From Corallococcus macrosporus DSM 14697 (GTDB lineage: Bacteria; Myxococcota; Myxococcia; Myxococcales; Myxococcaceae): 64,000 bases of DNA. The stretch is taken from contig NZ_CP022203.1 in the NCBI RefSeq assembly GCF_002305895.1, positions 6,916,001 through 6,980,000 of the forward strand, in the 5' to 3' direction. The translations under genes were made by a program, and so were the position numbers. Position 1 is the first letter of the stretch. Each line of letters starts with the position of its first letter. Of this stretch, positions 1 through 64,000 are shown in pieces. The notes below the pieces were generated by a model that saw nothing but the letters and a program-made list of their open reading frames with translations, made no database searches and was not told the origin of the DNA.

Positions 1-369
1 CGTGAGGCCATCAAGGGCAAGGAGGCCGACTACGCCACGAAGCAGCAGGGCCTGTCGGGCCGGATGACGGAGCTGCGCGGGAAGCTGGGCGAGGCCGAGG
101 CCCAGGTGAAGGGGCTGGAAGGCCGCCGCGCCGAGGTGGCCGCTGGCGTGGACGCCACCCTGCTCCGCCGCTACGAGGTGGTGCGCAAGAAGAAGCTGCC
201 CGCCCTGGTCGGCGTGGTCGCTGGGACCTGCCAGGGCTGCAACATGAACGTGCCCCCGCAGCTCTACAACCAGCTCCGCACCGGGCTGGGCACGGACATC
301 TGTCCCTCGTGCAACCGCATCATCTACGCGGTGGAAGCGCTGCAGGAAACCCCGGCGGCGGCGAAGTAG
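1..369 (+). CDS. C4 zinc-ribbon coiled-coil protein (5' end outside window)
   Basis: The reading frame is open from base 1, so the start lies upstream of the window. The visible part is a charged helical stretch rich in Glu, Lys and Ala, likely coiled coil. It is followed by a C-terminal zinc ribbon with two Cys pairs, CQGC and CPSC, 27 residues apart, and an ending rich in Ala and Pro. This is the architecture of the zf-RING_7 / CdsZ-type family, common in bacteria and often encoded beside an RNase H gene, as here: the next gene starts 12 bases downstream. The family is thought to bind nucleic acid or act as a scaffold, and no enzyme activity is visible. The family call is firm; the function is not known. 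Confidence 0.8.
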   Translation, partial: REAIKGKEADYATKQQGLSGRMTELRGKLGEAEAQVKGLEGRRAEVAAGVDATLLRRYEVVRKKKLPALVGVVAGTCQGCNMNVPPQLYNQLRTGLGTDICPSCNRIIYAVEALQETPAAAK

Positions 370-381
370 CGGCGCGGCTTC

Positions 382-1026
382 GTGGACATGCCCGCGCCGT
401 CCATCATCGACATCCTCCGCCACATCGCGCGTGAGGAGCCGCTGCAAGGGACGGTGCGAGAGTTCCGGGGCCTCACCCGGGAGCACCTGGGGCAGCTCAT
501 CGAAGAGGCCGCCCAACGGCTCAGTGGAGCGCCGCCGGCCTCCGCTGCGTCAGTCCCAGGCACGCCGGAGCCGGTCGGGGCCGTGAGCCCTCCGGCGGAG
601 GCGGCGCCTGGCTCCGAGCAGCACCCTCGCCTGCGCGTCTATTCGGACGGCGCGGCCCGAGGGAATCCGGGGCCCGCGGGCGCGGGGGCGGTGCTGATGG
701 ACCCCACTGGCAACGTGGTGGCCCGCGTTGGGCGGTTCTTGGGACATCAGACGAACAACTGCGCGGAGTACATGGGCCTCTTGCTGGGCCTGAAGCACGC
801 GCAGTCCCTGGGCGCGCGCGAGGTGGACGTCTACGCGGACAGCGAGCTGCTGATTCGTCAGCTCGGCGGGCGCTACCAGGTGAAGAGCGCCACGCTGAAG
901 CCGCTGTACGAAGAGGCGCGGAAGCTGCTCAAGGGCTTCGCGAAGGTGAAGCTCCACCACGTCCCCCGCGCGCAGAACGCGGAAGCGGATGAGATGAGCA
1001 ACCGCGCGATTGATGAGCGGCTGTAG
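382..1026 (+). CDS. Ribonuclease HI family protein with N-terminal extension
   Basis: This 214-residue protein probably cleaves the RNA strand of RNA:DNA hybrids. Residues 83-214 form an RNase H type I domain. The active-site acids are visible: D89 in the motif YSDGAARGNPGPAG, E129 in NNCAEY, D153 in YADSELL and D203 near the C-terminus (NAEAD). The first 50 or so residues form a separate helical segment, joined by a Pro/Ala-rich linker (about 50-80). The start is GTG at 382, 12 bases after the zinc-ribbon gene, which suggests co-transcription; an ATG two codons later is an alternative. The domain resembles the bacterial/plant-type RNase H more than E. coli RnhA. Confidence 0.88.
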   Translation: MDMPAPSIIDILRHIAREEPLQGTVREFRGLTREHLGQLIEEAAQRLSGAPPASAASVPGTPEPVGAVSPPAEAAPGSEQHPRLRVYSDGAARGNPGPAGAGAVLMDPTGNVVARVGRFLGHQTNNCAEYMGLLLGLKHAQSLGAREVDVYADSELLIRQLGGRYQVKSATLKPLYEEARKLLKGFAKVKLHHVPRAQNAEADEMSNRAIDERL

Positions 1027-1335
1027 GTCGCATGCTCAAGCCCTGAAAAGGAGGGCCAGTATTTACGAGCAGCGCCTACGCCCTACCGCCACATACCGCC
1101 ACATACCGCCACATACCGCCAGCAATCCTCCGGCACGAAGTACTTCAGGGCAATCGCTCGAAGGTACGCTCGAAGCGAAACTTGCGCTCCATACGCACTC
1201 ATCGCACCCCCTCAGCGAGGACACTTGAGCCTTCGCACCGAACGATGCCCGTAGCAACGAATGCGCAGAGCCCGTCAGACCCAATGGATGGCTACTAGCC
1301 TGCCCAACCCATAGCGCACATGAGGAACTGGAGCG
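1027..1335. other. Intergenic region, low GC, with short repeats
   Basis: This 309-base gap between convergent genes (RNase H and the 109-residue ORF) has no credible gene. It holds a 10-bp tandem repeat at 1084-1120 and a 9-bp direct repeat (CGCTCGAAG) at 1155-1163 and 1167-1175. GC falls visibly compared with the RNase H gene, so this is probably the left boundary of the transferred retron segment. A 72-codon open frame at 1010-1228 overlaps the RNase H 3' end and shows no coding signature. Confidence 0.6.
1084..1120. repeat. 10-bp tandem repeat, about 3.7 copies
   Basis: The unit TACCGCCACA occurs three times in full and then as a seven-base partial copy (TACCGCC). The copies are perfect, which points to recent slippage. 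It lies 58 bases past the RNase H stop, in non-coding DNA. Confidence 0.95.
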
Positions 1336-1665
1336 TCACTCTGCAAACTCAGAGAAAGTGGAACCTCCAAACGCTCGGGCGGGGGCAGCGTCATAAGTTT
1401 CCCAGCGCTCAAACTGCACGCACATCACGGACTCATCGACCCGAGCCACCTTGGTCCGACCGATAACTCTGCTCGGAAACGGGCCATATTGCATTCTCTG
1501 CACATAGACCCATTCATCCCCGCCATCCAATGCACGCAGACATTGGTTAAGGATCTTTTTATTTGTCGTGATGAATTCAAGCCGCGTGGCGCTCGGATCC
1601 CATCCATTGAGATAGGGTTGCTTGGCCTCTGGGTGAGCAACAAGCAGCACTAGTCTTCTCGGCAT
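1336..1665 (-). CDS. Hypothetical protein (third gene of retron cassette)
   Basis: I do not recognise this 109-residue protein. It is soluble-looking, with no signal peptide, membrane segment or obvious catalytic motif. It begins MPRRLVLLVAHPEAK and has a beta-rich middle around WVYVQRMQYGPFPSRVIG. It starts one base after the stop of the 198-residue gene, so the two are almost surely co-transcribed behind the reverse transcriptase. Base composition is clearly poorer in GC than the core genes and codon third positions are mixed, which suggests transfer. It could be an accessory, immunity or effector subunit of the retron cassette; this is inference from position only. Confidence 0.65.
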   Translation of the reverse strand: MPRRLVLLVAHPEAKQPYLNGWDPSATRLEFITTNKKILNQCLRALDGGDEWVYVQRMQYGPFPSRVIGRTKVARVDESVMCVQFERWETYDAAPARAFGGSTFSEFAE

Positions 1666-1666
1666 G

Positions 1667-2263
1667 TCACCGGTCCCCCAACACTGTATTCGCGAACCTC
1701 GGCTCGAAGGTTAATAGCCACTCAGGAACATCATTACTCGGTGGCATTGGCGGCGTCATAGGAGCAGCCACTGCGCTAGTGAAGAACAAGTTCCATGCGA
1801 TGTACTGAAGACACTTTGCGAACAGCGGAATCTGAGCCTGTTCCTCCGTGAGCACGCGGAGAAACCCCGGAATCAAGTACATGTTCCACCCAGCAGTGAA
1901 GTAGTCAGGGTCGTGGACCGAGGCCCAAATGTGCGCCACTTCCCAGCCTACCGATACCTCGCGACTGCTCCCGTTCATCGACCGACCGATGTACTGGCCG
2001 AAGGCAACTCTTGCGGTTGTGTTATCGCAGACCTTTACCGGCCGGCCCCTCCAAACGGATACGTGACCTCTCTTCTTGTCCGGGTGATGCGCCCTCGATT
2101 CTCGTACACGGTCGGGCAGCATGACGGGTTTCCGACGTACCGCGCTCGGATGAATGAATAGCGAAGCATTCATGACAATCCGCACGACATCGTCGTTTGT
2201 TTTCCCAGTTGCCCACTCAAAGACGCGTAGCGGAGACGCCGAAAGCAGTTGCGGGACATTCAC
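1667..2263 (-). CDS. Hypothetical protein with HNH-like segment (second gene of retron cassette)
   Basis: This 198-residue protein starts 42 bases after the reverse transcriptase stop and ends one base before the next gene, so it looks like part of one operon. Residues about 70-140 contain WRGRPVKVCDNTTA followed by VGWEVAHIWASVHDPDYF and WNMYLIPGFLRVLTEEQ. The AHI motif and the downstream Asn in WNMYLIP resemble the first two elements of an HNH (beta-beta-alpha metal) nuclease. The usual third His is not evident, so the fold assignment is tentative. GC is well below that of the neighbours. If it is a nuclease it would be a natural retron effector. No function is established. Confidence 0.6.
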   Translation of the reverse strand: MNVPQLLSASPLRVFEWATGKTNDDVVRIVMNASLFIHPSAVRRKPVMLPDRVRESRAHHPDKKRGHVSVWRGRPVKVCDNTTARVAFGQYIGRSMNGSSREVSVGWEVAHIWASVHDPDYFTAGWNMYLIPGFLRVLTEEQAQIPLFAKCLQYIAWNLFFTSAVAAPMTPPMPPSNDVPEWLLTFEPRFANTVLGDR

Positions 2264-2305
2264 GATTGCCTCCGATTCAGGACACGCTGCCTATTCTGAG
2301 CAATT

Positions 2306-3637
2306 CTAGCCTGCCCACACAACCTGCTCGAAAGTCGCGCGCAGCTTCGCGCCTCGAGCCGGGTGCAGGTGTGCCACCCAGGCGATGCGTCCCAGCAGGT
2401 ACGCTCGGAAGTCGGGATGGCCTTCGGTGTTCTGGCTCGCGGGGCCTCGCGTGCGGCACAGGTGGAGGATGGCTTTCAGCCGTTCGTAGTCCGCACGGCT
2501 GACGGAGGGATGCGCATTCACCACCACGCCCGCGAGCCGTTGCTGAGCGCCCTGGCGCATCACCCGCGTCTTCCCGGCGCGCGTCATGAAGCCCTCCTCG
2601 CGGAGAATCTGGCTCACGTAGCGCAGCAACTTGTGCGTGCGCCGGGACAGTGCGTCCCCTCCTGAGAACGCCAGGTCATCCGCGTAGCGCGTGTATCGCG
2701 CGCCCATCGCCGTCGCGAGCGCCGACAGCCGCACATCGAGCCGATACGCCGCGAGGTTCGCCAGCGCGGGCGACGTGGGCGCCCCTTGTGGCAGATGACG
2801 CGATTCGAGCCGCCGCGCCAGACGCCAACGTGCATCCACTTCTGAGACAGATTCCGGCTGACGTGCCTGTGCCAACACCGCCTGGGGCGTGCGGTTCGTG
2901 CAGAGCCCAGCGAGTGCGTTCGTCACGCCGTCCGGATATCCCGCCGTGCGGAACACCGCCCAGATGCGCGCGGGCCGCACGGAGAAGAAGAAGTCCTCCA
3001 GGTCCACCCGTACCACCACCGCCTGCCCTGCGTGGGGCTCCACGAAGCTGCGGACACTCCGCCCCGCGACGAAGCCATGCGCCGCGTCGTGCGGTGGGAC
3101 GCGGTCCAGGATGCCGTGGAGCACCTTCCGCTGGACCTGCATCAAGTCCAGCCCCGGCTGCTCCAGGAGTCGCTCACCGCCGCTGCGCTTCGGAATCCAG
3201 GTGTACCGGTAGCGCCGCCACCGCCCCGGCTTGGACGTGCGCTCGATGCCCGGCGCATCCGCCAGCCAGTCCAACTGCGCCCCTGTCACGCCCAGCCAGT
3301 CCGCGAGGTCCGCCTGGGTCGGCAGCGAAGGCACCGGCCACGGCTGCCGGTCCATCCGAGGCTCGGAGGTCAGCCAGCGCACGATGCGCGCCCGCCCCGA
3401 CGAATCCGCAAAGCCCTTCGGAAACACGGGCCGCGAAGCCAGCACCTCCGCGAGCAGCTCCAACCGCGCATGCGGCGGACGCGGGAAGAAGATCATCGCG
3501 CTCCGGGCCATCGACCTCACCCAAGGCGCCCGTCCTCCAACAGCCTCCGTGCCCCGTTCAACGAGCCCCTTGAGCGTCCAGGGCCCCGCGAGGAACGCGG
3601 ACGCGAGCCCCTGTGCCACGACACGCCGCTCACTCAT
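2306..3637 (-). CDS. Retron-type reverse transcriptase
   Basis: This 443-residue enzyme would make branched msDNA from the RNA encoded just upstream. The RT core has the palm motif VDLEDFFFSV (catalytic D212), QGAPTSPALANL (about 284-295) and the YADD box (318-321). The AHGF segment near 186 fits a retron RT. The position of the retron VTG triplet reads LAG (LAGVVVN, 368-374). An N-terminal extension of about 135 residues carries a helical segment (LADWLGVTGAQLDWLAD) seen in myxobacterial retron RTs. The ATG lies 16 bases past the end of the inverted repeat that closes the msr-msd element. Its length differs from the 427 and 485 residues I recall for the M. xanthus Mx65 and Mx162 enzymes, so this may be another retron. 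GC is high, unlike its two downstream genes. Confidence 0.93.
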   Translation of the reverse strand: MSERRVVAQGLASAFLAGPWTLKGLVERGTEAVGGRAPWVRSMARSAMIFFPRPPHARLELLAEVLASRPVFPKGFADSSGRARIVRWLTSEPRMDRQPWPVPSLPTQADLADWLGVTGAQLDWLADAPGIERTSKPGRWRRYRYTWIPKRSGGERLLEQPGLDLMQVQRKVLHGILDRVPPHDAAHGFVAGRSVRSFVEPHAGQAVVVRVDLEDFFFSVRPARIWAVFRTAGYPDGVTNALAGLCTNRTPQAVLAQARQPESVSEVDARWRLARRLESRHLPQGAPTSPALANLAAYRLDVRLSALATAMGARYTRYADDLAFSGGDALSRRTHKLLRYVSQILREEGFMTRAGKTRVMRQGAQQRLAGVVVNAHPSVSRADYERLKAILHLCRTRGPASQNTEGHPDFRAYLLGRIAWVAHLHPARGAKLRATFEQVVWAG

Positions 3638-3652
3638 CGCCCGGACTCACGC

Positions 3653-3830
3653 CATGCGGCGGCATGGCCCCACCTGTCGTGTCTGGCGTGGCAGCTCCTG
3701 CGGCTTGCCGCAGTGTCTGCCTCGCGTGACGGTGTGCTCCTGATGCGTTGTCCCCGGGGGTACCCCGGAGAGGTAGAGGACCGCATCCTCACGGACCATC
3801 TACCCGCTGGGTTTCCAAGCCGCCGCATGA
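3653..3830 (-). ncRNA. Retron msr-msd non-coding RNA
   Basis: Directly upstream of the RT start is a segment of about 178 bases closed by a perfect 11-bp inverted repeat: CATGCGGCGGC at 3819-3829 (minus strand, a1) and its complement at 3653-3663 (a2). With one G-U pair and one mismatch the pairing extends to about 17 bp. Read on the minus strand, a1 is followed by two short msr-like hairpins: 3773-3792 (GTGAGGA/TCCTC.AC) and 3754-3768 (CCGGGG/CCCCGG). A long imperfect msd-like hairpin follows at 3671-3734, with a perfect CTGCGGC-AA-GCCGCAG tip. This order, a1-msr-msd-a2-RT, is the canonical retron layout. The branching G cannot be fixed by eye; it should lie just after a1. The predicted msDNA is about 65-75 nt. 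Confidence 0.85.
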
Positions 3831-3921
3831 CCCGCCGACGGTACACGCCGCACTTTCAAAAAGAAAATGCCGGGTGCGCAGGTCGCTTGTGTCCGGAGCA
3901 GACGGTGATTGATTCGCCCCC

Positions 3922-5202
3922 GTGACGGCATCCACTGAAACCCAGCGCGCCATCCAAGCAGTCTGGAGGATCGAGTCCGCCCGCCTCATCGCCGGCCTCG
4001 CCCGGATGGTGCGCGACGTGGGCCGCGCGGAGGAGCTCGCGCAGGACGCACTCGTCGTCGCGCTCGAGAAGTGGCCGGAGACGGGCGTCCCGGACAACCC
4101 GGGCGCGTGGCTCATGGCCACAGCCAAGCGCCGCGCCATCGACGAACTGCGACGGGGCAAGCTCCTCGAGCGGAAGCACGAGGAGCTCACCCACGAGTTG
4201 GAGTCACTGCAGGGCACGGCCGCACCGGACCTGGACGCCGCGCTCGACGACAAGGTCGGCGATGACCTGCTGCGGCTGATGTTCGTCTCCTGCCACCCGG
4301 TGCTTCCGAAGGAGTCGCGAGTGGCCCTCACCCTCCGGCTGCTCGGCGGCCTGACGACGGAGGAGATTGCCCGCGCGTTCCTCGTCCCCGTCCCCACCGT
4401 GGCCCAGCGCATCGTCCGGGCCAAGCGCACGCTCGCGGAGGCGAACGTCCCCTTCGAGGTCCCCGAAGGCGAGGAGCTGGCCGCCCGCCTGTCGACCGTG
4501 CTGGAGGTCATCTACCTCGTCTTCAACGAAGGCTACTCCGCGACGGCCGGAGACGACTGGCTGCGCCCCGCGCTGTGCGAGGACGCGCTGCGCCTGGGCC
4601 GCATCCTGGCGGGGCTCGCGCCGAAAGAGCCCGAGGTCCACGGGCTCCTCGCGCTGATGGAGATTCAGTCGTCGCGCTCGCGGGCACGCGTGGGCCCCAA
4701 GGGCGAGCCCGTCCTCCTGCTGGAGCAGAACCGGGCCCTCTGGGACCCGCTCCTCATCCGCCGAGGCCTCGCGGCGCTCGAACGCGCCGACGCGCTGGGA
4801 GGCGCCCAGGGCCCGTATGCGCTCCAGGCCGCCATCGCCGCCTGCCACGCCCGCGCGCGCACCGCCGAGGCCACGGACTGGACGCACATCGCAGCGCTCT
4901 ACGAGGTGCTGACTCAGGTCGTCCCCTCCCCTGTCGTGGAGCTCAACCGCGCGGTCGCCCACGCCATGGCGTTTGGCCCGGAGGCGGGGCTGGCCATCGT
5001 GGACACCCTGACGTCGGAGCCCGCGCTCCAGGACTACCACCTGCTGCCCAGCGTCCGAGGCGACCTGCTCAGCAAGCTGGACCGGCTCGACGAGGCCCGC
5101 GTGGAGTTCGAGCGCGCCGCCGCCCTCACCGAGAACACCCGAGAACAGGCTCTGCTCCTCGCACGGGCCGCCGCGTGCGCGCGCGATACCGGACGCTCCT
5201 GA
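3922..5202 (+). CDS. ECF sigma factor with long C-terminal extension (ECF42/SigJ-like)
   Basis: This 426-residue RNA polymerase sigma factor has region 2 near the N-terminus (RDVGRAEELAQDALVVALEKW, then NPGAWLMATAKRRAIDELRR) and region 4 at about 130-180 (LTTEEIARAFLVPVPTVAQRIVRAKRTL). About 240 further residues follow, including VIYLVFNEGYSAT and helical repeats resembling TPRs. That build is typical of the ECF42-like family, where the extension probably senses a signal. The start is GTG at 3922. Family members usually sit beside YCII/DGPF-domain genes; none is present, and the retron lies immediately upstream. Its target promoters are unknown. Confidence 0.88.
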   Translation: MTASTETQRAIQAVWRIESARLIAGLARMVRDVGRAEELAQDALVVALEKWPETGVPDNPGAWLMATAKRRAIDELRRGKLLERKHEELTHELESLQGTAAPDLDAALDDKVGDDLLRLMFVSCHPVLPKESRVALTLRLLGGLTTEEIARAFLVPVPTVAQRIVRAKRTLAEANVPFEVPEGEELAARLSTVLEVIYLVFNEGYSATAGDDWLRPALCEDALRLGRILAGLAPKEPEVHGLLALMEIQSSRSRARVGPKGEPVLLLEQNRALWDPLLIRRGLAALERADALGGAQGPYALQAAIAACHARARTAEATDWTHIAALYEVLTQVVPSPVVELNRAVAHAMAFGPEAGLAIVDTLTSEPALQDYHLLPSVRGDLLSKLDRLDEARVEFERAAALTENTREQALLLARAAACARDTGRS

Positions 5203-5260
5203 GCCCTCGGACGCCTTCCCGGAGTGGACCGCCCCCGCCCGGCTGTTGTAAGCGCATGGT

Positions 5261-5658
<398 letters not shown>

Positions 5659-5681
5659 GTTTTCGTTTTGAATTCAGATGG

Positions 5682-6062
5682 TTACGGCTCGTCGAGCGCG
5701 TCCAAATGAATCTGGGCGAGTTCGCGGTAATAGGGGACGACTTCAACCGCGAGCAGGTCCAGCAGCGGAGCGCGTGCGGCGTCAAGGTCGCCCTCCTCCT
5801 GGAACTTGTTCGCTTCAGCAATCGCACGAGACAGGCGTCGCGACCCCACCCGGATGCGCTTCGCGACCTCCTTGAGCAACGACGTGGCGGCGCTCCCGTC
5901 GCCTTGTAGTGCCCTGGCGGCCTCCTCGGATGCGATGGCGACCTCGGATGCCGTCTCCCGCAGCAGCGCGCGGGTCTCATCTGAAAGGTCGAGAGGCTCT
6001 CCCAGGTCGGCAACCCGGTGGTTCAGCTCCCAGATCTTGTTCCAGGAATCGTGTTCCGGCAT
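5682..6062 (-). CDS. DUSAM domain protein
   Basis: This 126-residue protein matches the DUSAM domain (a domain of unknown function found almost only in Myxococcales). Features are a Trp-rich start (MPEHDSWNKIWELNHRV), a central segment of the type DETRALLRETASEVAIASEEA, and the end AVEVVPYYRELAQIHLDAL. It is soluble and mostly helical. The ATG at 6062 was chosen because the domain begins there and it lies 10 bases after the stop of the Cys-rich lipoprotein gene, so the two form a small operon. The role is unknown. Its restricted phyletic spread supports the assignment of the window to a myxobacterium. Confidence 0.85.
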   Translation of the reverse strand: MPEHDSWNKIWELNHRVADLGEPLDLSDETRALLRETASEVAIASEEAARALQGDGSAATSLLKEVAKRIRVGSRRLSRAIAEANKFQEEGDLDAARAPLLDLLAVEVVPYYRELAQIHLDALDEP

Positions 6063-6072
6063 GTGCGGCCTC

Positions 6073-6504
6073 TTATCTGCGCGGGTGGCATTCCTTGAAG
6101 GGCCACTGCTTTTGTCCTTCGCACCGCCGAAAGCAGGCGTAGCAGTCCCCCTCCCAGCGCGGCTTCTTCTGGTCCCGACAGGAGACATAGGTGTTGATGC
6201 AGTGTTCCTTCCATCCATCGTCGGCGTCGTCGTCCTCCGCTTCCTTCTCGTTCGCTCGCCGCATGGCGGCATCCGTGCTTGCGATGTGCGCGGCGGCCTC
6301 GCCCGCCGTGAGCCCGCACGCCTCGGGCACACCTGGGTTGCGCTGGATGCAGCACGAAACACTGTCTGAGCAGGACGCCAGGGCATAGGCCGTGTGGCCG
6401 CGCAAGTCGCGGCGGCCCATGGCGCTTGTGGCGCTACCTGAGCAACCCGTTGTGACTACGAAAAGGACGGTCGCGGACTGCAGGAGAAATTTCCTGGCTA
6501 ACAT
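6073..6504 (-). CDS. Cys-rich putative lipoprotein
   Basis: This 143-residue exported protein is unassigned. The N-terminus is a signal peptide with a lipobox (VVTTGC, Cys about 21), so it is probably a lipoprotein. The mature part has about ten more Cys, including SVSCCIQR, YVSCRDQ and CYACFRRCEG, suggesting several disulfides, plus an acidic stretch (NEKEAEDDDADDG). It is the first gene of a two-gene unit with the DUSAM gene 10 bases downstream. Its promoter should lie within 6505-6570. I see no family I can name. Confidence 0.7.
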   Translation of the reverse strand: MLARKFLLQSATVLFVVTTGCSGSATSAMGRRDLRGHTAYALASCSDSVSCCIQRNPGVPEACGLTAGEAAAHIASTDAAMRRANEKEAEDDDADDGWKEHCINTYVSCRDQKKPRWEGDCYACFRRCEGQKQWPFKECHPRR

Positions 6505-6573
6505 GGATTCCAGGCTACACGCACATCACGAGCCGGCCCCATCCTCAAGAGCGTGCAGACGGCGGGGCACCGC

Positions 6574-6618
6574 CCAGGTGCCCGTGCAGGCGCGGCTCAG
6601 CGCGCCACGGGCACCTGG
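6574..6618 (-). terminator. Long hairpin spanning a stop codon
   Basis: A perfect 13-bp inverted repeat (CCAGGTGCCCGTG at 6574-6586 and its complement at 6606-6618) has an inner GCGCG/CGCGC stem. It forms the 3' end of the minus-strand lipoprotein transcript and includes the last codons and the stop at 6597. There is no clear U-tract, so it may stabilise the transcript end rather than terminate transcription by itself. Confidence 0.6.
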
Positions 6619-7154
6619 CCCAGGTAGACGCGGTCCTTGCCGTCGTTGCGTACGGCCTTCGGGTTGAGGATGCGCAGCCGGGTGTCCGTGCGCGGCTCCC
6701 ACAGCCCCAGCCAGATGTTCAGCGCGCGGGCCGTGGAGCCGGGCGGCACGTAGACGGAGAACTCGTCCTTCACCGTCTCGCCGGGCTTCCACTGCGACGT
6801 GGGCAGCAGACCGCCCGCGGGCTTGTGGTCCACGTTGATGCGCTCGGCGCGGCCGTCCGCGTCCTCCACGTGGACGAAGACGAGGTAGTCGTCGTCCATG
6901 GGCTGGAGCACCTTGAAGTAGAGCGCGACCTTGGCCTGGTCCCCGGGCGACAGCCGCCCCGGCTCCACCGTGGCCCCCACCAGCTCCACCTTGCCGCCCA
7001 GGTTGGCGCCGTTCTTCACGGACAGGGGGGGCACCTGGGTCACCGTGACGGCGCGCCGCTCCTTGTCGGAGGCGCCGCCGGGCGCCTCGACGATGCAGGC
7101 GCTGCCAAGCAGGAGGAGCGACGGAAGCAGGACACAGGAGGGCGGAAGACGCAT
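6597..7154 (-). CDS. Putative lipoprotein
   Basis: This 185-residue protein has a signal peptide ending in a lipobox (LLLLGSAC, Cys about 20). The mature part is beta-rich, with VELVGATVEPGRLSPGDQAKVALYFKV and DDYLVFVHVEDADGR, resembling an Ig-like or beta-sandwich domain with no catalytic motif. The ATG at 7154 was preferred to the GTG just before it. It is divergent from ftsY with only 69 bases between them, so both promoters share that short gap. A strong hairpin sits at its 3' end. Function unknown. Confidence 0.75.
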   Translation of the reverse strand: MRLPPSCVLLPSLLLLGSACIVEAPGGASDKERRAVTVTQVPPLSVKNGANLGGKVELVGATVEPGRLSPGDQAKVALYFKVLQPMDDDYLVFVHVEDADGRAERINVDHKPAGGLLPTSQWKPGETVKDEFSVYVPPGSTARALNIWLGLWEPRTDTRLRILNPKAVRNDGKDRVYLGQVPVAR

Positions 7155-7223
7155 CACGACCGGGTTCTACCCGGCCACGGGCGCTGCATCCACCGGCGCG
7201 TTGGTGTATGCGAACCCGCGCAC

Positions 7224-8786
7224 ATGAAGACGCCCAACGCCCTCGACGCCCTGACCGCGCAGGTGCCGCCCGCCCCCTCTCCCGCCCCCACCCCGGGCGG
7301 GAGCCCCACGCAGCCGGGCACCGGCACGCCCCCCACGGACGCCTCGCCCGTGGGCGACGTCGTGGGCATCAGCGCCGCCGCCCTCTTCGTCCTGCTGATG
7401 GTGCTGGCCGCCCGGAAGCTCTTCTTCCGTAAGCGCCCCGAGGAGAAGAAGCCCACCGTCCCCCCCGCGGCCGAGAAGCCCACCCTCCCCGCCGAGCAGC
7501 CCCGGCTGCGCGTGGAGCTGCCCCCCTCCGAGGCGGAGGCCGCCCGCCTCCGCGAGGCCGAGGAGGCCCACGCCCGCGCCGAGGCCCTGGCCCGCCAGCG
7601 CAACGAGGCCGCCCAGGCCGCCCGCGCCACCACGGACGCCGCCGAGCGCGCCCGGCTGGAGGAAGAGGCCCGCGCCCTCAAGGAGCGCGAGGAGGAGGAG
7701 AAGCGCGCCGAGTACCGCGCCAAGAAGGCCGCGGACGACGAGGCCCGGGAGCGGCGCAAGCGGGAGCAGGCCGAGGCCCAGCGGCTGCTGGAGGAGGAGC
7801 GCGCCCGCGAGGCCGCCGCCGCCGAGGAGGCCCGCCGCGCCGAGGAGGCCGCCGCCCGCGCCAAGGTGGAGGCCGAGGCCGGCCGCACCCTGGCCCAGGG
7901 CCTGGACAAGACGCGGAACCAGGGCTTCATGGCCCGGCTCAACGGCCTGTTCGGCCAGCAGCGGCAGGTGGACGAGTCCGTCCTCGCGGAGCTGGAGGAG
8001 ATCCTCTTCACCGCCGACATCGGCGTGCGCACCGCCGACCACCTGGTGGGCGTGGCGCGCGACAAGCTCAAGCGCAACGAGCTGAAGAACTCCGAGCGCA
8101 TCAAGGACATCATCCGCGACGAGGTCGCCCGTATCTGCGATTTGCCCGCGCCGCGCACCCTGGAAGGCGGCGGCCCGCCGCACGTCGTCATGGTGGTGGG
8201 CGTCAACGGCGCCGGGAAGACGACGACCATCGGCAAGCTGGCCGCGAAGCTCTCCGCGGAGGGCAAGAAGGTGGTGCTCGCCGCGGGGGACACCTTCCGC
8301 GCCGCCGCCACCGAGCAGCTCGACGTGTGGGCCGAGCGCGCCCAGGCCCAGCTCGTGAAGGGCGCCGAGGGCGGAGACCCCAGCGCCGTCATCTTCGAGG
8401 CCGTGAAGAAGGCGAAGGAGGAAGGCGCGGACGTCATCATCGCGGACACCGCCGGCCGCCTCCACACCAAGGCCCCGCTGATGGAGGAGCTGAAGAAGGT
8501 GAAGCGCGTCATGGACAAGGCCCTGCCCGGCGCGCCGCACGAGGTGCTGCTGGTGCTGGACTCCACCAACGGCCAGAACGCGATTCAGCAGGCCAAGCAG
8601 TTCCACGAGGCCGTGGGCGTCACCGCCATCGCCCTGACGAAGCTGGACGGCACCGCGAAGGGCGGCGTCGTCATCGGCATCTGCGACGAGCTGAAGCTCC
8701 CCGTCGTCTGGGCGGGCGTGGGCGAGAAGGTGGCCGACCTGCGCCGCTTCGACACGCGCGAGTTCGTCCGCGCCCTCTTCGACTGA
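7224..8786 (+). CDS. ftsY: Signal recognition particle receptor FtsY, with N-terminal membrane anchor
   Basis: FtsY docks SRP-ribosome complexes at the inner membrane and is an SRP-family GTPase. The NG domain occupies about 230-520: G1 GVNGAGKTTTIGKLA, the DTFRAAATEQL motif, G3 DTAGRL, G4 TKLDG, and the terminal WAGVGEKVADLRRFD segment. Before it lie a Pro-rich start, one clear transmembrane helix (about 45-64) and about 150 residues of Glu/Ala/Arg-rich coiled coil. The total of 520 residues is long for the family because of this A-domain. The start ATG at 7224 precedes the membrane segment. Its 3' end converges on the M1 peptidase gene with a 9-base gap. Confidence 0.96.
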   Translation: MKTPNALDALTAQVPPAPSPAPTPGGSPTQPGTGTPPTDASPVGDVVGISAAALFVLLMVLAARKLFFRKRPEEKKPTVPPAAEKPTLPAEQPRLRVELPPSEAEAARLREAEEAHARAEALARQRNEAAQAARATTDAAERARLEEEARALKEREEEEKRAEYRAKKAADDEARERRKREQAEAQRLLEEERAREAAAAEEARRAEEAAARAKVEAEAGRTLAQGLDKTRNQGFMARLNGLFGQQRQVDESVLAELEEILFTADIGVRTADHLVGVARDKLKRNELKNSERIKDIIRDEVARICDLPAPRTLEGGGPPHVVMVVGVNGAGKTTTIGKLAAKLSAEGKKVVLAAGDTFRAAATEQLDVWAERAQAQLVKGAEGGDPSAVIFEAVKKAKEEGADVIIADTAGRLHTKAPLMEELKKVKRVMDKALPGAPHEVLLVLDSTNGQNAIQQAKQFHEAVGVTAIALTKLDGTAKGGVVIGICDELKLPVVWAGVGEKVADLRRFDTREFVRALFD

Positions 8787-8795
8787 AGCCCCGCG

Positions 8796-10688
8796 TCACT
8801 GCCCCAGCAGCCCGGGGATGAGCTGCTCCATCAGCTCCTTTGACTGGGCGTCGAGCTCCTGGAAGGCCTCCAGCCCCTGCATGCCCTGGAGCGCCTCCAG
8901 GTCCATGCCCGGGAGGGACTGCAGGTCCTCCAGGCCCTGAAGGCCCTCGAAGCCGCCCAGCAGGGACTCCAGCCGGGGCTTGCCCAGGTCCTCGTCGCCC
9001 TTCGCGTCCCGCCACCACCGCGTGCGCAGCCGCTCCAGCGCGCTCGCGTTGGCGGGGCTCGCCTTCGCCAGCTCCTTCGTGAAGCAGTCCTTGCACGTCC
9101 ACTTGAAGCGGTACGTGTCCACGTAGGCGCGCAGGGCCTTGAGGAAGGCCGCGTCTCCCACCAGCTTCCGCGAGGCGTGGTGCAGCAGCGGCGCCTTGCC
9201 GTAGACGAGCGCGCCGTACTCCAGCTCATCCGCGAAGTGCCCCGTGGGCCGGTCCGCGCGGCCGTCCTTCCCGCCCGTCATCCGGTACAGGTGGTACTGC
9301 CCCACCAGCGTCTCCTGGCGCATCGTCTCCGCCACCTTCTTGCCGTGCTTCCACTCCAGGTAGAGGAGCGCGGCGTACTGCGCCAGCGACTCGTCCACCA
9401 CCGGCTCCAGGATGGGGTCCGAGCCCACCAGCCCCGCGAAGTACTGGTGCGCCACCTCGTGCGCCACGGTGAACTCCAGCGTGCGCTCCATGGCGCCGTT
9501 GAGCTGCCCCAGCACCCCGCCCGCGCCCCCGCCCCCGCGCTGCCCCAGCATGCCCATCATCGCCTCCAGGTCCGCCATGCCGGGCATGCCGGCCAGCATC
9601 TCGGAGGCCCCCGCCGCGCCTCGGTACAGCGACGTGGCGATGGTGACCAGGCCGGGGAACTCCATGCCGCCCGCGCCGCCCGACAGCGGCGCCTGCACCA
9701 CGCGGAAGTGGGTGTACGGCAGCGGCCCCAGGCGGCGCTCGAACTCCGCCAGCATCGACGTGGCGTGCTTCAACACGCGCTCGCCAGCCTCCTGGTCCGC
9801 CGCGGCGTAGTGGCTTTCCACCGTGACGCCATTCACCGTGGCGGTGGAGCTGGCGTAGCCCCGCGACACGAACAGGGGGAAGTCACGCACCGCGGCGGCG
9901 GCGAAGGCGTAGCGCACCCGCCCATCCCGCTCCGGCACCTCGCCCATGGGCGCGCCGGTGGCGTGGACCGCCCAGCCCGAGGGCACGGTGACGGTGGCCA
10001 GCACGTGCGCGGGCTCGTAGAGGCCCAGGTCGCCAATGCCCTGCGGCCCATCCCAGGGCTGGCCATCCTCCCCCACCGGCGGCACCTGCGGCACCACGCC
10101 CACCAGGCTGATGAAGTCCGGCGAGGCGGAGAAGGCGCCATGGTCCCCGCCCGAGGGGCGCCCGCCGCCGCCTCCCATCAACCCGCCCAGCAAGCCTCCG
10201 GCGGCCCCCGGCGACGGCGTGGCGGCGCGCGGGACGAGGCCCTCCACCGCGACGTCCAGCACCGCCGCGGCGCCCGGCGGCACGGGCTCGGACTCCAGCG
10301 ACAGGCGATACAGCGTGGGCTCCGGCCGCTCCAGCTTCACGGGCCGTCCGCTCAGCTTCGCGTCCGACAGCGTCAGCCGGCGGCTCCGCGCGTTGGGCGT
10401 CAGCCGCAGGTACAGCTCGGTGAGGGGGCGCTTCCGGGCCAGCACCTCCACCTGCACCCGGCCCGTCACGGTCCGGGCGTCCGGGTCGACCTCCAACTGC
10501 ACGCGGTAGAGCGGCAGCTCCTCCAGCGGCCCCAGCGCCTTCGCGGCGCGCTCACGCTCCGCGGGCTTCAGGTGCTGCAGGCAGAGCTGCACCTCGGGTG
10601 AAGCCGGGGGCGCCGCGGGCGCGCTGCTCCACGCCGGAGCCCCGGACAACGCACACCACAGCAGGCACCCATGGAGGAAGGTCCGCAT
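8796..10688 (-). CDS. M1-family metallopeptidase (gluzincin), exported
   Basis: This 630-residue enzyme has a signal peptide (1-about 22). A beta-sandwich N-domain is followed by a gluzincin catalytic domain. The zinc site is HEVAH at 410-414 with E433 eighteen residues on, exactly as in M1 aminopeptidases, and GGMEF (340-344) stands where M1 enzymes have GAMEN. Two Gly/Met-rich insertions (about 160-180 and 363-398) and a repetitive C-terminal tail built on LEGLQ/LEALQGMQ units (about 575-620) are unusual. It probably acts on peptides in the periplasm or outside the cell. It is divergent from a lipoprotein gene 53 bases away. Confidence 0.88.
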   Translation of the reverse strand: MRTFLHGCLLWCALSGAPAWSSAPAAPPASPEVQLCLQHLKPAERERAAKALGPLEELPLYRVQLEVDPDARTVTGRVQVEVLARKRPLTELYLRLTPNARSRRLTLSDAKLSGRPVKLERPEPTLYRLSLESEPVPPGAAAVLDVAVEGLVPRAATPSPGAAGGLLGGLMGGGGGRPSGGDHGAFSASPDFISLVGVVPQVPPVGEDGQPWDGPQGIGDLGLYEPAHVLATVTVPSGWAVHATGAPMGEVPERDGRVRYAFAAAAVRDFPLFVSRGYASSTATVNGVTVESHYAAADQEAGERVLKHATSMLAEFERRLGPLPYTHFRVVQAPLSGGAGGMEFPGLVTIATSLYRGAAGASEMLAGMPGMADLEAMMGMLGQRGGGGAGGVLGQLNGAMERTLEFTVAHEVAHQYFAGLVGSDPILEPVVDESLAQYAALLYLEWKHGKKVAETMRQETLVGQYHLYRMTGGKDGRADRPTGHFADELEYGALVYGKAPLLHHASRKLVGDAAFLKALRAYVDTYRFKWTCKDCFTKELAKASPANASALERLRTRWWRDAKGDEDLGKPRLESLLGGFEGLQGLEDLQSLPGMDLEALQGMQGLEAFQELDAQSKELMEQLIPGLLGQ

Positions 10689-10741
10689 GCGGCCATGCTA
10701 ATTGACCCGGGACACCCCTGCTCATCTACCCTGGACCTCCC

Positions 10742-11332
10742 ATGCATTCTCGAACGCTCGTCATGGCCGCCACCCTGGGGCTGATGTCCTGTGCGCGGCA
10801 GGTGCCCGCCTCGGCCCCGCCCACCTCCACCGGCCCCCGCGCCGTCCGGCTCCTGCTGGACACCCCCGCCCAGGAGACGCACACCCTGACCGCGCTGCGC
10901 GAGGACGTGGAGGTGGACGCCACCGAGGGCGAGCGCACGCCGCGCGTCGTCACCACCGGGCAGACGCCCACGCTGAGCCTGAACGGGAACCGGGCCCGCC
11001 TCTACGGCGATGCGAAGGGCACCCTGGGCATCGCCGTGGACAACTTCCTGCTGCTGGAGGTGCTGGACGCCCAAGGCAAGGTGAGCCGGCGCGCCACCGT
11101 GGGCTTCACCGAGGCCGTCCACATGGGCCCGGAGATTGTGGACAGCGTGGGGCGCCGCGCCTTCACCTTCGAGGCGGGCGAAGTGGACATCACCCACCTG
11201 CTGCCCGAATCCGCCCCCTTCCAGGTCCGGGCGACGGCGCTGGACACCTGGGGCGTGGGCCGGGTGAGCGACGTGTACCTGCTGCTCGCCCCGGACCGCC
11301 GCGCGGACGACGACGACCTGCGCGGCCAGTAG
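10742..11332 (+). CDS. Putative lipoprotein, beta-rich
   Basis: This 196-residue protein starts with a short signal peptide and lipobox (LGLMSC, Cys about 18). The mature part is mostly beta, with segments such as LYGDAKGTLGIAVDNFLLLEVLDAQGK (in parts) and DVYLLLAPDRR at the end, and a very acidic/basic C-terminus. No enzyme motif is seen. It lies in the gap between the divergent M1 peptidase and the convergent PEGA gene, so it is monocistronic. Function unknown. Confidence 0.72.
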   Translation: MHSRTLVMAATLGLMSCARQVPASAPPTSTGPRAVRLLLDTPAQETHTLTALREDVEVDATEGERTPRVVTTGQTPTLSLNGNRARLYGDAKGTLGIAVDNFLLLEVLDAQGKVSRRATVGFTEAVHMGPEIVDSVGRRAFTFEAGEVDITHLLPESAPFQVRATALDTWGVGRVSDVYLLLAPDRRADDDDLRGQ

Positions 11333-11375
11333 CGCGCCCCCCTGAACAGCGGGTGGGACGCGCGCGCCGCTTGAA

Positions 11376-12413
11376 TCAGAAGCGGAGCCCGGCGGGCGCG
11401 GGCGCCTGGAGCCCCGCGCCACCGCCGCGCACCGAGCGGACGCCGCCCAGCACGGCGTCACAGCCCGCCTCGCCACACACGGCCGCGGGGCTCAGCGGAC
11501 TGGCGCCACCCTGCGTCGCCATCACCGCGCCCACCGTGCCGGCGGCCACCACCGCGCCAATGCCGGCCCACACGTACCAGCGGCCGTACCAGGGCTTGGA
11601 GCCCTCCACCTCGGGCGTCTCCGGGTCCCCCGCGAGCGACAGGCCCGGGGCCGTCTCGTCGTCGCCATCCAGCTTGGAGGACGGCTCCAGCACCGGGCTC
11701 TTCGGCGCGTCCGCCATGGCCACCGACGGGTCCATCGCGGGCCGCAGGTTGCCCGTCACCTCGTAGCTCCGGCCCGCGAACACGGTGATGTTGTGCACGT
11801 CCGGCCTGAAGCCCGGCGCCCGGAACTCAATCTCACGCGAGCCCGGACGCAGCAGCACGTTGGCCTGCGGCACCTCGCCCACCTGCTGTCCGTCCACCAG
11901 CACCACCGCGTCCGCCACGTCCGCCGTCAGCGTGGCGAAGCCCATGGTGGCGTCCAGCGACACCAGCACCTCCGCCTGCGAGCCCGCCTTCACGTCGATG
12001 CGGCGCGTGAAGTCCGCGTAGCCCGGCCGGCGCACCACCAGGTGGTGCTCACCCGGGCGGACCTCCACCGGCACCACGGCCGCGGAGAGGACGCCGAACT
12101 CCTTCCCATCCACGAACAGCCTCGCGCCGCGGACGTTGCCCGTCATGCGCACGAGCACCTCCGTCTTCGCGGGCGTCAGCGGCGCCAGCAACAGGTCGTC
12201 CTCGGCCGCCTTCTTCCTGCCCCTCGCCGGCGCCTTCGCGCGCGCGGGCTTCTTGGCGGGCTTCTTCTTCTTCACCACCCTGGGCTTGGGCTTGGTTGCC
12301 TTGGGCTTCGACGGCGTGGTGAGCGGCGCCAGGAAGTCATCCTGCGCGAGCGCGGCCGACGGGGCGGCCAGGACAGTCACCAGGGCGAAGACGACGATGC
12401 GGTGGAGGCTCAT
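11376..12413 (-). CDS. PEGA-domain protein with Lys-rich linker and membrane segment
   Basis: This 345-residue protein has a signal peptide (1-23), a Lys/Pro/Ala-rich linker with KKKKPAKKPARAK (about 38-70), and two or three consecutive PEGA-type repeats (about 85-225). The repeats carry the pattern LFVDGKEFG...VRPGEHHLVVRRPGYADF and VLVDGQQVGEV. A Trp-rich membrane helix follows (about 275-298, WYVWAGIGAVVAAGTVGAVMA given in part) and a short tail. PEGA repeats often occur in surface or cell-wall-associated proteins of myxobacteria. The motif DDFLAPL/DDLLLAPL is repeated on either side of the Lys-rich linker. Precise role unknown. Confidence 0.8.
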   Translation of the reverse strand: MSLHRIVVFALVTVLAAPSAALAQDDFLAPLTTPSKPKATKPKPRVVKKKKPAKKPARAKAPARGRKKAAEDDLLLAPLTPAKTEVLVRMTGNVRGARLFVDGKEFGVLSAAVVPVEVRPGEHHLVVRRPGYADFTRRIDVKAGSQAEVLVSLDATMGFATLTADVADAVVLVDGQQVGEVPQANVLLRPGSREIEFRAPGFRPDVHNITVFAGRSYEVTGNLRPAMDPSVAMADAPKSPVLEPSSKLDGDDETAPGLSLAGDPETPEVEGSKPWYGRWYVWAGIGAVVAAGTVGAVMATQGGASPLSPAAVCGEAGCDAVLGGVRSVRGGGAGLQAPAPAGLRF

Positions 12414-12496
12414 GACGAACCGAAGGTTAGAGAGTCATCCCAAGGGAATCAAACAGAGTCCCAGGGCCTTGAGGATTGGGAGAATATCCGCCCCCC

Positions 12497-13057
12497 ATGC
12501 ACCGCGTCCTGCCCACACTGGCCCTCCACCTCAGCGTCCTCTCCCTCACCGCGTGCTCCGCGAAGGCGCCGCCCAGGACGGAGCCCGGGCCGCCGCCGCC
12601 GCCCGCGGTGAAGATTCCCGCCGGCTGCGAGCAGAATCAGGCCGGCGAGTACCACCACGCGGGGAACCCCGCCTTCCGGTACTACGGGGACGATGACGGC
12701 GGCACACTCTCGCTCGCCGTCGTCCGGGCCCATGACTCGGAAGCCGTGGACGCCCCGGACGCGGGCTCGCCGTCCATCGTCCTGCGGCGCACCCCCGCCG
12801 GCTTCGTGGGCGAGACGCGCGCCACCGGCTTCTCCGGCGCCGGCACGCCCTGCCCTGTCACCTTTCCGACAGAGGTGCTCCACTGCACGGACGCGGGCCT
12901 GACGCTGCGCTCGGCGACCAGCACCTCCATCGACGAGGACTGCCGCACGGCCCCGTCGGGCGCCCGCGGCGTCAGGCTGGAGCAGGTGCTGGTGCGCGGC
13001 GCGCCGGACGCGGGAACACCGCCGGACGCGGGCAGCACGCCGGACGCGGGCACCTGA
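12497..13057 (+). CDS. Putative lipoprotein with Asp-Ala-Gly repeats
   Basis: This 186-residue protein has a signal peptide with lipobox (LSLTAC) followed by a Pro-rich linker. The middle holds several Cys (GCEQN, TPCPVTF, LHCTDAG, DEDCRT), consistent with disulfides. The end is a low-complexity tail with repeated PDAGTP/PDAGS units, a style very common in myxobacterial surface lipoproteins. ATG at 12497 is chosen over an upstream TTG. It is divergent from the PEGA gene (83-base gap). Function unknown. Confidence 0.72.
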   Translation: MHRVLPTLALHLSVLSLTACSAKAPPRTEPGPPPPPAVKIPAGCEQNQAGEYHHAGNPAFRYYGDDDGGTLSLAVVRAHDSEAVDAPDAGSPSIVLRRTPAGFVGETRATGFSGAGTPCPVTFPTEVLHCTDAGLTLRSATSTSIDEDCRTAPSGARGVRLEQVLVRGAPDAGTPPDAGSTPDAGT

Positions 13058-13066
13058 CGACGAAGA

Positions 13067-13100
13067 AGGGGTGAGGCGGCGCGGTGCCAGCCTCACCCCT
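13067..13100. terminator. Bidirectional hairpin between convergent genes
   Basis: AGGGGTGAGG (13067-13076) pairs perfectly with CCTCACCCCT (13091-13100). It lies 10 bases after the lipoprotein stop and 25 bases after the GT2 gene stop, so it can serve both transcripts. Confidence 0.65.
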
Positions 13101-13125
13101 CACCTCCCCGAAGGAAGGACGCCGC

Positions 13126-14649
13126 TCAGGCCGCCTGGCGGGGCTGCTCGTCGGGGGTCTCCACCGTGGGGGCGGACTCCGCCAGCTTCAGCCGGCCGGA
13201 CAGGCCCTGGAGCAGGCTGGAGCTGCCCACGTAGAGGAAGCCCGCCAGGAACAGGACGATGAAGGGCACCGACGTGTAGATGCGCGCGTCGATGGCGAAC
13301 CACAGCGCGCCGGTGAAGTACGCCGCGAAGAGCAGCTCCACCAGCGGCAGCAGCGACTTGCTGCCCCGGTACGCCTTCTTGACGACGACGGCCTTCTTGC
13401 CCTCGGCGCCCGTCTTCGGCGTGCGCGCGAAGCCCGACTGCTGGTTGAGCAGCGCCTCGGCCACCGCCTTGGCGTTGCTGATGGCCATGCCGATGCCCAG
13501 GCTCATGAGGAAGGGCAGGTACTTCACCCGCTCCCACCCCTTGGCGCCGCGCTCACGCTGCGCCGCCACGTAGAAGAAGCAGACGCTGGCGGTGGCCGTG
13601 AGGAAGAAGGGCAGGTCCAGGAACAGCGTGCCGTAGAGGCCGTGCTGGAAGCGCACCACCATGCTGATGGGCATCAGCACCGACAGCAGCACCATCAACA
13701 GGTACGCCATGTTGTTGGTGAGGTGGAAGAAGGCCTCGCGCTTCACCACCAGCGGCAGGTCGCTCTTGAGGATGGTGGGCAGCAGCTTCTTCGCCGTCTG
13801 GATGGAGCCCTTGGCCCAGCGGTGCTGCTGGCTCTTGAAGGCGTTCATGTCCACCGGCACCTCGGCCGGGGAGATGACCTCGGGCAGGAACACGAACTGC
13901 CAGCCCTTGAGCTGGGCGCGGTAGCTCAGGTCCAGGTCCTCCGTGAGCGTGTCGTGCTGCCAGCCGCCCGCGTCGGAGATGGTGTCACGGCGCCAGATGC
14001 CCGCGGTGCCGTTGAAGTTGAAGAAGCAGCCGGCGCGGTTGCGCGCGGTGTGCTCGATGATGAAGTGCCCGTCCAGGAAGATGCTCTGGGCCTGCGTCAG
14101 CAGCGAGAACTCGCGGTTCAGGTGGCCCCAGCGCACCTGCACCATGCCCACCTTGTCGTCCGAGAAGAACGGCACGGTGCGCATCAGGAAGTCGGGGCTG
14201 GGCACGAAGTCCGCGTCGAACACGGCCACGAACTGGCCCTTCGCCAGCTTCAGGCCGTTCTCCAGCGCGCCCGCCTTGAAGCCCTGGCGGTTGACGCGGT
14301 GGATGTAGACGATGTCGTGCCCCCTCTGGCGCATGCGCTCCACGCACGCCCGGGCGATGCCACACGTCTCATCCGTCGAGTCGTCCAGCACCTGGATTTC
14401 AAGCAGGTCGCGCGGGTAGTCGATGCGGCACACCGACTCCACCAGGCGCTCCACCACGTACATCTCGTTGAAGATGGGGAGCTGGATGGTGACCTTGGGC
14501 AGCGTCGTGAGCGCACCCTTCGGCGTCGGCAGCTTGAACTTGTGCCGGTAGTACAGGAACGCCATCCGGTACCTGTGCGAGCCGTAGACTCCCAGCACGC
14601 ACAAGAGGCTGAAATAGACGCCCAGGAAGATGATCTCGACGGTGGTCAT
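13126..14649 (-). CDS. Family 2 processive glycosyltransferase (cellulose synthase/mannan synthase-like)
   Basis: This 507-residue inner-membrane enzyme is likely to polymerise a beta-linked glycan. It has one N-terminal membrane helix (about 5-25), then a cytosolic GT2 domain with the complete active-site set: DDSTDE (89-94), DAD (145-147), TEDLD (236-240) and QQHRW (274-278). Four or five membrane helices follow. The last visible motif set matches plant CslA-type glucomannan synthases and bacterial relatives. No PilZ domain or accessory polysaccharide genes are adjacent, so the product is unknown; capsule or spore coat material is possible. A sigma70-type promoter and an inverted repeat are seen upstream. 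Confidence 0.87.
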   Translation of the reverse strand: MTTVEIIFLGVYFSLLCVLGVYGSHRYRMAFLYYRHKFKLPTPKGALTTLPKVTIQLPIFNEMYVVERLVESVCRIDYPRDLLEIQVLDDSTDETCGIARACVERMRQRGHDIVYIHRVNRQGFKAGALENGLKLAKGQFVAVFDADFVPSPDFLMRTVPFFSDDKVGMVQVRWGHLNREFSLLTQAQSIFLDGHFIIEHTARNRAGCFFNFNGTAGIWRRDTISDAGGWQHDTLTEDLDLSYRAQLKGWQFVFLPEVISPAEVPVDMNAFKSQQHRWAKGSIQTAKKLLPTILKSDLPLVVKREAFFHLTNNMAYLLMVLLSVLMPISMVVRFQHGLYGTLFLDLPFFLTATASVCFFYVAAQRERGAKGWERVKYLPFLMSLGIGMAISNAKAVAEALLNQQSGFARTPKTGAEGKKAVVVKKAYRGSKSLLPLVELLFAAYFTGALWFAIDARIYTSVPFIVLFLAGFLYVGSSSLLQGLSGRLKLAESAPTVETPDEQPRQAA

Positions 14650-14819
14650 CGGTGACGCTCAACCCCTGCCACAGCCCTCAGGGCCTGCGGTCCTTCCGTG
14701 CGGGTCGGCCTGGCTGATTCCGCCCCGCGCGTACCGCCCCGGGATGGGTCGTCCAAGCCCCCACATCGTATGTACCCGAAAAGACAAGGTTTTGACCTTC
14801 GGGGAGTGATCGGCGCCGG

Positions 14820-14849
14820 ACAATAGGAATGCGTTCGAGGCCGTGTCAA
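14820..14849 (-). promoter_or_regulatory. Sigma70-type promoter for the GT2 gene
   Basis: On the minus strand TTGACA (14844-14849) and TATTGT (14820-14825) are separated by 18 bases. This would give a leader of about 165 nt before the GT2 start at 14649. The -35 is a perfect consensus match. Confidence 0.6.
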
Positions 14850-14864
14850 ACTATTCCCCGGAAT

Positions 14865-14879
14865 TGAACGTTCCGTTCA
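14865..14879. promoter_or_regulatory. Inverted repeat TGAACG-N3-CGTTCA upstream of promoter
   Basis: This perfect 6-bp inverted repeat is centred 23 bases upstream of the -35 hexamer, a position typical of an activator or of a repressor-loop site. No regulator is encoded nearby. Confidence 0.45.
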
Positions 14880-14925
14880 GGGGGCTCTGACACCCTGCGT
14901 CGCTCCTGCCGCACCCGGCTTGTGG

Positions 14926-14956
14926 CCCTGGCGCTGGGGTTGAAACAACGCCAGGG
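14926..14956 (-). terminator. Hairpin downstream of ddl
   Basis: CCCTGGCG (14926-14933) pairs with CGCCAGGG (14949-14956), 19 bases past the ddl stop on the minus strand. A second, smaller TGACC/GGTCA stem lies between it and the stop. No strong U-tract. The rest of the 14650-14974 gap holds the GT2 promoter elements and no gene. Confidence 0.5.
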
Positions 14957-14974
14957 GTTGACCGACCTGGAGGG

Positions 14975-15955
14975 TCAGCTCACCGCGCGGCGGGGCATGG
15001 CCAGGTCCGGCGCGCCCTCCACCGCGGGGGCCTCCAGCACGCCGGCCTCGTCGCGGGTGGCGAGCGCCAGGATGCGCTCCGTCAACGCGGCGAAGTCCAG
15101 ACCGGCCCGGGCGGCGATTTTCGGCAGCAGGCTGGTGGGGGTGAAGCCCGGCAGCGTGTTCACCTCCAGCACCACGTCGTTCTCCGTGTCCGAGCACAGC
15201 AGGTCCACCCGCGCCTGCCCGCGGCAGCCCAGCGCGCGGTACGCGGCCAGCGCCAGCGCCTCCACGTTGGCCACGCGCGTGGGCGTCAGCCGGGGTGGGC
15301 AGAAGTACGCGGCGCCGCCCTTGTACTTGGCGTCGAAGTCGAAGCCCTCGCGCGGCGTGGCCACCTCGCAGCTCCCCAGCACCTCGCCCCCGAGGATGCC
15401 CACCGTGACTTCGCGGCCCGCCACGTAGCGCTCCACCAGGGCCTGGCCGCCGAAGCGGCTCGCCTGCGCTACCGCGGGCGCCAGCGCCTCCGGCTCACGC
15501 ACCACGGCCAGCCCCACCGAGGAACCGCCGCACGCGGGCTTCACCACGCACGGGAAGCCCAGGTCGCCGTGCAGGGCCAGGGCGCGCCACGCGTCCTCGC
15601 GCGCCACCGTGTAGCCCTGGGGCGTGGCCAGGTTGTGCAGGCGGAAGAGCCGCTTGGCGAAGGGCTTGTTCATGGCCAGCGCCGACGCCAGCACGCCCGA
15701 GCCCGTGTACGGCAGCTCCAGCAGCTCCAGCAGCCCCTGCACCCGGCCGTCCTCGCCCATGCGCCCGTGGAGCGCGATGAAGGCCACGTCCAGTTCGGCC
15801 GCGCGCAGCGCCCGGTCCAGGCCCGGCCCCGCGAAGACGCGCGTCACCTGATGGCCCCGGGACTCGAGCGCCGCCACCACGGCCTCTCCCGTCTTGAGCG
15901 AAATCTCCCGCTCCTCGCCCCACCCGCCCATCAGCACTCCCACGCGCTTGCCCAT
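14975..15955 (-). CDS. ddl: D-alanine--D-alanine ligase
   Basis: This 326-residue ATP-grasp enzyme makes the D-Ala-D-Ala dipeptide for peptidoglycan. It shows the N-terminal VGVLMGGWGEEREISLKTG motif, FIALHGRMGEDGRVQGLLE, KPACGGSSVGL and the C-terminal EVNTLPGFTPTSLLPK, which binds metal and substrate. The start is ATG at 15955, where homology begins. The frame stays open upstream through 16468, across tandem repeats, but that extension is low-complexity Arg/Pro/Ala and not credible. Length is normal for the family. Confidence 0.95.
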   Translation of the reverse strand: MGKRVGVLMGGWGEEREISLKTGEAVVAALESRGHQVTRVFAGPGLDRALRAAELDVAFIALHGRMGEDGRVQGLLELLELPYTGSGVLASALAMNKPFAKRLFRLHNLATPQGYTVAREDAWRALALHGDLGFPCVVKPACGGSSVGLAVVREPEALAPAVAQASRFGGQALVERYVAGREVTVGILGGEVLGSCEVATPREGFDFDAKYKGGAAYFCPPRLTPTRVANVEALALAAYRALGCRGQARVDLLCSDTENDVVLEVNTLPGFTPTSLLPKIAARAGLDFAALTERILALATRDEAGVLEAPAVEGAPDLAMPRRAVS

Positions 15956-16480
15956 GTCGATGATGCCTCCTTGGGCGGAGCGCAGAGCACGGATGATGCC
16001 AACCCCCAGGTGACGGGCGGAGCCGGACGCGACGTGCGGAATGCCGAGGCTCGCGGGATGCCAGCCACGCCATGCGGGCCGAGCAGGCGTGTCCGCCAGG
16101 CCGCGGCGTGGCCCGGCCGACACGCAACGGGCGGCCCACGAGCGCGCTGCCCGGCTGCTCCGCACAAGCTCAGTGGACCGCGCGGGCGCTCGGGCCGGCG
16201 GCCTGCCTCGGCGCCAGCACGGCGCGGGCGCACGAGCCGGCGGCCTGCCTCGGCGCCAGCACGGCGCGGGCGCACGAGCCGGCGTCCTGCCTCGGCGCCA
16301 GCACGGCGCGGGCGCACGAGCCGGCGGCCTGCCTCGGCGCCAGCACCGCGCGGGCGCACGAGCCGGCGTCATGCCTCGGCGCCAGCACCGCGCGGGCGCA
16401 GGCTCCGCGCCGCCAGCGCACGGCGTCAGCCCAGGCTCCGGGCCGGCGCCGCGGAGCGCCTGCCCCACCCGGGCGTCGAA
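15956..16480. other. Long intergenic region holding a minisatellite
   Basis: This 525-base stretch between ddl and the 118-residue lipoprotein gene has no gene with coding support. About 220 bases of it are the 42-bp tandem repeat. Open frames exist on both strands because the repeat length is a multiple of three and GC is extreme. The ddl promoter should lie in 15960-16150. Confidence 0.7.
16180..16400. repeat. 42-bp tandem repeat, five copies plus a partial
   Basis: Units begin at 16180, 16222, 16264, 16306 and 16348, with an 11-base partial copy at 16390. The unit starts GCGCGGGCGCACGAGCCGGC and ends GGCGCCAGCACG. Copies differ at only a few positions; unit 1 is the most divergent. The period equals 14 codons, which keeps several frames open. 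There are no unique spacers, so it is not a CRISPR array. Confidence 0.93.
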
Positions 16481-16837
16481 TCAACTGGTCGGGTCGTTCG
16501 GAAGCGGCTCCGTCGGCCCGGTCCCCGAGTCCGCGGTGCTCCCCGCGTCGGGGTCGACGCCGGTGCCCGCGTCCGAGCCCGCATCGTCGGTGCCCGAGTC
16601 GGCGCCGAGGCCGCCGTCGGAACCGAGGCCGCCGTCGACGCCGGCATCCGCGCCGCCGTCCGACGCGCCGGAGCCGTCGGCGACGCATGCGTTGTCGACG
16701 CAGGTGTAGCCCTCCAGGCACTGGTACAGCTCATCGCAGGGCTGCCCTTCCTCGTCGAAGTCGACGAGGAGGCTGCACGCGGACAGCCCGGTGCCCAGGG
16801 CCATGAAAGCAACGAGGTTTCGCAAGGGACGGCGCAT
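16481..16837 (-). CDS. Small lipoprotein with Ser/Asp/Gly/Ala-rich tail
   Basis: This 118-residue protein has a signal peptide and lipobox (GLSACS, Cys about 21). A short Cys-containing domain follows (GQPCDELYQCLEGYTCVDNACV), then a tail of about 60 residues made of repeated DGG/DAGS/GTDDAG units. Such Asp-Gly-Ala tails are typical of myxobacterial exported proteins. Its ATG is 2 bases after the stop of the 566-residue PEGA protein gene, so the two are co-transcribed and possibly work together. Function unknown. Confidence 0.78.
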   Translation of the reverse strand: MRRPLRNLVAFMALGTGLSACSLLVDFDEEGQPCDELYQCLEGYTCVDNACVADGSGASDGGADAGVDGGLGSDGGLGADSGTDDAGSDAGTGVDPDAGSTADSGTGPTEPLPNDPTS

Positions 16838-16839
16838 GG

Positions 16840-18540
16840 CTAGTAGTTCCGGAGATCGTCTTCGTCGAGTGCGGGCCGCTTCTTCTCTTCCTCGCGCCGC
16901 CGCTCTTCCTGCTCGCGCCGCTCCTCCAGCTCCTTGCGCTGGCGCTCCACCTCTTCACGGCGCTGGCGGAGGTCCTCCTCGCGCTGACGCTCCTCCGCGC
17001 GAGTATCGGACGCGTTCTGCGTCGAGGCGGGCTGCGCCTGCGCGGGCGGCGGAGGCATGGGCAGCGACTCCTTCGTCGCGGCGGGCGCCGGCGCGCGGGA
17101 GGACGACTTCGCGCCGCCACCGCTGCCGCCCTTGGCGAAGGCCAGGTAGCCACCCGCGCCCGCCGAGGCGAGGCCCAGGAGGATGCCGAGGTCGGCCACC
17201 AGCGCGTACGTCTTGCCGGTGCTCTTGATGTCCTGGGCCCGGCTGCTGTTCTGGGCCGCGCGCTTGAAGTCATCCGCCTTCGCGGAGGCCTCCATGCCGA
17301 AGTAGACGCCGCCGGCCAGCATCGCCACGCCCGTGGCCATCAGCACGTAGCCCACCGTGCGGCGCGTGCTGCTGATGCCGCCCGCGAAGTGCGTCACCGG
17401 CTTGCCGTCCTGGCGCGGCGCGTCCGCGGCCACGAGCTGCATCAGCATCGACTGCGAGCCATCCACCAGGGCGTCGCCACGCGGCACCGTCCCCAGCGCG
17501 TACGCCAGGTTGTGGCCATCCGCCACGTCCAGGCGCAGGCCCGTCACCTCCAGGGGGCTGGTGCCCGCGCCGCCCCGCACCAGCAGGGCCAGCACCTGCG
17601 ACACGCCCGCCAGCGTCCCCAGCTCCCGCAGGGCCGCGTCCCGCTCCGGGCTGTCCGGCTTGCGCGCCGCCTGCTCGGAGAACACCTGCAGGCCCGTCTG
17701 CGCCGCCACGGGGGCCAGCGTCAGGGTGACCTCGCCCTCGCGCTCCCGGCGCTGCGTCAGCGCGTAGCCCGGCGCCACCACCGTCACGTAGTGGTCCGCC
17801 GCCGTGAGGCCCGCGACGTCCACGGGCGAGATGCCCCGGAACTGGCCGTCCACGAACACCTGCGCGGGGACGGGCTCGGTGCTCACGCGCAGGGCGCTCC
17901 TGGCGCCGGTGAGCACCGCCTTGCGCTCCTGCTCCACGAAGGTCATCTCCTCCGGCGGGAAGAAGTTGGGCGAGAAGCGCGCCTCGGGGTTCAGCGCCAG
18001 CGCGGTGCGAATCTCGAGCTGCGCGGCGGTGTTCTCACCGTTGGCCACCTGCGACGCGGCCTTCATCACCCGCGCGCGGCTCAGCTCGGTGAAGCGCCGC
18101 GACAGGTCCGCCCCCTCGTAGCCGCGCACCGCGTTGTCGAAGTGCTTGAGCGCCTTCTCGGTGTCGAGCTCGTCGTAGGCGCGCTGGCCGGCCTTCATCG
18201 CCTCGGCGGCCTCGGCCTCGCGGGCCTGGCGCTCGCGCAGCCCGTCCGCGTCCAGCGCGTCCGCCAGGCGCACCAGCCTCAGCCGCCCCGAACGCGTCAC
18301 GGCCTCCTCCGCCTCGCGCGCCAGCCGGGCCGCGTCGCCGCGGGCCGCCGCGTCCAGCGCGATGGCCACCACCGTGACGGTGGCCGCGTCGGCCGGCGCC
18401 TCCGCTGTCGCCGCGCTCAAGGCCCGGGGCACCAGCCGCGTGGACACCGGCGTCTGCGCCGCCGCGGGTCCCACGGCCAGCAGTCCCACCAGCCATCCAC
18501 TCAACGCGGCGTGAGCCGCTCGCACTCTCGAAGGTCGCAT
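16840..18540 (-). CDS. Exported PEGA-domain protein with C-terminal coiled coil
   Basis: This 566-residue protein has a signal peptide (about 1-28). A long helical, TPR-like region follows (about 60-215, with AMKAGQRAYDELDTEKALKHFDNAV given in part), then a PEGA domain (about 222-270: STEPVPAQVFVDGQFRG and VVAPGYALTQRR). A middle region resembles the peptide/receptor-binding halves of myxobacterial surface proteins. One membrane helix lies near 400-420 and another near 445-465. The last 60 residues are a charged Glu/Arg coiled coil ending DDLRNY. Enzymatic motifs are absent. It probably is a structural envelope protein. Confidence 0.75.
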   Translation of the reverse strand: MRPSRVRAAHAALSGWLVGLLAVGPAAAQTPVSTRLVPRALSAATAEAPADAATVTVVAIALDAAARGDAARLAREAEEAVTRSGRLRLVRLADALDADGLRERQAREAEAAEAMKAGQRAYDELDTEKALKHFDNAVRGYEGADLSRRFTELSRARVMKAASQVANGENTAAQLEIRTALALNPEARFSPNFFPPEEMTFVEQERKAVLTGARSALRVSTEPVPAQVFVDGQFRGISPVDVAGLTAADHYVTVVAPGYALTQRREREGEVTLTLAPVAAQTGLQVFSEQAARKPDSPERDAALRELGTLAGVSQVLALLVRGGAGTSPLEVTGLRLDVADGHNLAYALGTVPRGDALVDGSQSMLMQLVAADAPRQDGKPVTHFAGGISSTRRTVGYVLMATGVAMLAGGVYFGMEASAKADDFKRAAQNSSRAQDIKSTGKTYALVADLGILLGLASAGAGGYLAFAKGGSGGGAKSSSRAPAPAATKESLPMPPPPAQAQPASTQNASDTRAEERQREEDLRQRREEVERQRKELEERREQEERRREEEKKRPALDEDDLRNY

Positions 18541-18609
18541 CGCTCGTCCACCTTTTGCTCGTTGCGCATCAAACGGACTGCACGGCGAAATGCAAGTGAG
18601 AAGGAGTCC

Positions 18610-19980
18610 TCAGCGACCCGCTGCCCGCGCCGGCGCGCGCGCGGAGGCCAGGCCGTGGAGATAGTCCAGGGCGACCTTCAGGGGATGGTCCTCCAGCTTC
18701 GCGGTGACGTCCCAGGGCTTGAGGTTCTCCGGCGGGCCCTTCGGCTCCGGCGCGGCGGGCTCGGCCGAGGCGACGGGCTCGGCGCGGAAGTGGCGCTGGA
18801 GGTCCTTCTCCCGCACCACGTCGCGCGGCACCTTGCCCCCCGGCGCATCGGGGACGAGGAAGTCCGGGGTGATGCCGCGCTCCTGGATGCTGCGGCCCTT
18901 GGGCGTGTAGTAGCGGGCGATGGTCAGCTTCAGGCCCGAGCCATCCTCCAGCTCGATGACCGTCTGGACGCTGCCCTTGCCGAAGGTGGGCGTGCCCAGG
19001 ATGGCCGCGCGGCCATGGTCCTGGAGCGCGCCCGCCACGATTTCGGACGCGGACGCGCTGCCCGCGTTGACCAGCACCACCACGGGGTAGTCCTTCTCCG
19101 TGTCGCGGTCCTTGCTGCGCTCCACGGTGGCGCCGCGCCCGTCCCGCCCCCGCGTGGAGACGATGGGCAGGTTGCCCGGCAGGAACCGGTCGCTCACCGC
19201 CACCGCCTCGTTCAAGAGCCCCCCTGGGTTGTTGCGCAAATCGAGCACCAGCCCGCGCAGCTCCCTGCCGCCGTTGAGCCCGCGCAGCCGGTCCAGCTCC
19301 TTGCGGAGGTCCAGGTCCGTGCGGTCCTGGAAGTTCTTCACCTTCACGTGGCCGATGCCGCCGTGCAGGGCGCCCTCCACGGACACGATGCGGATGTGGT
19401 CCCGGATGATGGCGATCTCGCGCGGCGCGCTGAAGCCCTCGCGCATGATGGTGAGCAGCACGCGCCCGCCGGCCGGGCCGCGCATCTTCTGCAGCGCGCG
19501 CCCCACGTCCATGCCCTCGGTCCGCTCCCCGTCGATGCCGACCAGCTCGTCGCCGGCCTTGATGCCCGCGCGCGCCGCGGGCGTGTCGTCGATGGGCGCC
19601 ACCACCACGATGCGCTCGCCCTTGCGCGCGATTTCGATGCCCAGGCCGCCCCACTCGCCCGAGGTGTCAATCTTCATCTCCCGGTACACGTCCGGGGGGA
19701 GGAACACCGTGTGCGGATCCAACGTCTCCAGCATCCCCTGGATGGCGCCGTACATGAGCTTCTGCCGGTCGGGCGACTCCACGTAGTTGTTCTCCACGTA
19801 GGAGAGCACCCGCGCGAAAACCTCCAGTTGGCGGTACGTGGCGTCGTCACGCTCGGCCTGCGCCGCGCGCGCAGCCCCGCCCCCGTCCTTCCCGGGTGGC
19901 TCCGCGGCATGCGCCCAGGGAGCGCTCAGCAGGAAGAAGGCGGTCAGCGCCGCGCGCCACGGCTGGGAGGAACCCGTCAC
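18610..19980 (-). CDS. ctpA: C-terminal processing peptidase (S41 family)
   Basis: This 456-residue periplasmic serine protease has a signal peptide (1-25), an N-terminal cap, a PDZ domain (about 105-195, GGLGIEIARKGERIVVVAPI), and the S41 catalytic core. The core carries GSASASE (307-313), which holds the catalytic Ser, and the lysine of TFGKGS (K335). Family members trim cell-wall hydrolases and their regulators. In many bacteria ctp genes sit beside ftsE-ftsX-envC; here that set is 3.7 kb away, separated by a hydrolase and the CBASS island. The start ATG at 19980 precedes the signal peptide directly. Confidence 0.9.
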   Translation of the reverse strand: MTGSSQPWRAALTAFFLLSAPWAHAAEPPGKDGGGAARAAQAERDDATYRQLEVFARVLSYVENNYVESPDRQKLMYGAIQGMLETLDPHTVFLPPDVYREMKIDTSGEWGGLGIEIARKGERIVVVAPIDDTPAARAGIKAGDELVGIDGERTEGMDVGRALQKMRGPAGGRVLLTIMREGFSAPREIAIIRDHIRIVSVEGALHGGIGHVKVKNFQDRTDLDLRKELDRLRGLNGGRELRGLVLDLRNNPGGLLNEAVAVSDRFLPGNLPIVSTRGRDGRGATVERSKDRDTEKDYPVVVLVNAGSASASEIVAGALQDHGRAAILGTPTFGKGSVQTVIELEDGSGLKLTIARYYTPKGRSIQERGITPDFLVPDAPGGKVPRDVVREKDLQRHFRAEPVASAEPAAPEPKGPPENLKPWDVTAKLEDHPLKVALDYLHGLASARAPARAAGR

Positions 19981-20037
19981 GTCGGTACGTCCTTTCCCGG
20001 GGTGGCCCCGGAAGGCTCGTACCAGTCTACCCGGCCC

Positions 20038-20898
20038 TCACAGCTCCGCCGAGTCGGCGAAGCGCACCAGATGCGACACCAGCTCGTCCGGGCGCTCCAA
20101 CTGCGGCACGTGTCCGAAGCCGTCCACTACCCGAACCTGGGCGTGGGCAGGCAGGTGGGCGCGGTACCAGTTCAGCGTCTCCGACGGCAGCAGCCGCTCG
20201 CTGCCGCCCCACAGGAACAGCACCGGCATGGCCAGGTTGCGCACCTGCTCGGGCTCCAGGCAGGCGCGCGTGGCCAGCGCCTCGGCCGTCAGCGCCCGCA
20301 CCGTGGGTGTGTCGTAGAAGTGGCGCAGCTCGTAGGCGAACAGCAGCGCGGGCAGCGGCGGCCGGTGGAACAGCCGCCGCGTGAAGGCGCGCGCCTCCGC
20401 AGGAGACTTCACCGCGAACGAGTTGAGCAGCGCGGTGTTCTCCGCCTCCGGCAGTTGCGCCCCCGCCGGCGCCACCAGCGCCAGCGCGCGGACCCATTGG
20501 GGGTGGTCCGCCGCCAGGTTCACCGCCATGGCCCCCCCCAGCGAGTTACCCACCACGAAGGCCGGCTCCTTCACCACCTCTTCCACGTAGGCGCGCAGCA
20601 CCTCGAACTGGTTGCGCACGCAGACCTCGCCGCCGCAGTACTCCACGGAGAAGCCGTGCCCCGGCAGGTCCGGCGCGAAGACGCGGGAGAAGCGCTTCGC
20701 CATCCCGAAGAGCGTGCGCCCGAAGCCGTTCGCCGAGCCGCCCAGCCCGTGCACCAGCACCACCGGCGGCCCCTTGCCCTGCCCCGTCAACGCGTAGTGG
20801 TGCACCGACTGGCCACCAACCTGCACCGACGTGGACTCGACACCTCGCGCCACCAGCATGTGCCGCAGCGCCTTTTGCATTCCGCCCATCAGGTCCAT
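20038..20898 (-). CDS. Alpha/beta hydrolase
   Basis: This 286-residue alpha/beta-fold hydrolase has the HGLGGSANGF oxyanion motif (about 50-59), the nucleophile elbow GNSLGG (Ser near 119), an Asp candidate in the second half, and the C-terminal His in GFGHVPQLERP. The sequence resembles MhpC/haloperoxidase-like esterases. No signal peptide is seen, so it is cytoplasmic. It lies between ctpA and the left end of the CBASS island, and would follow envC directly if the island were removed. Substrate unknown. Confidence 0.87.
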   Translation of the reverse strand: MDLMGGMQKALRHMLVARGVESTSVQVGGQSVHHYALTGQGKGPPVVLVHGLGGSANGFGRTLFGMAKRFSRVFAPDLPGHGFSVEYCGGEVCVRNQFEVLRAYVEEVVKEPAFVVGNSLGGAMAVNLAADHPQWVRALALVAPAGAQLPEAENTALLNSFAVKSPAEARAFTRRLFHRPPLPALLFAYELRHFYDTPTVRALTAEALATRACLEPEQVRNLAMPVLFLWGGSERLLPSETLNWYRAHLPAHAQVRVVDGFGHVPQLERPDELVSHLVRFADSAEL

Positions 20899-20967
20899 GC
20901 GCTCGCCTGCTCCTCGCAGAAGGGTCCTTTGACAATAACAACGCCCCCGCGACTTTGCCGCAATGCG

Positions 20968-21024
20968 TCAGGGGTTAGGTGAAAGCCAGAGGGAGGGGTC
21001 GACCGCCTGCCCGCCCTTGCGCAC
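20968..21024 (-). pseudogene. Displaced original 3' end of the envC-like gene
   Basis: Read on the minus strand this fragment encodes VRKGGQAVDPSLWLSPNP and a stop. It matches the C-terminus of the envC-like protein (VRKGGQAVDPAPWLSPAL) over its first ten residues exactly and then at W, L, S and P. It has no start and is cut off from its gene by the CBASS island. It is best read as the pre-insertion tail of that gene. Confidence 0.85.
20995..21024. repeat. Left copy of 30-bp direct repeat (att-like)
   Basis: This 30-base sequence, starting GGGGTCGACCGCCTGCCCGC and ending CCTTGCGCAC, is identical to 23727-23756. It lies at the left edge of the low-GC CBASS segment. Similarity weakens to about 80 percent for 17 bases further left and vanishes to the right. 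Confidence 0.93.
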
Positions 21025-21027
21025 TCG

Positions 21028-21047
21028 TGATGCCAATGTAGGCATCA
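21028..21047. promoter_or_regulatory. Inverted repeat TGATGCC-N6-GGCATCA at island edge
   Basis: A perfect 7-bp inverted repeat begins three bases inside the left direct repeat and 57 bases before the CD-NTase start. It could be an operator for the CBASS operon or a recombinase arm site. No repressor (CapH/CapW-like) gene is present in the island. Confidence 0.5.
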
Positions 21048-21103
21048 GGCGACAACTCCCCCAGTCCAGACGATGTCAGACCCGGGTGGTAGGGCTCGTC
21101 GCC

Positions 21104-22237
21104 ATGCTCTCCCCCCCAATTTCCAGGACACCGTTGCTCTCCGCCAATCCGAGCCTCGACTACCTACTGGCCCAAGTAGCCGAAGCCGTACAGCTCACAA
21201 CGACCCAGTACACGAAAGCGACGGAACACTACGAGGCCGTTGCTCGGTGGTTGGAAGCTGACGATAGCCTTCTCGCCAAGTTGAGCCCTCGAATCTACCC
21301 CCAGGGGTCAATGGCCCTTGAAACGACGGTAAAGCCGCGAGGAGAGGTCGAATACGACTTGGATCTTGTCTGTCAAATGAGCCACTCGCCAGGCTCAGCC
21401 ATGGACCTCTACTCTGCGGTCTACGAACGCCTAGCGGCGCACCAGACCTATCGAACAATGCTGAGCAAAAAAAAGCGGTGTGTTCGCCTTGAGTACCAGG
21501 GAGAGTTTCACCTGGACATCATTCCAGCCATACAGGACCCCTTCCGGGGGACAACCAGCCTACTAGTCCCCGATCGCGAACTCCGGGGCTGGACGCCAAG
21601 CAACCCCAAAGGCTTTGCAAGCTGGTTCAAGTCAAAGGCCGCACTCAGGCTCGTCGAGAAAACGGCGCGCTACGACGCTGAGCCGCTGCCAGCACTTCGC
21701 GACTACGACGAAAAGCCACCTCTTGCGATCTCGGTTCAACTTATGAAGCGGGCGCGCGATATCATTTTCGATGGTGACGATAACGCGCCACGATCTATTC
21801 TTCTCTCAACGCTCGCCGGTCACCACTACCAAGGCCGCACCTGCACGTTAACAAGCACGTTCGAAATCCTGTACGGGATCCAAGAGCAAATTCGTTCAGC
21901 ATCCCCCAACACCATTGAAGTATCCAATCCAACCAACCCTGACGAGCGGTTTTCAGACAGCCTCACTAGAGAGAGATATACTACGCTCAAAGAATTCACG
22001 AGACACCTGACGTCCGAACTTACCAAACTCCTCGACGCCCGAGGCCTTGACACCTACCAGTCCTCACTTGAGAGCATCTTCGGCGTAAAGCCAGTGGCAA
22101 CTGCCTTCGAAAAATACGGACAGCTCCTGAATTCACGACGCAACACCCGAACACTAACCTACTCACCGACGGGACTCAACATTATCACACCCACCACGTC
22201 TCCACGGGTTCCGAAAAACACCTACTTTGGCAACTAA
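21104..22237 (+). CDS. CBASS cyclic-oligonucleotide synthase (CD-NTase)
   Basis: This 377-residue nucleotidyltransferase should make a cyclic di- or oligonucleotide alarm on phage infection. The polymerase-beta-type core is visible: PQGSM (GS at 68-69), then EYDLDLV (D85 and D87), with a third acid D138 in FHLDIIPA. The protein ends PRVPKNTYFGN; a C-terminal tail of this type is what type II CBASS E2 proteins conjugate. ATG 21104 was chosen because the upstream in-frame codons lie in the att-like repeat. Its stop overlaps the next gene by 11 bases. GC is near 52-55 percent, far below the flanks. Clade and product cannot be set by eye. Confidence 0.92.
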   Translation: MLSPPISRTPLLSANPSLDYLLAQVAEAVQLTTTQYTKATEHYEAVARWLEADDSLLAKLSPRIYPQGSMALETTVKPRGEVEYDLDLVCQMSHSPGSAMDLYSAVYERLAAHQTYRTMLSKKKRCVRLEYQGEFHLDIIPAIQDPFRGTTSLLVPDRELRGWTPSNPKGFASWFKSKAALRLVEKTARYDAEPLPALRDYDEKPPLAISVQLMKRARDIIFDGDDNAPRSILLSTLAGHHYQGRTCTLTSTFEILYGIQEQIRSASPNTIEVSNPTNPDERFSDSLTRERYTTLKEFTRHLTSELTKLLDARGLDTYQSSLESIFGVKPVATAFEKYGQLLNSRRNTRTLTYSPTGLNIITPTTSPRVPKNTYFGN

Positions 22238-22679
22238 AATCATCAGGGGTCGACGCCTAAATCTCCATCTACAGGCAACTGGAATCAGACAAACATGGCC
22301 AGCGCTCCATTCATCTGTGCGCAAAGGGCTACTCATCACACGTGGTTCCATTCAACCTACTCCACTCACCAGAATCTATCTCATTCGAATAGAGTACCAA
22401 GAAAATAGAACTCCAGAGATCTACATAGAAAGCCCTCAACTCACAAGACGACCCCAAGAACCAGAGCGCCCAATCCCGCATACATACGACTCACTCACCC
22501 CGGGAAGCGAGCGTCCCTGCATATTCCACCCAGCATCCGACTGGAACGCAACGAAGCCAATCGCCAAAACAATCATCCCATGGCTCATGTGCTGGCTTGT
22601 AGACTATGAGATCTGGCACGCCACCGGAAAGTGGCTTGGCGGCGGCATCGAGCACACTCGACCAAGGAAATCGGAGTAA
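22227..22679 (+). CDS. E2-like CBASS accessory protein (Cap2-type, type II-short)
   Basis: This 150-residue protein starts with TTG at 22227, inside the end of the CD-NTase gene. The signature of short-CBASS E2 proteins is present: a Cys in RPCIFHP (C98, candidate catalytic residue) followed by TIIPWLMCWLVDYEIW, HATGKW and GGGIEH. No E1 or JAB (Cap3) domain is encoded, which defines the type II-short layout. In studied relatives the E2 links the CD-NTase C-terminus to a target and primes synthesis. A more N-terminal start is not possible without deeper overlap. Confidence 0.85.
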   Translation: MATKIIRGRRLNLHLQATGIRQTWPALHSSVRKGLLITRGSIQPTPLTRIYLIRIEYQENRTPEIYIESPQLTRRPQEPERPIPHTYDSLTPGSERPCIFHPASDWNATKPIAKTIIPWLMCWLVDYEIWHATGKWLGGGIEHTRPRKSE

Positions 22680-22685
22680 AAAGGC

Positions 22686-23663
22686 ATGGACAGAAAACGC
22701 TTTCGCATCCTCAGCCTAGACGGCGGAGGCATTCGGGGGGCCTACACCGCAGCCGTATTGGCATCCATTGAAGAAACCAGCGGGAAAAGACTCGTCGACC
22801 ACTTCGACCTAATTGTAGGAACGTCCACAGGAGCAATCACAGCGGTTGCCCTAGGCATGGGGATTTCAGCCAGCAAACTTCTGGAATTCTACCTGAATTA
22901 CGGGCCGTCAATATTTCCACGGGCCCGCGGTCTCGATCGAATGTTTCAGGGCTTTCGCTGGTTCGCCCGGGCGAAATACAAGACAGAGCCACTTGAACAG
23001 GCTTTATCCGAAGTACTTGGAAATCGCCTGTTTGGTGAATCTCAATGTCGCCTCGCGATTCCCTCCTACGATATCGTCTCAAACTGCGTGCGCGTATTCA
23101 AAACAGCTCACGGCGAGCGCTTCCGGCAAGACTATAAACGTTCCGCCGTCGAAGTCATTCGAGCGACGACCGCTGCGCCAACTTACTTCGATGCTATCGT
23201 CACGGCCAAAGGCGAACTTTTAATCGATGGCGGAGTTTGGGCAAACTGCCCATCAATGGTGGGCGTTGCCGAAGCACTGGACCTTGGGGTCGCGCTTTCA
23301 GACATCAACCTCTTAAGCGTAGGCACTCTTGGAGAAGCCCAAGACTTTGCTCGTGCCGCCCGTGGAGGGGGCATCTTTCACTACGCTCGGAACCTGTACG
23401 TCCTGGGCATTTTAATGGACGCGCAGGCGAGAGGTGCATGGTCTCAAACTAGGCTCCTGTTGAGCAACCGTGCAACTCGGATCACCCAGACAGTGCCAGC
23501 CGGGCTATACGCTCTCGATGACACCAAGGGACTACAAGATCTAGTCGCCCGTGGGCGCAGCGATGGCCGACACAATACCGACTTCGTCTTGAGGGAGTTC
23601 CTTAACGAGCCAGTGACGCCATTCGTTCCAATATATTCAACCTCAACATTTCCTGCCCTTTGA
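22686..23663 (+). CDS. capV: Patatin-like phospholipase effector of CBASS (CapV-type)
   Basis: This 325-residue effector should degrade membrane phospholipids when the cyclic nucleotide binds, killing the infected cell. The patatin features are complete: oxyanion loop DGGGIRG (12-18), nucleophile GTSTG (45-49, S47) and the catalytic Asp in LIDGGVWANCP (D181). The ATG follows the E2 stop by 6 bases, so the three genes form one operon. GC is low like the other two. A hairpin follows the stop directly. Confidence 0.93.
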   Translation: MDRKRFRILSLDGGGIRGAYTAAVLASIEETSGKRLVDHFDLIVGTSTGAITAVALGMGISASKLLEFYLNYGPSIFPRARGLDRMFQGFRWFARAKYKTEPLEQALSEVLGNRLFGESQCRLAIPSYDIVSNCVRVFKTAHGERFRQDYKRSAVEVIRATTAAPTYFDAIVTAKGELLIDGGVWANCPSMVGVAEALDLGVALSDINLLSVGTLGEAQDFARAARGGGIFHYARNLYVLGILMDAQARGAWSQTRLLLSNRATRITQTVPAGLYALDDTKGLQDLVARGRSDGRHNTDFVLREFLNEPVTPFVPIYSTSTFPAL

Positions 23664-23664
23664 A

Positions 23665-23697
23665 AACATTATTGCCCAATCCATGGCCGATAATGTT
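23665..23697 (+). terminator. Terminator-like hairpin after capV
   Basis: AACATTAT (23665-23672) pairs perfectly with ATAATGTT (23690-23697) across a 17-base loop, beginning one base after the capV stop. It also lies against the stop of the convergent envC-like gene (23700). The AT-rich arms are foreign to the surrounding DNA. Confidence 0.5.
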
Positions 23698-23699
23698 CA

Positions 23700-24833
23700 T
23701 CACAAAGCAGGGCTCAGCCACGGGGCGGGGTCGACCGCCTGCCCGCCCTTGCGCACCTCGAAGTACAGGTAGGCCCCCTTGAGGGAGCCGGTGTCGCCCA
23801 CCTCGCCCACCACCTCCCCGGGGAGCACCAGGGCCCCCAGGGCGGGGGTGATGGAGGCCAGGTGGGCCATGAGCGTGTGGTAGCCGTCCCCGTGGTCCAG
23901 GATGAGGAGGTTGCCGTAGCCGCGCAGGGCCCCGGCGTAGGCGACGGTGCCCTCGGCCACGGCCCGCACCGGCGTGCCCGCGGCGGCGCGGATGTCCAGG
24001 CCCTTCTGGACGGTGACGGTGTTGAACCGCGGGTTGACGACCTTGCCGAAGGCCACCTCCACGATGCCGGGCACGGGCCGGGGGAGCTTGCCGCGCAGCG
24101 CGCCGAAGCCGCTCGTGGCGGGCAGCTCCTTCAAGTCCTGCATCACCCGCGTCAGCTCCGCGTCGGCCTGCTCCAGCTCGCGCACCGCGCGCCGGGCCAG
24201 CTCCGCCTCGCCCGCGAGCGCGCCCACCACCTCCTCCAGCCCCTCCTGCTGCAGGCGGGCCAGCCGCTCCTGCTCCTGGAGGAAGGCCATGCGCGCGGCG
24301 AGGGAGAGCTGGAGCCGCTCCAGCTCGCGCGTCGCCTGCCGCTGGAGCCGCTCCACGCGCTGCACGGTGCGCAGCAGCTCCAGGTCGCCGGACATGCTGG
24401 CCTCCAGCGCCCGGGCGCGCCACACCAGCGCGGCGAAGTCCTCGGCGGACAGCAGCACCTCCAGCGGCCGGCGGCGCATCAGCCGGTACAGCGTGCGCAG
24501 GCGCGGGGACAGCCGGCGGAGCTGCAGCTTCAGCGCCTCGGCCAGCACGGCCTGCTCGCGCTCGGCCAGCAGCACGCGCCGGCGGAACACCGCCAGGTCT
24601 CCTTCCAATGAGCGCACGCGCCGGCGGGAGAAGGCGGCCATCTCCTGCATCAGCTCCACGCCCTCCAGCACGGAGAGCTTCTTCGCCTCCACCAGCGCCA
24701 GCGTCGCGCGCTGCGCGCTCAGGCGCTCACGCACCGCGGCCTGCTCGGCCTCCTCGGCCGCCGTCGCCGGAGCCGCCGCCACGGCCGCCGAGGCCCACAG
24801 CCCCAGCACCCCCAGGAGCAGGCCCCGGCTCAT
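23700..24833 (-). CDS. envC: EnvC-like murein hydrolase activator (degenerate M23/LytM domain)
   Basis: This 377-residue periplasmic protein has a signal peptide (1-about 25), about 215 residues of coiled coil, and a C-terminal LytM domain (about 255-377). The zinc ligands of active M23 peptidases are partly lost: the usual HxGxD reads QKGLD (K277) and LHFE reads LYFE (Y357), while H324 of MAHL remains. This is the pattern of EnvC, which activates amidases and is driven by FtsEX. The start ATG overlaps the ftsX stop by four bases. Codons 360-369 coincide with the 30-bp att-like repeat; the last eight codons were evidently supplied by the CBASS island. Confidence 0.88.
   Translation of the reverse strand: MSRGLLLGVLGLWASAAVAAAPATAAEEAEQAAVRERLSAQRATLALVEAKKLSVLEGVELMQEMAAFSRRRVRSLEGDLAVFRRRVLLAEREQAVLAEALKLQLRRLSPRLRTLYRLMRRRPLEVLLSAEDFAALVWRARALEASMSGDLELLRTVQRVERLQRQATRELERLQLSLAARMAFLQEQERLARLQQEGLEEVVGALAGEAELARRAVRELEQADAELTRVMQDLKELPATSGFGALRGKLPRPVPGIVEVAFGKVVNPRFNTVTVQKGLDIRAAAGTPVRAVAEGTVAYAGALRGYGNLLILDHGDGYHTLMAHLASITPALGALVLPGEVVGEVGDTGSLKGAYLYFEVRKGGQAVDPAPWLSPAL
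23727..23756. repeat. Right copy of 30-bp direct repeat (att-like)
   Basis: Identical to 20995-21024 over 30 bases. It lies within the envC-like gene, in codons for VRKGGQAVDP. Together the two copies bracket about 2.7 kb of low-GC DNA. Confidence 0.93.
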
Positions 24834-25732
24834 ACGCGGAGGAAGCGCCCCACGGCGACGAAGCTGCCGCCCAGCCCCAGGCCACAGCCCGCCAGCAGCA
24901 GCTCCAGCGCCAGCCGGGGCTCCACCCACGGCGCCGCGACGCTCGGCCCCAGCAGGAAGGAGAAGAGCGCGCTCAGCGTCGGCCCCAGCATCCGGCCGAA
25001 GGCCCACAGCCCGAGGAGCGCCACCGCCGCGCCCAGCACGCCCTGCAGCAGGCCCTCCAGGAGGAAGGGCGCCTTGACGAAGCGGTCCGTGGCGCCCACC
25101 AGCTTCTGGATTTCAATCTCCCCGCGCCGCGAATAGATGGCGAGCTGCAGCGTCGCCGCCACGATGACCACCGTGGCGCCCAGCACCACCGCGAAGGCCA
25201 CCAGCGAGCCGAAGCGCAGCGCCCGGGCAATGGCGGACAGCCGCTGCACCGCCGCCTCGCCATAGTCCACGCCGTCCACGCCGGGCGCCGCGCGCAGCGT
25301 CCTGGCCAGCGCCAGGAGCGCGTCCGGGTTGCGCCGCTCCGGCGGCACGCGCAGCTCCAGCGACACGGGCAGCGGGTTCTCCGGCAGCTCCGCCAGCGCC
25401 TCGCCCAGGTCGCCCAGCTCCGTGCGCAGCCGGGACAGGGCGTCCTCCGGCGACACCAGCGTCACCTCGCCGCCGCTGAGCGCCTGCACGCGGGACAGGA
25501 CGCCGTGGACCTCGTCCGCGTCCAGCTCGGGCGCCAGGTACACCGTCACCTCCACCTCGCCGCCGAGCGACGCCAGGAGGTTGTCCAGCACCCGCGCCGC
25601 GCCGCGCGCCATGCCCGCGGAGAACAGCGCGATGGCGATGGTCGTCACCGCGATGAAGTGCACGAAGGGGGACTGCTTCAGCCCCACCGCCGCGGAACGG
25701 CAGAAGTACGTCACCTTCGACAGCGCGCTCAT
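24830..25732 (-). CDS. ftsX: Cell division protein FtsX
   Basis: This 300-residue inner-membrane permease-like partner of FtsE transmits ATP hydrolysis to periplasmic cell-wall hydrolase activators. It has a first helix at about 22-42, a large periplasmic loop (about 45-170), and three more helices in the C-terminal half, the typical four-helix FtsX plan. It overlaps the ftsE stop by four bases and the envC start by four bases, so the three are translationally coupled. Confidence 0.94.
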   Translation of the reverse strand: MSALSKVTYFCRSAAVGLKQSPFVHFIAVTTIAIALFSAGMARGAARVLDNLLASLGGEVEVTVYLAPELDADEVHGVLSRVQALSGGEVTLVSPEDALSRLRTELGDLGEALAELPENPLPVSLELRVPPERRNPDALLALARTLRAAPGVDGVDYGEAAVQRLSAIARALRFGSLVAFAVVLGATVVIVAATLQLAIYSRRGEIEIQKLVGATDRFVKAPFLLEGLLQGVLGAAVALLGLWAFGRMLGPTLSALFSFLLGPSVAAPWVEPRLALELLLAGCGLGLGGSFVAVGRFLRV

Positions 25733-26421
25733 ACCACCATCCGGCGCGCCGCCTTGACGCCGTCCTCGTCGGACACAATCTGCCCGCGCTCCAGGCGCAC
25801 GGTGCGCTTCTGGTAGCGCGACAGCAGCGTCGCGTCGTGCGTGGCCACCATCACCGTGGTGCCGCGCACGTTGACCTGCGTGAGCAGGTCCATGATTTCA
25901 ACGGTGAGCGCCGGGTCCAGGTTGCCGGTAGGCTCGTCCGCCAGGAGGATGGTGGGGTCATTCACCAGCGCCCGCGCGATGACGACCCGCTGCTGCTCTC
26001 CACCGGAGAGGCGCAGCGGGAACGAGCCCGCCTTGTGCTCCAGCCCCACCAGCTTGAGCATCCGCCGCACCTTCTCGCGCGCCTCCGCGCGGGGCACGCC
26101 CAGCACGTCCAGCGTGAAGGACACGTTGTCCTCCACCGTCCGGTGCGGCAGCAGCTTGAAGTCCTGGAACACCACCCCGATGTTGCGGCGCAGGTACGGC
26201 ACCGCCGACTCGCGGATGCGGGCGATGTTGCGGCCGCCCACCAGAATCTGCCCCTTGGTGGCCTTCTCCGCGCAGAAGATGAGCTTCAGCAGCGTCGTCT
26301 TCCCCGCGCCCGAAGGGCCCGTGAGGAACACGAACTCACCCTTCTCCACGTTGAGGTTGATGTCCGACAACACCGGTGGGTCGCCGGGATACGCCTTGTA
26401 TACGTGGAAGAACTGAATCAT
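25729..26421 (-). CDS. ftsE: Cell division ATP-binding protein FtsE
   Basis: This 230-residue ABC ATPase shows Walker A GPSGAGKTTLLK (36-47), Q-loop FQDFKLLP, signature LSGGEQQRVVIARAL and Walker B ILLADEPTGNLDP. It is the first gene of ftsE-ftsX-envC, reading on the minus strand. Its promoter should lie in 26422-26556 unless it reads through from romY. Confidence 0.96.
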   Translation of the reverse strand: MIQFFHVYKAYPGDPPVLSDINLNVEKGEFVFLTGPSGAGKTTLLKLIFCAEKATKGQILVGGRNIARIRESAVPYLRRNIGVVFQDFKLLPHRTVEDNVSFTLDVLGVPRAEAREKVRRMLKLVGLEHKAGSFPLRLSGGEQQRVVIARALVNDPTILLADEPTGNLDPALTVEIMDLLTQVNVRGTTVMVATHDATLLSRYQKRTVRLERGQIVSDEDGVKAARRMVV

Positions 26422-26556
26422 GGCGGCGGGCGGGAGGCCGCCAACCTAGCACGCCCGGACGGCATCCCCCACGCACGCGCCGCGAGAGGGACTGCTGCCC
26501 GCCCGCCTGGGCACGCCCGGTGCCCACATCCTGCGTCCGCGTGCGACGGCGAAGGG

Positions 26557-27123
26557 CTACTGCTCGCCCTCGCCCGCCAGGTAGCTGAGGATGACCTCGT
26601 CGAGGCTCTTCTCCGAGATGAGGTCCTCACCGAAGAGCGTCTCCACGCCAATCTCGTTGATCTTCGGCTTCTCCTTGAGGGCCCGCGCCGCGGCGACCTC
26701 CGGAGGAACCACCACGGGCGCGGGCGCCGCCACCGGCGGAGGCGGCGGGGGTGGCCGCTGCGCCATGGGCTGGCCGGGCTGCAGCTTCACCTGCGCTGGG
26801 TCCGTGTCCGCCGCGAGCTGACCGGGCTGGTAGCTGCGCGCCGTTGACTCGTAGCTGTCGTACACCCCGTTGATGAGGTTGCGCAGCATCTCCTTGTGCT
26901 GCTCCTCCATCAACTCACGCACGACCTCCGCGAGGTTCTCCGCGTTGAGGATGTCCGCGTAGGACGTCTTCTTCGACGCGAGGATGTTCCCGCCCACGAA
27001 CAGGTGGGTGATGATGTGGGGGTTGTTGACGCCCGAGTCCTCGGTCTGGACGTGGTAGACCTTCCCCTTGTGCTTGATGTTGTGATTGAAGCCGGTGACG
27101 GCTTTTTCGAAGGTTTTCGTCAT
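26557..27123 (-). CDS. romY: RomY-like polarity regulator
   Basis: This 188-residue cytoplasmic protein fits M. xanthus RomY, described as a 188-residue factor that stimulates MglB GAP activity on MglA at the lagging pole. The ATG at 27123 gives that length. Residues 5-90 form a conserved N-domain (FEKAVTGFNHNIKHKGKVYH, LFVGGNILASKKTSYADIL). A Pro-rich linker covers about 98-145 with a run of seven Pro, and the C-terminal part is conserved and acidic (INEIGVETLFGEDL, ISEKSLDEVILSYLAG). The symbol rests on length, domain plan and position near other motility genes, recalled rather than searched. It is divergent from carF. Confidence 0.75.
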   Translation of the reverse strand: MTKTFEKAVTGFNHNIKHKGKVYHVQTEDSGVNNPHIITHLFVGGNILASKKTSYADILNAENLAEVVRELMEEQHKEMLRNLINGVYDSYESTARSYQPGQLAADTDPAQVKLQPGQPMAQRPPPPPPPVAAPAPVVVPPEVAAARALKEKPKINEIGVETLFGEDLISEKSLDEVILSYLAGEGEQ

Positions 27124-27269
27124 CGCCGAGGTCGCGGACCGTACCAGCCGCATCCGCACGACACAAGGTAAGCGTGACCTGCTCGCGTGCTTCCGCGCGT
27201 GCCACACGCACACGAGTGACTCCCTGGCCCACCAACCGTGCAGGCCACGGCGATTGCCCGGCGGTTCCG

Positions 27270-27297
27270 TTGAAAAGCTGAAAGCGGCTGGGATACG
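27270..27297 (+). promoter_or_regulatory. Possible promoter of carF
   Basis: TTGAAA (27270-27275) and GATACG (27292-27297) are 16 bases apart, giving a leader of about 47 nt. The -10 match is weak. Confidence 0.35.
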
Positions 27298-27350
27298 TAC
27301 AGGCTGACGGACGGGGTGCCTCACGCCCCATCAACGGCGAGGACGCCCGG

Positions 27351-28202
27351 ATGAAGACCCAAGAGATTGACAAGAAGGTGCGCCAGCAAGATGCCCAGGT
27401 GCTGGCCCAGGGGTATTCGCCCGCCATCCGCGCGATGGAGATCGCCGCCATCGTCTCCTTCGTCTCGCTGGAGCTGGCGCTGGTGTACCGGCTCTGGGGC
27501 AACCCCTATACGGGCACGTGGCTGCTGCTCAGCGCGGTCCTGCTGGGCTACCTCGCCGCGGACTTCGTCTCTGGCTTCGTCCACTGGCTGGGTGACACGT
27601 GGGGCTCCACGGAGATGCCTCTCCTGGGCAAGGCGCTCATCCGCCCCTTCCGCGAGCACCACGTGGACGAGAAGGCCATCACCCGCCACGACTTCGTGGA
27701 GACCAACGGCAACAACTGCCTCATCTCCCTGCCGGTGGCCATCCTCGCCCTGTGCCTGCCCATGAGCAGCCCAGGCTGGGTGTTCACCGCGGCCTTCCTG
27801 GGCGCGATGATCTTCTGGGTGATGGCGACCAATCAGTTCCACAAGTGGTCGCACATGGATTCGCCGCCCGCGCTCGTCGGCTTCCTCCAGCGCGTGCACC
27901 TCATCCTGCCCCCCGACCACCACCGCATCCATCACACCAGGCCGTACAACAAGTACTACTGCATCACGGTGGGCTGGCTGAACAAGCCGCTGACGATGAT
28001 CCACTTCTTCCCCACCGCCGAGCGCCTCATCACCTGGGCCACGGGCCAGCTCCCGCGCCAGGATGACATCGGCGCCGAGGCGGCGCTCGCGCTGGTGGCC
28101 GCGGAAGGCGACAGCGAGGCGCCGGTGGTCCAGGCCGCCAAGGAGCTGCTCAACAAGGCCACCGCGCCGGAGAAGCCCGCGTCCAGCCGGCCGTCGGCCT
28201 GA
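27351..28202 (+). CDS. carF: CarF-type plasmanylethanolamine desaturase
   Basis: This 283-residue membrane enzyme introduces the vinyl-ether bond of plasmalogens. The M. xanthus protein CarF is the founding bacterial member, a TMEM189/PEDS1 homologue needed for the singlet-oxygen (blue light) response and carotenoid synthesis. The sequence has four membrane helices and the expected His clusters: H78 (FVHWLGDTWG), H103-H104 and H113 (REHHVDEKAITRHDF), H164/H168 (NQFHKWSH) and H190-H195 (DHHRIHHTRPYN). The ATG follows a GAGGACG ribosome site. It is a single gene between romY (divergent) and murI (convergent). Confidence 0.92.
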   Translation: MKTQEIDKKVRQQDAQVLAQGYSPAIRAMEIAAIVSFVSLELALVYRLWGNPYTGTWLLLSAVLLGYLAADFVSGFVHWLGDTWGSTEMPLLGKALIRPFREHHVDEKAITRHDFVETNGNNCLISLPVAILALCLPMSSPGWVFTAAFLGAMIFWVMATNQFHKWSHMDSPPALVGFLQRVHLILPPDHHRIHHTRPYNKYYCITVGWLNKPLTMIHFFPTAERLITWATGQLPRQDDIGAEAALALVAAEGDSEAPVVQAAKELLNKATAPEKPASSRPSA

Positions 28203-28283
28203 GGTCTCCGCCGTGTCGCGCCCGCGCCGATGCCGGGCGTCACGGCGTGAGCGCGCCGCGGCCCCAGGCGCGCCGCGGCAGCG

Positions 28284-29099
28284 TCAGAAGGTCAGGTCCA
28301 CCTGCTCCGCCGTCTCAATGGGACGGCCGAGGAACCGGGCCCCCACCTCCATGAAGCGCTCCGGCACGTCCGTGACGTAGTACGCGTGCGAAGGCGCGCC
28401 GGGCGACGCCGGCGCCAGCCCGCCCCGCTCCGTCAGCAGCGCGGCCACGGCGTCCGCGGTGGCCTCCGCCGAATCCACCAGCGCCACCTGGGGCCCCACC
28501 ACCTCCGCGATGACGCCCTTGAGCAGCGGGTAGTGCGTGCAGCCCAGCACCAGGGTGTCCACGCCTTCGCGGGTGAACTCGGCCAGGTAGTCGCGCGCCA
28601 CCAGCAGGGGCACGTCCCCCGTGGTCCACCCCTCCTCCGCCAGCGGCACGAGGAGCGGGCAGGCGCGGGCCTTGGCCCTCACCCGTGGGTCCGCGGCCTC
28701 GAGCGCGCGCTGATAGGCGCCCGAGCGGATGGTGCCGGGTGTGCCGATGACCCCCACGCCGCCGCCCCGCGTGCGCGCCAGCGCCGCGCGCGCGCCAGGG
28801 AGGATGACGCCCACTACGGGCACCGGCAGCGCGGCCTCCAGCGCGGGCAGCGCCACGGCCGAGGCGGTGTTGCACGCCACCACCAGCAGCTTGATGCCGC
28901 GCTCCAGGAGGAACTCGGCGTTCTTCAGCGAGTAGCGCGTCACCACGTCGCCGGACTTGGTGCCGTAGGGCACCCGCGCGGTGTCCCCCAGGTACACCGT
29001 GCTCTCATGGGGGAGCCGGGCCAGGAGGGCCTTGAGGACGGTGAGCCCGCCCACGCCAGAATCGAAGACACCAATGGGACTGTGGCTGCCTTGCCGCAT
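28284..29099 (-). CDS. murI: Glutamate racemase
   Basis: This 271-residue enzyme makes D-glutamate for peptidoglycan. It has the N-terminal GVFDSGVGGLTVLK motif, catalytic Cys in VVACNTASA (C76) and second catalytic Cys in LGCTHYPLL. The ATG at 29099, preceded by AGGGA eight bases away, is preferred over a GTG at 29117. Length is normal. It is convergent with carF and lies downstream of a terminator from the next lipoprotein gene. Confidence 0.95.
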   Translation of the reverse strand: MRQGSHSPIGVFDSGVGGLTVLKALLARLPHESTVYLGDTARVPYGTKSGDVVTRYSLKNAEFLLERGIKLLVVACNTASAVALPALEAALPVPVVGVILPGARAALARTRGGGVGVIGTPGTIRSGAYQRALEAADPRVRAKARACPLLVPLAEEGWTTGDVPLLVARDYLAEFTREGVDTLVLGCTHYPLLKGVIAEVVGPQVALVDSAEATADAVAALLTERGGLAPASPGAPSHAYYVTDVPERFMEVGARFLGRPIETAEQVDLTF

Positions 29100-29157
29100 G
29101 GAGCGTGTCCCTATCACGTTTGATGCCAGCGCCAGCGCCCCCCCGCTGAACGCACGA

Positions 29158-29184
29158 AGGGCCGGGATGCGCCATCCCGGCCCT
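29158..29184 (-). terminator. Strong hairpin after the lipoprotein gene
   Basis: A perfect 12-bp stem (AGGGCCGGGATG / CATCCCGGCCCT) with a 3-base loop lies 30 bases past the stop at 29214. No long U-tract follows, as is common in high-GC genomes. Confidence 0.65.
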
Positions 29185-29213
29185 CCGCTTCCTGCCCAGC
29201 CGGCTGGCCGCGC

Positions 29214-30248
29214 TCAATCCTGGATGAGGTACACCGGCAGCGAGGCGTTCGGCCCCGGGAACTCGTGGGCGACCACGTCGATGACCGGCGAGCCCTCCGG
29301 CGAGAAGTACTCGCGGCCATCCCCCGCCCGGGCGTACATCTCCACCACGTACCGGCCCGGCCGCAGGAACTGGTAGACCACCACCGAGGCTTCGTTCGGG
29401 CCGTCCACGCAGTCGTGCCAGTCGCCGACGTCGCCGTACACCAGCTCGCCCGTGTGGATGTCGCGGAAGTTGATGCCCACGCGGTTCAGCCCGGCCGCGT
29501 AGCAGCTCAGCGGCGTGCCGTGCCGGGAGCGCAGCTCCCACCGGACCGACGCCCCGCCAATGGCCCACAGCGAGGCGGTGTGCGAGGTCGGCCGGCCCAA
29601 CTGGGTGAGGATGTCGCCCCCGAAGTAGTACCAGGGCAGCCCGCCTCCATCGACGGCGACCAGCTCCACGAAGTGGTAGTCCGGGGTCAGGTACGGGGTG
29701 CGGATCTGCTCGCCCCCCTGGCCATCCCAGCAGTCGAAGCGCTCGAACTCGCCGCCATCCACGCTCGCCTCGACGAAGGTGATTCCCGCCTGGTTGCAGT
29801 TCGGGCTGTGGCTGTAGCTGTTCGGCGGGAAGAGCCAGCTCAGGTAGGCGAAGGACGGCGGCGCGCCCACCGGGGTCATGTCCACGTCCACCGTCACGTT
29901 GCCGTTCACCGTGAAGCTGCCCTGGACCTCGTACAGCAGCTCATTGCCGTAGCCCACGCCCTCCAGGCGGAACGAGTAGGTGCCCGGCGCGAACCGGTGG
30001 AGGACGATGCCGTCGAAGCCGTTCGCCTGGCAGCTGTAGCGGCCGTCGTTGGCCAGCAGCTCGCCAGGGATGATGACGTTGACGCCCGCCACGGCGCGGT
30101 CTTCGTCGCAGCGCAGGCCGCCGAAGCTCCAGCGGAAGGTCACATCCCCTTCGTAGCGGGGGACGTCACAACACGGCTCATCGTGGACGACACAGCCAGG
30201 GAGGATCGCAGCCAGGCAGAGGAATGCGACCAGCAGCCGGGAGTTCAT
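29214..30248 (-). CDS. Putative lipoprotein, multi-domain beta-rich
   Basis: This 344-residue protein begins with a signal peptide and lipobox (LAAILPGC, Cys about 18), followed by HDEPCCDVPRYEGD. The mature part appears to hold three repeated beta-sandwich units. Each has a Cys-containing start and a Val/Tyr-rich core, for example YSFRLEGVGYGNELLYEVQG and RYVVEMYARAGDGREYFS. It looks like a carbohydrate- or protein-binding surface lipoprotein. No enzyme motif is present. It is divergent from the tolQ-type operon. Confidence 0.72.
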   Translation of the reverse strand: MNSRLLVAFLCLAAILPGCVVHDEPCCDVPRYEGDVTFRWSFGGLRCDEDRAVAGVNVIIPGELLANDGRYSCQANGFDGIVLHRFAPGTYSFRLEGVGYGNELLYEVQGSFTVNGNVTVDVDMTPVGAPPSFAYLSWLFPPNSYSHSPNCNQAGITFVEASVDGGEFERFDCWDGQGGEQIRTPYLTPDYHFVELVAVDGGGLPWYYFGGDILTQLGRPTSHTASLWAIGGASVRWELRSRHGTPLSCYAAGLNRVGINFRDIHTGELVYGDVGDWHDCVDGPNEASVVVYQFLRPGRYVVEMYARAGDGREYFSPEGSPVIDVVAHEFPGPNASLPVYLIQD

Positions 30249-30412
30249 GGGGCACCTGTCGGTGGGGCGAAAGTGAGGTGTTCGGCCCGTTTCAGCTCCA
30301 TCCGACGGGCAGGGGCGGGAATTATTCACCGCCATGGCCAATCCAGCTCAAGCAACCAGCCGTGTCCCCATTGTTTGACCCTGTCTTATCGGAGTGTTAC
30401 GCGCTGCTCCCC

Positions 30413-31123
30413 ATGACGCCCCACCTGCCCCTGGCGCTTGGCGCCATGAACTACGTGGAGATCATCCGCGACGCCTCCCTCATCGAGCTGGCGGTCCTCC
30501 TGCTCCTGATGGGCGTATCCGTGGCCTCCTGGGCCCTCATCGCCATGAAGGCGTCCCAGCTCGCCAAGGCTCGCGCACAGTCTCTCACCTTCCTCGACAC
30601 GTTCTGGAAGGCCTCCCGCCTGGAGGCCATCTACCAGACGGCCCAGAAGCTGGACGGCTCGCCGCTGTCGAAGGTCTTCTGTGCTGGCTATGAGGAGCTG
30701 ACCAAGCTGGCGCAGACCAAGGACGGCGGCACCGAGGGCGCGCTGGCCGAGCGGCTGGGCGGCATCGAGAACGTGGAGCGCGCGCTCCACCGCGCCTCCA
30801 CCGCGCAAATCACCGAGCTGGAGAACCGGGTGTCCTTCCTGGGCACCGTGGGCGCCGCGTCGCCCTTCGTGGGCCTGTTCGGCACCGTCATCGGCATCCT
30901 GAGCGCGTTCAACCAGATTGCCGAGCAGGGCAACGCCACGCTGGCCACGGTGGCCGCGCCGGTGGGCAACGCGCTCTTCGCCACGGCCGCGGGCCTGTTC
31001 GCCGCGATTCCGGCGGTGGTCGCCTACAACTCGTTCGTCAGCCGCATCAAGGTGTTCGACACGGAGATGTCGAACTTCTCCGCGGACTTCCTCAACATCA
31101 TCAAGCGGCACTTCTTCCGCTAG
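30413..31123 (+). CDS. tolQ: TolQ/ExbB/MotA-family proton channel subunit (probable AglX)
   Basis: This 236-residue inner-membrane protein has three helices: about 20-40, then 150-175 and 185-210 around the conserved TVGAASPFVGLFGTVIGIL and AVVAYN regions. With the ExbD-type protein next to it, it uses the proton gradient to drive a periplasmic arm. This operon, tolQ-tolR-tolA-like-tolB, is probably the M. xanthus set named aglX, aglV and aglW, found through gliding mutants; that link is from memory of gene order. ATG 30413 was chosen; an internal ATG at 30446 is an alternative. Four genes follow closely in one direction. Confidence 0.9.
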   Translation: MTPHLPLALGAMNYVEIIRDASLIELAVLLLLMGVSVASWALIAMKASQLAKARAQSLTFLDTFWKASRLEAIYQTAQKLDGSPLSKVFCAGYEELTKLAQTKDGGTEGALAERLGGIENVERALHRASTAQITELENRVSFLGTVGAASPFVGLFGTVIGILSAFNQIAEQGNATLATVAAPVGNALFATAAGLFAAIPAVVAYNSFVSRIKVFDTEMSNFSADFLNIIKRHFFR

Positions 31124-31135
31124 GCGGGGGCCACC

Positions 31136-31603
31136 ATGGGAATGGGCGGAGGCAACCGCGGCGGTGGCCGCACCACCATGAGCGAAATCAACGTCACGCC
31201 CATGGTGGACGTGATGCTGGTGCTGCTCATCATCTTCATGGTGACGGCGCCCCTCATCCAGCAGGGCGTGAAGGTGAACCTGCCGGAGACGAAGGCCGCG
31301 CCGGTGGAGGCCACGGAGAAGAAGCTGGTCCTCTCCATCGACGCAGGGCGCAAGGTCTACATCGGTGACGCCGAGGTGGCGCTGGAGGAGCTGGAGCAGA
31401 AGCTGGCCGCCAACGCCAAGGCGCAGGCCGACAAGGAAGTCTATCTGCACGCGGACCGCGACGTGCCGTACGGTGTGGTGGTGGAGGTCATGGCCGCCGC
31501 CCAGCGCGCGGGCATTGGCAACGTGGGCATGATTACGGACCCGTCGGCCGGGGGCCGGGCGTCCAACGGTGGCAAAGGCAAGTCGAAGGAGGCGAAGCGC
31601 TAG
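31136..31603 (+). CDS. tolR: TolR/ExbD-family protein (probable AglV)
   Basis: This 155-residue protein has a Gly-rich cytoplasmic start (GMGGGNRGGGR) and one membrane helix with the proton-path Asp (TPMVDVMLVLLIIF, D25). The periplasmic ExbD domain follows, and a Lys/Gly-rich tail. It follows the TolQ-type gene by 12 bases and partners with it in the force-generating complex. Confidence 0.93.
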   Translation: MGMGGGNRGGGRTTMSEINVTPMVDVMLVLLIIFMVTAPLIQQGVKVNLPETKAAPVEATEKKLVLSIDAGRKVYIGDAEVALEELEQKLAANAKAQADKEVYLHADRDVPYGVVVEVMAAAQRAGIGNVGMITDPSAGGRASNGGKGKSKEAKR

Positions 31604-31606
31604 CCC

Positions 31607-32395
31607 ATGAGCCACTCCGCGGTCAGCCACAGCCTGCTCGTCACGCGCACCACGCGGATGTCGCGCTTCGTGGTGGTGTCGGTCGTGGGCCACGTCCTGG
31701 TGCTGGTGGCGGCCATCGCCTACGCGCGCTACTCCGCCGCGCCCAAGGTGGACCTGGACGCCAAGCCCATCCGCGCCACGCTGGTGCGCCTGGGCAAGCC
31801 GCGTGACGCCAAGCTGCTGCCGCGCAAGGAGCAGCTCCCGCCGCCGCCCAAGAAGGTGGACGCGCCCAAGCCCCCGCCGGAGGCCCCACCCCCGAAGCCC
31901 ACGCCCCCCAAGGTGGCGGTGCCCATCCCCGGCGCGCAGCCGGAGCCCGCCCCGTCCAAGCCCACGCCGGTGAAGGGCGAGACGACGGGCGAGGACCGGC
32001 GCAAGCGCCTGTTCGGCGCCTTCGACAAGACGGCCAAGGCGGCCGAGCCCGAGGAGGCGGAGGGCGCCGAGGACGGCGACCCGGACGGCGACTCGGCCAC
32101 CGCGGAGGGCGAGCGCTACTTCGGCCTGCTCCAGTCGCAGGTCCGCCGCCACTACAGCGTGGCGGACACCATCCCCGAATCCGAGCGGCTGCACCTCAAG
32201 GCCATGGTGGCGGTGCGCCTGGGCCGCACGGGTGAAGTGCTGGACGTGAATCTCACCAAGGCCAGCGGGAACGACCTCTTCGACTCGGCCGTCGTCACGG
32301 CCGTGCGCAAGGCCGCGCCCTTTTCTCCTCCGCCGGACCATCTCCGGGACGCCCTGCAGAAGAGCGGCGTCAACCTGGTGTTCAACGCCCTATGA
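31607..32395 (+). CDS. TolA/TonB-like energy transducer
   Basis: This 262-residue protein has an N-terminal membrane anchor (about 26-45), a long Pro/Lys-rich periplasmic linker (about 65-130), an acidic stretch (PEEAEGAEDGDPDGD), and a C-terminal TonB/TolA-type domain (about 165-262, YFGLLQSQVRRHYSV and VAVRLGRTGEVLDVNLTKASG). It couples the TolQ/TolR motor to outer-membrane partners. The start lies 3 bases after tolR and the stop overlaps tolB by four bases. Confidence 0.87.
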   Translation: MSHSAVSHSLLVTRTTRMSRFVVVSVVGHVLVLVAAIAYARYSAAPKVDLDAKPIRATLVRLGKPRDAKLLPRKEQLPPPPKKVDAPKPPPEAPPPKPTPPKVAVPIPGAQPEPAPSKPTPVKGETTGEDRRKRLFGAFDKTAKAAEPEEAEGAEDGDPDGDSATAEGERYFGLLQSQVRRHYSVADTIPESERLHLKAMVAVRLGRTGEVLDVNLTKASGNDLFDSAVVTAVRKAAPFSPPPDHLRDALQKSGVNLVFNAL

Positions 32396-33678
32396 AAGCC
32401 CTGCTCCTCTCCCTGCTGCTCCTCCCCGCCGTCGCGCTCGCGCAGGCGCCCACCATTGAAATCTCCGGCGCCAACTTCCGCCCGCTGCCGGTGGCGGTGC
32501 CCGCGCCGCTGACGCAGAACGACGGCGCGAAGTCGCTGGCCGCGCCCTTCGACTCGGCCTTCACCTTCGACCTGACCGCCTCCGGCATCCTCCAGGTGCT
32601 GGACCGCAAGGGCTTCACGGCGGACCCGAAGGAGGGCATGGCCGCGGCCAGCATCAACTTCAGCCGCTGGGCGGACGTGGGCGCGGAGGCGCTGGTGAAG
32701 GTGTCGCTGGCGCAGGACGGCGGCGTGCTGCGCGGCGAGCTGCGCCTGTTCAACGTGGGCACCGGCCGCGAGGACCTGAAGGTGTCCAGGGACGCGCCCG
32801 CCGAGGACGCCTCGCTGCTGGCGCACCGGCTGGCGGACGCGCTCTACCGGCACTTCACCAAGGAGCCCAGCCCTTTCCTGTCCCGCATCACCTACGTGCG
32901 CAAGGCGGGCGCCAACCGCGACGTGCTCGTGGCGGACTGGGACGGCGGCAACGCCCGGGCGCTCACCAAAGGCGGCATCAACATCCTGCCCGCGCTGAGC
33001 CCGGACGGCGCGCAGGTCGCCTTCACCACCTACCGGAAGAACCGCCCGGACATCTACGTGCAGGCGCCCGGCGGCGCGGCGAAGGCCGTCATCTCCGGCG
33101 GACAGATGGCCACCGGCGCGTCCTTCTCTCCGGACGGCAAGCGCATCGCGTACTCGCTGGCGGAGGGCGAGAGCGCCCAGGTGTACGTGGCCAACGCGGA
33201 TGGCAGCGGCGCCCGCGCGCTCACCGACACGCCCTACGGCCTCAACACCAGCCCCACCTGGTCGCCGGACGGCAAGCGCATCGCCTTCGTGTCCAACCGG
33301 GGCGGCAGCCCGCAGGTGTACGTCATGAACGCGGACGGCTCGTCCGTGCGCCGGCTCACCTTCCAGGGCAACTACAACCAGACGCCGGACTGGTCGCCGC
33401 GCGGGGACCTCATCGTCTTCACCGCCCGCGACGAGCGCAACGCCTTCGACCTCTTCACCATCAACGTCGAGACGGGCAAGGTGACGCGCCTGACGCAGGA
33501 CCAGGGCAGCAACGAGGAGCCCGCCTTCTCCCCCAACGGGCGGCTCATCGTCTTCACGTCCACGCGCAACGGCGGCTCGCGGCTCTACGTCATGACGGCG
33601 GACGGCAACAACCAGCTCCCGCTGCGCGCCGAGAAGGGCGTCTACCAGACGCCCGACTGGGCCCCGCTGCCGCAGTAG
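32392..33678 (+). CDS. tolB: TolB-type beta-propeller protein (probable AglW)
   Basis: This 428-residue periplasmic protein has a signal peptide (1-18), an N-terminal alpha/beta domain (about 25-165), and a WD40-like six-bladed propeller. The propeller blades carry repeated SPDGKRIAY/WSPDGKRIAF/FSPNGRLIVF motifs. It completes the Tol-type operon. No Pal gene follows, so the Pal partner must be encoded elsewhere. Length is typical of TolB. Confidence 0.93.
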   Translation: MKALLLSLLLLPAVALAQAPTIEISGANFRPLPVAVPAPLTQNDGAKSLAAPFDSAFTFDLTASGILQVLDRKGFTADPKEGMAAASINFSRWADVGAEALVKVSLAQDGGVLRGELRLFNVGTGREDLKVSRDAPAEDASLLAHRLADALYRHFTKEPSPFLSRITYVRKAGANRDVLVADWDGGNARALTKGGINILPALSPDGAQVAFTTYRKNRPDIYVQAPGGAAKAVISGGQMATGASFSPDGKRIAYSLAEGESAQVYVANADGSGARALTDTPYGLNTSPTWSPDGKRIAFVSNRGGSPQVYVMNADGSSVRRLTFQGNYNQTPDWSPRGDLIVFTARDERNAFDLFTINVETGKVTRLTQDQGSNEEPAFSPNGRLIVFTSTRNGGSRLYVMTADGNNQLPLRAEKGVYQTPDWAPLPQ

Positions 33679-33743
33679 CCGCTCCCAGGGTGGCCGGGGC
33701 GCATACGAGCGCTCCGGTGCCGCACACCCGGACCGGCGGCACG

Positions 33744-33772
33744 TTGACAGCGAAGGCGCGCTCGGGTCGAGT
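33744..33772 (+). promoter_or_regulatory. Promoter-like element just before the aminotransferase
   Basis: TTGACA (33744-33749) and TCGAGT (33767-33772) are 17 bases apart. If used, transcription would begin within a base or two of the ATG at 33781, giving a leaderless mRNA. The -10 match is only moderate. Confidence 0.35.
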
Positions 33773-33780
33773 CCTCGCCC

Positions 33781-34965
33781 ATGAGCGCGTCCTTCCGCAG
33801 CCACTGGAGCCTGGACCCCGAGGTCGTCTTCCTCAACCACGGCTCCTTCGGCGCCTGTCCGACGGCCGTCCTCCAGCGCCAGTCCGAGCTGCGCGCGCGG
33901 CTGGAGGCCGAGCCGGTGCGCTTCCTCCACCGCGAAATCGAGCCGCTGCTGGATGATGCCCGCGCCGCGCTCGCCACCTTCATCGGCGCGGACGCGGACG
34001 ACCTGGGCTTCGTCCCCAACGCGACGGCGGGGGTGAATACGGTGCTGCGCTCGCTGCGCTTCTCCCCCGGCGACGAGCTGCTCACCACCGACCACGAGTA
34101 CAACGCCAGCCGCAACGCGCTGGACTTCGCGGCGTCCCAGTGGGGCGCCAGGGTGGTGGTGGCGAAGCTGCCCTGGCCGGTGCCCTCCGCCCAGGCGGTG
34201 GTGGACGCGGTGCTGTCCCACGTCACGCCGCGCACGCGGCTGTTCCTGGTGGACCACGTCTCCAGCCAGACGGCCCTGGTGCTGCCGCTGGAACAGCTCG
34301 TCACCGCCCTGCGCGAGCGCGGCGTGGAGACGCTGGTGGATGGCGCGCACGGGCCGGGCATGGTGCCGCTGTCGCTGCGCACGCTGGGCGCCGGCTACTA
34401 CACGGGCAACTGCCACAAGTGGCTGTGCGCGCCCAAGGGCGCAGCGTTCCTGCACGTGCGGCGCGACCTCCAGCCCGCAATCAAGCCGCTGTCCGTGAGC
34501 CACGGACACAACTCCCGCCGGACGGACCGCTCCCGCTTCCGGCTGGACTTCGACTGGACGGGGACGCACGACCCGTCGCCCATGCTCTGCGTGCCCGAGG
34601 TGCTGCGCTTCATGGGCGGGCTGCTCCCCGGCGGCTGGCCGGAGGTCATGGCCTCCAACCGGGCCAAGGCGCTGGCGGCGCGGAACCTGCTGTGCGGCCG
34701 GCTGGGCACCCAGCCCACCTGCCCCGAGGACATGGTGGGCAGCATGGCCACGGTGACGCTGCCGGACGGCTTCCCGGAAGCCCCGCCGCCCCCGCTCTAC
34801 GTGGACCCGCTCCACCTGCGCCTGTTCGACGAATACCGCATCGAGGCGCAAATCACCCCCTGGCCCCGCCCCCCGCACCGGCATGTGCGCCTCTCCGCGC
34901 AGCTCTACAACACCCCCGCGGACTACGAGGCCCTGGGCGACGCTTTGGAAGCGCTGCTGCGTTGA
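33781..34965 (+). CDS. PLP-dependent class V aminotransferase (isopenicillin N epimerase-like)
   Basis: This 394-residue enzyme shows the class V core: HGSFGACP near the start, PNATAGVNTVLR, the PLP-binding Asp (LVDGAHGPG, D187) and the PLP lysine K213 in TGNCHKWLCAPKG. Homologues act as cysteine desulfurase-like or ergothioneine/isopenicillin epimerase-like enzymes; the substrate here is unknown. It begins a set of three genes with ppx and an MFS transporter. Confidence 0.87.
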   Translation: MSASFRSHWSLDPEVVFLNHGSFGACPTAVLQRQSELRARLEAEPVRFLHREIEPLLDDARAALATFIGADADDLGFVPNATAGVNTVLRSLRFSPGDELLTTDHEYNASRNALDFAASQWGARVVVAKLPWPVPSAQAVVDAVLSHVTPRTRLFLVDHVSSQTALVLPLEQLVTALRERGVETLVDGAHGPGMVPLSLRTLGAGYYTGNCHKWLCAPKGAAFLHVRRDLQPAIKPLSVSHGHNSRRTDRSRFRLDFDWTGTHDPSPMLCVPEVLRFMGGLLPGGWPEVMASNRAKALAARNLLCGRLGTQPTCPEDMVGSMATVTLPDGFPEAPPPPLYVDPLHLRLFDEYRIEAQITPWPRPPHRHVRLSAQLYNTPADYEALGDALEALLR

Positions 34966-34979
34966 GTAGGCTGCCGCGC

Positions 34980-35915
34980 ATGTCGCGCTTCGCCACCATC
35001 GATGTCGGCAGCAACTCCGTCCTCCTGCTCGTCGCCGAGCGCACGCCGGAGGGCCGCTTCGAGGCCGTGCGCGAGCGCGCGGAAATCACCCGGCTGGGCC
35101 GGGGCGTGGACGCGACGCGCAAGCTCTCCACCGAGGGCATGGAGGCGACGCTCCAGGTGCTGGAGTCCTTCGCCCGCGAGGCGCGCGAGCTGGGCGCCCA
35201 GGGCATCGCCGTGTCCGCCACCAGCGCAGCGCGGGACGCGGAGAACGGCGCGGAGTTCCTCGCCGCCGCCAAGGCGCGCGCGGACGTGGCGGTGGAAATC
35301 ATCTCCGGCGCCATGGAGGCGGAGCTGTCCTACGCCGCGGTGCACGCGGACTTCGCGGCGGACGCGGCGGGCCCCCTGCTGGTGCTCGACATCGGCGGCG
35401 GCTCCACGGAGTTCATCTACGGCAACCGCGGCGGGCACGTGGACTTCCGCCACAGCTTCGACGTGGGCGCGGTGCGCATGACGGAGCGCTTCGTGCGCTC
35501 GGACCCGATGACGCCCGAGGACCGCGCGAGCGTCGAGGCCCACCTGCGCGACACCTTCCGCGCCCTCCCCGCCCCGCCGCCCGGCGCGGCCCTGGTGGGC
35601 GTGGCGGGCACGGTGACGACGCTCTACGCCGTGCGGCACGCCATCCAGCCCTACGTCGCCGAGCGGGTCCACGGCGGCACGCTGTCCCTCGGCGAGCTGT
35701 CCGCCCTGACGCACCGCCTGTGCACCCTGCCGCTGGAGCAGCGGCGCGCCCTGCCCGGCATGCAGCCCAAGCGCGCGGACGTCATCCCCGCGGGCGCCCT
35801 CATCCTGCTCGAAGCGGTGAGGGCCCTGAAGCTGGAGGCCTGCCGGGTGAGTGACAGGGGCCTGCGCTGGGGGCTGCTCGCGCACCGCTTTGGAGCCGGA
35901 GCCACCTCTTCATGA
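34980..35915 (+). CDS. Ppx/GppA family phosphatase
   Basis: This 311-residue protein belongs to the exopolyphosphatase / guanosine pentaphosphatase family. It has the two ATPase-like glycine loops, ATIDVGSNSVLLLVAE (5-20) and VLDIGGGSTEFIYG (about 135-148), plus the conserved catalytic Glu region in ATSAARDAENG. It lacks the C-terminal HD-like domains of E. coli Ppx, as is usual for short bacterial members. The ATG lies 14 bases after the aminotransferase stop. It would set polyphosphate or (p)ppGpp levels, which matter for starvation responses in myxobacteria. Confidence 0.88.
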   Translation: MSRFATIDVGSNSVLLLVAERTPEGRFEAVRERAEITRLGRGVDATRKLSTEGMEATLQVLESFAREARELGAQGIAVSATSAARDAENGAEFLAAAKARADVAVEIISGAMEAELSYAAVHADFAADAAGPLLVLDIGGGSTEFIYGNRGGHVDFRHSFDVGAVRMTERFVRSDPMTPEDRASVEAHLRDTFRALPAPPPGAALVGVAGTVTTLYAVRHAIQPYVAERVHGGTLSLGELSALTHRLCTLPLEQRRALPGMQPKRADVIPAGALILLEAVRALKLEACRVSDRGLRWGLLAHRFGAGATSS

Positions 35916-37174
35916 ACGTCCAACCCGCGGCCACACCGGCCGCGTCCGCCGTGCCCGCCAGCAACGCGGGTTATGCGCTGCTCATCCTCACCCTCATCAA
36001 CCTGGTCAACTACCTCGACCGCTACATCGTCGCGGTGGCGCTGCCAGGCATCCAGCAGGAATTCGGCATCAACGACACGCAGTCCGGCCTGCTGGGCACC
36101 ATGTTCATCGTGGTGTTCATGCTGGCCTCGCCGCTGGGCGGGTTCCTCGGGGACCGCTACCCGCGGCGGCTGCTCGTGGCCGGCGGCGTGATTCTGTGGA
36201 GCCTGGCCACCGGCGCCAGCGGGCTGGCCACCTCCTTCGGCGCGCTGCTCCTGGCCCGCGCGGTGATTGGCATTGGCGAGGCCGGCTACGGCGCGGTGGC
36301 CCCCAGCATCATCTCTGACTTGTACCCGCGCGCGCAGCGCACGCGGATGCTGGCGTTCTTCTACATCGCCATCCCCGTGGGCGCCGCGGCGGGCTACGGC
36401 CTGGGCGGGTGGCTGACGCAGGCCTACTCGTGGCACGTTGCCTTCTTCGCGGGCGGCGTGCCCGGGCTGATTCTGGGCGCCATGGCCTTCTTCATGCCGG
36501 AGCCCAAGCGCGGCGCCATGGACGGGCCGGACGCCCAGGCGAAGCTGCCCTTCATGGTCGGCCTGAAGGGACTGGCGCGCAACTCGGCCTTCTGGGCGGT
36601 GACGGCCGGCTACACGCTGATGACGTTCTCCATTGGGGGCCTGGGCTTCTGGATGCCCACGTACCTGGTGCGCGAGCGCGGCCTCGCGCAGGACAGCTCG
36701 GGCTTCATCTTCGGCGCGATTACGGCGGTGGCGGGCCTCTTGGGGACGGTGGCGGGCGGCTGGCTCGGTGACAAGCTGGACCGCAAGCGCGAGGGCGGCG
36801 GACTGTGGATGTCCGGCGTCGGCCTGCTGCTGGCGGCCCCCTGCATGTACCTGGCGGTGAACCTGGAGGCGGTGGGCCCCACCTTCGCCGCCATCGCGCT
36901 GGCGCAGTTCCTCATCTTCCTCAACAGCGGCCCCATCAACGCGGCCATCGTCAACTGCGTGCCGCCCGCGTTCCGCGCCTTCGCCATGGGACTGAATGTG
37001 CTGTGCATCCACCTGCTGGGTGACGCGATTTCGCCCACGCTCATCGGCAACATCGCGGACGCGTCCAGCCTGCACACCGCCATCGCCATCAACGCGTTGC
37101 CCGTGCTCCTCGGCGGCTTCGCGCTGCTGCTGGGCGCCCGGCTGTTCCGTGAAGCGGTGCCCCGCGCGCGTTAG
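35912..37174 (+). CDS. MFS transporter (spinster-type)
   Basis: This 420-residue inner-membrane transporter has twelve predicted helices. It carries the MFS motif GFLGDRYPRRLLVAGG between helices 2 and 3 and GGWLGDKLDRKR in the second half. The first segment, LLILTLINLVNYLDRYIV, is the hallmark of the spinster-like subgroup. The start overlaps the ppx stop by four bases. It ends exactly one base before the stop of the convergent acyltransferase. Substrate unknown; a lipid or sugar derivative is possible. Confidence 0.88.
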   Translation: MNVQPAATPAASAVPASNAGYALLILTLINLVNYLDRYIVAVALPGIQQEFGINDTQSGLLGTMFIVVFMLASPLGGFLGDRYPRRLLVAGGVILWSLATGASGLATSFGALLLARAVIGIGEAGYGAVAPSIISDLYPRAQRTRMLAFFYIAIPVGAAAGYGLGGWLTQAYSWHVAFFAGGVPGLILGAMAFFMPEPKRGAMDGPDAQAKLPFMVGLKGLARNSAFWAVTAGYTLMTFSIGGLGFWMPTYLVRERGLAQDSSGFIFGAITAVAGLLGTVAGGWLGDKLDRKREGGGLWMSGVGLLLAAPCMYLAVNLEAVGPTFAAIALAQFLIFLNSGPINAAIVNCVPPAFRAFAMGLNVLCIHLLGDAISPTLIGNIADASSLHTAIAINALPVLLGGFALLLGARLFREAVPRAR

Positions 37175-38494
37175 TCAGGACCGCGCCGCGGCGTCCAGCC
37201 TCGGCCGGTACTCCTCGGCCAGGCGCTCCATCTCCAAGGCCAGCCGCTCGCCCTCCGCGAGCAGCAGGGCCTTGAGGCTCGCGCGGTTGCCCAGCGTGAA
37301 GAACACGCGGATGTCCCGCTGGAGCGCCTCCCACCGCTCGGAGAAGTAGAGGGTGAACAGCGCCAGCGGCGGCACGGCGAGGAAGACGGCCACCGCCAGC
37401 GGCGCGCTCCCCCACACCGCCGCGGCGGCCGTCAACGCGCCCCACCACCCCAGCGCCACCACGAAGGCGGTGAGGAACTTCACCGTGGCCTGCACGTCCA
37501 GCTCGGCGCGGCGGCTGGCGAGCCGCGGCACCTGGTAGGGCAGCCAGAACAGGCCCAGGCCCAGCGCGAAGAGCGGCAGGCCCAGCACCAGCGCCAGCAG
37601 GTTCTTCACCACGAAGGGCACCACGTTCCCCGGCCGGTAGACGACAGCCAGGTCCTCCGGGCCCGCCGCCTGCACCAGCGCCATGCGGTGCCGGAAGGCG
37701 GCGAGCTGCCCGCGCAGGGACTCGAAGCGCTCCGGCTCCTGGGCGCGGAACATCTGCACGCCGCGCGCCCACAAGCGCAGCCGCTCCGCGTCCAGCGCCC
37801 CGCCCTGCTTGAAGGCGAAGAGCTGCTCGGCGAGCTGCGCCAGCGGCAGGTCCGCCCACTGCTCCAGGTTGAGCGTCACCGCGCGCAGCCCGCTGGCGAT
37901 GCGCTCGGTGAGGGCCCGGACGGCCTCCGGCTCCGACGCGGCGTCCGCGGGCAGGAAGTCCGGCACGTCGATGGCCGGCCCCACGTCGATGAGCACCTCG
38001 CTGCGGAACACGTTCTTCTCCGCGTAGGTGAGGCCCACCGGGACGATGCGCACCGGCGCCCCCGCCTTCGCCGCGCTCAGCGCGATGCGCGCCGCGCCCG
38101 TCTTCAGCTCGGCGAGCCCGGGCTCGGAGTGACTCTTGCCCTCGGGGAAGATGGTGATGGCGCGCCCCCGCACCAGCGCGCCCTTGGCGGCCTCCAGCGT
38201 GCCTTCGTTGCCGCCCATCTTCGCCGGGTCATCCTGCTTCCGGTACACGGGCAGCGCGTCCAGCCCCTTCAGCAGCCAGCCGATGACGGGCATCCGGAAC
38301 AGCGGCGCCTTCGCCAGGAAGGTCACCTTGCGCCGCGTGAGGATGAACACCAGCGCCGGGTCGATGAGGCCGTTGGGATGATTGCCCACGAAGAGCACCG
38401 GGCCGTCCGGCTCCAGTGGCGGGGCATTCACCCGCACCCGGTAGAAGAGCCGGAGACACAACGCCACCACCGCACGCACGCACGCGTAGAACAC
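37175..38494 (-). CDS. Phospholipid acyltransferase (GPAT/Sct1-like)
   Basis: This 439-residue membrane enzyme has the acyltransferase motif GNHPNGLIDP (37-46; His39 and Asp45, spaced as in the yeast glycerol-3-phosphate acyltransferases) and the second block FPEGKSHSEPGL. A long C-terminal half contains four hydrophobic helices (about 285-400), which is unusual for short PlsC enzymes. It probably acylates glycerol-3-phosphate or a lysophospholipid, and could feed the ether/plasmalogen lipids made with CarF. It is not in an operon with known lipid genes. Confidence 0.87.
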   Translation of the reverse strand: MFYACVRAVVALCLRLFYRVRVNAPPLEPDGPVLFVGNHPNGLIDPALVFILTRRKVTFLAKAPLFRMPVIGWLLKGLDALPVYRKQDDPAKMGGNEGTLEAAKGALVRGRAITIFPEGKSHSEPGLAELKTGAARIALSAAKAGAPVRIVPVGLTYAEKNVFRSEVLIDVGPAIDVPDFLPADAASEPEAVRALTERIASGLRAVTLNLEQWADLPLAQLAEQLFAFKQGGALDAERLRLWARGVQMFRAQEPERFESLRGQLAAFRHRMALVQAAGPEDLAVVYRPGNVVPFVVKNLLALVLGLPLFALGLGLFWLPYQVPRLASRRAELDVQATVKFLTAFVVALGWWGALTAAAAVWGSAPLAVAVFLAVPPLALFTLYFSERWEALQRDIRVFFTLGNRASLKALLLAEGERLALEMERLAEEYRPRLDAAARS

Positions 38495-38516
38495 GGCGGA
38501 GACTGTACTCCACGTC

Positions 38517-39041
38517 TCAGGGGTACCGGTCCACCACCTGGATGACGCCCGTGTTGTCCTGCACCACGGAGAAGCCCTTCATCGGGCTCGGGTAGGCAAT
38601 CAACCCCTCGCCGTCCTTGTCCCAGCGCGAGTCCAGGAGGATGCCGCAGAAGGGCACCGACATCGCCCCGGACTCCGGGAGGAAGATGCGGTCATACCGG
38701 CCGAAGACGCGGTGCTTCGTCACATAGAGACGCCCGCCGATGCGCGCGCCGGGGAGCTGCGCCTCCCCCGCGTCACGCGGCAGGGCAATCACGAAGCTGT
38801 AGTTGTAGCGCGCCGGGCCCGGGTGGTCCTGGATGGCGTCCACGATGACGGGGACCTTGTCCCCGGGCTTGAGGCCCAGGCGCTCCATCTGAATCAAGGC
38901 GCCCCGCGGGCACGCGCCGTCCGGGGGCATCCACTTCGGCCGCGCCGGCCCCTGCGCGGACGCGGAGGCGCCCCGGCAGCCGGCCAGCGCGCCCAGGAGC
39001 CCCACGCCCACCACCGTCCACCACAGCCCGCGCACGCGCAC
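38517..39041 (-). CDS. Putative lipoprotein downstream of tamA
   Basis: This 174-residue protein starts at GTG 39041, with a GGAGG site seven bases upstream, 11 bases past the tamA stop. It has a short signal peptide and lipobox (GALAGC, Cys near 19). The mature part is beta-rich, with IVDAIQDHPGPARYNYSFVIALP and IGGRLYVTKHRVFGRYD (in parts). No known domain is recognised. Its position suggests co-expression with tamAB. Confidence 0.75.
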   Translation of the reverse strand: MRVRGLWWTVVGVGLLGALAGCRGASASAQGPARPKWMPPDGACPRGALIQMERLGLKPGDKVPVIVDAIQDHPGPARYNYSFVIALPRDAGEAQLPGARIGGRLYVTKHRVFGRYDRIFLPESGAMSVPFCGILLDSRWDKDGEGLIAYPSPMKGFSVVQDNTGVIQVVDRYP

Positions 39042-39052
39042 CGCCGCCTCCC

Positions 39053-42000
39053 TCAGAACGTCCCGATGCTGAAGTGGAACTGCGTGGTGGCCTCGTTCAC
39101 CGACTCGTCCGGGTCCAGGTTGAAGCCCACGTCGAAGGCCAGCGGGCCCACGGGCGTCACGTAGCGCAGGCCCGCGCCCGCCGCGTAGCGCAGCCGGCCC
39201 GGGTCGAACTGCGTCCGGTCCAGCCACAGGTTGCCCGCCTCGAAGAAGAGCCCCAGGTCCACGGAGGACAGGGCCGGCAGGCGCAGCTCCGCCTTGCCCA
39301 GCGTGAAGAGCTCGCCGCCCTGGCTCGCCGGAATCTGCCCCGCGAGCACGGCCTTCAAGTCGGCGGAGCACCCCGACGGCGAAATCAGGGCCCGGCAGTC
39401 GCGCAGCCGCTGCTGCAACGCGCCGCGGACGTCCTCCGGCAGCACGCCGTCCTCGCGGAAGCCGCGCAGGCTCGACGAGCCGCCCAGGTAGAACAGCTTC
39501 GAGCCAATGGCCTGGGCCTGCGCCTCCAAGGGAATGATGGTGCCCGCGCGCGCGGACAGCGCCACGCTGGCCCGCCGGCCCAGGGGGATGTAGCCGCTGA
39601 GGCTGCCCGACAGCTTCACCCCGTCGATGGGGTAGGCCTCCACGCGGTTGCCCGCCACATCCGTGGGGCGCACGCTCAGGCCCCGGGTGAACTCCGCGCT
39701 GGAGACGAACACCACGCCCCGCCGCGGGTTGGCCGGGTCATCCCGGAAGTCCAACGTGGCCGAGGGCCGCAGCGAGTGCAGCGCGAAGTCTCCGAACGGG
39801 TAGCGCAGCCGCTCCCGGTCGGCGCGGTTGAGCAACTCCAGCACGCCCGCGCGCGAGCGCAGCCGGTTGTTCTCCACTTCATAGGACAGCGACAGGTTGA
39901 GCCACGTCGCCGCCGCCCAGTCCATGGCGGCCGCCGCCGCGAACCGCGAGGACACGTAGGAAGGCCGGTGCACGCGCTCGCCAATGAGGTCCAGGCGGGC
40001 CCCGACCTGCAGCGGCAGCAGGAAGAACAGGCGCGGCTGCGCCAGGGCGAGGTTGCCACGTCCTCCCAGGCCATTGAGCCCCTGGAGCTCCACGTCACAC
40101 CCCGGCGAGGGGCCGCCCCCCGGCACCGTCTGCTGGCAGGCGATGCGCCTGTCGCGCGAGAGCGCCTCCGCGCTCCAGCCCGCGTAGTTGATCTTCCCGC
40201 GCGCCAGCAGGCTGAGCCCCATGCCATCCAGGTTGCGGTACGCCGTGTCCAGCGTGATGCGGGGACCGTCCACCAGGAAGTAGCCGCCGGACACCTGGCC
40301 GTCCAACCGGGGACGCTCCTGCACCGTCACCAGCACGTCCTTGGTGTCCTCACGCCGGGTGGGGTCCGCCAGCGCCACGTCCACCTGGCGGAACACCCCC
40401 AGGCGCGCCAGCCGGCGCTGGCCCTCCGTCAGCTCATCCAGCGCGACGGGCCTGCCCTCCTCCACGTCGAGGTTGGCCAGCACCAGGTCCGGGTCCGTGC
40501 GCGTCAGGCCCTGCACCAGGATCCTCCCGACCTTCACCTGCGGCCCCGCGTCCGCGCGGAAGATGACAGTCGCCCGCGTCCCGTCCTCGCCCACCGCCGT
40601 CTCGGTGGTGACGCGCGCGAAGAGGTAGCCCTGCCGCCCCAGCTCCTGCTCCAGGGACTGACGCGAGGACTCCACCGCGTCGAAGCTCAGCGGCTCGCCC
40701 TCGCGGACGCGCCGGCCCAGGGCCCAGCTCGCCAGGCTCGGTGGCACGCCTTCGAAGTCCACCTTCACCAGCCGCGCCTGGGGCCCCTCCTGCACGTCGA
40801 ACTCGGCGACGGCCGAGCGCCCCACGACGTCCACCGTCAGGCCCCGGAACGACACCGCCGCGGAGAGGAAGCCCTGCTCGCGGTAGGCCTCGTTCATGGC
40901 CTCCACGGCCTCCAGCCACGCGTCCTCCACGTACACGGTGGACGCCGGCGGCGGGGGCTCGGCGCCCGGCACGCTGGGGCCGTGACGGCCCTCCGTGTCC
41001 AGCGGGTCGTCGAGCATCCGCAGGTCCAGCTCCGGCCGCGACGTGCCCGCCAGCACCCGCTCCGTCAGCATGGCGCGCAACGCCTCCGCCGGCAGTCCAG
41101 TGTTGCCATGGAAGCGCACGTCGCTCACGCGCAGCGGGTGCCCCTCCTCCACGTCGAACACCAGCGCCACCACCTCGCTGTCCGGGCGCAGCACCTCGCG
41201 GGGGCGGACGCGCACGTCGTGGAAGCCACGGTAGCGGTAGAAGGCCTCCACGCGCCGCGCGAGCCGGCCGGCGACGACCTCATCCATGGGCTCGGAGACG
41301 TCGTGCGCCAGCACGCGCTCCAGCACGGCCTGGGGGAAGTGGCGGTTGCCGTGGAAGCGCAGCACGTAGCGAGGCCCCGCCGACAGCGGCACCGCCACCG
41401 ACGCGAAGCTCCCCTCCACCAGCACCGCCGGGGCCCCCACCTGCGCGCGCCAGTAGCCCTCGCCGCGCAGCAAGGCGCGCAGCGCCTCCAGCGAGCTGGA
41501 CAGGCGGGCCCGGTCGAACACCTGCCCCGGGCGCAGCGCCAGCACCTCCAGGAGCCGGGGCAGCGGCAGGCCGGGGCTCCCGGAGAACGTCACCTGGCGC
41601 ACCCGCGTGGGCAGGCCTTCGTCCACGGAGAGCACCACCGCGACGCCGTCCGTCACCGGCTCCTGCGTCACGGAGACCCGCGTCGAGTCGTACCCCTTGC
41701 GCTGGTAGGCCTGGAGGATGGACGCCACCGCGCCCTGCAGCTCCTCCTCGTCCAGCGGACCGCCTTCGAGCAGGCCGCTGGCCTCCAGCAGCTCCCCGTC
41801 CGACAGCACGGCGTTGCCCTCGAAGCGCAGCCGCGCCAGCCGCGCCACGGGGGTGAGCTGGAAGATGAGCCGCACCCCGCCGCGCACCGGCGCCGTGCGC
41901 GCCACCACGTCCGTGAAGCGGCCCGTGGCCCACAGCCGCTCCACCGAGCGCCGCACCGCGCCCGGCGTCAGCGTCTGCCCCTTGCGCACCGCCACCAGGT

Positions 42001-42226
42001 CGCTCAGGCCCTGCGCGTCAGCGCCGCCGGGCAGGTGCAGCTCCACGGCGGAGACCTCGGCGCCGAAGCCACGCGCGTCGCCGGGCTGCGCGCGCGCGGG
42101 GACCGGGACGAGTGCGCAGAGCACCAGCGCCACCAGCGCGAGCGCGCGGGCTACTCGACCTCCCAGCTCAGCTTCAGCTCGAGCCCGAGGTTTCCAAACG
42201 AGGCTTCGTTGTTCTCGTTGTCCCAC
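39053..42226 (-). CDS. tamA: TamA/BamA-family outer-membrane assembly protein
   Basis: This large Omp85 protein (up to 1057 residues) consists of a signal segment (about 27-46, ALALVALVLCALVPVPARAQ), a long series of POTRA domains (about 50-640, probably six or seven, with repeats of the type VRQVTFSGSPGLP, YVLRFHGNRHFP, VKVGRILVQGL), and a C-terminal 16-strand barrel (about 660-1057) ending in Phe. It should act with TamB in outer-membrane protein or lipid traffic. The only ATG is at 42226, inside the 3' end of tamB; a later non-ATG start closer to the signal peptide is possible. Having more POTRAs than E. coli TamA (three) is notable. Confidence 0.88.
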   Translation of the reverse strand: MGQREQRSLVWKPRARAEAELGGRVARALALVALVLCALVPVPARAQPGDARGFGAEVSAVELHLPGGADAQGLSDLVAVRKGQTLTPGAVRRSVERLWATGRFTDVVARTAPVRGGVRLIFQLTPVARLARLRFEGNAVLSDGELLEASGLLEGGPLDEEELQGAVASILQAYQRKGYDSTRVSVTQEPVTDGVAVVLSVDEGLPTRVRQVTFSGSPGLPLPRLLEVLALRPGQVFDRARLSSSLEALRALLRGEGYWRAQVGAPAVLVEGSFASVAVPLSAGPRYVLRFHGNRHFPQAVLERVLAHDVSEPMDEVVAGRLARRVEAFYRYRGFHDVRVRPREVLRPDSEVVALVFDVEEGHPLRVSDVRFHGNTGLPAEALRAMLTERVLAGTSRPELDLRMLDDPLDTEGRHGPSVPGAEPPPPASTVYVEDAWLEAVEAMNEAYREQGFLSAAVSFRGLTVDVVGRSAVAEFDVQEGPQARLVKVDFEGVPPSLASWALGRRVREGEPLSFDAVESSRQSLEQELGRQGYLFARVTTETAVGEDGTRATVIFRADAGPQVKVGRILVQGLTRTDPDLVLANLDVEEGRPVALDELTEGQRRLARLGVFRQVDVALADPTRREDTKDVLVTVQERPRLDGQVSGGYFLVDGPRITLDTAYRNLDGMGLSLLARGKINYAGWSAEALSRDRRIACQQTVPGGGPSPGCDVELQGLNGLGGRGNLALAQPRLFFLLPLQVGARLDLIGERVHRPSYVSSRFAAAAAMDWAAATWLNLSLSYEVENNRLRSRAGVLELLNRADRERLRYPFGDFALHSLRPSATLDFRDDPANPRRGVVFVSSAEFTRGLSVRPTDVAGNRVEAYPIDGVKLSGSLSGYIPLGRRASVALSARAGTIIPLEAQAQAIGSKLFYLGGSSSLRGFREDGVLPEDVRGALQQRLRDCRALISPSGCSADLKAVLAGQIPASQGGELFTLGKAELRLPALSSVDLGLFFEAGNLWLDRTQFDPGRLRYAAGAGLRYVTPVGPLAFDVGFNLDPDESVNEATTQFHFSIGTF

Positions 42227-45200
42227 TGGGCCTGCGCGGAGAGTCGGTCATCGAAACGGTACTCGGCCCGCGCCCGCGTGCCGCGCCCGCTCACGGGTTG
42301 CGTCATGCCGATTTTAAGCTGCTCGCTCAGGAACTTCGACTCCAGTTGTGCGGTGGGCTCCGCTTGCCGGGTGGCGTCGTTGTAGGTCGTCGAAATCTGC
42401 AGGGACAAATCCCTCAACACCGGATTGCTGGGAAGGAAGCGCTGGAGCTGCCGGTCCAGGCCCGACACGTTGAAGAGGGCCTCGGCCGCCAGGCCGGCGC
42501 TCGCCGCGGCCGCGGTGTCCTGGTCGGACGAGGTGAAACCCAGCGTGAGGAGCGACACGATGTCGCCCTCCACCAGGGCCGGCTCCGAGGAGAGCAGAAT
42601 CTGCGGGTCGGACGGCTTGCCGAAGGCGTGCAGCTTCACCACGAACTCACGCACCTGCGTCTGGGCCTGGACCTCGAAGACGGGGTCGATCTGCGTCGGG
42701 TCCTGGAACTCCACCTGCCCCTGGCTGATGGTGAAGGGGTTGTTGCGGAAGAAGGCCTGGCTGCCCTCGGCCAGCTCCACCCGGCCCAGCAGCCCCGGCC
42801 GCAGGTCCGTCCCCGTCAGCCGCACGTCGCCCAGCAGGCGGGCCTTCGCCAGGTTGTTGTCCACGCGCACGTCGCCGAAGTGCACATTCACGTCCCAGAT
42901 GACCCAGGGCTTCGGCGGCTCCCCCGACGCGGACGAGGACGCGCCCGCCGCCAGGTGGGTGGTGCGCCGCTGCATCGTCTTCAGCAGCGCCTCCACGTCC
43001 AGCGCCTTCTGGTAGCGCATCTTCACGATGTCCATGCCGCCGGTGACGGTGAAGCCCTTGGGCGGGCCAATCACCTGGAGCAGGCCGGAGAAGGTCGCGG
43101 GCAGGTCCTCCGTGAGCCGGTAGGGCACCTCGTCCAGTTGGATGGTGAGCCCCAGCCGCTGCGGCAGGAAGCGCTCCAGCCGCACGTCGCCGCGGGCGGA
43201 CACGCGCCCCTCGTTGAGCTGCCCCTGCAGGTGCTCCACCAGCACGCGCTGGCCCGTCATCTCCACGCGCCCGGCCATGTTGCGCACCTGGACGGGCCAG
43301 TCACGCAGCGCCATCCGCATGTCGAACAGCTCCGCGGAGCCCACCACCGACGGCTTCTCCAGCGTCCCGGAGGCCTCCGCGTCCACGGTGATGCGCCCGG
43401 AGGCGCGCTCCACCATGGCGGGCATCAGCGACTCCAGCAGGCGCAGGTCCAACCCGCCCCGCAGGGTGACATCCATGCCGCGAGGGCTCATCCACCCGCC
43501 CAGGGACAGGTCCACGTGCTGGCCCGTGAAGCGGAAGGGCTGCACGTCCGTCCGCCCGGCCGCGTACGACAGCGAGATGGGGCCCGCGTTCTCCCCCCGC
43601 AGGTCATCGCGCGAGAGGACCAGCCGCTCCACGGTGGCGTCCACCTGCGAGCCCGCGGGCGCCAGGAGCAGGCCCTTCGCGCTCAGCGTGCCGGACAGCG
43701 CCCCGCTGACGCCGGCCCACATCGGCGCGTCCGGGAGCAGCGGGCGAATCTCCGGCAGGGAGAACGAGCCCTGGGCTTCATAGGGCCAGTCGTCCTGCAC
43801 CTTCATGCGGATGCGGCCGGTGGCGTCCCGGAACGGGTTGCCCCACACCTCGAAGGTCTTCCCCACCAGCTTCCCGGTGAGGTCCATGGCGCCCAGGTTG
43901 CGCTCGGCGAAGGTGACGCGCGGCGCGCGCAGCGTGACGTCCACCACCGGCACGTCGGCGGTGCCCGACACGACGCCGTCCATCACCAGGGTGCCCTGGA
44001 TGCCCATGCGCTCGGCGAGCTCCGGGTCCACCGCCTCGGCCAGGGACAGGCCGTCTCCGCCGAAGCGGTAGTCCAGCCCACCCTCGAAGGTGAAGCTCCC
44101 CTCCGCCCAGGTGCGGCCCAGGGGGCCTGTGAGCGTGGTGCGCTCCAGCACCATCGCCTTGCCATCCACGAAGCGCAGCCGCGCCGCGCCGTCGCCCATG
44201 CGCCGGCCCAGGTAGGTGGTGTCCTTCACGTCGAACGCCACCAGCCCCTCCAGCCGCTCCACCGGGCTGTCCACCTCCACGCGGCCGGTGGCCGTCCCAC
44301 CCAGCGTGCCCTGCATCACCGCGAGCGAAGGACTCAGGCCCGCCACCACGTCCACCAGGTCCTCGTTGCGGCCCTGCGGGACATTCACTTCCAGGCGCAG
44401 GTTGAGCAGCCGCCCGAAGGACACGCCCGCCTTGCCGTAGTACTGCGTGCGCCCCTTCTGGCCGGAGAAGCCGGGGAACGTGAGCAGGCTGTCCTTGTAG
44501 GCCAGCTTGCCCTGCATCACCCCCAGCGACAGGTTCCAGAACTCGAAGTCGCGGAAGGACAGGCCCGCCTCCACCTTCACGTCCGCCGCCGGCCCGGTAA
44601 TCGCGTAGGTGGCCTGGCCCCGCCCGGCCCAGGGCAGTCCGGCGATGTGGCCGAAGTCCGCCAGGTCCACGTCGCCCTGCCCGTGGATGTCCAGGCCCAG
44701 CCCGTTGCCCAGCAGCAGCGCGACGTCCCCCGTCACGCGCGAGTGGCCCACCTCCGCGTTGACGTGGGTGAAGGCCACGCGGTCCGGCTGAATCCTCACC
44801 TGCGCCTGCGCCCGGCCCTTGTCGAACTCCAGAATCGTGAGCCCGTCCTTGGGCTGCGTGTCGAACGCGTGCGTGGCCAGCACGAAGCGCCCGGTGCGCA
44901 GGTCCAGGGGCCCCGACAAGGAGAAGCGCGGCAGCAGGTTGCCGGAGAGCTGGGCGTCCAGCGTGGCGGGGAACTCCACCCAGGAGCCCTTCACGCCCGC
45001 CCGGTCCAGGATGCGGCCCAGCGACGCGTCCTCCGTCGCCAGGGACACCTCCAGCGGGAAGTTGGGCGTGAGGCCCAGCCGCCCCGACGCGCGCACCTTG
45101 CCCGCGCCCACGGGCACGGTGAGCTCCTCCAGCCGGACGTCCTCCCCCGAGTACGACAATCGCGCGTGGAGGTTCGTCGGCCCGAAGTTTCCGTAGCCCA

Positions 45201-46083
45201 GGCTGTTGCCTGACAGCTCCAGCGACACCGCGGGGGACTCCGCCTTCCCCGCGATGGAGACCCGCGACCAGAGGTGCCCCGTCGCCGGTTCGGGAATCAG
45301 CCGCGCCTGGTACAGCGCGCGCAGCGGGAGGAACACCTGCGCGTCCAGCGCCAGCCGCGGCGCGCACAGCGAATCCACGCGGCCGGACACCGTGGTGGTG
45401 ATGTCGTCCAGCGACACCTCGGCGCGCTCCAGCTCCAGCAGGGCCTCGTCCGGGTCCAACGCGCCGGCGACGACGAGCTGCCCCAGCGCCAGCTCGCGCC
45501 CGTCCGGCCCCAGGCGCACCCGCCCGCGCCGCGCCTCCACGTCCAGCTCGATGACGCCCCACTGCTCGTCCCAGCGGACGTCCAGCTCGTCCACCTCCAG
45601 GCGCCGGCCCTCGGGCAGCGCCAGGCGCAGCTCCGCGCCGGAGATGTCGAGCTTCGCCACGCGCAGGTGCTCCAGCGGCTGCAGGAAGCAGAACGCGGGC
45701 CTGGGCTCCTTCGGCGCGGAGGGCTGCGTCAAATCCAGCGCGACGCGCGGGCGTGACGCCTTCACCTGGGCCAGCGTCAACCGGCCCCGCAGCGGCTGGA
45801 AGAAGCCGAGCTGCACCTCCGCCCGGTCCACCGCCACCAGCGGCGAGTCCGTCCCCGGAAGGAACAGCGAGAAGCCGTGCACCACCACGCGGGAGCCCAG
45901 CGGGTCCAGCTCGCAGCGGCCGAGCCCCACGTCCAGGCCCAGCACATCCGGCAGGTGCCGGCGGCCCAGCGTGCACGCCACCTCCCACGCCTCCGGCATG
46001 CGCAACAGGAGCACGCTCCCCGACAAGACGAGGAGCACCAACAGCAGCGCCCTGCGCGCACCGTGGCGGCTCTGGGAGGACAA
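42151..46083 (-). CDS. tamB: TamB-like translocation and assembly protein (AsmA family)
   Basis: This 1310-residue protein has an N-terminal membrane anchor (about 10-28), and then more than 1100 residues of beta-helical repeats that end in the DUF490 domain (about 960-1310). The final residues run EASFGNLGLELKLSWEVE, the TamB-type C-terminal strand that docks to TamA. It bridges the inner and outer membranes and is proposed to move phospholipids or assist autotransporters. tamA follows with a 76-base overlap. The ExeA-like gene ends 5 bases upstream, so the three genes are co-transcribed. Confidence 0.9.
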   Translation of the reverse strand: MSSQSRHGARRALLLVLLVLSGSVLLLRMPEAWEVACTLGRRHLPDVLGLDVGLGRCELDPLGSRVVVHGFSLFLPGTDSPLVAVDRAEVQLGFFQPLRGRLTLAQVKASRPRVALDLTQPSAPKEPRPAFCFLQPLEHLRVAKLDISGAELRLALPEGRRLEVDELDVRWDEQWGVIELDVEARRGRVRLGPDGRELALGQLVVAGALDPDEALLELERAEVSLDDITTTVSGRVDSLCAPRLALDAQVFLPLRALYQARLIPEPATGHLWSRVSIAGKAESPAVSLELSGNSLGYGNFGPTNLHARLSYSGEDVRLEELTVPVGAGKVRASGRLGLTPNFPLEVSLATEDASLGRILDRAGVKGSWVEFPATLDAQLSGNLLPRFSLSGPLDLRTGRFVLATHAFDTQPKDGLTILEFDKGRAQAQVRIQPDRVAFTHVNAEVGHSRVTGDVALLLGNGLGLDIHGQGDVDLADFGHIAGLPWAGRGQATYAITGPAADVKVEAGLSFRDFEFWNLSLGVMQGKLAYKDSLLTFPGFSGQKGRTQYYGKAGVSFGRLLNLRLEVNVPQGRNEDLVDVVAGLSPSLAVMQGTLGGTATGRVEVDSPVERLEGLVAFDVKDTTYLGRRMGDGAARLRFVDGKAMVLERTTLTGPLGRTWAEGSFTFEGGLDYRFGGDGLSLAEAVDPELAERMGIQGTLVMDGVVSGTADVPVVDVTLRAPRVTFAERNLGAMDLTGKLVGKTFEVWGNPFRDATGRIRMKVQDDWPYEAQGSFSLPEIRPLLPDAPMWAGVSGALSGTLSAKGLLLAPAGSQVDATVERLVLSRDDLRGENAGPISLSYAAGRTDVQPFRFTGQHVDLSLGGWMSPRGMDVTLRGGLDLRLLESLMPAMVERASGRITVDAEASGTLEKPSVVGSAELFDMRMALRDWPVQVRNMAGRVEMTGQRVLVEHLQGQLNEGRVSARGDVRLERFLPQRLGLTIQLDEVPYRLTEDLPATFSGLLQVIGPPKGFTVTGGMDIVKMRYQKALDVEALLKTMQRRTTHLAAGASSSASGEPPKPWVIWDVNVHFGDVRVDNNLAKARLLGDVRLTGTDLRPGLLGRVELAEGSQAFFRNNPFTISQGQVEFQDPTQIDPVFEVQAQTQVREFVVKLHAFGKPSDPQILLSSEPALVEGDIVSLLTLGFTSSDQDTAAAASAGLAAEALFNVSGLDRQLQRFLPSNPVLRDLSLQISTTYNDATRQAEPTAQLESKFLSEQLKIGMTQPVSGRGTRARAEYRFDDRLSAQAQWDNENNEASFGNLGLELKLSWEVE

Positions 46084-46088
46084 AGCCG

Positions 46089-47033
46089 CTACAGCTTACC
46101 CAACCCCTCGAGGTAGCGGTCGATCTCCGCGAGGTCCACCTTGCTGCCCGCCGTCCTGGGGAGCGACGAAGCGGGAGCGCCCGGCCGCTCGGCTGCCTGC
46201 CCTGCGGCCGTGTTCACCCCCAGCAGCCCCAGGTTCTTCCCGATGCGATGCACCAGCTCCGCGGACACCGTCTCTTCGCGCGCCAGGAAGGCCTCGAAGA
46301 GCGCGTTGTCACACAGGGTGTTGATGACGCGGGGCGAGCCGGACGAGTGCTGGTGCACGGCCAGCAGCGCCTCCGGGCTGAAGGGCATGCGCGGGCAGCC
46401 CGCGAGCCGGAGGCGGTGCTTGACGTAGGCCTCCGTCGACTCGGCGGTGAAGGGCTCCAGCCGGTAGCGCATGGCCACGCGCTGCGCGAGCGGCGGGTCC
46501 AGCTTCAGGTTCTTCTCAATCTCCGGCAGGCCGAAGAAGACGAAGGAGATGAGCTTGCGCTCCGGCACTTCCAGGTTGAGCAGCCCCCGGAACTCCTCCA
46601 TCAGCTCGCGCGTCTCCAGCATCTGCGCCTCGTCGATGAGGACGACGGCCTTCTTGCCGGACTCGTAGATTTGCAGCAGCCGCTGGTAGAGCTGCGACAG
46701 CAGCGCCAGCTTCTCCTGCGCCGGGTTCTCCACGCCCAGCTGGAGCGCGATGCGGCGCAGCAGCCAGTTGGCGGTGATGCCGGAGTGGATGATGACGAGC
46801 AGCGCGGCCTCGTACTCGGACTCCGGAAGCGAGTCGAGCATGCGGCGGGCCAGCGTCGTCTTCCCCGCGCCAATGTCACCGACGAGGATGGACAGGCCCT
46901 TCATGTAGCTCACCGCGTGCATCAGCCGGGTGAGCGCCTGCGAGTGCTGCGCCGAGTTGTAATAGAAACGGCTGACGGGAGCGTTGGAGAAGGGCTCCTG
47001 GGTCAGCTCGAAGAAGTCCAGGTACGTAGTCAT
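46089..47033 (-). CDS. ExeA/GspA-type AAA ATPase
   Basis: This 314-residue ATPase has Walker A GDIGAGKTTLARR (about 44-56) and Walker B VVLIDEAQML, followed by the sensor region FFGLPEIEKNL and a C-terminal helical lid with HSSGSPRVINTLCDNALFEAF. Such ATPases often act in type II secretion (ExeA/GspA) or in the regulation of surface machinery. Its start is ATG 47033, where the motif YLDFFELTQEPFSNAP begins. It is 27 bases after sgmX and 5 bases before tamB, which suggests it shares their transcription. Confidence 0.88.
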   Translation of the reverse strand: MTTYLDFFELTQEPFSNAPVSRFYYNSAQHSQALTRLMHAVSYMKGLSILVGDIGAGKTTLARRMLDSLPESEYEAALLVIIHSGITANWLLRRIALQLGVENPAQEKLALLSQLYQRLLQIYESGKKAVVLIDEAQMLETRELMEEFRGLLNLEVPERKLISFVFFGLPEIEKNLKLDPPLAQRVAMRYRLEPFTAESTEAYVKHRLRLAGCPRMPFSPEALLAVHQHSSGSPRVINTLCDNALFEAFLAREETVSAELVHRIGKNLGLLGVNTAAGQAAERPGAPASSLPRTAGSKVDLAEIDRYLEGLGKL

Positions 47034-47060
47034 GGGCTCGCCGGACCTCGCGGGGTGCAA

Positions 47061-50000
47061 CTACAGGTAGCCGACCTTGCGCGCCTTGGACGCGCCAGCC
47101 GCTGGTATCGGAGTGGTGGGCGCCGGGGCCCCCGCGGGTGCGGGCGGACTGCTGACGGCCTTGGCCCCATTGCCGGAGGGAGTGGGGAGCGGATCCTCCA
47201 CTGGCTCGACGGAAGCCGCAAGCCGGGACACGTGTCCGGCCACGTCCCGATACTTCCCGTCCATCGCGGCCACGCGCTGGAAGTGGAAGAGCGCCCTGCC
47301 CGCGTCACCCTGGGCCTCGTAGGCCGACGCCAGCTCGAAGCCGAGCGCCTTGGCCGCCTCGCCGGTGGCGTGGGGGTTGCCCAGCCCCTCCCGGAAGGCC
47401 TCCACCGCCGCCGCGGCGTCGCCGCGCAGGAGCTGGAGCATGCCCATCATCGTGATGCAGTCCAGCTCGCGCTTGCCACCCGCGCTGCCCTGGCGGGCCA
47501 CGTCGAACTCGTGGAGCGCGTCGTCGAGCAGGCCCATTTCCTTGTACGCGATGCCCAGGTCGTAGTGCGTGTCCACGTCCTCGGGCTTCACCACCTTGGC
47601 CAGGCTCTTCTTGAACTCGGAGAAGACCTCCTCCACCGAGTACTGGAAGTCCTCTTCCGCCGGCAGCGCCGTGGCCCCGGAGTCATCACCGAAGGTGTCG
47701 ATTTCCCCGGCGAGCTCCGCCGCCAGGTCGAACGCGTCACGCTCGCCCGTGGTCTCCTCGGGGTCGTCGAAGCCCTCCGTGACGGGCTGCACGCTCGGGA
47801 TGTGCGCCGGCTCCGCGGCCGCCTCTTCCTGCGCCTCGCCGCCTCCCGCCTCCGCCGCCTCCAGCCGCTCCATCAGCTCGGCTGCGCGCGCGTGGCCCGG
47901 GAAGGCAATCATCACCGTCTCGAGAATCTCGCGCGCCTCTTCCAACAGGCCCTGGTCGAGGAAGAACGACGCCTCGTCGCACTCCTCCGCCGCGGGCTCG
48001 TCCTCCTCGTCGGCGGCGGCCTCGACTTCCGGCGCGGGCTCGGGCTCGGCCGCGGGCTCCTCGTAGGACAGGGGCTCCTCGTAGGCGCTGGGCTCCTGCG
48101 CCTCGTCCGCGGCCAGGTCCGGCGAGGCCTCCACCACCGGCTCGTCGTCCACGGCCACGATGGCGTGCGAGGCGGTCGGCTCCTCGAACTCCGTCGGGTC
48201 CCCGAGCGCGGGCGCGCCGAAGGGGTCCTCGTCCAGGTCGGCGGCGCTCAGCGGCGCGGCGCCCACGCGCGTGGGCACGTCCTCGAGCTCCAGCGGCGGA
48301 GGCGCATCGTCCTCCAGCGAGGGCATGTCCAGCGAGTCCAGCGTGGGAACCTGGAGCGTGTCCGGCGAGGCCTCGTCGAGCAGCGCCTGCGTGGGCGCGT
48401 GCATCTGCGTGGGCTGCGGGTCGTCGTCCCCGAGCGACAGCGCCTCCATGGACGTGGCGGTGCCATCGTCCACCAGCGACTCGTCCTCGAGCGAGTACGC
48501 CGCCGCCGCCGCCAGGTCGTCATCGCTGGACGCGACGAGCGGCTCGTCGTCGGTGATGCCCAGCCCGGGCTCGTCGGTCAGGGCGAAGCGGTCGTCGTCG
48601 GTGACCAGCGTCTCGTCCACCGACGCAGCCGCCAGGTCTTCCGGCTCGGGCGAGCCATACACCTCGAACTCACCCGAGGTGATGGCCTCCCCCACCAGCG
48701 CTTCCTCGCTGATGACGGAGGCGTCGCTGTCCTCCTCGATGACCTCGTCCGAGTCGCTCGAGGGCAGCGTGGTCAGCGCCAGCTCGTCACCGGGCGGGTG
48801 CAGGAGCGCGTCTTCCGGCGGCGGCGCGACGAGGATTTCGTCGTCGCTGGAGTCCACCAGGATGGCGTCCTCGCCCACCGACTCCACCACGGACACCGTC
48901 GGCGCGGGGACCACGGGCCCCTCCGTGCGCAGCACGGACAGGAACGCGGGCACCTCGGGATGGGCGGGATTCTCCTGGAGGATGGTGGCCAGGTACGGCT
49001 GCGCGCGCTGCACGTCCGCGGAGCGCGTGCACAGGCGCAGCACGTTCAGCAGCTGCTCCGACGCCTGGGCCATGTTCCCGGAGGCGACGTAGATCTGGTA
49101 CGCCTTCTCGTGCGCGTCGAGGTTCTCCGGCTCCACGGAGAAGATCTTCCGCAGGTGCTCCAGCGCTTTGTCGTGAAGCCCGTACTTCACGTAGACGTCC
49201 GTCTCCGTGAGCAGCTTGGCGAGCTGCTCGCGCCCCATCCCCGCTGGCGCGGGGGGCGCCATGGGCGCGGGCTGCGGCGCCGCCGCGGCGGGCTGGGGCA
49301 CAGGACGCGGTGCGGGCTGAGGCGCCGCCGCGGGCTGGGGCGCCACGGGAGCCGGCTCGGGCGCGCGGCGCGCGACCAGGTCCGGGTCCTCGGGGTCCAG
49401 GGCCTCGATCTGCGTCCAGACCGCGTCGGCCTCTGTGAGCCGGCCGCGCTCCTGATGAATCTTCGCCAGCTCCTTGTAGACGGAGATGGTCTTCGAGGCC
49501 TGGCCCAGGCCCTGGAACGCCTGCGCCAGCAGCGTGAGCGTCTCCACGTCGCGGCCGTCGGCCTTGAAGCACACCTGCAGCTTCGCCAGCGCGCGCTTCT
49601 GGTCGCCGCGCTGCAGGTACGACGTCGCCAGCTCCTTCGACAGCGGGAGGTTGTCCGGCTCCAGCGCGGACAGGCGCTCCGCCACGCGGAGCCAGTCGTC
49701 CGCGCGGCTGTTGCGCTTGAGGTACTCGGCGGCGCGCTTGAACTCCTGCACCGCCTCGCGCGTCATGTTCTCTCGCGCGTACAGCTCCGCCAGCTTGATC
49801 TTCGACGCCACGTTCTCCGGGTCGAGATCCACCATCTTCTTCAAGGTATCGAGCGACGACTTCGTGTCGCCCGCCTTGTCGTAGTGGTTGGCGACAATCT
49901 GGAAGTACGCCATCGCCTCGGACATCAGCCCGAGCTGCTGGTGGAGCTCCGCCAGCTTGAGGTTCACCTCCAGCAGGTTCGGGTTGAGCTTGAGGACCTG

Positions 50001-50243
50001 CTTGTAGAGCGCGACGGCCTTGAGGAAGAAGCCATCCGACGAGTAGCTCTCCGCGACCTTGGTGAAGAAGTGGGCGGCCTGCGGATTGTCGTTCTTCTTC
50101 TGGTACAGCTCCCCCATCTTCTGGAGGACCCGGATGTCCTTCGGGTCGACCTCCAGGACCTTCTGGTACTCCTTGATGGCTTTGTCGTAGGCGCCCTTCG
50201 CGACGAGCTTCGCGGCGGCTTCGATGATCTTGTTCTTGTCCAT
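47061..50243 (-). CDS. sgmX: SgmX-type TPR protein, MglA-GTP effector for type IV pili
   Basis: This 1060-residue protein corresponds to M. xanthus SgmX, which binds MglA-GTP at the leading pole and promotes type IV pilus formation there. TPRs fill residues about 1-285 (first unit ALKEYQ-type: YDKAIKEYQKVLEVDPKDIR) and again 335-440, with more in the C-terminal third (about 720-1010, DVDTHYDLGIAYKEMGLLDDAL in part). A long acidic, Ser/Glu/Asp-rich region (about 460-830) lies between them. The symbol rests on size, TPR content and the neighbouring genes, recalled rather than searched. A candidate promoter and an acc-operon terminator lie just upstream. Confidence 0.85.
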   Translation of the reverse strand: MDKNKIIEAAAKLVAKGAYDKAIKEYQKVLEVDPKDIRVLQKMGELYQKKNDNPQAAHFFTKVAESYSSDGFFLKAVALYKQVLKLNPNLLEVNLKLAELHQQLGLMSEAMAYFQIVANHYDKAGDTKSSLDTLKKMVDLDPENVASKIKLAELYARENMTREAVQEFKRAAEYLKRNSRADDWLRVAERLSALEPDNLPLSKELATSYLQRGDQKRALAKLQVCFKADGRDVETLTLLAQAFQGLGQASKTISVYKELAKIHQERGRLTEADAVWTQIEALDPEDPDLVARRAPEPAPVAPQPAAAPQPAPRPVPQPAAAAPQPAPMAPPAPAGMGREQLAKLLTETDVYVKYGLHDKALEHLRKIFSVEPENLDAHEKAYQIYVASGNMAQASEQLLNVLRLCTRSADVQRAQPYLATILQENPAHPEVPAFLSVLRTEGPVVPAPTVSVVESVGEDAILVDSSDDEILVAPPPEDALLHPPGDELALTTLPSSDSDEVIEEDSDASVISEEALVGEAITSGEFEVYGSPEPEDLAAASVDETLVTDDDRFALTDEPGLGITDDEPLVASSDDDLAAAAAYSLEDESLVDDGTATSMEALSLGDDDPQPTQMHAPTQALLDEASPDTLQVPTLDSLDMPSLEDDAPPPLELEDVPTRVGAAPLSAADLDEDPFGAPALGDPTEFEEPTASHAIVAVDDEPVVEASPDLAADEAQEPSAYEEPLSYEEPAAEPEPAPEVEAAADEEDEPAAEECDEASFFLDQGLLEEAREILETVMIAFPGHARAAELMERLEAAEAGGGEAQEEAAAEPAHIPSVQPVTEGFDDPEETTGERDAFDLAAELAGEIDTFGDDSGATALPAEEDFQYSVEEVFSEFKKSLAKVVKPEDVDTHYDLGIAYKEMGLLDDALHEFDVARQGSAGGKRELDCITMMGMLQLLRGDAAAAVEAFREGLGNPHATGEAAKALGFELASAYEAQGDAGRALFHFQRVAAMDGKYRDVAGHVSRLAASVEPVEDPLPTPSGNGAKAVSSPPAPAGAPAPTTPIPAAGASKARKVGYL

Positions 50244-50318
50244 CGAGCGGTGGGCTTCCAGCAGGCCGAAACCCCTTGAACTTCGCGGGTTTCCATCCTC
50301 AGCAAGGGGGAGTATCGG

Positions 50319-50348
50319 AGGCTAACGGAAAGCTCCGACGCGGGTCAA
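50319..50348 (-). promoter_or_regulatory. Candidate promoter of sgmX
   Basis: On the minus strand TTGACC (50343-50348) and TAGCCT (50319-50324) are separated by 18 bases. The leader would be about 70 nt. Confidence 0.45.
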
Positions 50349-50352
50349 GAAA

Positions 50353-50375
50353 CGGCCCGGCTCCCCCGGGGCCGG
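50353..50375 (-). terminator. Terminator at the end of accB-accC
   Basis: A GC-rich stem (CCGGCCCCGG/CCGGGCCG, one bulge) is followed on the minus strand by TTTCTT, the best intrinsic terminator in this window. It separates the acc transcript from the sgmX promoter. Confidence 0.7.
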
Positions 50376-50431
50376 ATCACCTGCTCGCGTGGCGGCCCGA
50401 CGAGCGGGAGTCCACACCAGGTGTATGGGTG

Positions 50432-51817
50432 CTACGGCGTCTCCTCGACGGCCTTCTTCAGGCGCCGGGAGCCAGTCTCACTCGCGAGCAACCGCTCCAC
50501 GAAGCGGGTGTCGTAATTGCCCTCCTGGAAGGACTCCTCCGCGAGTGCGGCCCGGTGGAAGGGGATGTTCGTCCGGATGCCTTCCACGACGTATTCGCCC
50601 AGGGCGCGCTGCATGCGGCGGATGGCCGTGGCCCGGTCCTCCGCGTGCACGATGAGCTTCGACAGGAGGCTGTCGTAGTACGGCAGCACCGTGTAGTTCT
50701 CGTAGGCGCCCGAGTCCACGCGCACCCCGTAGCCGCCCGGCACGCTGTAGCCGGTAATCTTCCCGGGCCAGGGGGCGAACGTAATTGGGTCCTCGGCGTT
50801 CACCCGGCACTCGATGGCGTGGCCACGAATCTGGATGTCCTCCTGCTTGAAGCGCAGGGGCTCTCCATAGGCCAGGCGAATCTGCTCGCTCACCAGGTCC
50901 ACGCCCGTGACGAGCTCCGTCACCGGGTGCTCCACCTGGATGCGCGTGTTCATCTCCATGAAGTAGAACTCGCCGCGCTCGTCGAGCAGGTACTCGATGG
51001 TGCCCACGTTGTTGTACGCGAGCTTGCGCATGGCGTTGACGGACACCTCGCCCATGCGCTTGCGCAGCTCCGGCGTCAGCGCGGGAGACGGGCTCTCCTC
51101 AATGAGCTTCTGGTGCCGGCGCTGCACCGAGCACTCGCGCTCGTTGAGGTGCACGATGTTGCCGTGCTCGTCCGCCACGATCTGGATTTCGATGTGGCGC
51201 GGCTTCTCCACGTAGCGCTCGATGTAGAGGTCGCCGTTGGAGAACGACGCCACGGCCTCCGCCTGCGCGGTGGAGAAGGCCTGCGCCAGCGCGCCGGGCT
51301 CGCGGACGATCTTCATCCCCTTGCCGCCGCCGCCAGCGGCCGCCTTGAGGATGACGGGGAAGCCAATCTCCCGGGCGAAGGCCTCCGCCTCGCGCGGGTT
51401 GCTCACGGTGCCGGGGCTGCCGGGCAGCAGCGGGAGCCCGGCCTCGCGGGCGGCCTGGCGGGCGCGCACCTTGTTGCCCATCAGCCGGAGCATCTCCGGC
51501 CGTGGGCCAATGAAGCGAATCTTGCAGTTCTCGCAGACCTCCGCGAACTCGGCGTTCTCCGACAGGAAGCCGTAGCCCGGGTGGATGGCGTCCGCGCGGG
51601 TGATCTCGGCGGCGGACAGCAGCTGCGGGACGTTGAGATAGCTCTCCTTGGACGCCGGCGGGCCGATGCACACCGCCTCGTCTGCGAAGCGGACATGGAG
51701 CGCGTTGGCGTCCGCCGTGGAGTGCACCGCGACCGTGGCGATGCCCAACTCCCGGCAGGCGCGGATGACCCGCAGGGCAATCTCCCCGCGGTTGGCGATC
51801 AGCACCTTCTTGAACAC
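50432..51817 (-). CDS. accC: Acetyl-CoA carboxylase, biotin carboxylase subunit
   Basis: This 461-residue ATP-grasp enzyme carboxylates biotin on AccB in fatty acid synthesis. It shows the N-terminal [18 protein letters not shown] motif, the glycine-rich ATP loop [14 protein letters not shown], the catalytic [14 protein letters not shown] region and a C-terminal [14 protein letters not shown]. Length is typical. It follows accB by 72 bases with a stable hairpin between them. Confidence 0.97.
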
Positions 51818-51852
51818 GTGGGTGTCTCCGTCAGGGCCGTCTCGAGGAGCGG

Positions 51853-51873
51853 CCGCCCGTGGGACACGGGCGG
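51853..51873 (-). promoter_or_regulatory. Hairpin between accB and accC
   Basis: CCGCCCGTG pairs perfectly with CACGGGCGG around a 3-base loop. It has no U-tract and may tune accC relative to accB or stabilise an RNA end. Confidence 0.5.
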
Positions 51874-51889
51874 CGCGCCGGCCTCTTCA

Positions 51890-52477
<588 letters not shown>

Positions 52478-52520
52478 AACTCGCGTCCCCTTCCCTCCGG
52501 CGTCGCTGCCGAGCTGCGAA

Positions 52521-53099
52521 CTAGCCCCTGGTGGCCACGCGCGTCAGATACTTGCCGTCGCGCGTGTCGATCTTCAACACGTCGCCCTCTTCGATGAAGA
52601 GCGGGACGTTGACCGAGTAGCCGGTCTCCAGGACGGCGGGCTTCAGCGCGCCGGAGACGGTGTCACCGCGGATGCCCGGGTCACACTGGGTGACCTTGAG
52701 GTCCACGGAGTTCGGCAGCGTCACGCCAATGGCCTTGCCATTGTAGAAGAGGACGCTGACGTTGATGTTCTCCTTCAGGAAGTTCTTCGCCTCTCCGAGC
52801 ACCTTCTCACCGAGGAAGGTCTGCTCGTAGTTGCGGGTGTCCATGAAGTAGAACTCCTCGCCCTGGACATAGAGGTACTGCATGTCCTTCTCCTCGATGT
52901 CGGGCTTGCCCACCTTCTCACCTGACTTCAGGGTGGGCTGGAGCACGCGGCCAGAGAGGAGGCTGCGAATCGTGGTGCGCACGAACGCGGAACCCTTGCC
53001 GGGCTTGACGTGCTGGAAGTCGACGATTTCGTACGGCTCACCGTCGATTTCGATCTTCAGACCCTTGCGGAACTCGGACGTATCGATGACACCGGCCAT
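52521..53099 (-). CDS. efp: Elongation factor P
   Basis: This 192-residue protein relieves ribosome stalling at polyproline. The conserved loop [12 protein letters not shown] has a lysine at the tip (K35). It has three beta-barrel domains and the C-terminal motif [15 protein letters not shown]. The ATG at 53099 starts [13 protein letters not shown]; the frame is open upstream but that is not part of the family. Several pilus and polarity proteins here carry polyPro runs, which EF-P would help translate. Confidence 0.97.
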
Positions 53100-53235
53100 G
53101 GGGACCGACTCCTTACAGACTCGCAGCAGCGAAAGCTTGAAAAGTCCGGGGTGTCTAGCCCATGCGCCCCTTCGATGGGAAGGGGAAAGCGGCGGCGGGA
53201 GCGTCGGCTGGATGACTGCTCGCCAGGGCGCTCGA

Positions 53236-53598
53236 CTAGAGCTCGGCGCGCACCTTGGGTGCGGTGACGCGCAGCACGTACCGACCCTTGCCGTAGTTGC
53301 CATCCGCGTGCAGGGCGAGCACCAGGAAGTAGTCCGGTGACACCAACCGCATCACGGTCAGCACCTTCTCACTGTTGACGCTGACCTCGCTCACGGCGCC
53401 CGTCTTCAGGGTCTCCGCGGCGTTGCGCAACTGCGTGAGGAGGTTGGCGTACTCCACCCACGCGCCGTTGAGGTCCAGCTCGGCGCTCTCGTCCTTCTGG
53501 AAGGTGTCGACGGAGATGCCATCGAAGCCCATCACGCTGCACGCGAGGGCTCCATCCACCTGGTTGACCACCGACTCGAGGTGCGTGCGGAAGGACAT
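53236..53598 (-). CDS. mglC: MglC-like Roadblock/LC7 protein
   Basis: This 120-residue protein has the Roadblock/LC7 fold seen in MglB, with the pattern SVVNQVDGALACSVMGFDGISVD and a C-terminal LRVTAPKVRAEL segment (given in part). In M. xanthus, MglC is an MglB paralogue that interacts with MglB and RomR and helps polarity inversion. It is encoded between efp and the pil genes, as here. The symbol is assigned on domain, size and context, recalled rather than searched. A strong hairpin separates it from the upstream lipoprotein gene. Confidence 0.85.
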   Translation of the reverse strand: MSFRTHLESVVNQVDGALACSVMGFDGISVDTFQKDESAELDLNGAWVEYANLLTQLRNAAETLKTGAVSEVSVNSEKVLTVMRLVSPDYFLVLALHADGNYGKGRYVLRVTAPKVRAEL

Positions 53599-53620
53599 GG
53601 GGTGACGCTCTTAGAAAGGC

Positions 53621-53648
53621 AGCCGGGGCCCCGTCAAGGGCCCCGGCT
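53621..53648 (-). terminator. Strong hairpin between the lipoprotein gene and mglC
   Basis: AGCCGGGGCC pairs with GGCCCCGGCT across a short loop (perfect 10 bp). It lies 15 bases after the lipoprotein stop and 23 bases before the mglC start. A weak T-rich run follows on the minus strand. It is likely the 3' end of the pilMNOPQ-lipoprotein transcript. Confidence 0.65.
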
Positions 53649-53662
53649 GGCTTGGGAATCAA

Positions 53663-54316
53663 TCAGGTCGGGATTTCTTCGCAGGTGGGCGGGTAGCCAT
53701 CCTGGCCGCCCGGACCGCCGCACGGCCCGTTGAACTCGAGCATGTAGCCGTCCTGACAACTGAAGTTCGAGTTATAGACCGTCACGGGGTAGGCAATCTC
53801 ATTCGACTCCACATCCGAGCCGGTCACGGTCTTCCCAATCAGGCGAATTCGAACGGTGTATGAAGCAGTGCTCCCGGGCCCAATCTGCGTCAGCAGGGTC
53901 CGGGTCGCGCTCGCACCGAGCAGGTCGATGATCAGCAGGCTGTTGGACGTGGCGCTCGAAGGAATGGCGAAGTGAGTGGGATAGACTTCACTCTCCAACG
54001 AGGGCCCCTCGCCCTGGGTCTCATAAACCAGCTCGATGTGAGTGACATAGACCGCCGTGGCGTCACCCTCGCCCGTGATGGGGCTGTCGTTGACCTCCAC
54101 TTCCGACAAAGTGAAGCCACTTCGCACGGCAAGGCCCGCCAGATAACGCTGGGAGGTCGAGAGGTCCAGGTTGCCTCCACCAGAGGCAGCACCTGACAGG
54201 TTCACCGCGCACGACTCATCCGGGATGTAGGCGTTGAAGACTTGAAGCGTTGGGGGATTGTCGACGCAGGCGGACATGGCCAACGCCAGCGGCACCGCGA
54301 GATAGAAGTTCTTCAT
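53663..54316 (-). CDS. Putative lipoprotein following pilQ
   Basis: This 217-residue protein has a signal peptide and lipobox (LALAMSAC, Cys 17). The mature part is beta-rich, with several Cys, and ends in a Cys/Gly-rich segment (CQDGYMLEFNGPCGGPGG, CEEIPT). It starts 38 bases after pilQ on the same strand, so it may be the last gene of the pil operon. It has no recognised domain. A role in pilus assembly, for example as a pilotin, is only a guess from position; the length and beta content are unlike TPR pilotins. Confidence 0.75.
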   Translation of the reverse strand: MKNFYLAVPLALAMSACVDNPPTLQVFNAYIPDESCAVNLSGAASGGGNLDLSTSQRYLAGLAVRSGFTLSEVEVNDSPITGEGDATAVYVTHIELVYETQGEGPSLESEVYPTHFAIPSSATSNSLLIIDLLGASATRTLLTQIGPGSTASYTVRIRLIGKTVTGSDVESNEIAYPVTVYNSNFSCQDGYMLEFNGPCGGPGGQDGYPPTCEEIPT

Positions 54317-54354
54317 GTGCGAACGTTCTCCTGCACGAGGACGGCGACGGACCC

Positions 54355-57066
54355 CTACAGGGTCTGCGCGATGGTCTGCCGGTTGAGGATGCGCGGCGTG
54401 ATGAAAATCAGGAGTTCCTGCCGCAAGTCACTCTCGGTGTTGTTCTTGAACAGGAAGCCCAGCACCGGAATCCGCGACAGGAACGGCACCGCGTTGGTCT
54501 GGGTGGCACCGCGACGCACGTAGATGCCGCCGATCACCGTGGTGTCGCCATCCTTCACGAGCACCTGGGTGTTGGCCTCCTTGCGCTGAATGGACGGCTG
54601 ACCGTTGGCACCCGTGCTGGAGGGGTCGGGCTGGTTGTTGGCCGCGTTGATGGTCATCAACACACTCCCGTCCTGGGTGATGTGCGGCGTCACCTCAAGC
54701 GACAGACGCGCTTCCACGAACGTTGTATTCACACCCTGTGCGGACGTCTGGCTGAAGGGAATCGACACGCCCTGGCTGATGCGCGCGGTGTTGTTGTCGA
54801 GCGTAGTCACCTTGGGCGCGGAGATGGTCTTGACCGTACCCTCGTTCTCGGCCGCAGACAGGCGCAGGTTGAGCTGCAACGCACCTCCCGCGGACCCGAA
54901 GGTGAAGCCCATGGCGCCACCGACACCTTGACCGGTTCCGACAGGCAGGTTCACGGCGAAGTTCGGGTTGTCAGGAAGACCGGCCGCACTTCCAACCACA
55001 CCACCCGTCACAGCCAGGTTGTTCGGGAAGATAAGCCCCGTCGAGTTTCCGGTGGCCTGCCCCGCGCGCGCCTGCCCACCCCACTGGACACCCAGGGAAC
55101 GGCTGAACGTGGTGTTCGCTTCAACGATTCGGCTCTCGATCAGCACCTGAGGAGTCTGCGTGTCCAGGTTCCGAACCAGCGAACGGGCCCGCTCGGTGTT
55201 GGAGCGCACGTCCTTGACGATGAGGACGTTGGTCCGCTGATCCACCGTCACGGAGCCGCGCTCGCTCAGCACGTCCTTCACGCGTGCCGCCATCTCCGTG
55301 GCCACGGCGTAGTTCACCGGGATGAGGTTGACCATCAGGTCCTCCTGCTGCTTGAGCGACCGTTGACGCTCCAGCCGCAGACGGGTCTCCTCCTCCAGCG
55401 TCTTCAGCGGCGCGATCCGGATGATGTTGCCGAACTCCTCCTTGCCCAGCGCCTTCGTGCGCAGCACGAGGTCCAGCGCCTGGTCCCAGGGCACGTTCCG
55501 CAGCCGGATGGTCACGCGGCCGCTCACGTCGTCCGCCACCACGATGTTCTTCTTGGAGATCTCCGCGATGACGCGAAGCAGGTTCTGGATGTCGATGTCC
55601 TTGAACTCGAAGGACACGCGCTTGCCGCGGTAGCGGGCCTGCTGCGGCGCGCCCTCGGCGGCGTAGGCGGGAGCTTCCGTGGTGAAGCCGGCGGTCCGCT
55701 GGGCGACGGCGACCTCCTCCGTCTTCACGCCCTTGACGTCCAGGCGCCACGTCAGCGAGCTGCCGCTCTGGGACACCTTCTCCTCGATGGCGCCGTCAGC
55801 GGCCACCACCAGGCGCACCTTGCTGCCCTCACCGGGCACGCTGAAGGCGCTGATCATCTTCACTGGCGTCTCCAGTGCGCTGGTGTCGAGGCTCCGCTCC
55901 AGCTTCTTCGGCAGACGCGCGCTGTCCAGCGTCAGCACCGCGCTTCGGGGATCCGGCCGGTCGACCTTCCAGGCCGCCGTCCCGGACAGCTTCATCACGA
56001 TGCGGCCACCGGCGCCGTTCTCCTCGAAGCGCAGGTCCTTCACCTCCACCACCTTGGAGGCCTCGGCCTTCATGGGGGCCTGGCGAAGCGGCTCGACCTC
56101 TGTCACGGACGCCACAGCCTCGGGCGCAGGCGCGGCCTTCCGGGCCACGGCACCACCGAGCACGACCTCCAGCCCACGGCTGGCACGGTCCACGCGGTAG
56201 GCGGGCATCTTCCCGCGCACGTCGAGCACCAACCGCACCTTGTCGGCGTGCTCGCCCACGCGCACGTCGCGCAGGGCGCCAGCGCTCACCCGCGGCGCCC
56301 GGGTCGCCATGCCGACACCGAAGAGGTCGACAGCCAGCCGAGGAGGGTCCGCGAGCTCCAGCACCTCATACCGGGCGATGTCGCCGTCGGTCTGGATGCG
56401 AAGTGTGTCGTTCTTGAAGGACATCGCGGTGATGCGCTGGGCGGGGTTCGCCACCTCGCGCTCGTCCGCCTCGGCGGCCACCACGTTCTCGGGCAGCGCG
56501 GCCTTGGCGGGCGCGACCTCGGCCTTCTTGGGCCCTGCGGAGCGCGCGGCGACCATGACGGGCTCGCTCGGCTTCGCCTCGACCGGAACAGGAGCGGCGC
56601 TCGGCTTGGACGGAGCCGCCGCGCGTGGCGCTTCCACAGAGGAAGCCGCTTGCGACGCCGCGCCGTCCACCGAAATCACCACCCGGTTGCCATCCGCGCG
56701 GACGTCGTACTGAGACGCCTTGTCGAGCGCCAGCAGCACCCGGCCCACGCTCGCGCGCTCGTCCGAGAACTGCGATGCAACGACGCCGGAGACCGGACCG
56801 GAGCCGTCATGGTGTCCCTTGATGCCCGTCGCATCCGCGGACGAGAGGTCCACCACCAGGCGCTCCGGCCCGCTCAGGCGGAACACGGTAAAAGTAGGTG
56901 GCCGGGTGCCGGTCACCACCACCTGGGCGCCCGAGCCCGTGCGGGACACATCCAGTCCCCGCAACGTGTTGAGCTCGGCGCCCTGCACCCTGGCGCCCAC
57001 CAGAACGACGGCCCACACGGCCGCCAACATCCACTTGCCCCTCGTCACAGCGCTCTCCTCGAGCAT
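54355..57066 (-). CDS. pilQ: Type IV pilus secretin PilQ
   Basis: This 903-residue secretin forms the outer-membrane channel for type IV pili. A signal peptide is followed by three AMIN domains (about 35-115, 160-215 and 325-385, each with a VVVTG/LRIQTDG/IVMKLSG-type core). The STN and N1 domains follow (FEFKDIDIQNLLRVIAEIS, VTIRLRNVPWDQALDLVL). The C-terminal secretin core shows VLIESRIVEAN and the late VPFLSRIPVLGFLFKN motif. Start ATG 57066 has a GAGGGGA site close upstream. It is the last core gene of pilMNOPQ. Confidence 0.97.
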   Translation of the reverse strand: MLEESAVTRGKWMLAAVWAVVLVGARVQGAELNTLRGLDVSRTGSGAQVVVTGTRPPTFTVFRLSGPERLVVDLSSADATGIKGHHDGSGPVSGVVASQFSDERASVGRVLLALDKASQYDVRADGNRVVISVDGAASQAASSVEAPRAAAPSKPSAAPVPVEAKPSEPVMVAARSAGPKKAEVAPAKAALPENVVAAEADEREVANPAQRITAMSFKNDTLRIQTDGDIARYEVLELADPPRLAVDLFGVGMATRAPRVSAGALRDVRVGEHADKVRLVLDVRGKMPAYRVDRASRGLEVVLGGAVARKAAPAPEAVASVTEVEPLRQAPMKAEASKVVEVKDLRFEENGAGGRIVMKLSGTAAWKVDRPDPRSAVLTLDSARLPKKLERSLDTSALETPVKMISAFSVPGEGSKVRLVVAADGAIEEKVSQSGSSLTWRLDVKGVKTEEVAVAQRTAGFTTEAPAYAAEGAPQQARYRGKRVSFEFKDIDIQNLLRVIAEISKKNIVVADDVSGRVTIRLRNVPWDQALDLVLRTKALGKEEFGNIIRIAPLKTLEEETRLRLERQRSLKQQEDLMVNLIPVNYAVATEMAARVKDVLSERGSVTVDQRTNVLIVKDVRSNTERARSLVRNLDTQTPQVLIESRIVEANTTFSRSLGVQWGGQARAGQATGNSTGLIFPNNLAVTGGVVGSAAGLPDNPNFAVNLPVGTGQGVGGAMGFTFGSAGGALQLNLRLSAAENEGTVKTISAPKVTTLDNNTARISQGVSIPFSQTSAQGVNTTFVEARLSLEVTPHITQDGSVLMTINAANNQPDPSSTGANGQPSIQRKEANTQVLVKDGDTTVIGGIYVRRGATQTNAVPFLSRIPVLGFLFKNNTESDLRQELLIFITPRILNRQTIAQTL

Positions 57067-57122
57067 GCGTCCCCTCAACAAGTTGGAAGCGGGCCACCGC
57101 CCGCGGGAGCGCCTTGGGGGCG

Positions 57123-57686
57123 CTACTCCCCGAAGTTCCTGCCCGTCATCATGTTGTAGGCGGGATCCTGCTTTGCATCAGGCTTCAACTGCAGCATCAC
57201 GGGATTCTTGATGATCTCGCCGTTGCCCGAAAACACCTCCGTCACCGTCACGGAGTCACGGAGAATCTGGGTGACCTTGCCACCCTGCCGCCCCATCCGC
57301 GTGTTGCGACGCACGATGTGGCCTCGGCCAGCCGGATCTTCCACCATGGCCATCGGGCTGGAATCGCCGGTCACGACAGCAACCAGCTTGAGCTGGTCCA
57401 GATCGAAGGCGCAAAGCGGCTCATGACACGAAGCGACCGGGTTCGCGTTCACCGGCCCCAGATCCTCGATGGGGCTACGGAAAGGATCGCGCTTACCCAC
57501 CGGGTTGTAAGTGTAGGTCACAGCCGGCACCTGCTGAACCGGCGCTTCGACGGGAGCCGCCGTCACCGGTGCGGCGGCTGCCGCTTTGGGCTTTGCGGCC
57601 TTCGGCGGTGCGCTCGGCGCGTCGTCACAAGCGCCTAGCGCCAGGGCGAGCATCGCGGTGGTCATGGTGGCCTTGAACGTCTTCAT
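57123..57686 (-). CDS. pilP: Type IV pilus lipoprotein PilP
   Basis: This 187-residue lipoprotein has signal peptide and lipobox LALALGAC (Cys 20), a Pro/Ala-rich linker, and the PilP beta-domain (about 60-187). The domain has KRDPFRSPI, LCAFDLDQLKLVAVV and the GRQGGKVTQILRDSVTV strand. It links the PilNO inner-membrane subcomplex to PilQ. Starting at ATG 57686 places the signal peptide correctly. Confidence 0.95.
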   Translation of the reverse strand: MKTFKATMTTAMLALALGACDDAPSAPPKAAKPKAAAAAPVTAAPVEAPVQQVPAVTYTYNPVGKRDPFRSPIEDLGPVNANPVASCHEPLCAFDLDQLKLVAVVTGDSSPMAMVEDPAGRGHIVRRNTRMGRQGGKVTQILRDSVTVTEVFSGNGEIIKNPVMLQLKPDAKQDPAYNMMTGRNFGE

Positions 57687-57729
57687 CCTCAATCCCCTTG
57701 TCGCCCTACTTCTTGAGCGGATCAAGTTT

Positions 57730-58356
57730 CTATTTCTTCGCCTTCGCGTTCGTGGTCTTCGCGCCCGCGGCAGCGGAGCTCTTCTGCTCGACGAACCGGA
57801 ACGTCGTCGCCAGGAAGCTGCTCTCCAGGACGACCTTCTCGTTCTTGAGCTTCGCCGCGCCGAGCTTGATGTTGTTGACGTTGACGATGCGGCGCATGTT
57901 CGACATCTCCTGAAGGAAGAGGGCAATCTCGTGGTAGTTGCCGCTCACCGTCATCTTGATGGGGATGCGCGCGAAGAACTCTCCTCCGCCAACCGACTCC
58001 TTGTCTGGCGTGACACTGGAGATCTCCAGGCCGCTCTTCTTTCCGATGTCGTTGATCTGCGCGAGCAACTCCTCGATGTCCCGTTGCTCGGGCAGCTCGG
58101 TCAACGCCTCGGAGAGCTTCTGCTCCAGGACGTCCATCTCCCGCCGACGCTCATTCAGGTTCTGGGCGATCTCGCTCTTGTCCGCCAGTTCCATGTCCAG
58201 CTTCCGCCGCTGGGCAATCTGCGACTTGATGGCGTCTTCCGTCGGCTGGATGAAGAGGAAGAAGTTGCCGATCGTGAGGGCAATCACCGCGGCAGCGAGC
58301 CCCCCGAACTTGATGGCCGGTGGCGCCTTGACGAATTGATCCAGGTACTTGTCCAT
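57730..58356 (-). CDS. pilO: Type IV pilus assembly protein PilO
   Basis: This 208-residue protein has one membrane helix (about 20-38) after a short cytoplasmic tail, then a coiled coil (about 45-95) and the ferredoxin-like C-domain (about 105-200). It pairs with PilN in the alignment complex. Confidence 0.95.
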   Translation of the reverse strand: MDKYLDQFVKAPPAIKFGGLAAAVIALTIGNFFLFIQPTEDAIKSQIAQRRKLDMELADKSEIAQNLNERRREMDVLEQKLSEALTELPEQRDIEELLAQINDIGKKSGLEISSVTPDKESVGGGEFFARIPIKMTVSGNYHEIALFLQEMSNMRRIVNVNNIKLGAAKLKNEKVVLESSFLATTFRFVEQKSSAAAGAKTTNAKAKK

Positions 58357-58370
58357 GGCGAGCGGCCTTC

Positions 58371-59048
58371 TCAGATGGCGTAGTTGGACTTCAGCGAAAT
58401 CTTGAAATCGACCAGCGGAGGGCCCCCCGCCGGGGTCGCTTGTGTCTGCTTCGCGCTCTTCAGGTCGATGTTCGTGAAGAACGGCGTGACCTGCCCATCA
58501 GGGAACTCCTCGATGGTGGCCTCCGCGGTGAGCAACTCCACGCGCGCTGTCTTGGCGTCGCGACGGCGGTCCACCAACCGCCCCATGCCCTTTGGCGTCC
58601 ACACCACGCTGTTGAGTCCCCGCATGAACTCCGCGACCTCATCGTGGCTCACCGCCGAGCCATCAATGGCCACGGAGTTGCTGGCCTCGGCGAAGGTCGA
58701 AATCCACACCTTCTTGGGCGTCGCGGACGCAAGCGCGTCCATCATGCGAACGGGACCGTTACGCCCCTTGCGCAGCGAGTCCAGCACGGCCAGCTTCTTC
58801 TCGACCTCGGCCTTGCGGGTGTTGATGTTCTTCACCTCGCCGATGATCTTCTCCAACTCGGCGATCTTGGCCTTGGCCGTCGCGACGCCCTGACGGTGGG
58901 TCTTCAGCTCGGTGTCGCGGTTGTCGTACCAGCCATAGTTGGCCAAGGCCGCGCCAATCAGGACCACGGCGAAGAGGACCAGCACCTGCCGGCCCATCTC
59001 GCGCTTCTTCACCGCCCGGACGGGCAGCAGGTTGATGCGAATCATCAT
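58371..59048 (-). CDS. pilN: Type IV pilus assembly protein PilN
   Basis: This 225-residue protein has the short cytoplasmic INLLPVR motif that binds PilM, one membrane helix (about 20-40), a coiled coil and a ferredoxin-like periplasmic domain. Two adjacent ATGs exist; the first (59048) has a GGAG site nine bases upstream. It ends 14 bases before pilO. Confidence 0.95.
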   Translation of the reverse strand: MMIRINLLPVRAVKKREMGRQVLVLFAVVLIGAALANYGWYDNRDTELKTHRQGVATAKAKIAELEKIIGEVKNINTRKAEVEKKLAVLDSLRKGRNGPVRMMDALASATPKKVWISTFAEASNSVAIDGSAVSHDEVAEFMRGLNSVVWTPKGMGRLVDRRRDAKTARVELLTAEATIEEFPDGQVTPFFTNIDLKSAKQTQATPAGGPPLVDFKISLKSNYAI

Positions 59049-59075
59049 GTGCGTCGTCTCCAGTGGGGGGTCCGG

Positions 59076-60158
59076 TCAGGCCAGCTTGTCGCCCGGGCGC
59101 CGCAGCGCCAGTCCCACTGCCACCGCGGCCATGGGCGCCACGTCCATGATGAACGCGGGGTCGAACTTCCGGTTGTCCACTTCGATCTTGCGGAAGGGGT
59201 TGAGGATCTCCACCGGCACACCGGTGCGCGCTTCAATGGTCTTGAACAGCGCGGGAATCTTCGCCGTGCCGCCCGACAGGTAGACCTTGCTGAAGTTCGA
59301 GTCCGCGGCGGTGCCCGCGTAGAAGTCGAGCGAGCGCTGGATTTCTCCGGCGACCTGCTCCGCCACGCTGGAGAGCACGCGCTCCACGTCCTGAGGCACC
59401 ACGGCGTCCGCGTCCGCGCCGTTGCCACCAATCTTCAGCGCCTCGGCCTCCTCGTAGGAGACGTTGAGCTGCTTCTGGATCTCCTCGGTGAACTGGTTGC
59501 CGCCGATGGTGACGTCGCGCGTGAACACCGTCGCGCCGCTGGAGATGATGTTGATGTTCACCACGGACGCGCCCGCGTTGATGAGCACCACCGTCTCGCG
59601 GTCTGGCACGTCGTAGTTGACGGAGAACATGTTCTGGACGGCGAAGGCGTCCACGTCCACCACGACCGGGGCCAGGCCGGCCTCGGAGACCACCGTGGTG
59701 TAGTCGTTGATCATGTCCTTCTTGGCCGCGACCAGCAGCACGTCCATCTGCCCGGTGGCGTCGTTGCCGCCGCCGTCCAGGATCTGCGTGTCGATGTTCA
59801 CGTCCTTCACATCGAACGGGATGTACTGCTCCGCCTCCCACTGGATGCTCTCCTCGAGCTCATCCTGGGACATGCGCGGCATCTGAATCTTCTTGATGAT
59901 GACCGAGTGGCCGGACACGCCGATGGCCACGTCCTTGCCCTTCACCTTCAGCTCGGACATCAGGTCCTGCACGGCCTGGACGATGGCCGTGGAGTTCATC
60001 AGCGCGCCGTCGACGATGGCCTCCGGAGGAAGCGGCTTCATCCCGAAGCTCTGCAGCGCGTAGATGACCTCGCCGCGCTTGCGCTGCTCCTTGAGGAGAA
60101 TCATCTTGATGGACGTCGATCCGATATCCAGGCCGAGTACCAGTTTGCCCTTCGCCAT
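59076..60158 (-). CDS. pilM: Type IV pilus assembly protein PilM
   Basis: This 360-residue cytoplasmic actin-like ATPase shows the FtsA/actin features GLDIGSTSIKMI at the N-terminus, the phosphate-2 region INAGASVVNI and the adenosine motif YLSGGTAKIPAL. It binds the N-terminal INLLP peptide of PilN. It is the first gene of pilMNOPQ, with its own candidate promoter upstream. The ATG at 60158 matches the family start. Confidence 0.96.
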   Translation of the reverse strand: MAKGKLVLGLDIGSTSIKMILLKEQRKRGEVIYALQSFGMKPLPPEAIVDGALMNSTAIVQAVQDLMSELKVKGKDVAIGVSGHSVIIKKIQMPRMSQDELEESIQWEAEQYIPFDVKDVNIDTQILDGGGNDATGQMDVLLVAAKKDMINDYTTVVSEAGLAPVVVDVDAFAVQNMFSVNYDVPDRETVVLINAGASVVNINIISSGATVFTRDVTIGGNQFTEEIQKQLNVSYEEAEALKIGGNGADADAVVPQDVERVLSSVAEQVAGEIQRSLDFYAGTAADSNFSKVYLSGGTAKIPALFKTIEARTGVPVEILNPFRKIEVDNRKFDPAFIMDVAPMAAVAVGLALRRPGDKLA

Positions 60159-60302
60159 GCGTGACTCCGTCGAGAGGCAGCCAGCGTAGCACTGGCCGTC
60201 AACCCCTCCTAAAAAGTGCCTGGAGCCCGCCTGCCCTCCGGACGGACGGGAGCCTCCCACCACCTGCTGCGCCGGGCCCCTCAACACCGTCGCGGAGGCC
60301 CG

Positions 60303-60331
60303 ATTTTCCGGCCTCCGGCGCGTTCCGTCAA
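60303..60331 (-). promoter_or_regulatory. Sigma70-type promoter for pilMNOPQ
   Basis: TTGACG (60326-60331) and GAAAAT (60303-60308) are 17 bases apart on the minus strand, about 145 bases upstream of pilM. The gap also gives the pilR2 stop its 3' flank. Confidence 0.5.
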
Positions 60332-60372
60332 ATGCCAGCCCGGTTGTCCGGTTCCTGGACCGGCCCCGCACC

Positions 60373-61788
60373 TCAGGCCCGCTCCGCCTCGGCGTCCGGG
60401 TCGATTCCGTACTCCTTGATTTTGTAGAGGAGTGCCCGGTGACTGATGTCCAGCAGCTCCGCGGCCCGGGTGCGATTGCCCTTCGTCTTCCGCAGGGCAG
60501 CCCGGATGTAGGACTCCTCCAGCTCCCGGATGGCCCGCTTGAGCGACAGGTCGCCACTGGCCTGTAGCGCAGCGCCTACGGGCTCCGAGGAACCAGGTGG
60601 GGCGCCGGCCCACAGCCGTTCGGGCAGGTTGGCGGGAAGGATGCGGTCCTCGTCCGCCAGCAGCACCGCGCGCTCCATGGCGTTCTCCAACTCGCGCACG
60701 TTGCCGGGCCAGGAGTAGGACTGAAGGAGCGCCTCTGCTTCTGCGGACAGCCCGACCACGGGCGGCTCCCGGTTCAGCTCGCGGTTGAACCGAAGGATGA
60801 AGGCCCGCGCCAGCAGCGGCACGTCCTCGCGCCGCTCCCGCAGCGGAGGAACGCGCAGGTTCACCACGTTGAGCCGGTAGTACAGGTCCTCGCGGAACTC
60901 GCCCTTCGCCACCAGCTTGGAGAGGTCCCGCAGGGTTGCGGCCACCACTCGCACGTTCACCTTCTCGACCCGGTTCTCTCCGACGGGACGGATTTCGCCC
61001 TCCTGGAGGACGCGCAGTAACTTGACCTGGGCTTGCAGAGGCAGTTCGCCCACCTCATCAAGAAAGAGCGTGCCGCCATCTGCTTCCGCGAACAGCCCGC
61101 GTTTGGCGGTGCGCGCATCGGTGAAGGCGCCCTTGGCGTGCCCGAACAGCTCGCTCTCGATGAGGCCGGCCGGGATGGCGCCGCAGTTGACCGCCACGAA
61201 GGCCATGGGGGCGCGGGGACTGCGAAGGTGCAATTCCCGCGCGATGAGCTCCTTGCCCGTGCCGCTCTCGCCGCTGATGAGCACCGTGGTGTCCACGGGC
61301 GCGAGCCGGGTCACCTGGTGCAACAGGGTGTGCAGCGCGGGGCTTTCCCCGAGGATGTGGCCCTCCGGCGCCGAGGGCAGTTGGGCCTTCTTCAGCCGCC
61401 GGTTCTCTCGAACCAGTCGCTCTCGCTCCTCCGCCTTCCGGAGGACGAAGACGATTTCGTCGGGCTTGAAGGGCTTCTGGACGTAGTCGAACGCACCTGC
61501 GGCGACGGCTTCCAGCGCCTGGTCTTGGGAGCCGTAGGCGCTCATCACCACCGCGGTCAGCCCGGGGTGGGCGGCCATCGCTTCACGAAGGACGGCGAGC
61601 CCATCCTTCTTGGGCATGCGCACGTCACAGAGGAGAACGTCGTAATCGCGAGCCGCCAGCTCCCGCAGGGCATCTTCACCGTCCGCGACCGCGCGAACCT
61701 CGTAGCCACCATCGGTGAGCACGAGCGTGAGGATGTGGCGGATGGAAGGCTCGTCATCGGCGACGAGGATGGTCCGGAACAAGGGCAT
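60373..61788 (-). CDS. pilR2: NtrC-family response regulator (PilR2-like)
   Basis: This 471-residue transcription factor has a receiver domain with acceptor D55 (CDVRMPKKDG), an AAA+ sigma54 activator domain with Walker A GESGTGKE (173-180) and Walker B GGTLFLDEVGELP, and a Fis-type helix-turn-helix at the C-terminus (AAELLDISHRALLYKIKEYGI, in part). The loop that contacts sigma54, GAFTGA in most members, reads GAFTDA here (220-225). It is paired with the adjacent histidine kinase. M. xanthus has a second PilS/PilR set called PilS2/PilR2 in this cluster. Confidence 0.9.
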   Translation of the reverse strand: MPLFRTILVADDEPSIRHILTLVLTDGGYEVRAVADGEDALRELAARDYDVLLCDVRMPKKDGLAVLREAMAAHPGLTAVVMSAYGSQDQALEAVAAGAFDYVQKPFKPDEIVFVLRKAEERERLVRENRRLKKAQLPSAPEGHILGESPALHTLLHQVTRLAPVDTTVLISGESGTGKELIARELHLRSPRAPMAFVAVNCGAIPAGLIESELFGHAKGAFTDARTAKRGLFAEADGGTLFLDEVGELPLQAQVKLLRVLQEGEIRPVGENRVEKVNVRVVAATLRDLSKLVAKGEFREDLYYRLNVVNLRVPPLRERREDVPLLARAFILRFNRELNREPPVVGLSAEAEALLQSYSWPGNVRELENAMERAVLLADEDRILPANLPERLWAGAPPGSSEPVGAALQASGDLSLKRAIRELEESYIRAALRKTKGNRTRAAELLDISHRALLYKIKEYGIDPDAEAERA

Positions 61789-61861
61789 GGCTGTCTCCGG
61801 GCATCATCCCCCAGCCGCGTGGAAGCCGGTAGCTCTCGGCCCGCGGACGCACACCTTCGCC

Positions 61862-62983
61862 TCAGGGTGCGGGCAAGGAGACGGTGAAGCGAGCACCTCC
61901 ACCCGGAACGTTTTCCGCTTCGAGCCGCCCTCCCATGACCTGGGCCAGCCGCTGAGACACCGCCAGCCCCAGCCCGGTCCCCCCTCGCCCCTTCGTCGTG
62001 AAGAAAGGCTCGAAGAGACGCGGCATGACCTCTGCGGGAATGCCCGGGCCTGCATCCTCCACGACCAGCCGGGTCTCTCCCGCCTCACACCGAGAGGAAA
62101 CTCGAACAGCCCCCTGCCCCCCCATGGCCTGGGCCGCGTTCAGCAGCAGGTTGATGACAATCTGGGAGAGTGGCCCCGCATCCGCCCGAGCGAGCGCCCC
62201 GGGCTCCAGGCGCAGGTCCACCGTCACGTCAGCCAGTTCGGGCGCGGCACGCACCAGCCTGACACAGGTCTCCACCACGGCCCCGACATCGACCGGCCCC
62301 ATCGAGGTCGCGCCAGGACGCCCCAGGTCCAACAACCCCCGGATGATTCGGTCGATGCGCTGGACCTCATGGTCGATGCGCTCCAGGAAGTCCTTCAACT
62401 CGGGCGTGTCCGCCTTCGACCGGGCCAGGGCCACGTATCCGAGGATGCCCGCCAGCGGATTGCCCACTTCGTGGGCCACGCCCGCCGCCAACCGCCCCAC
62501 CGTCGCGAGCCGCTCCGACGCCACCAACTCTGTCTGCGTACGCGCCAGTCGCGCGTTGGACTCGCGAAGGGACTCCATCTGCGCTCGCGTGAGCGCCTGC
62601 TCGTCCCGAAGTGCCTCGGCCATTCGTTGCAGCGAGCGCTGGATGCGCGACACCACCGAGCCGCTTTGGGTCGGAACCAGGTGAGGGTCCAACTCCAACC
62701 GTCCGAACTGCTCCACCACGGCCTCCGTGCGGCGCAGCGGACGGCCCACCATCAAGTCCAACACCACGTAGGTCAGGACCGTCAGCGCGACCAGGTCCAG
62801 GCCCAGAATGACCGGCAGGACAGCGCGCACTCGCGCAAGGACTTCTGCTTCCGCGCTGCCCTCCGGAACCCACCGGCGAATGGCCTCCAACAAGCGGAAG
62901 AGCACTGGCTGGACCGACAACCACGCGAGCCCCGTCGACAAAGAGCCCAGCAGGAACGCGACGCTGGCGAGACGCCCCTTCAT
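61862..62983 (-). CDS. pilS2: Sensor histidine kinase (PilS2-like)
   Basis: This 373-residue membrane kinase has two N-terminal helices (about 9-29 and 55-78) with a short periplasmic loop, a HAMP-like linker, and the phosphoacceptor His in AAGVAHEVGNPLAGIL (H171). The ATP-binding domain shows LLLNAAQAM (N box), VEDAGPGIP and GTGLGLAVSQRL. It has no PAS domain and a small sensing loop. It ends 73 bases before pilR2 and partners with it. Confidence 0.92.
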   Translation of the reverse strand: MKGRLASVAFLLGSLSTGLAWLSVQPVLFRLLEAIRRWVPEGSAEAEVLARVRAVLPVILGLDLVALTVLTYVVLDLMVGRPLRRTEAVVEQFGRLELDPHLVPTQSGSVVSRIQRSLQRMAEALRDEQALTRAQMESLRESNARLARTQTELVASERLATVGRLAAGVAHEVGNPLAGILGYVALARSKADTPELKDFLERIDHEVQRIDRIIRGLLDLGRPGATSMGPVDVGAVVETCVRLVRAAPELADVTVDLRLEPGALARADAGPLSQIVINLLLNAAQAMGGQGAVRVSSRCEAGETRLVVEDAGPGIPAEVMPRLFEPFFTTKGRGGTGLGLAVSQRLAQVMGGRLEAENVPGGGARFTVSLPAP

Positions 62984-62999
62984 CGCAGCCCCGGATGGC

Positions 63000-64000
63000 T
63001 CATGGGACGGCGCCCAGCATCATCGCGATGTCCGGCGGCAGAATGCGCGCCAGCCAGGGGCCCAGCAGCAGCAGTTCGAGCCCCGCGAGCGCCAGCCATG
63101 GGCCGAAGGGAATGCTGGTGCGCTCTGGAATCCACTCCTCCTCTTCGCCCTCCTCATCCAGCGGAGCATCGGGGATGGGCTGGACCAGCAGACAGACGGG
63201 AACAAGCAATAAGCGCTTCCAGAATGGAAGGCCCGGCTGCGTGAACTCCCAGGTCATGGTGAGTGGCGGCACCTCGCCCTCGGGCGTCTCGGGCTCGGCC
63301 TCCTCCGCGCGTGGCCCGGCCCGGCCGGTCAGCAGCAACATCACGATGCCCACCACGGCCCCTTGCATGGACGCAAACAGGAGGATTCCCAGCAGCGCCC
63401 GCCACGACAGGAACGCTCCCAACATGGCAACGAGGTACTTGTCCCCGGCTCCGAGCGCCTCTCGCTGGAACACCTTCCAGCCGACGTATTCCATCAGGCG
63501 GAAGGACAAGAAGCCCACCGCCGCGCCAATCAGGGCGTCGCGCAAAGCCTCTGTCCCCAGGGGTATCGCGAGCATGATTCCCGCGAGCATCCCCGACACC
63601 GTCATGGACAGCGGCAGTATCCAGTGGTCCAGGTCGATGAAGGCCAGCGGCACCAGCAGGGACACCAGCACCAGCGCTGGCACCAGCTCATAGCTCCATC
63701 CGAAGCGCCGTAGGCAGGCGAAGTAGAGCAGCCCGGTGAGCAGTTCCACCATGGGGTAGCGCGCGGAGATGGGCGCGCCACAACCCCGGCAGCGAGCGCG
63801 AAGCGCCAGCCAGGACAGCAGCGGGATGTTCTCGTACCAGGACAACACATGCCCGCATTTGGGGCAGCGCGAACCCGGCCGGACAATGCTCTGGTCCAGC
63901 GGCACCCGCGCGATGACGACGTTGAGGAAACTGCCCACGCATAGGCCGAGCACGAACAGGAACACGGCGAACAGGGGCCCGAAGTATCCCGGCAGGGAGG
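63000..64000 (-). CDS. pilD: Prepilin leader peptidase PilD (5' end outside window)
   Basis: This type 4 prepilin peptidase and N-methyltransferase is open to the right edge of the window. Codons before the GTG at 63965 read SLPGYFGPLFA, as in PilD N-termini, so the true start lies upstream. The zinc-type tetra-Cys motif (CPKCGH and CRGCGA), the substrate region WYENIPLLSWLALR and the two catalytic Asp motifs (FIDLDH and GAGDKYL) are visible. Eight helices are predicted. It processes PilA and pseudopilins. It ends 16 bases before pilS2. Confidence 0.93.
   Translation of the reverse strand, partial: SLPGYFGPLFAVFLFVLGLCVGSFLNVVIARVPLDQSIVRPGSRCPKCGHVLSWYENIPLLSWLALRARCRGCGAPISARYPMVELLTGLLYFACLRRFGWSYELVPALVLVSLLVPLAFIDLDHWILPLSMTVSGMLAGIMLAIPLGTEALRDALIGAAVGFLSFRLMEYVGWKVFQREALGAGDKYLVAMLGAFLSWRALLGILLFASMQGAVVGIVMLLLTGRAGPRAEEAEPETPEGEVPPLTMTWEFTQPGLPFWKRLLLVPVCLLVQPIPDAPLDEEGEEEEWIPERTSIPFGPWLALAGLELLLLGPWLARILPPDIAMMLGAVP

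What the first reader, a model, noticed from the sequence alone, without database searches (positions are those of the whole stretch)
3653..3830. Predicted msDNA of about 65-75 nt with a long msd hairpin
The a1/a2 arms are perfect over 11 bp and extend to about 17 bp with one G-U pair and one mismatch. Two small hairpins and one large imperfect hairpin lie in the expected order. M. xanthus is known for retrons Mx162 and Mx65; the hairpin size resembles Mx65, but the arm-to-arm span (155 bases) and the RT length do not fit what I recall for either. It may be a third myxobacterial retron or a variant of one of these.
Basis: partly seen in the sequence, partly recalled or inferred. Interest (0 to 1): 0.6.

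Follow-up and report, generated by a model that had tools for sequence, protein, structure and literature searches.

The report
A third Myxococcus retron, complete
Next to a reverse transcriptase gene this Myxococcus genome encodes a folded RNA, conserved across related species, that looks built to be copied into a small branched RNA-DNA molecule; it is a third retron beside the two known from Myxococcus, and I found no report of a laboratory test of it.

Summary
On the minus strand, directly upstream of a 443-aa reverse transcriptase (RT, 2306-3637), lies a 191-nt RNA with the full msr-msd plan: a1/a2 arms, an inner CCCA/UGGG stem ending at a candidate branch G (3807, in CAGC), two msr hairpins and one long msd hairpin. 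Thirteen base pairs keep pairing through changes on both sides across 16 species (0 of 500 shuffles match). An RNA model finds it beside the RT in 17 of 18 genomes; in the 18th the RT and half the msd are deleted. The same chromosome carries a 427-aa and a 485-aa RT that match Mx65 and Mx162; the window RT is only 41-43% identical to them and scores best as PADLOC 'other/outgroup', while both of those score best as type XIII. So it is a third retron, not a variant of either. Predicted msDNA is about 68 nt, by analogy with Mx65. No accessory gene is conserved, so a two-part retron (RNA plus RT) is most likely, with any effector encoded elsewhere or served by the RT's helical N-terminal domain. 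Production of msDNA is inferred, not shown. Verdict: real, a new member of a known kind.

The parts
3645..3835 (-). msr-msd noncoding RNA (modelled extent)
   Evidence: fold z -5.5; covariation in 16 species; covariance model R1 hit 202 bits
3819..3829 (-). a1 arm, core 11 bp
3653..3663 (-). a2 arm, core 11 bp
3808..3811 (-). CCCA, 5' side of inner stem next to the branch site
   Evidence: paired in 15-16 of 16 species
3669..3672 (-). UGGG, 3' side of inner stem
3807..3807 (-). candidate branch guanosine (CAGC, the motif given for Mx162 and Sa163)
   Evidence: inference from position and motif; the motif is in 15 of 16 sequences; motif list in PMC6868368
3773..3803 (-). msr hairpin 1
3751..3772 (-). 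msr hairpin 2 (UCCGGGG...CCCCGGGG), seen even in distant homologues
3681..3730 (-). msd hairpin, 50 nt imperfect, tip and base covary
   Evidence: also folds as DNA
3673..3740 (+). predicted msDNA, about 68 nt, 5' end at 3673
   Evidence: inference: placed by analogy with the 65 nt of Mx65 on its orthologue in this genome
3838..3845 (-). -10-like TGTACCGT just before a1, conserved as TGTA[CG][CG]GT or TAGGGT in most homologues
   Evidence: alignment; promoter function is inference
2306..3637 (-). retron reverse transcriptase, 443 aa
   Evidence: dN/dS about 0.2
3353..3637 (-). N-terminal helical domain of the RT (aa 1-95), no significant match to solved structures
3032..3046 (-). region X motif FVEPH in place of NAxxH
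   Evidence: motif from PMC6868368
2675..2686 (-). catalytic YADD
2528..2536 (-). region Y start, LAG in place of VTG
   Evidence: motif from PMC6868368

Best explanation
A complete, maintained retron made of a structured RNA and its reverse transcriptase, distinct from Mx65 and Mx162. The transcript starts just before a1 (inferred). The a1/a2 arms close into a long stem whose inner end (CCCA/UGGG) presents G3807. The RT binds the msr hairpins, uses the 2'-OH of that G as primer and copies the msd hairpin from 3673 to about 3740 (inferred from retron biochemistry). Host RNase H removes the copied RNA and leaves a branched RNA-DNA of about 68 nt (inferred). It most likely works as a two-part element. 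If it defends against phage, as tested retrons do, the effector is encoded elsewhere or is the RT's own N-terminal domain (open).
For: RNA architecture supported by covariation (13 pairs changed on both sides, 0 of 500 shuffles). RNA and RT occur together: 13 of 27 Myxococcus genomes have both and 14 have neither intact; in the phylum 17 of 18 RNA hits lie next to an RT, and the 18th is a deletion remnant. Distant full-length homologues have the RNA upstream too. RT fold is nearest to retron RTs: Ec86 Z 26.3, Eco2 25.7, Eco8 24.0, against 15-18 for group II intron, DGR and DRT2 RTs. PADLOC retron RT classes. YADD intact, dN/dS about 0.2. No conserved accessory gene: nine unrelated downstream groups among 18 genomes.
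Against: No msDNA has been shown. Region X (FVEPH) and region Y (LAG) depart from the usual retron motifs, though variants are common. G022 lacks the CAGC motif. The function is not supported by any partner gene.
Confidence: 0.88

Rival explanations
1. A variant or orthologue of retron Mx65 or Mx162.
For: Same genus, same overall plan, msDNA size close to Mx65, inner stem next to the branch site in both.
Against: Orthologues of both sit elsewhere in the same chromosome; 41-43% identity; separate clade; different best PADLOC class; the RNA model does not find their RNAs.
Confidence: 0.03
2. A reverse transcriptase system with its own RNA that is not a retron: the RNA is template or cofactor, as in DRT-type defence, without a branched msDNA.
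For: RT scores best as 'other/outgroup'; the X and Y motifs are altered.
Against: Fold match to retron RTs stands well above DRT2 (Z 26.3 against 15.6); RNA has arms, CAGC at the stem end, msr hairpins and an msd hairpin in retron order.
Confidence: 0.07
3. A three-part retron whose effector is one of the two ORFs downstream of the RT (1667-2263, 1336-1665).
For: Same strand, close behind the RT (43 bp), unknown function.
Against: The 198-aa ORF is found in none of 99 relatives and neither ORF lies beside any other homologue; both lie in a 56% GC insert, against 70% for the RT; M. vastator has only about 40 bp between RT and the next gene.
Confidence: 0.05
4. A decayed, inactive retron.
For: Some relatives have lost it: deletion remnants in G023 and G137, absent in G019.
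Against: Here the frame is open, YADD intact, dN/dS about 0.2 and the RNA covaries.
Confidence: 0.05

Closest known systems
Retron Mx65 (Retron-Mxa2), Myxococcus xanthus
   Same: Similar msDNA size, similar span, inner stem ending at the branch site, N of NAxxH replaced, no known partner gene.
   Different: Mx65 is represented by a separate locus in this genome; 41% RT identity; GAGC instead of CAGC; Mx65 keeps VTG; PADLOC type XIII.
Retron Mx162 (Retron-Mxa1) and Sa163
   Same: CAGC branch motif as given in PMC6868368; N-terminal extension of the RT.
   Different: Separate locus in this genome; 43% identity; 485 aa with NALAH and VTG; much longer msd; PADLOC type XIII.
PADLOC RT_other / RT_outgroup retron RTs
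   Same: Best-scoring class, matched over nearly the whole protein with its N-terminal part (557 and 525 bits).
   Different: The class is a set of sequences; I know of no characterised msr-msd or msDNA for it (from memory, the classification paper was not readable here).
Retron Ec86 (Retron-Eco1) RT structure
   Same: Closest solved fold: Z 26.3 over 302 residues.
   Different: 26% identity; the match starts at residue 91, so the N-terminal helical domain has no counterpart in the match; Ec86 was solved with an effector.

Membership tests
Retron | Retron-type RT with YADD | tested here: met
Retron | msr-msd RNA beside the RT with a1/a2 arms | tested here: met
   covariation over the arms, 95.7% of cells paired
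Retron | G in an AGC-like motif at the inner end of the arm stem | tested here: met
   CAGC at 3809-3806, 15 of 16 sequences
Retron | NAxxH in region X and VTG in region Y | tested here: inconclusive
   F[AVT]xxH and LAG; only the H and G are kept. Not strict criteria: NAxxH in 59% and VTG in 47% of a retron set (PMC4244168)
Retron | Branched msDNA with 2'-5' linkage | not testable with these tools
   needs bench work
Mx65 or Mx162 orthologue | RT is the orthologue by identity and tree | tested here: not met
   both orthologues are elsewhere in the genome
PADLOC type XIII retron | Best score to RT_XIII, as Mx65 and Mx162 have | tested here: not met
   320 bits against 557 for RT_other
Three-part (effector-bearing) retron | Conserved accessory gene in the cassette | tested here: not met
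   nine unrelated downstream groups in 18 genomes

The most novel reading that the evidence does not exclude
It founds a myxobacterial retron type outside the numbered types: a vertically inherited two-part retron with altered X and Y motifs (F[AVT]xxH, LAG), whose effector role is built into the RT's N-terminal helical domain, for which no solved structure was matched.
Probability: 0.2. Interest if true: 0.65.

Novelty: new member of a known kind. Interest (0 to 1): 0.42.

Why it matters
Retrons were discovered in Myxococcus, yet the job of the myxobacterial ones is unknown. Here a third one, coexisting with Mx65 and Mx162 in several genomes, comes with an RNA defined by covariation in 16 species, so msDNA, branch point and deletion phenotype can be tested directly. 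It also gives an RNA to an RT group that a defence database lists only as 'other/outgroup'.

Tried and rejected
Rfam: no retron family matched the window at gathering thresholds. Pfam, NCBIfam, PADLOC and PHROGs gave nothing for the two downstream ORFs. Those ORFs as effector: rejected, not found beside any homologue. The adjacent RNase HI gene as part of the system (retrons need RNase H): rejected, it lies beside the RT only in the five closest genomes. N-terminal domain by fold search: no significant hit, best E 2.0, which does not prove a new fold. RNA model on Mx65, Mx162 and sister-clade loci: chance-level hits only. A first grouping of neighbours picked a wrong ORF in one genome and was replaced. 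Literature: searches for a third Myxococcus retron found nothing; the 1990 PNAS, 1995 J Bacteriol and 2020 NAR classification papers were not held.

Full report
Where it is. The window is 6,916,001-6,980,000 of a single 8.97-Mb contig. An RT gene of 443 aa runs on the minus strand, 2306-3637. The reported RNA lies directly upstream on the same strand.

The observation. The 11-bp arms are exactly as described, 155 nt apart. Folded as RNA, 191 nt reach -107.6 kcal/mol against a shuffled mean of -80.9 (z -5.5, none of 200 shuffles as good). The fold has a1/a2 (16 pairs with one G-U and one mismatch), an inner CCCA/UGGG stem, two msr hairpins and a 50-nt imperfect msd hairpin.

Is it more than chance? 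I collected RT homologues from whole genomes. Thirteen of 27 Myxococcus genomes hold a full-length one, the window included (the 12 others at 51-87% identity), and three genomes of another genus in the family hold one at 71-74%. Their sixteen upstream regions align over the whole RNA. Of 56 pairs tested, 13 show changes on both sides with pairing kept, and 96.8% of cells pair. No shuffle of 500 reached that covariation, and sliding the partners drops pairing to 41-45%. A covariance model built from 13 of them finds the whole RNA once in each of those 13 Myxococcus genomes and in no others of the genus. In 189 genomes of the phylum it finds 18: 17 lie beside an RT, and one (G137) is a remnant in which a deletion runs from inside the msd to codon 418 of the RT. 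Distant RTs of the same build (41-47% identity) carry weaker matches directly upstream.

Which retron? The same chromosome has two more RTs. One is exactly 485 aa with NALAH; the other is exactly 427 aa with GAAPH, and GAGC in its leader. I recall 485 and 427 aa as the lengths of the Mx162 and Mx65 RTs. A review confirms for Mx65 the replaced N in region X and the GAGC (PMC6868368). The window RT is 41-43% identical to both, forms its own well supported clade (the joins between clades rest on long branches), and scores best to PADLOC RT_other and RT_outgroup over nearly its whole length, whereas both others score best to RT_XIII. It is therefore a third retron, of another class.

The protein. 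The AlphaFold model (mean pLDDT 85.8) matches retron RTs best: Ec86 Z 26.3, Eco2 25.7, Eco8 24.0, against 15-18 for group II intron, DGR and DRT2 RTs. YADD is intact. Region X reads FVEPH and region Y starts with LAG, where most studied retrons have NAxxH and VTG; such variation is known. The first 95 residues form a helical domain that is conserved in the family and had no significant match among solved structures. dN/dS of about 0.2 shows that the protein is under purifying selection.

Partners. Downstream regions of 18 homologues fall into nine unrelated groups. In this genome the RT is followed by two ORFs of unknown family in a 56% GC insert; the larger is in none of 99 relatives. Other genomes have an Mrr-like nuclease, an efflux pump gene or a protease there (read from the sequences, not tested further). 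No effector is conserved, so this looks like a two-part retron. Seven close genomes share the flank on the RNA side, and other groups share other flanks, which fits mostly vertical descent with occasional loss by deletion.

How it probably works. Shown here: the conserved RNA architecture, its linkage to a conserved RT, and the absence of a conserved effector. Inferred from retron biochemistry: priming at G3807, copying from 3673, removal of the template by RNase H. The msDNA length of about 68 nt comes from placing the known 65 nt of Mx65 on its orthologue here, where it ends about 11 nt past the msd hairpin; the same rule gives 3673-3740. The biological role is open; an anti-phage or stress role through a partner elsewhere, or through the N-terminal domain, is my best guess.

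Novelty. A new, complete member of a known kind. The RT class is already in a public defence database; the RNA matched no Rfam family, and I found no report of this retron. The key surveys were not readable here, so it may be listed in a supplement.

Noticed in passing
window 1030-2300: A 56% GC insert between the RNase HI gene and the RT, with two same-strand ORFs (198 and 109 aa) of no known family; the 198-aa ORF is in none of 99 relatives. M. vastator has only about 40 bp at this place and two other genomes have an Mrr-like nuclease gene, so the site seems to take up varied genes.
   Followed up: partly
window 1084-1120: Short tandem repeat (ACATACCGCC-like units) at the edge of the low-GC insert.
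   Followed up: no
window 382-1026: An RNase HI gene faces the retron tail to tail. Retrons need RNase H, but the two genes are neighbours only in the five closest genomes, so this is probably coincidence.
   Followed up: partly
L016-L026, L028-L030, L032: A further clade of retron-like RTs in Myxococcaceae (46-49% identical to the window RT over the RT domain), with NAxxH, a different N-terminal part and best PADLOC score to type XIII where tested (L017). Many genomes thus hold three or four retron RTs.
   Followed up: partly
L077 2346-2604 (G023) and L092 (G137): Deletion remnants of this retron: parts of a1 and msr are left, joined to the last codons of the RT. They show repeated loss.
   Followed up: yes
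window 5264-5659: RNase P RNA, bacterial class A (300.9 bits).
   Followed up: no
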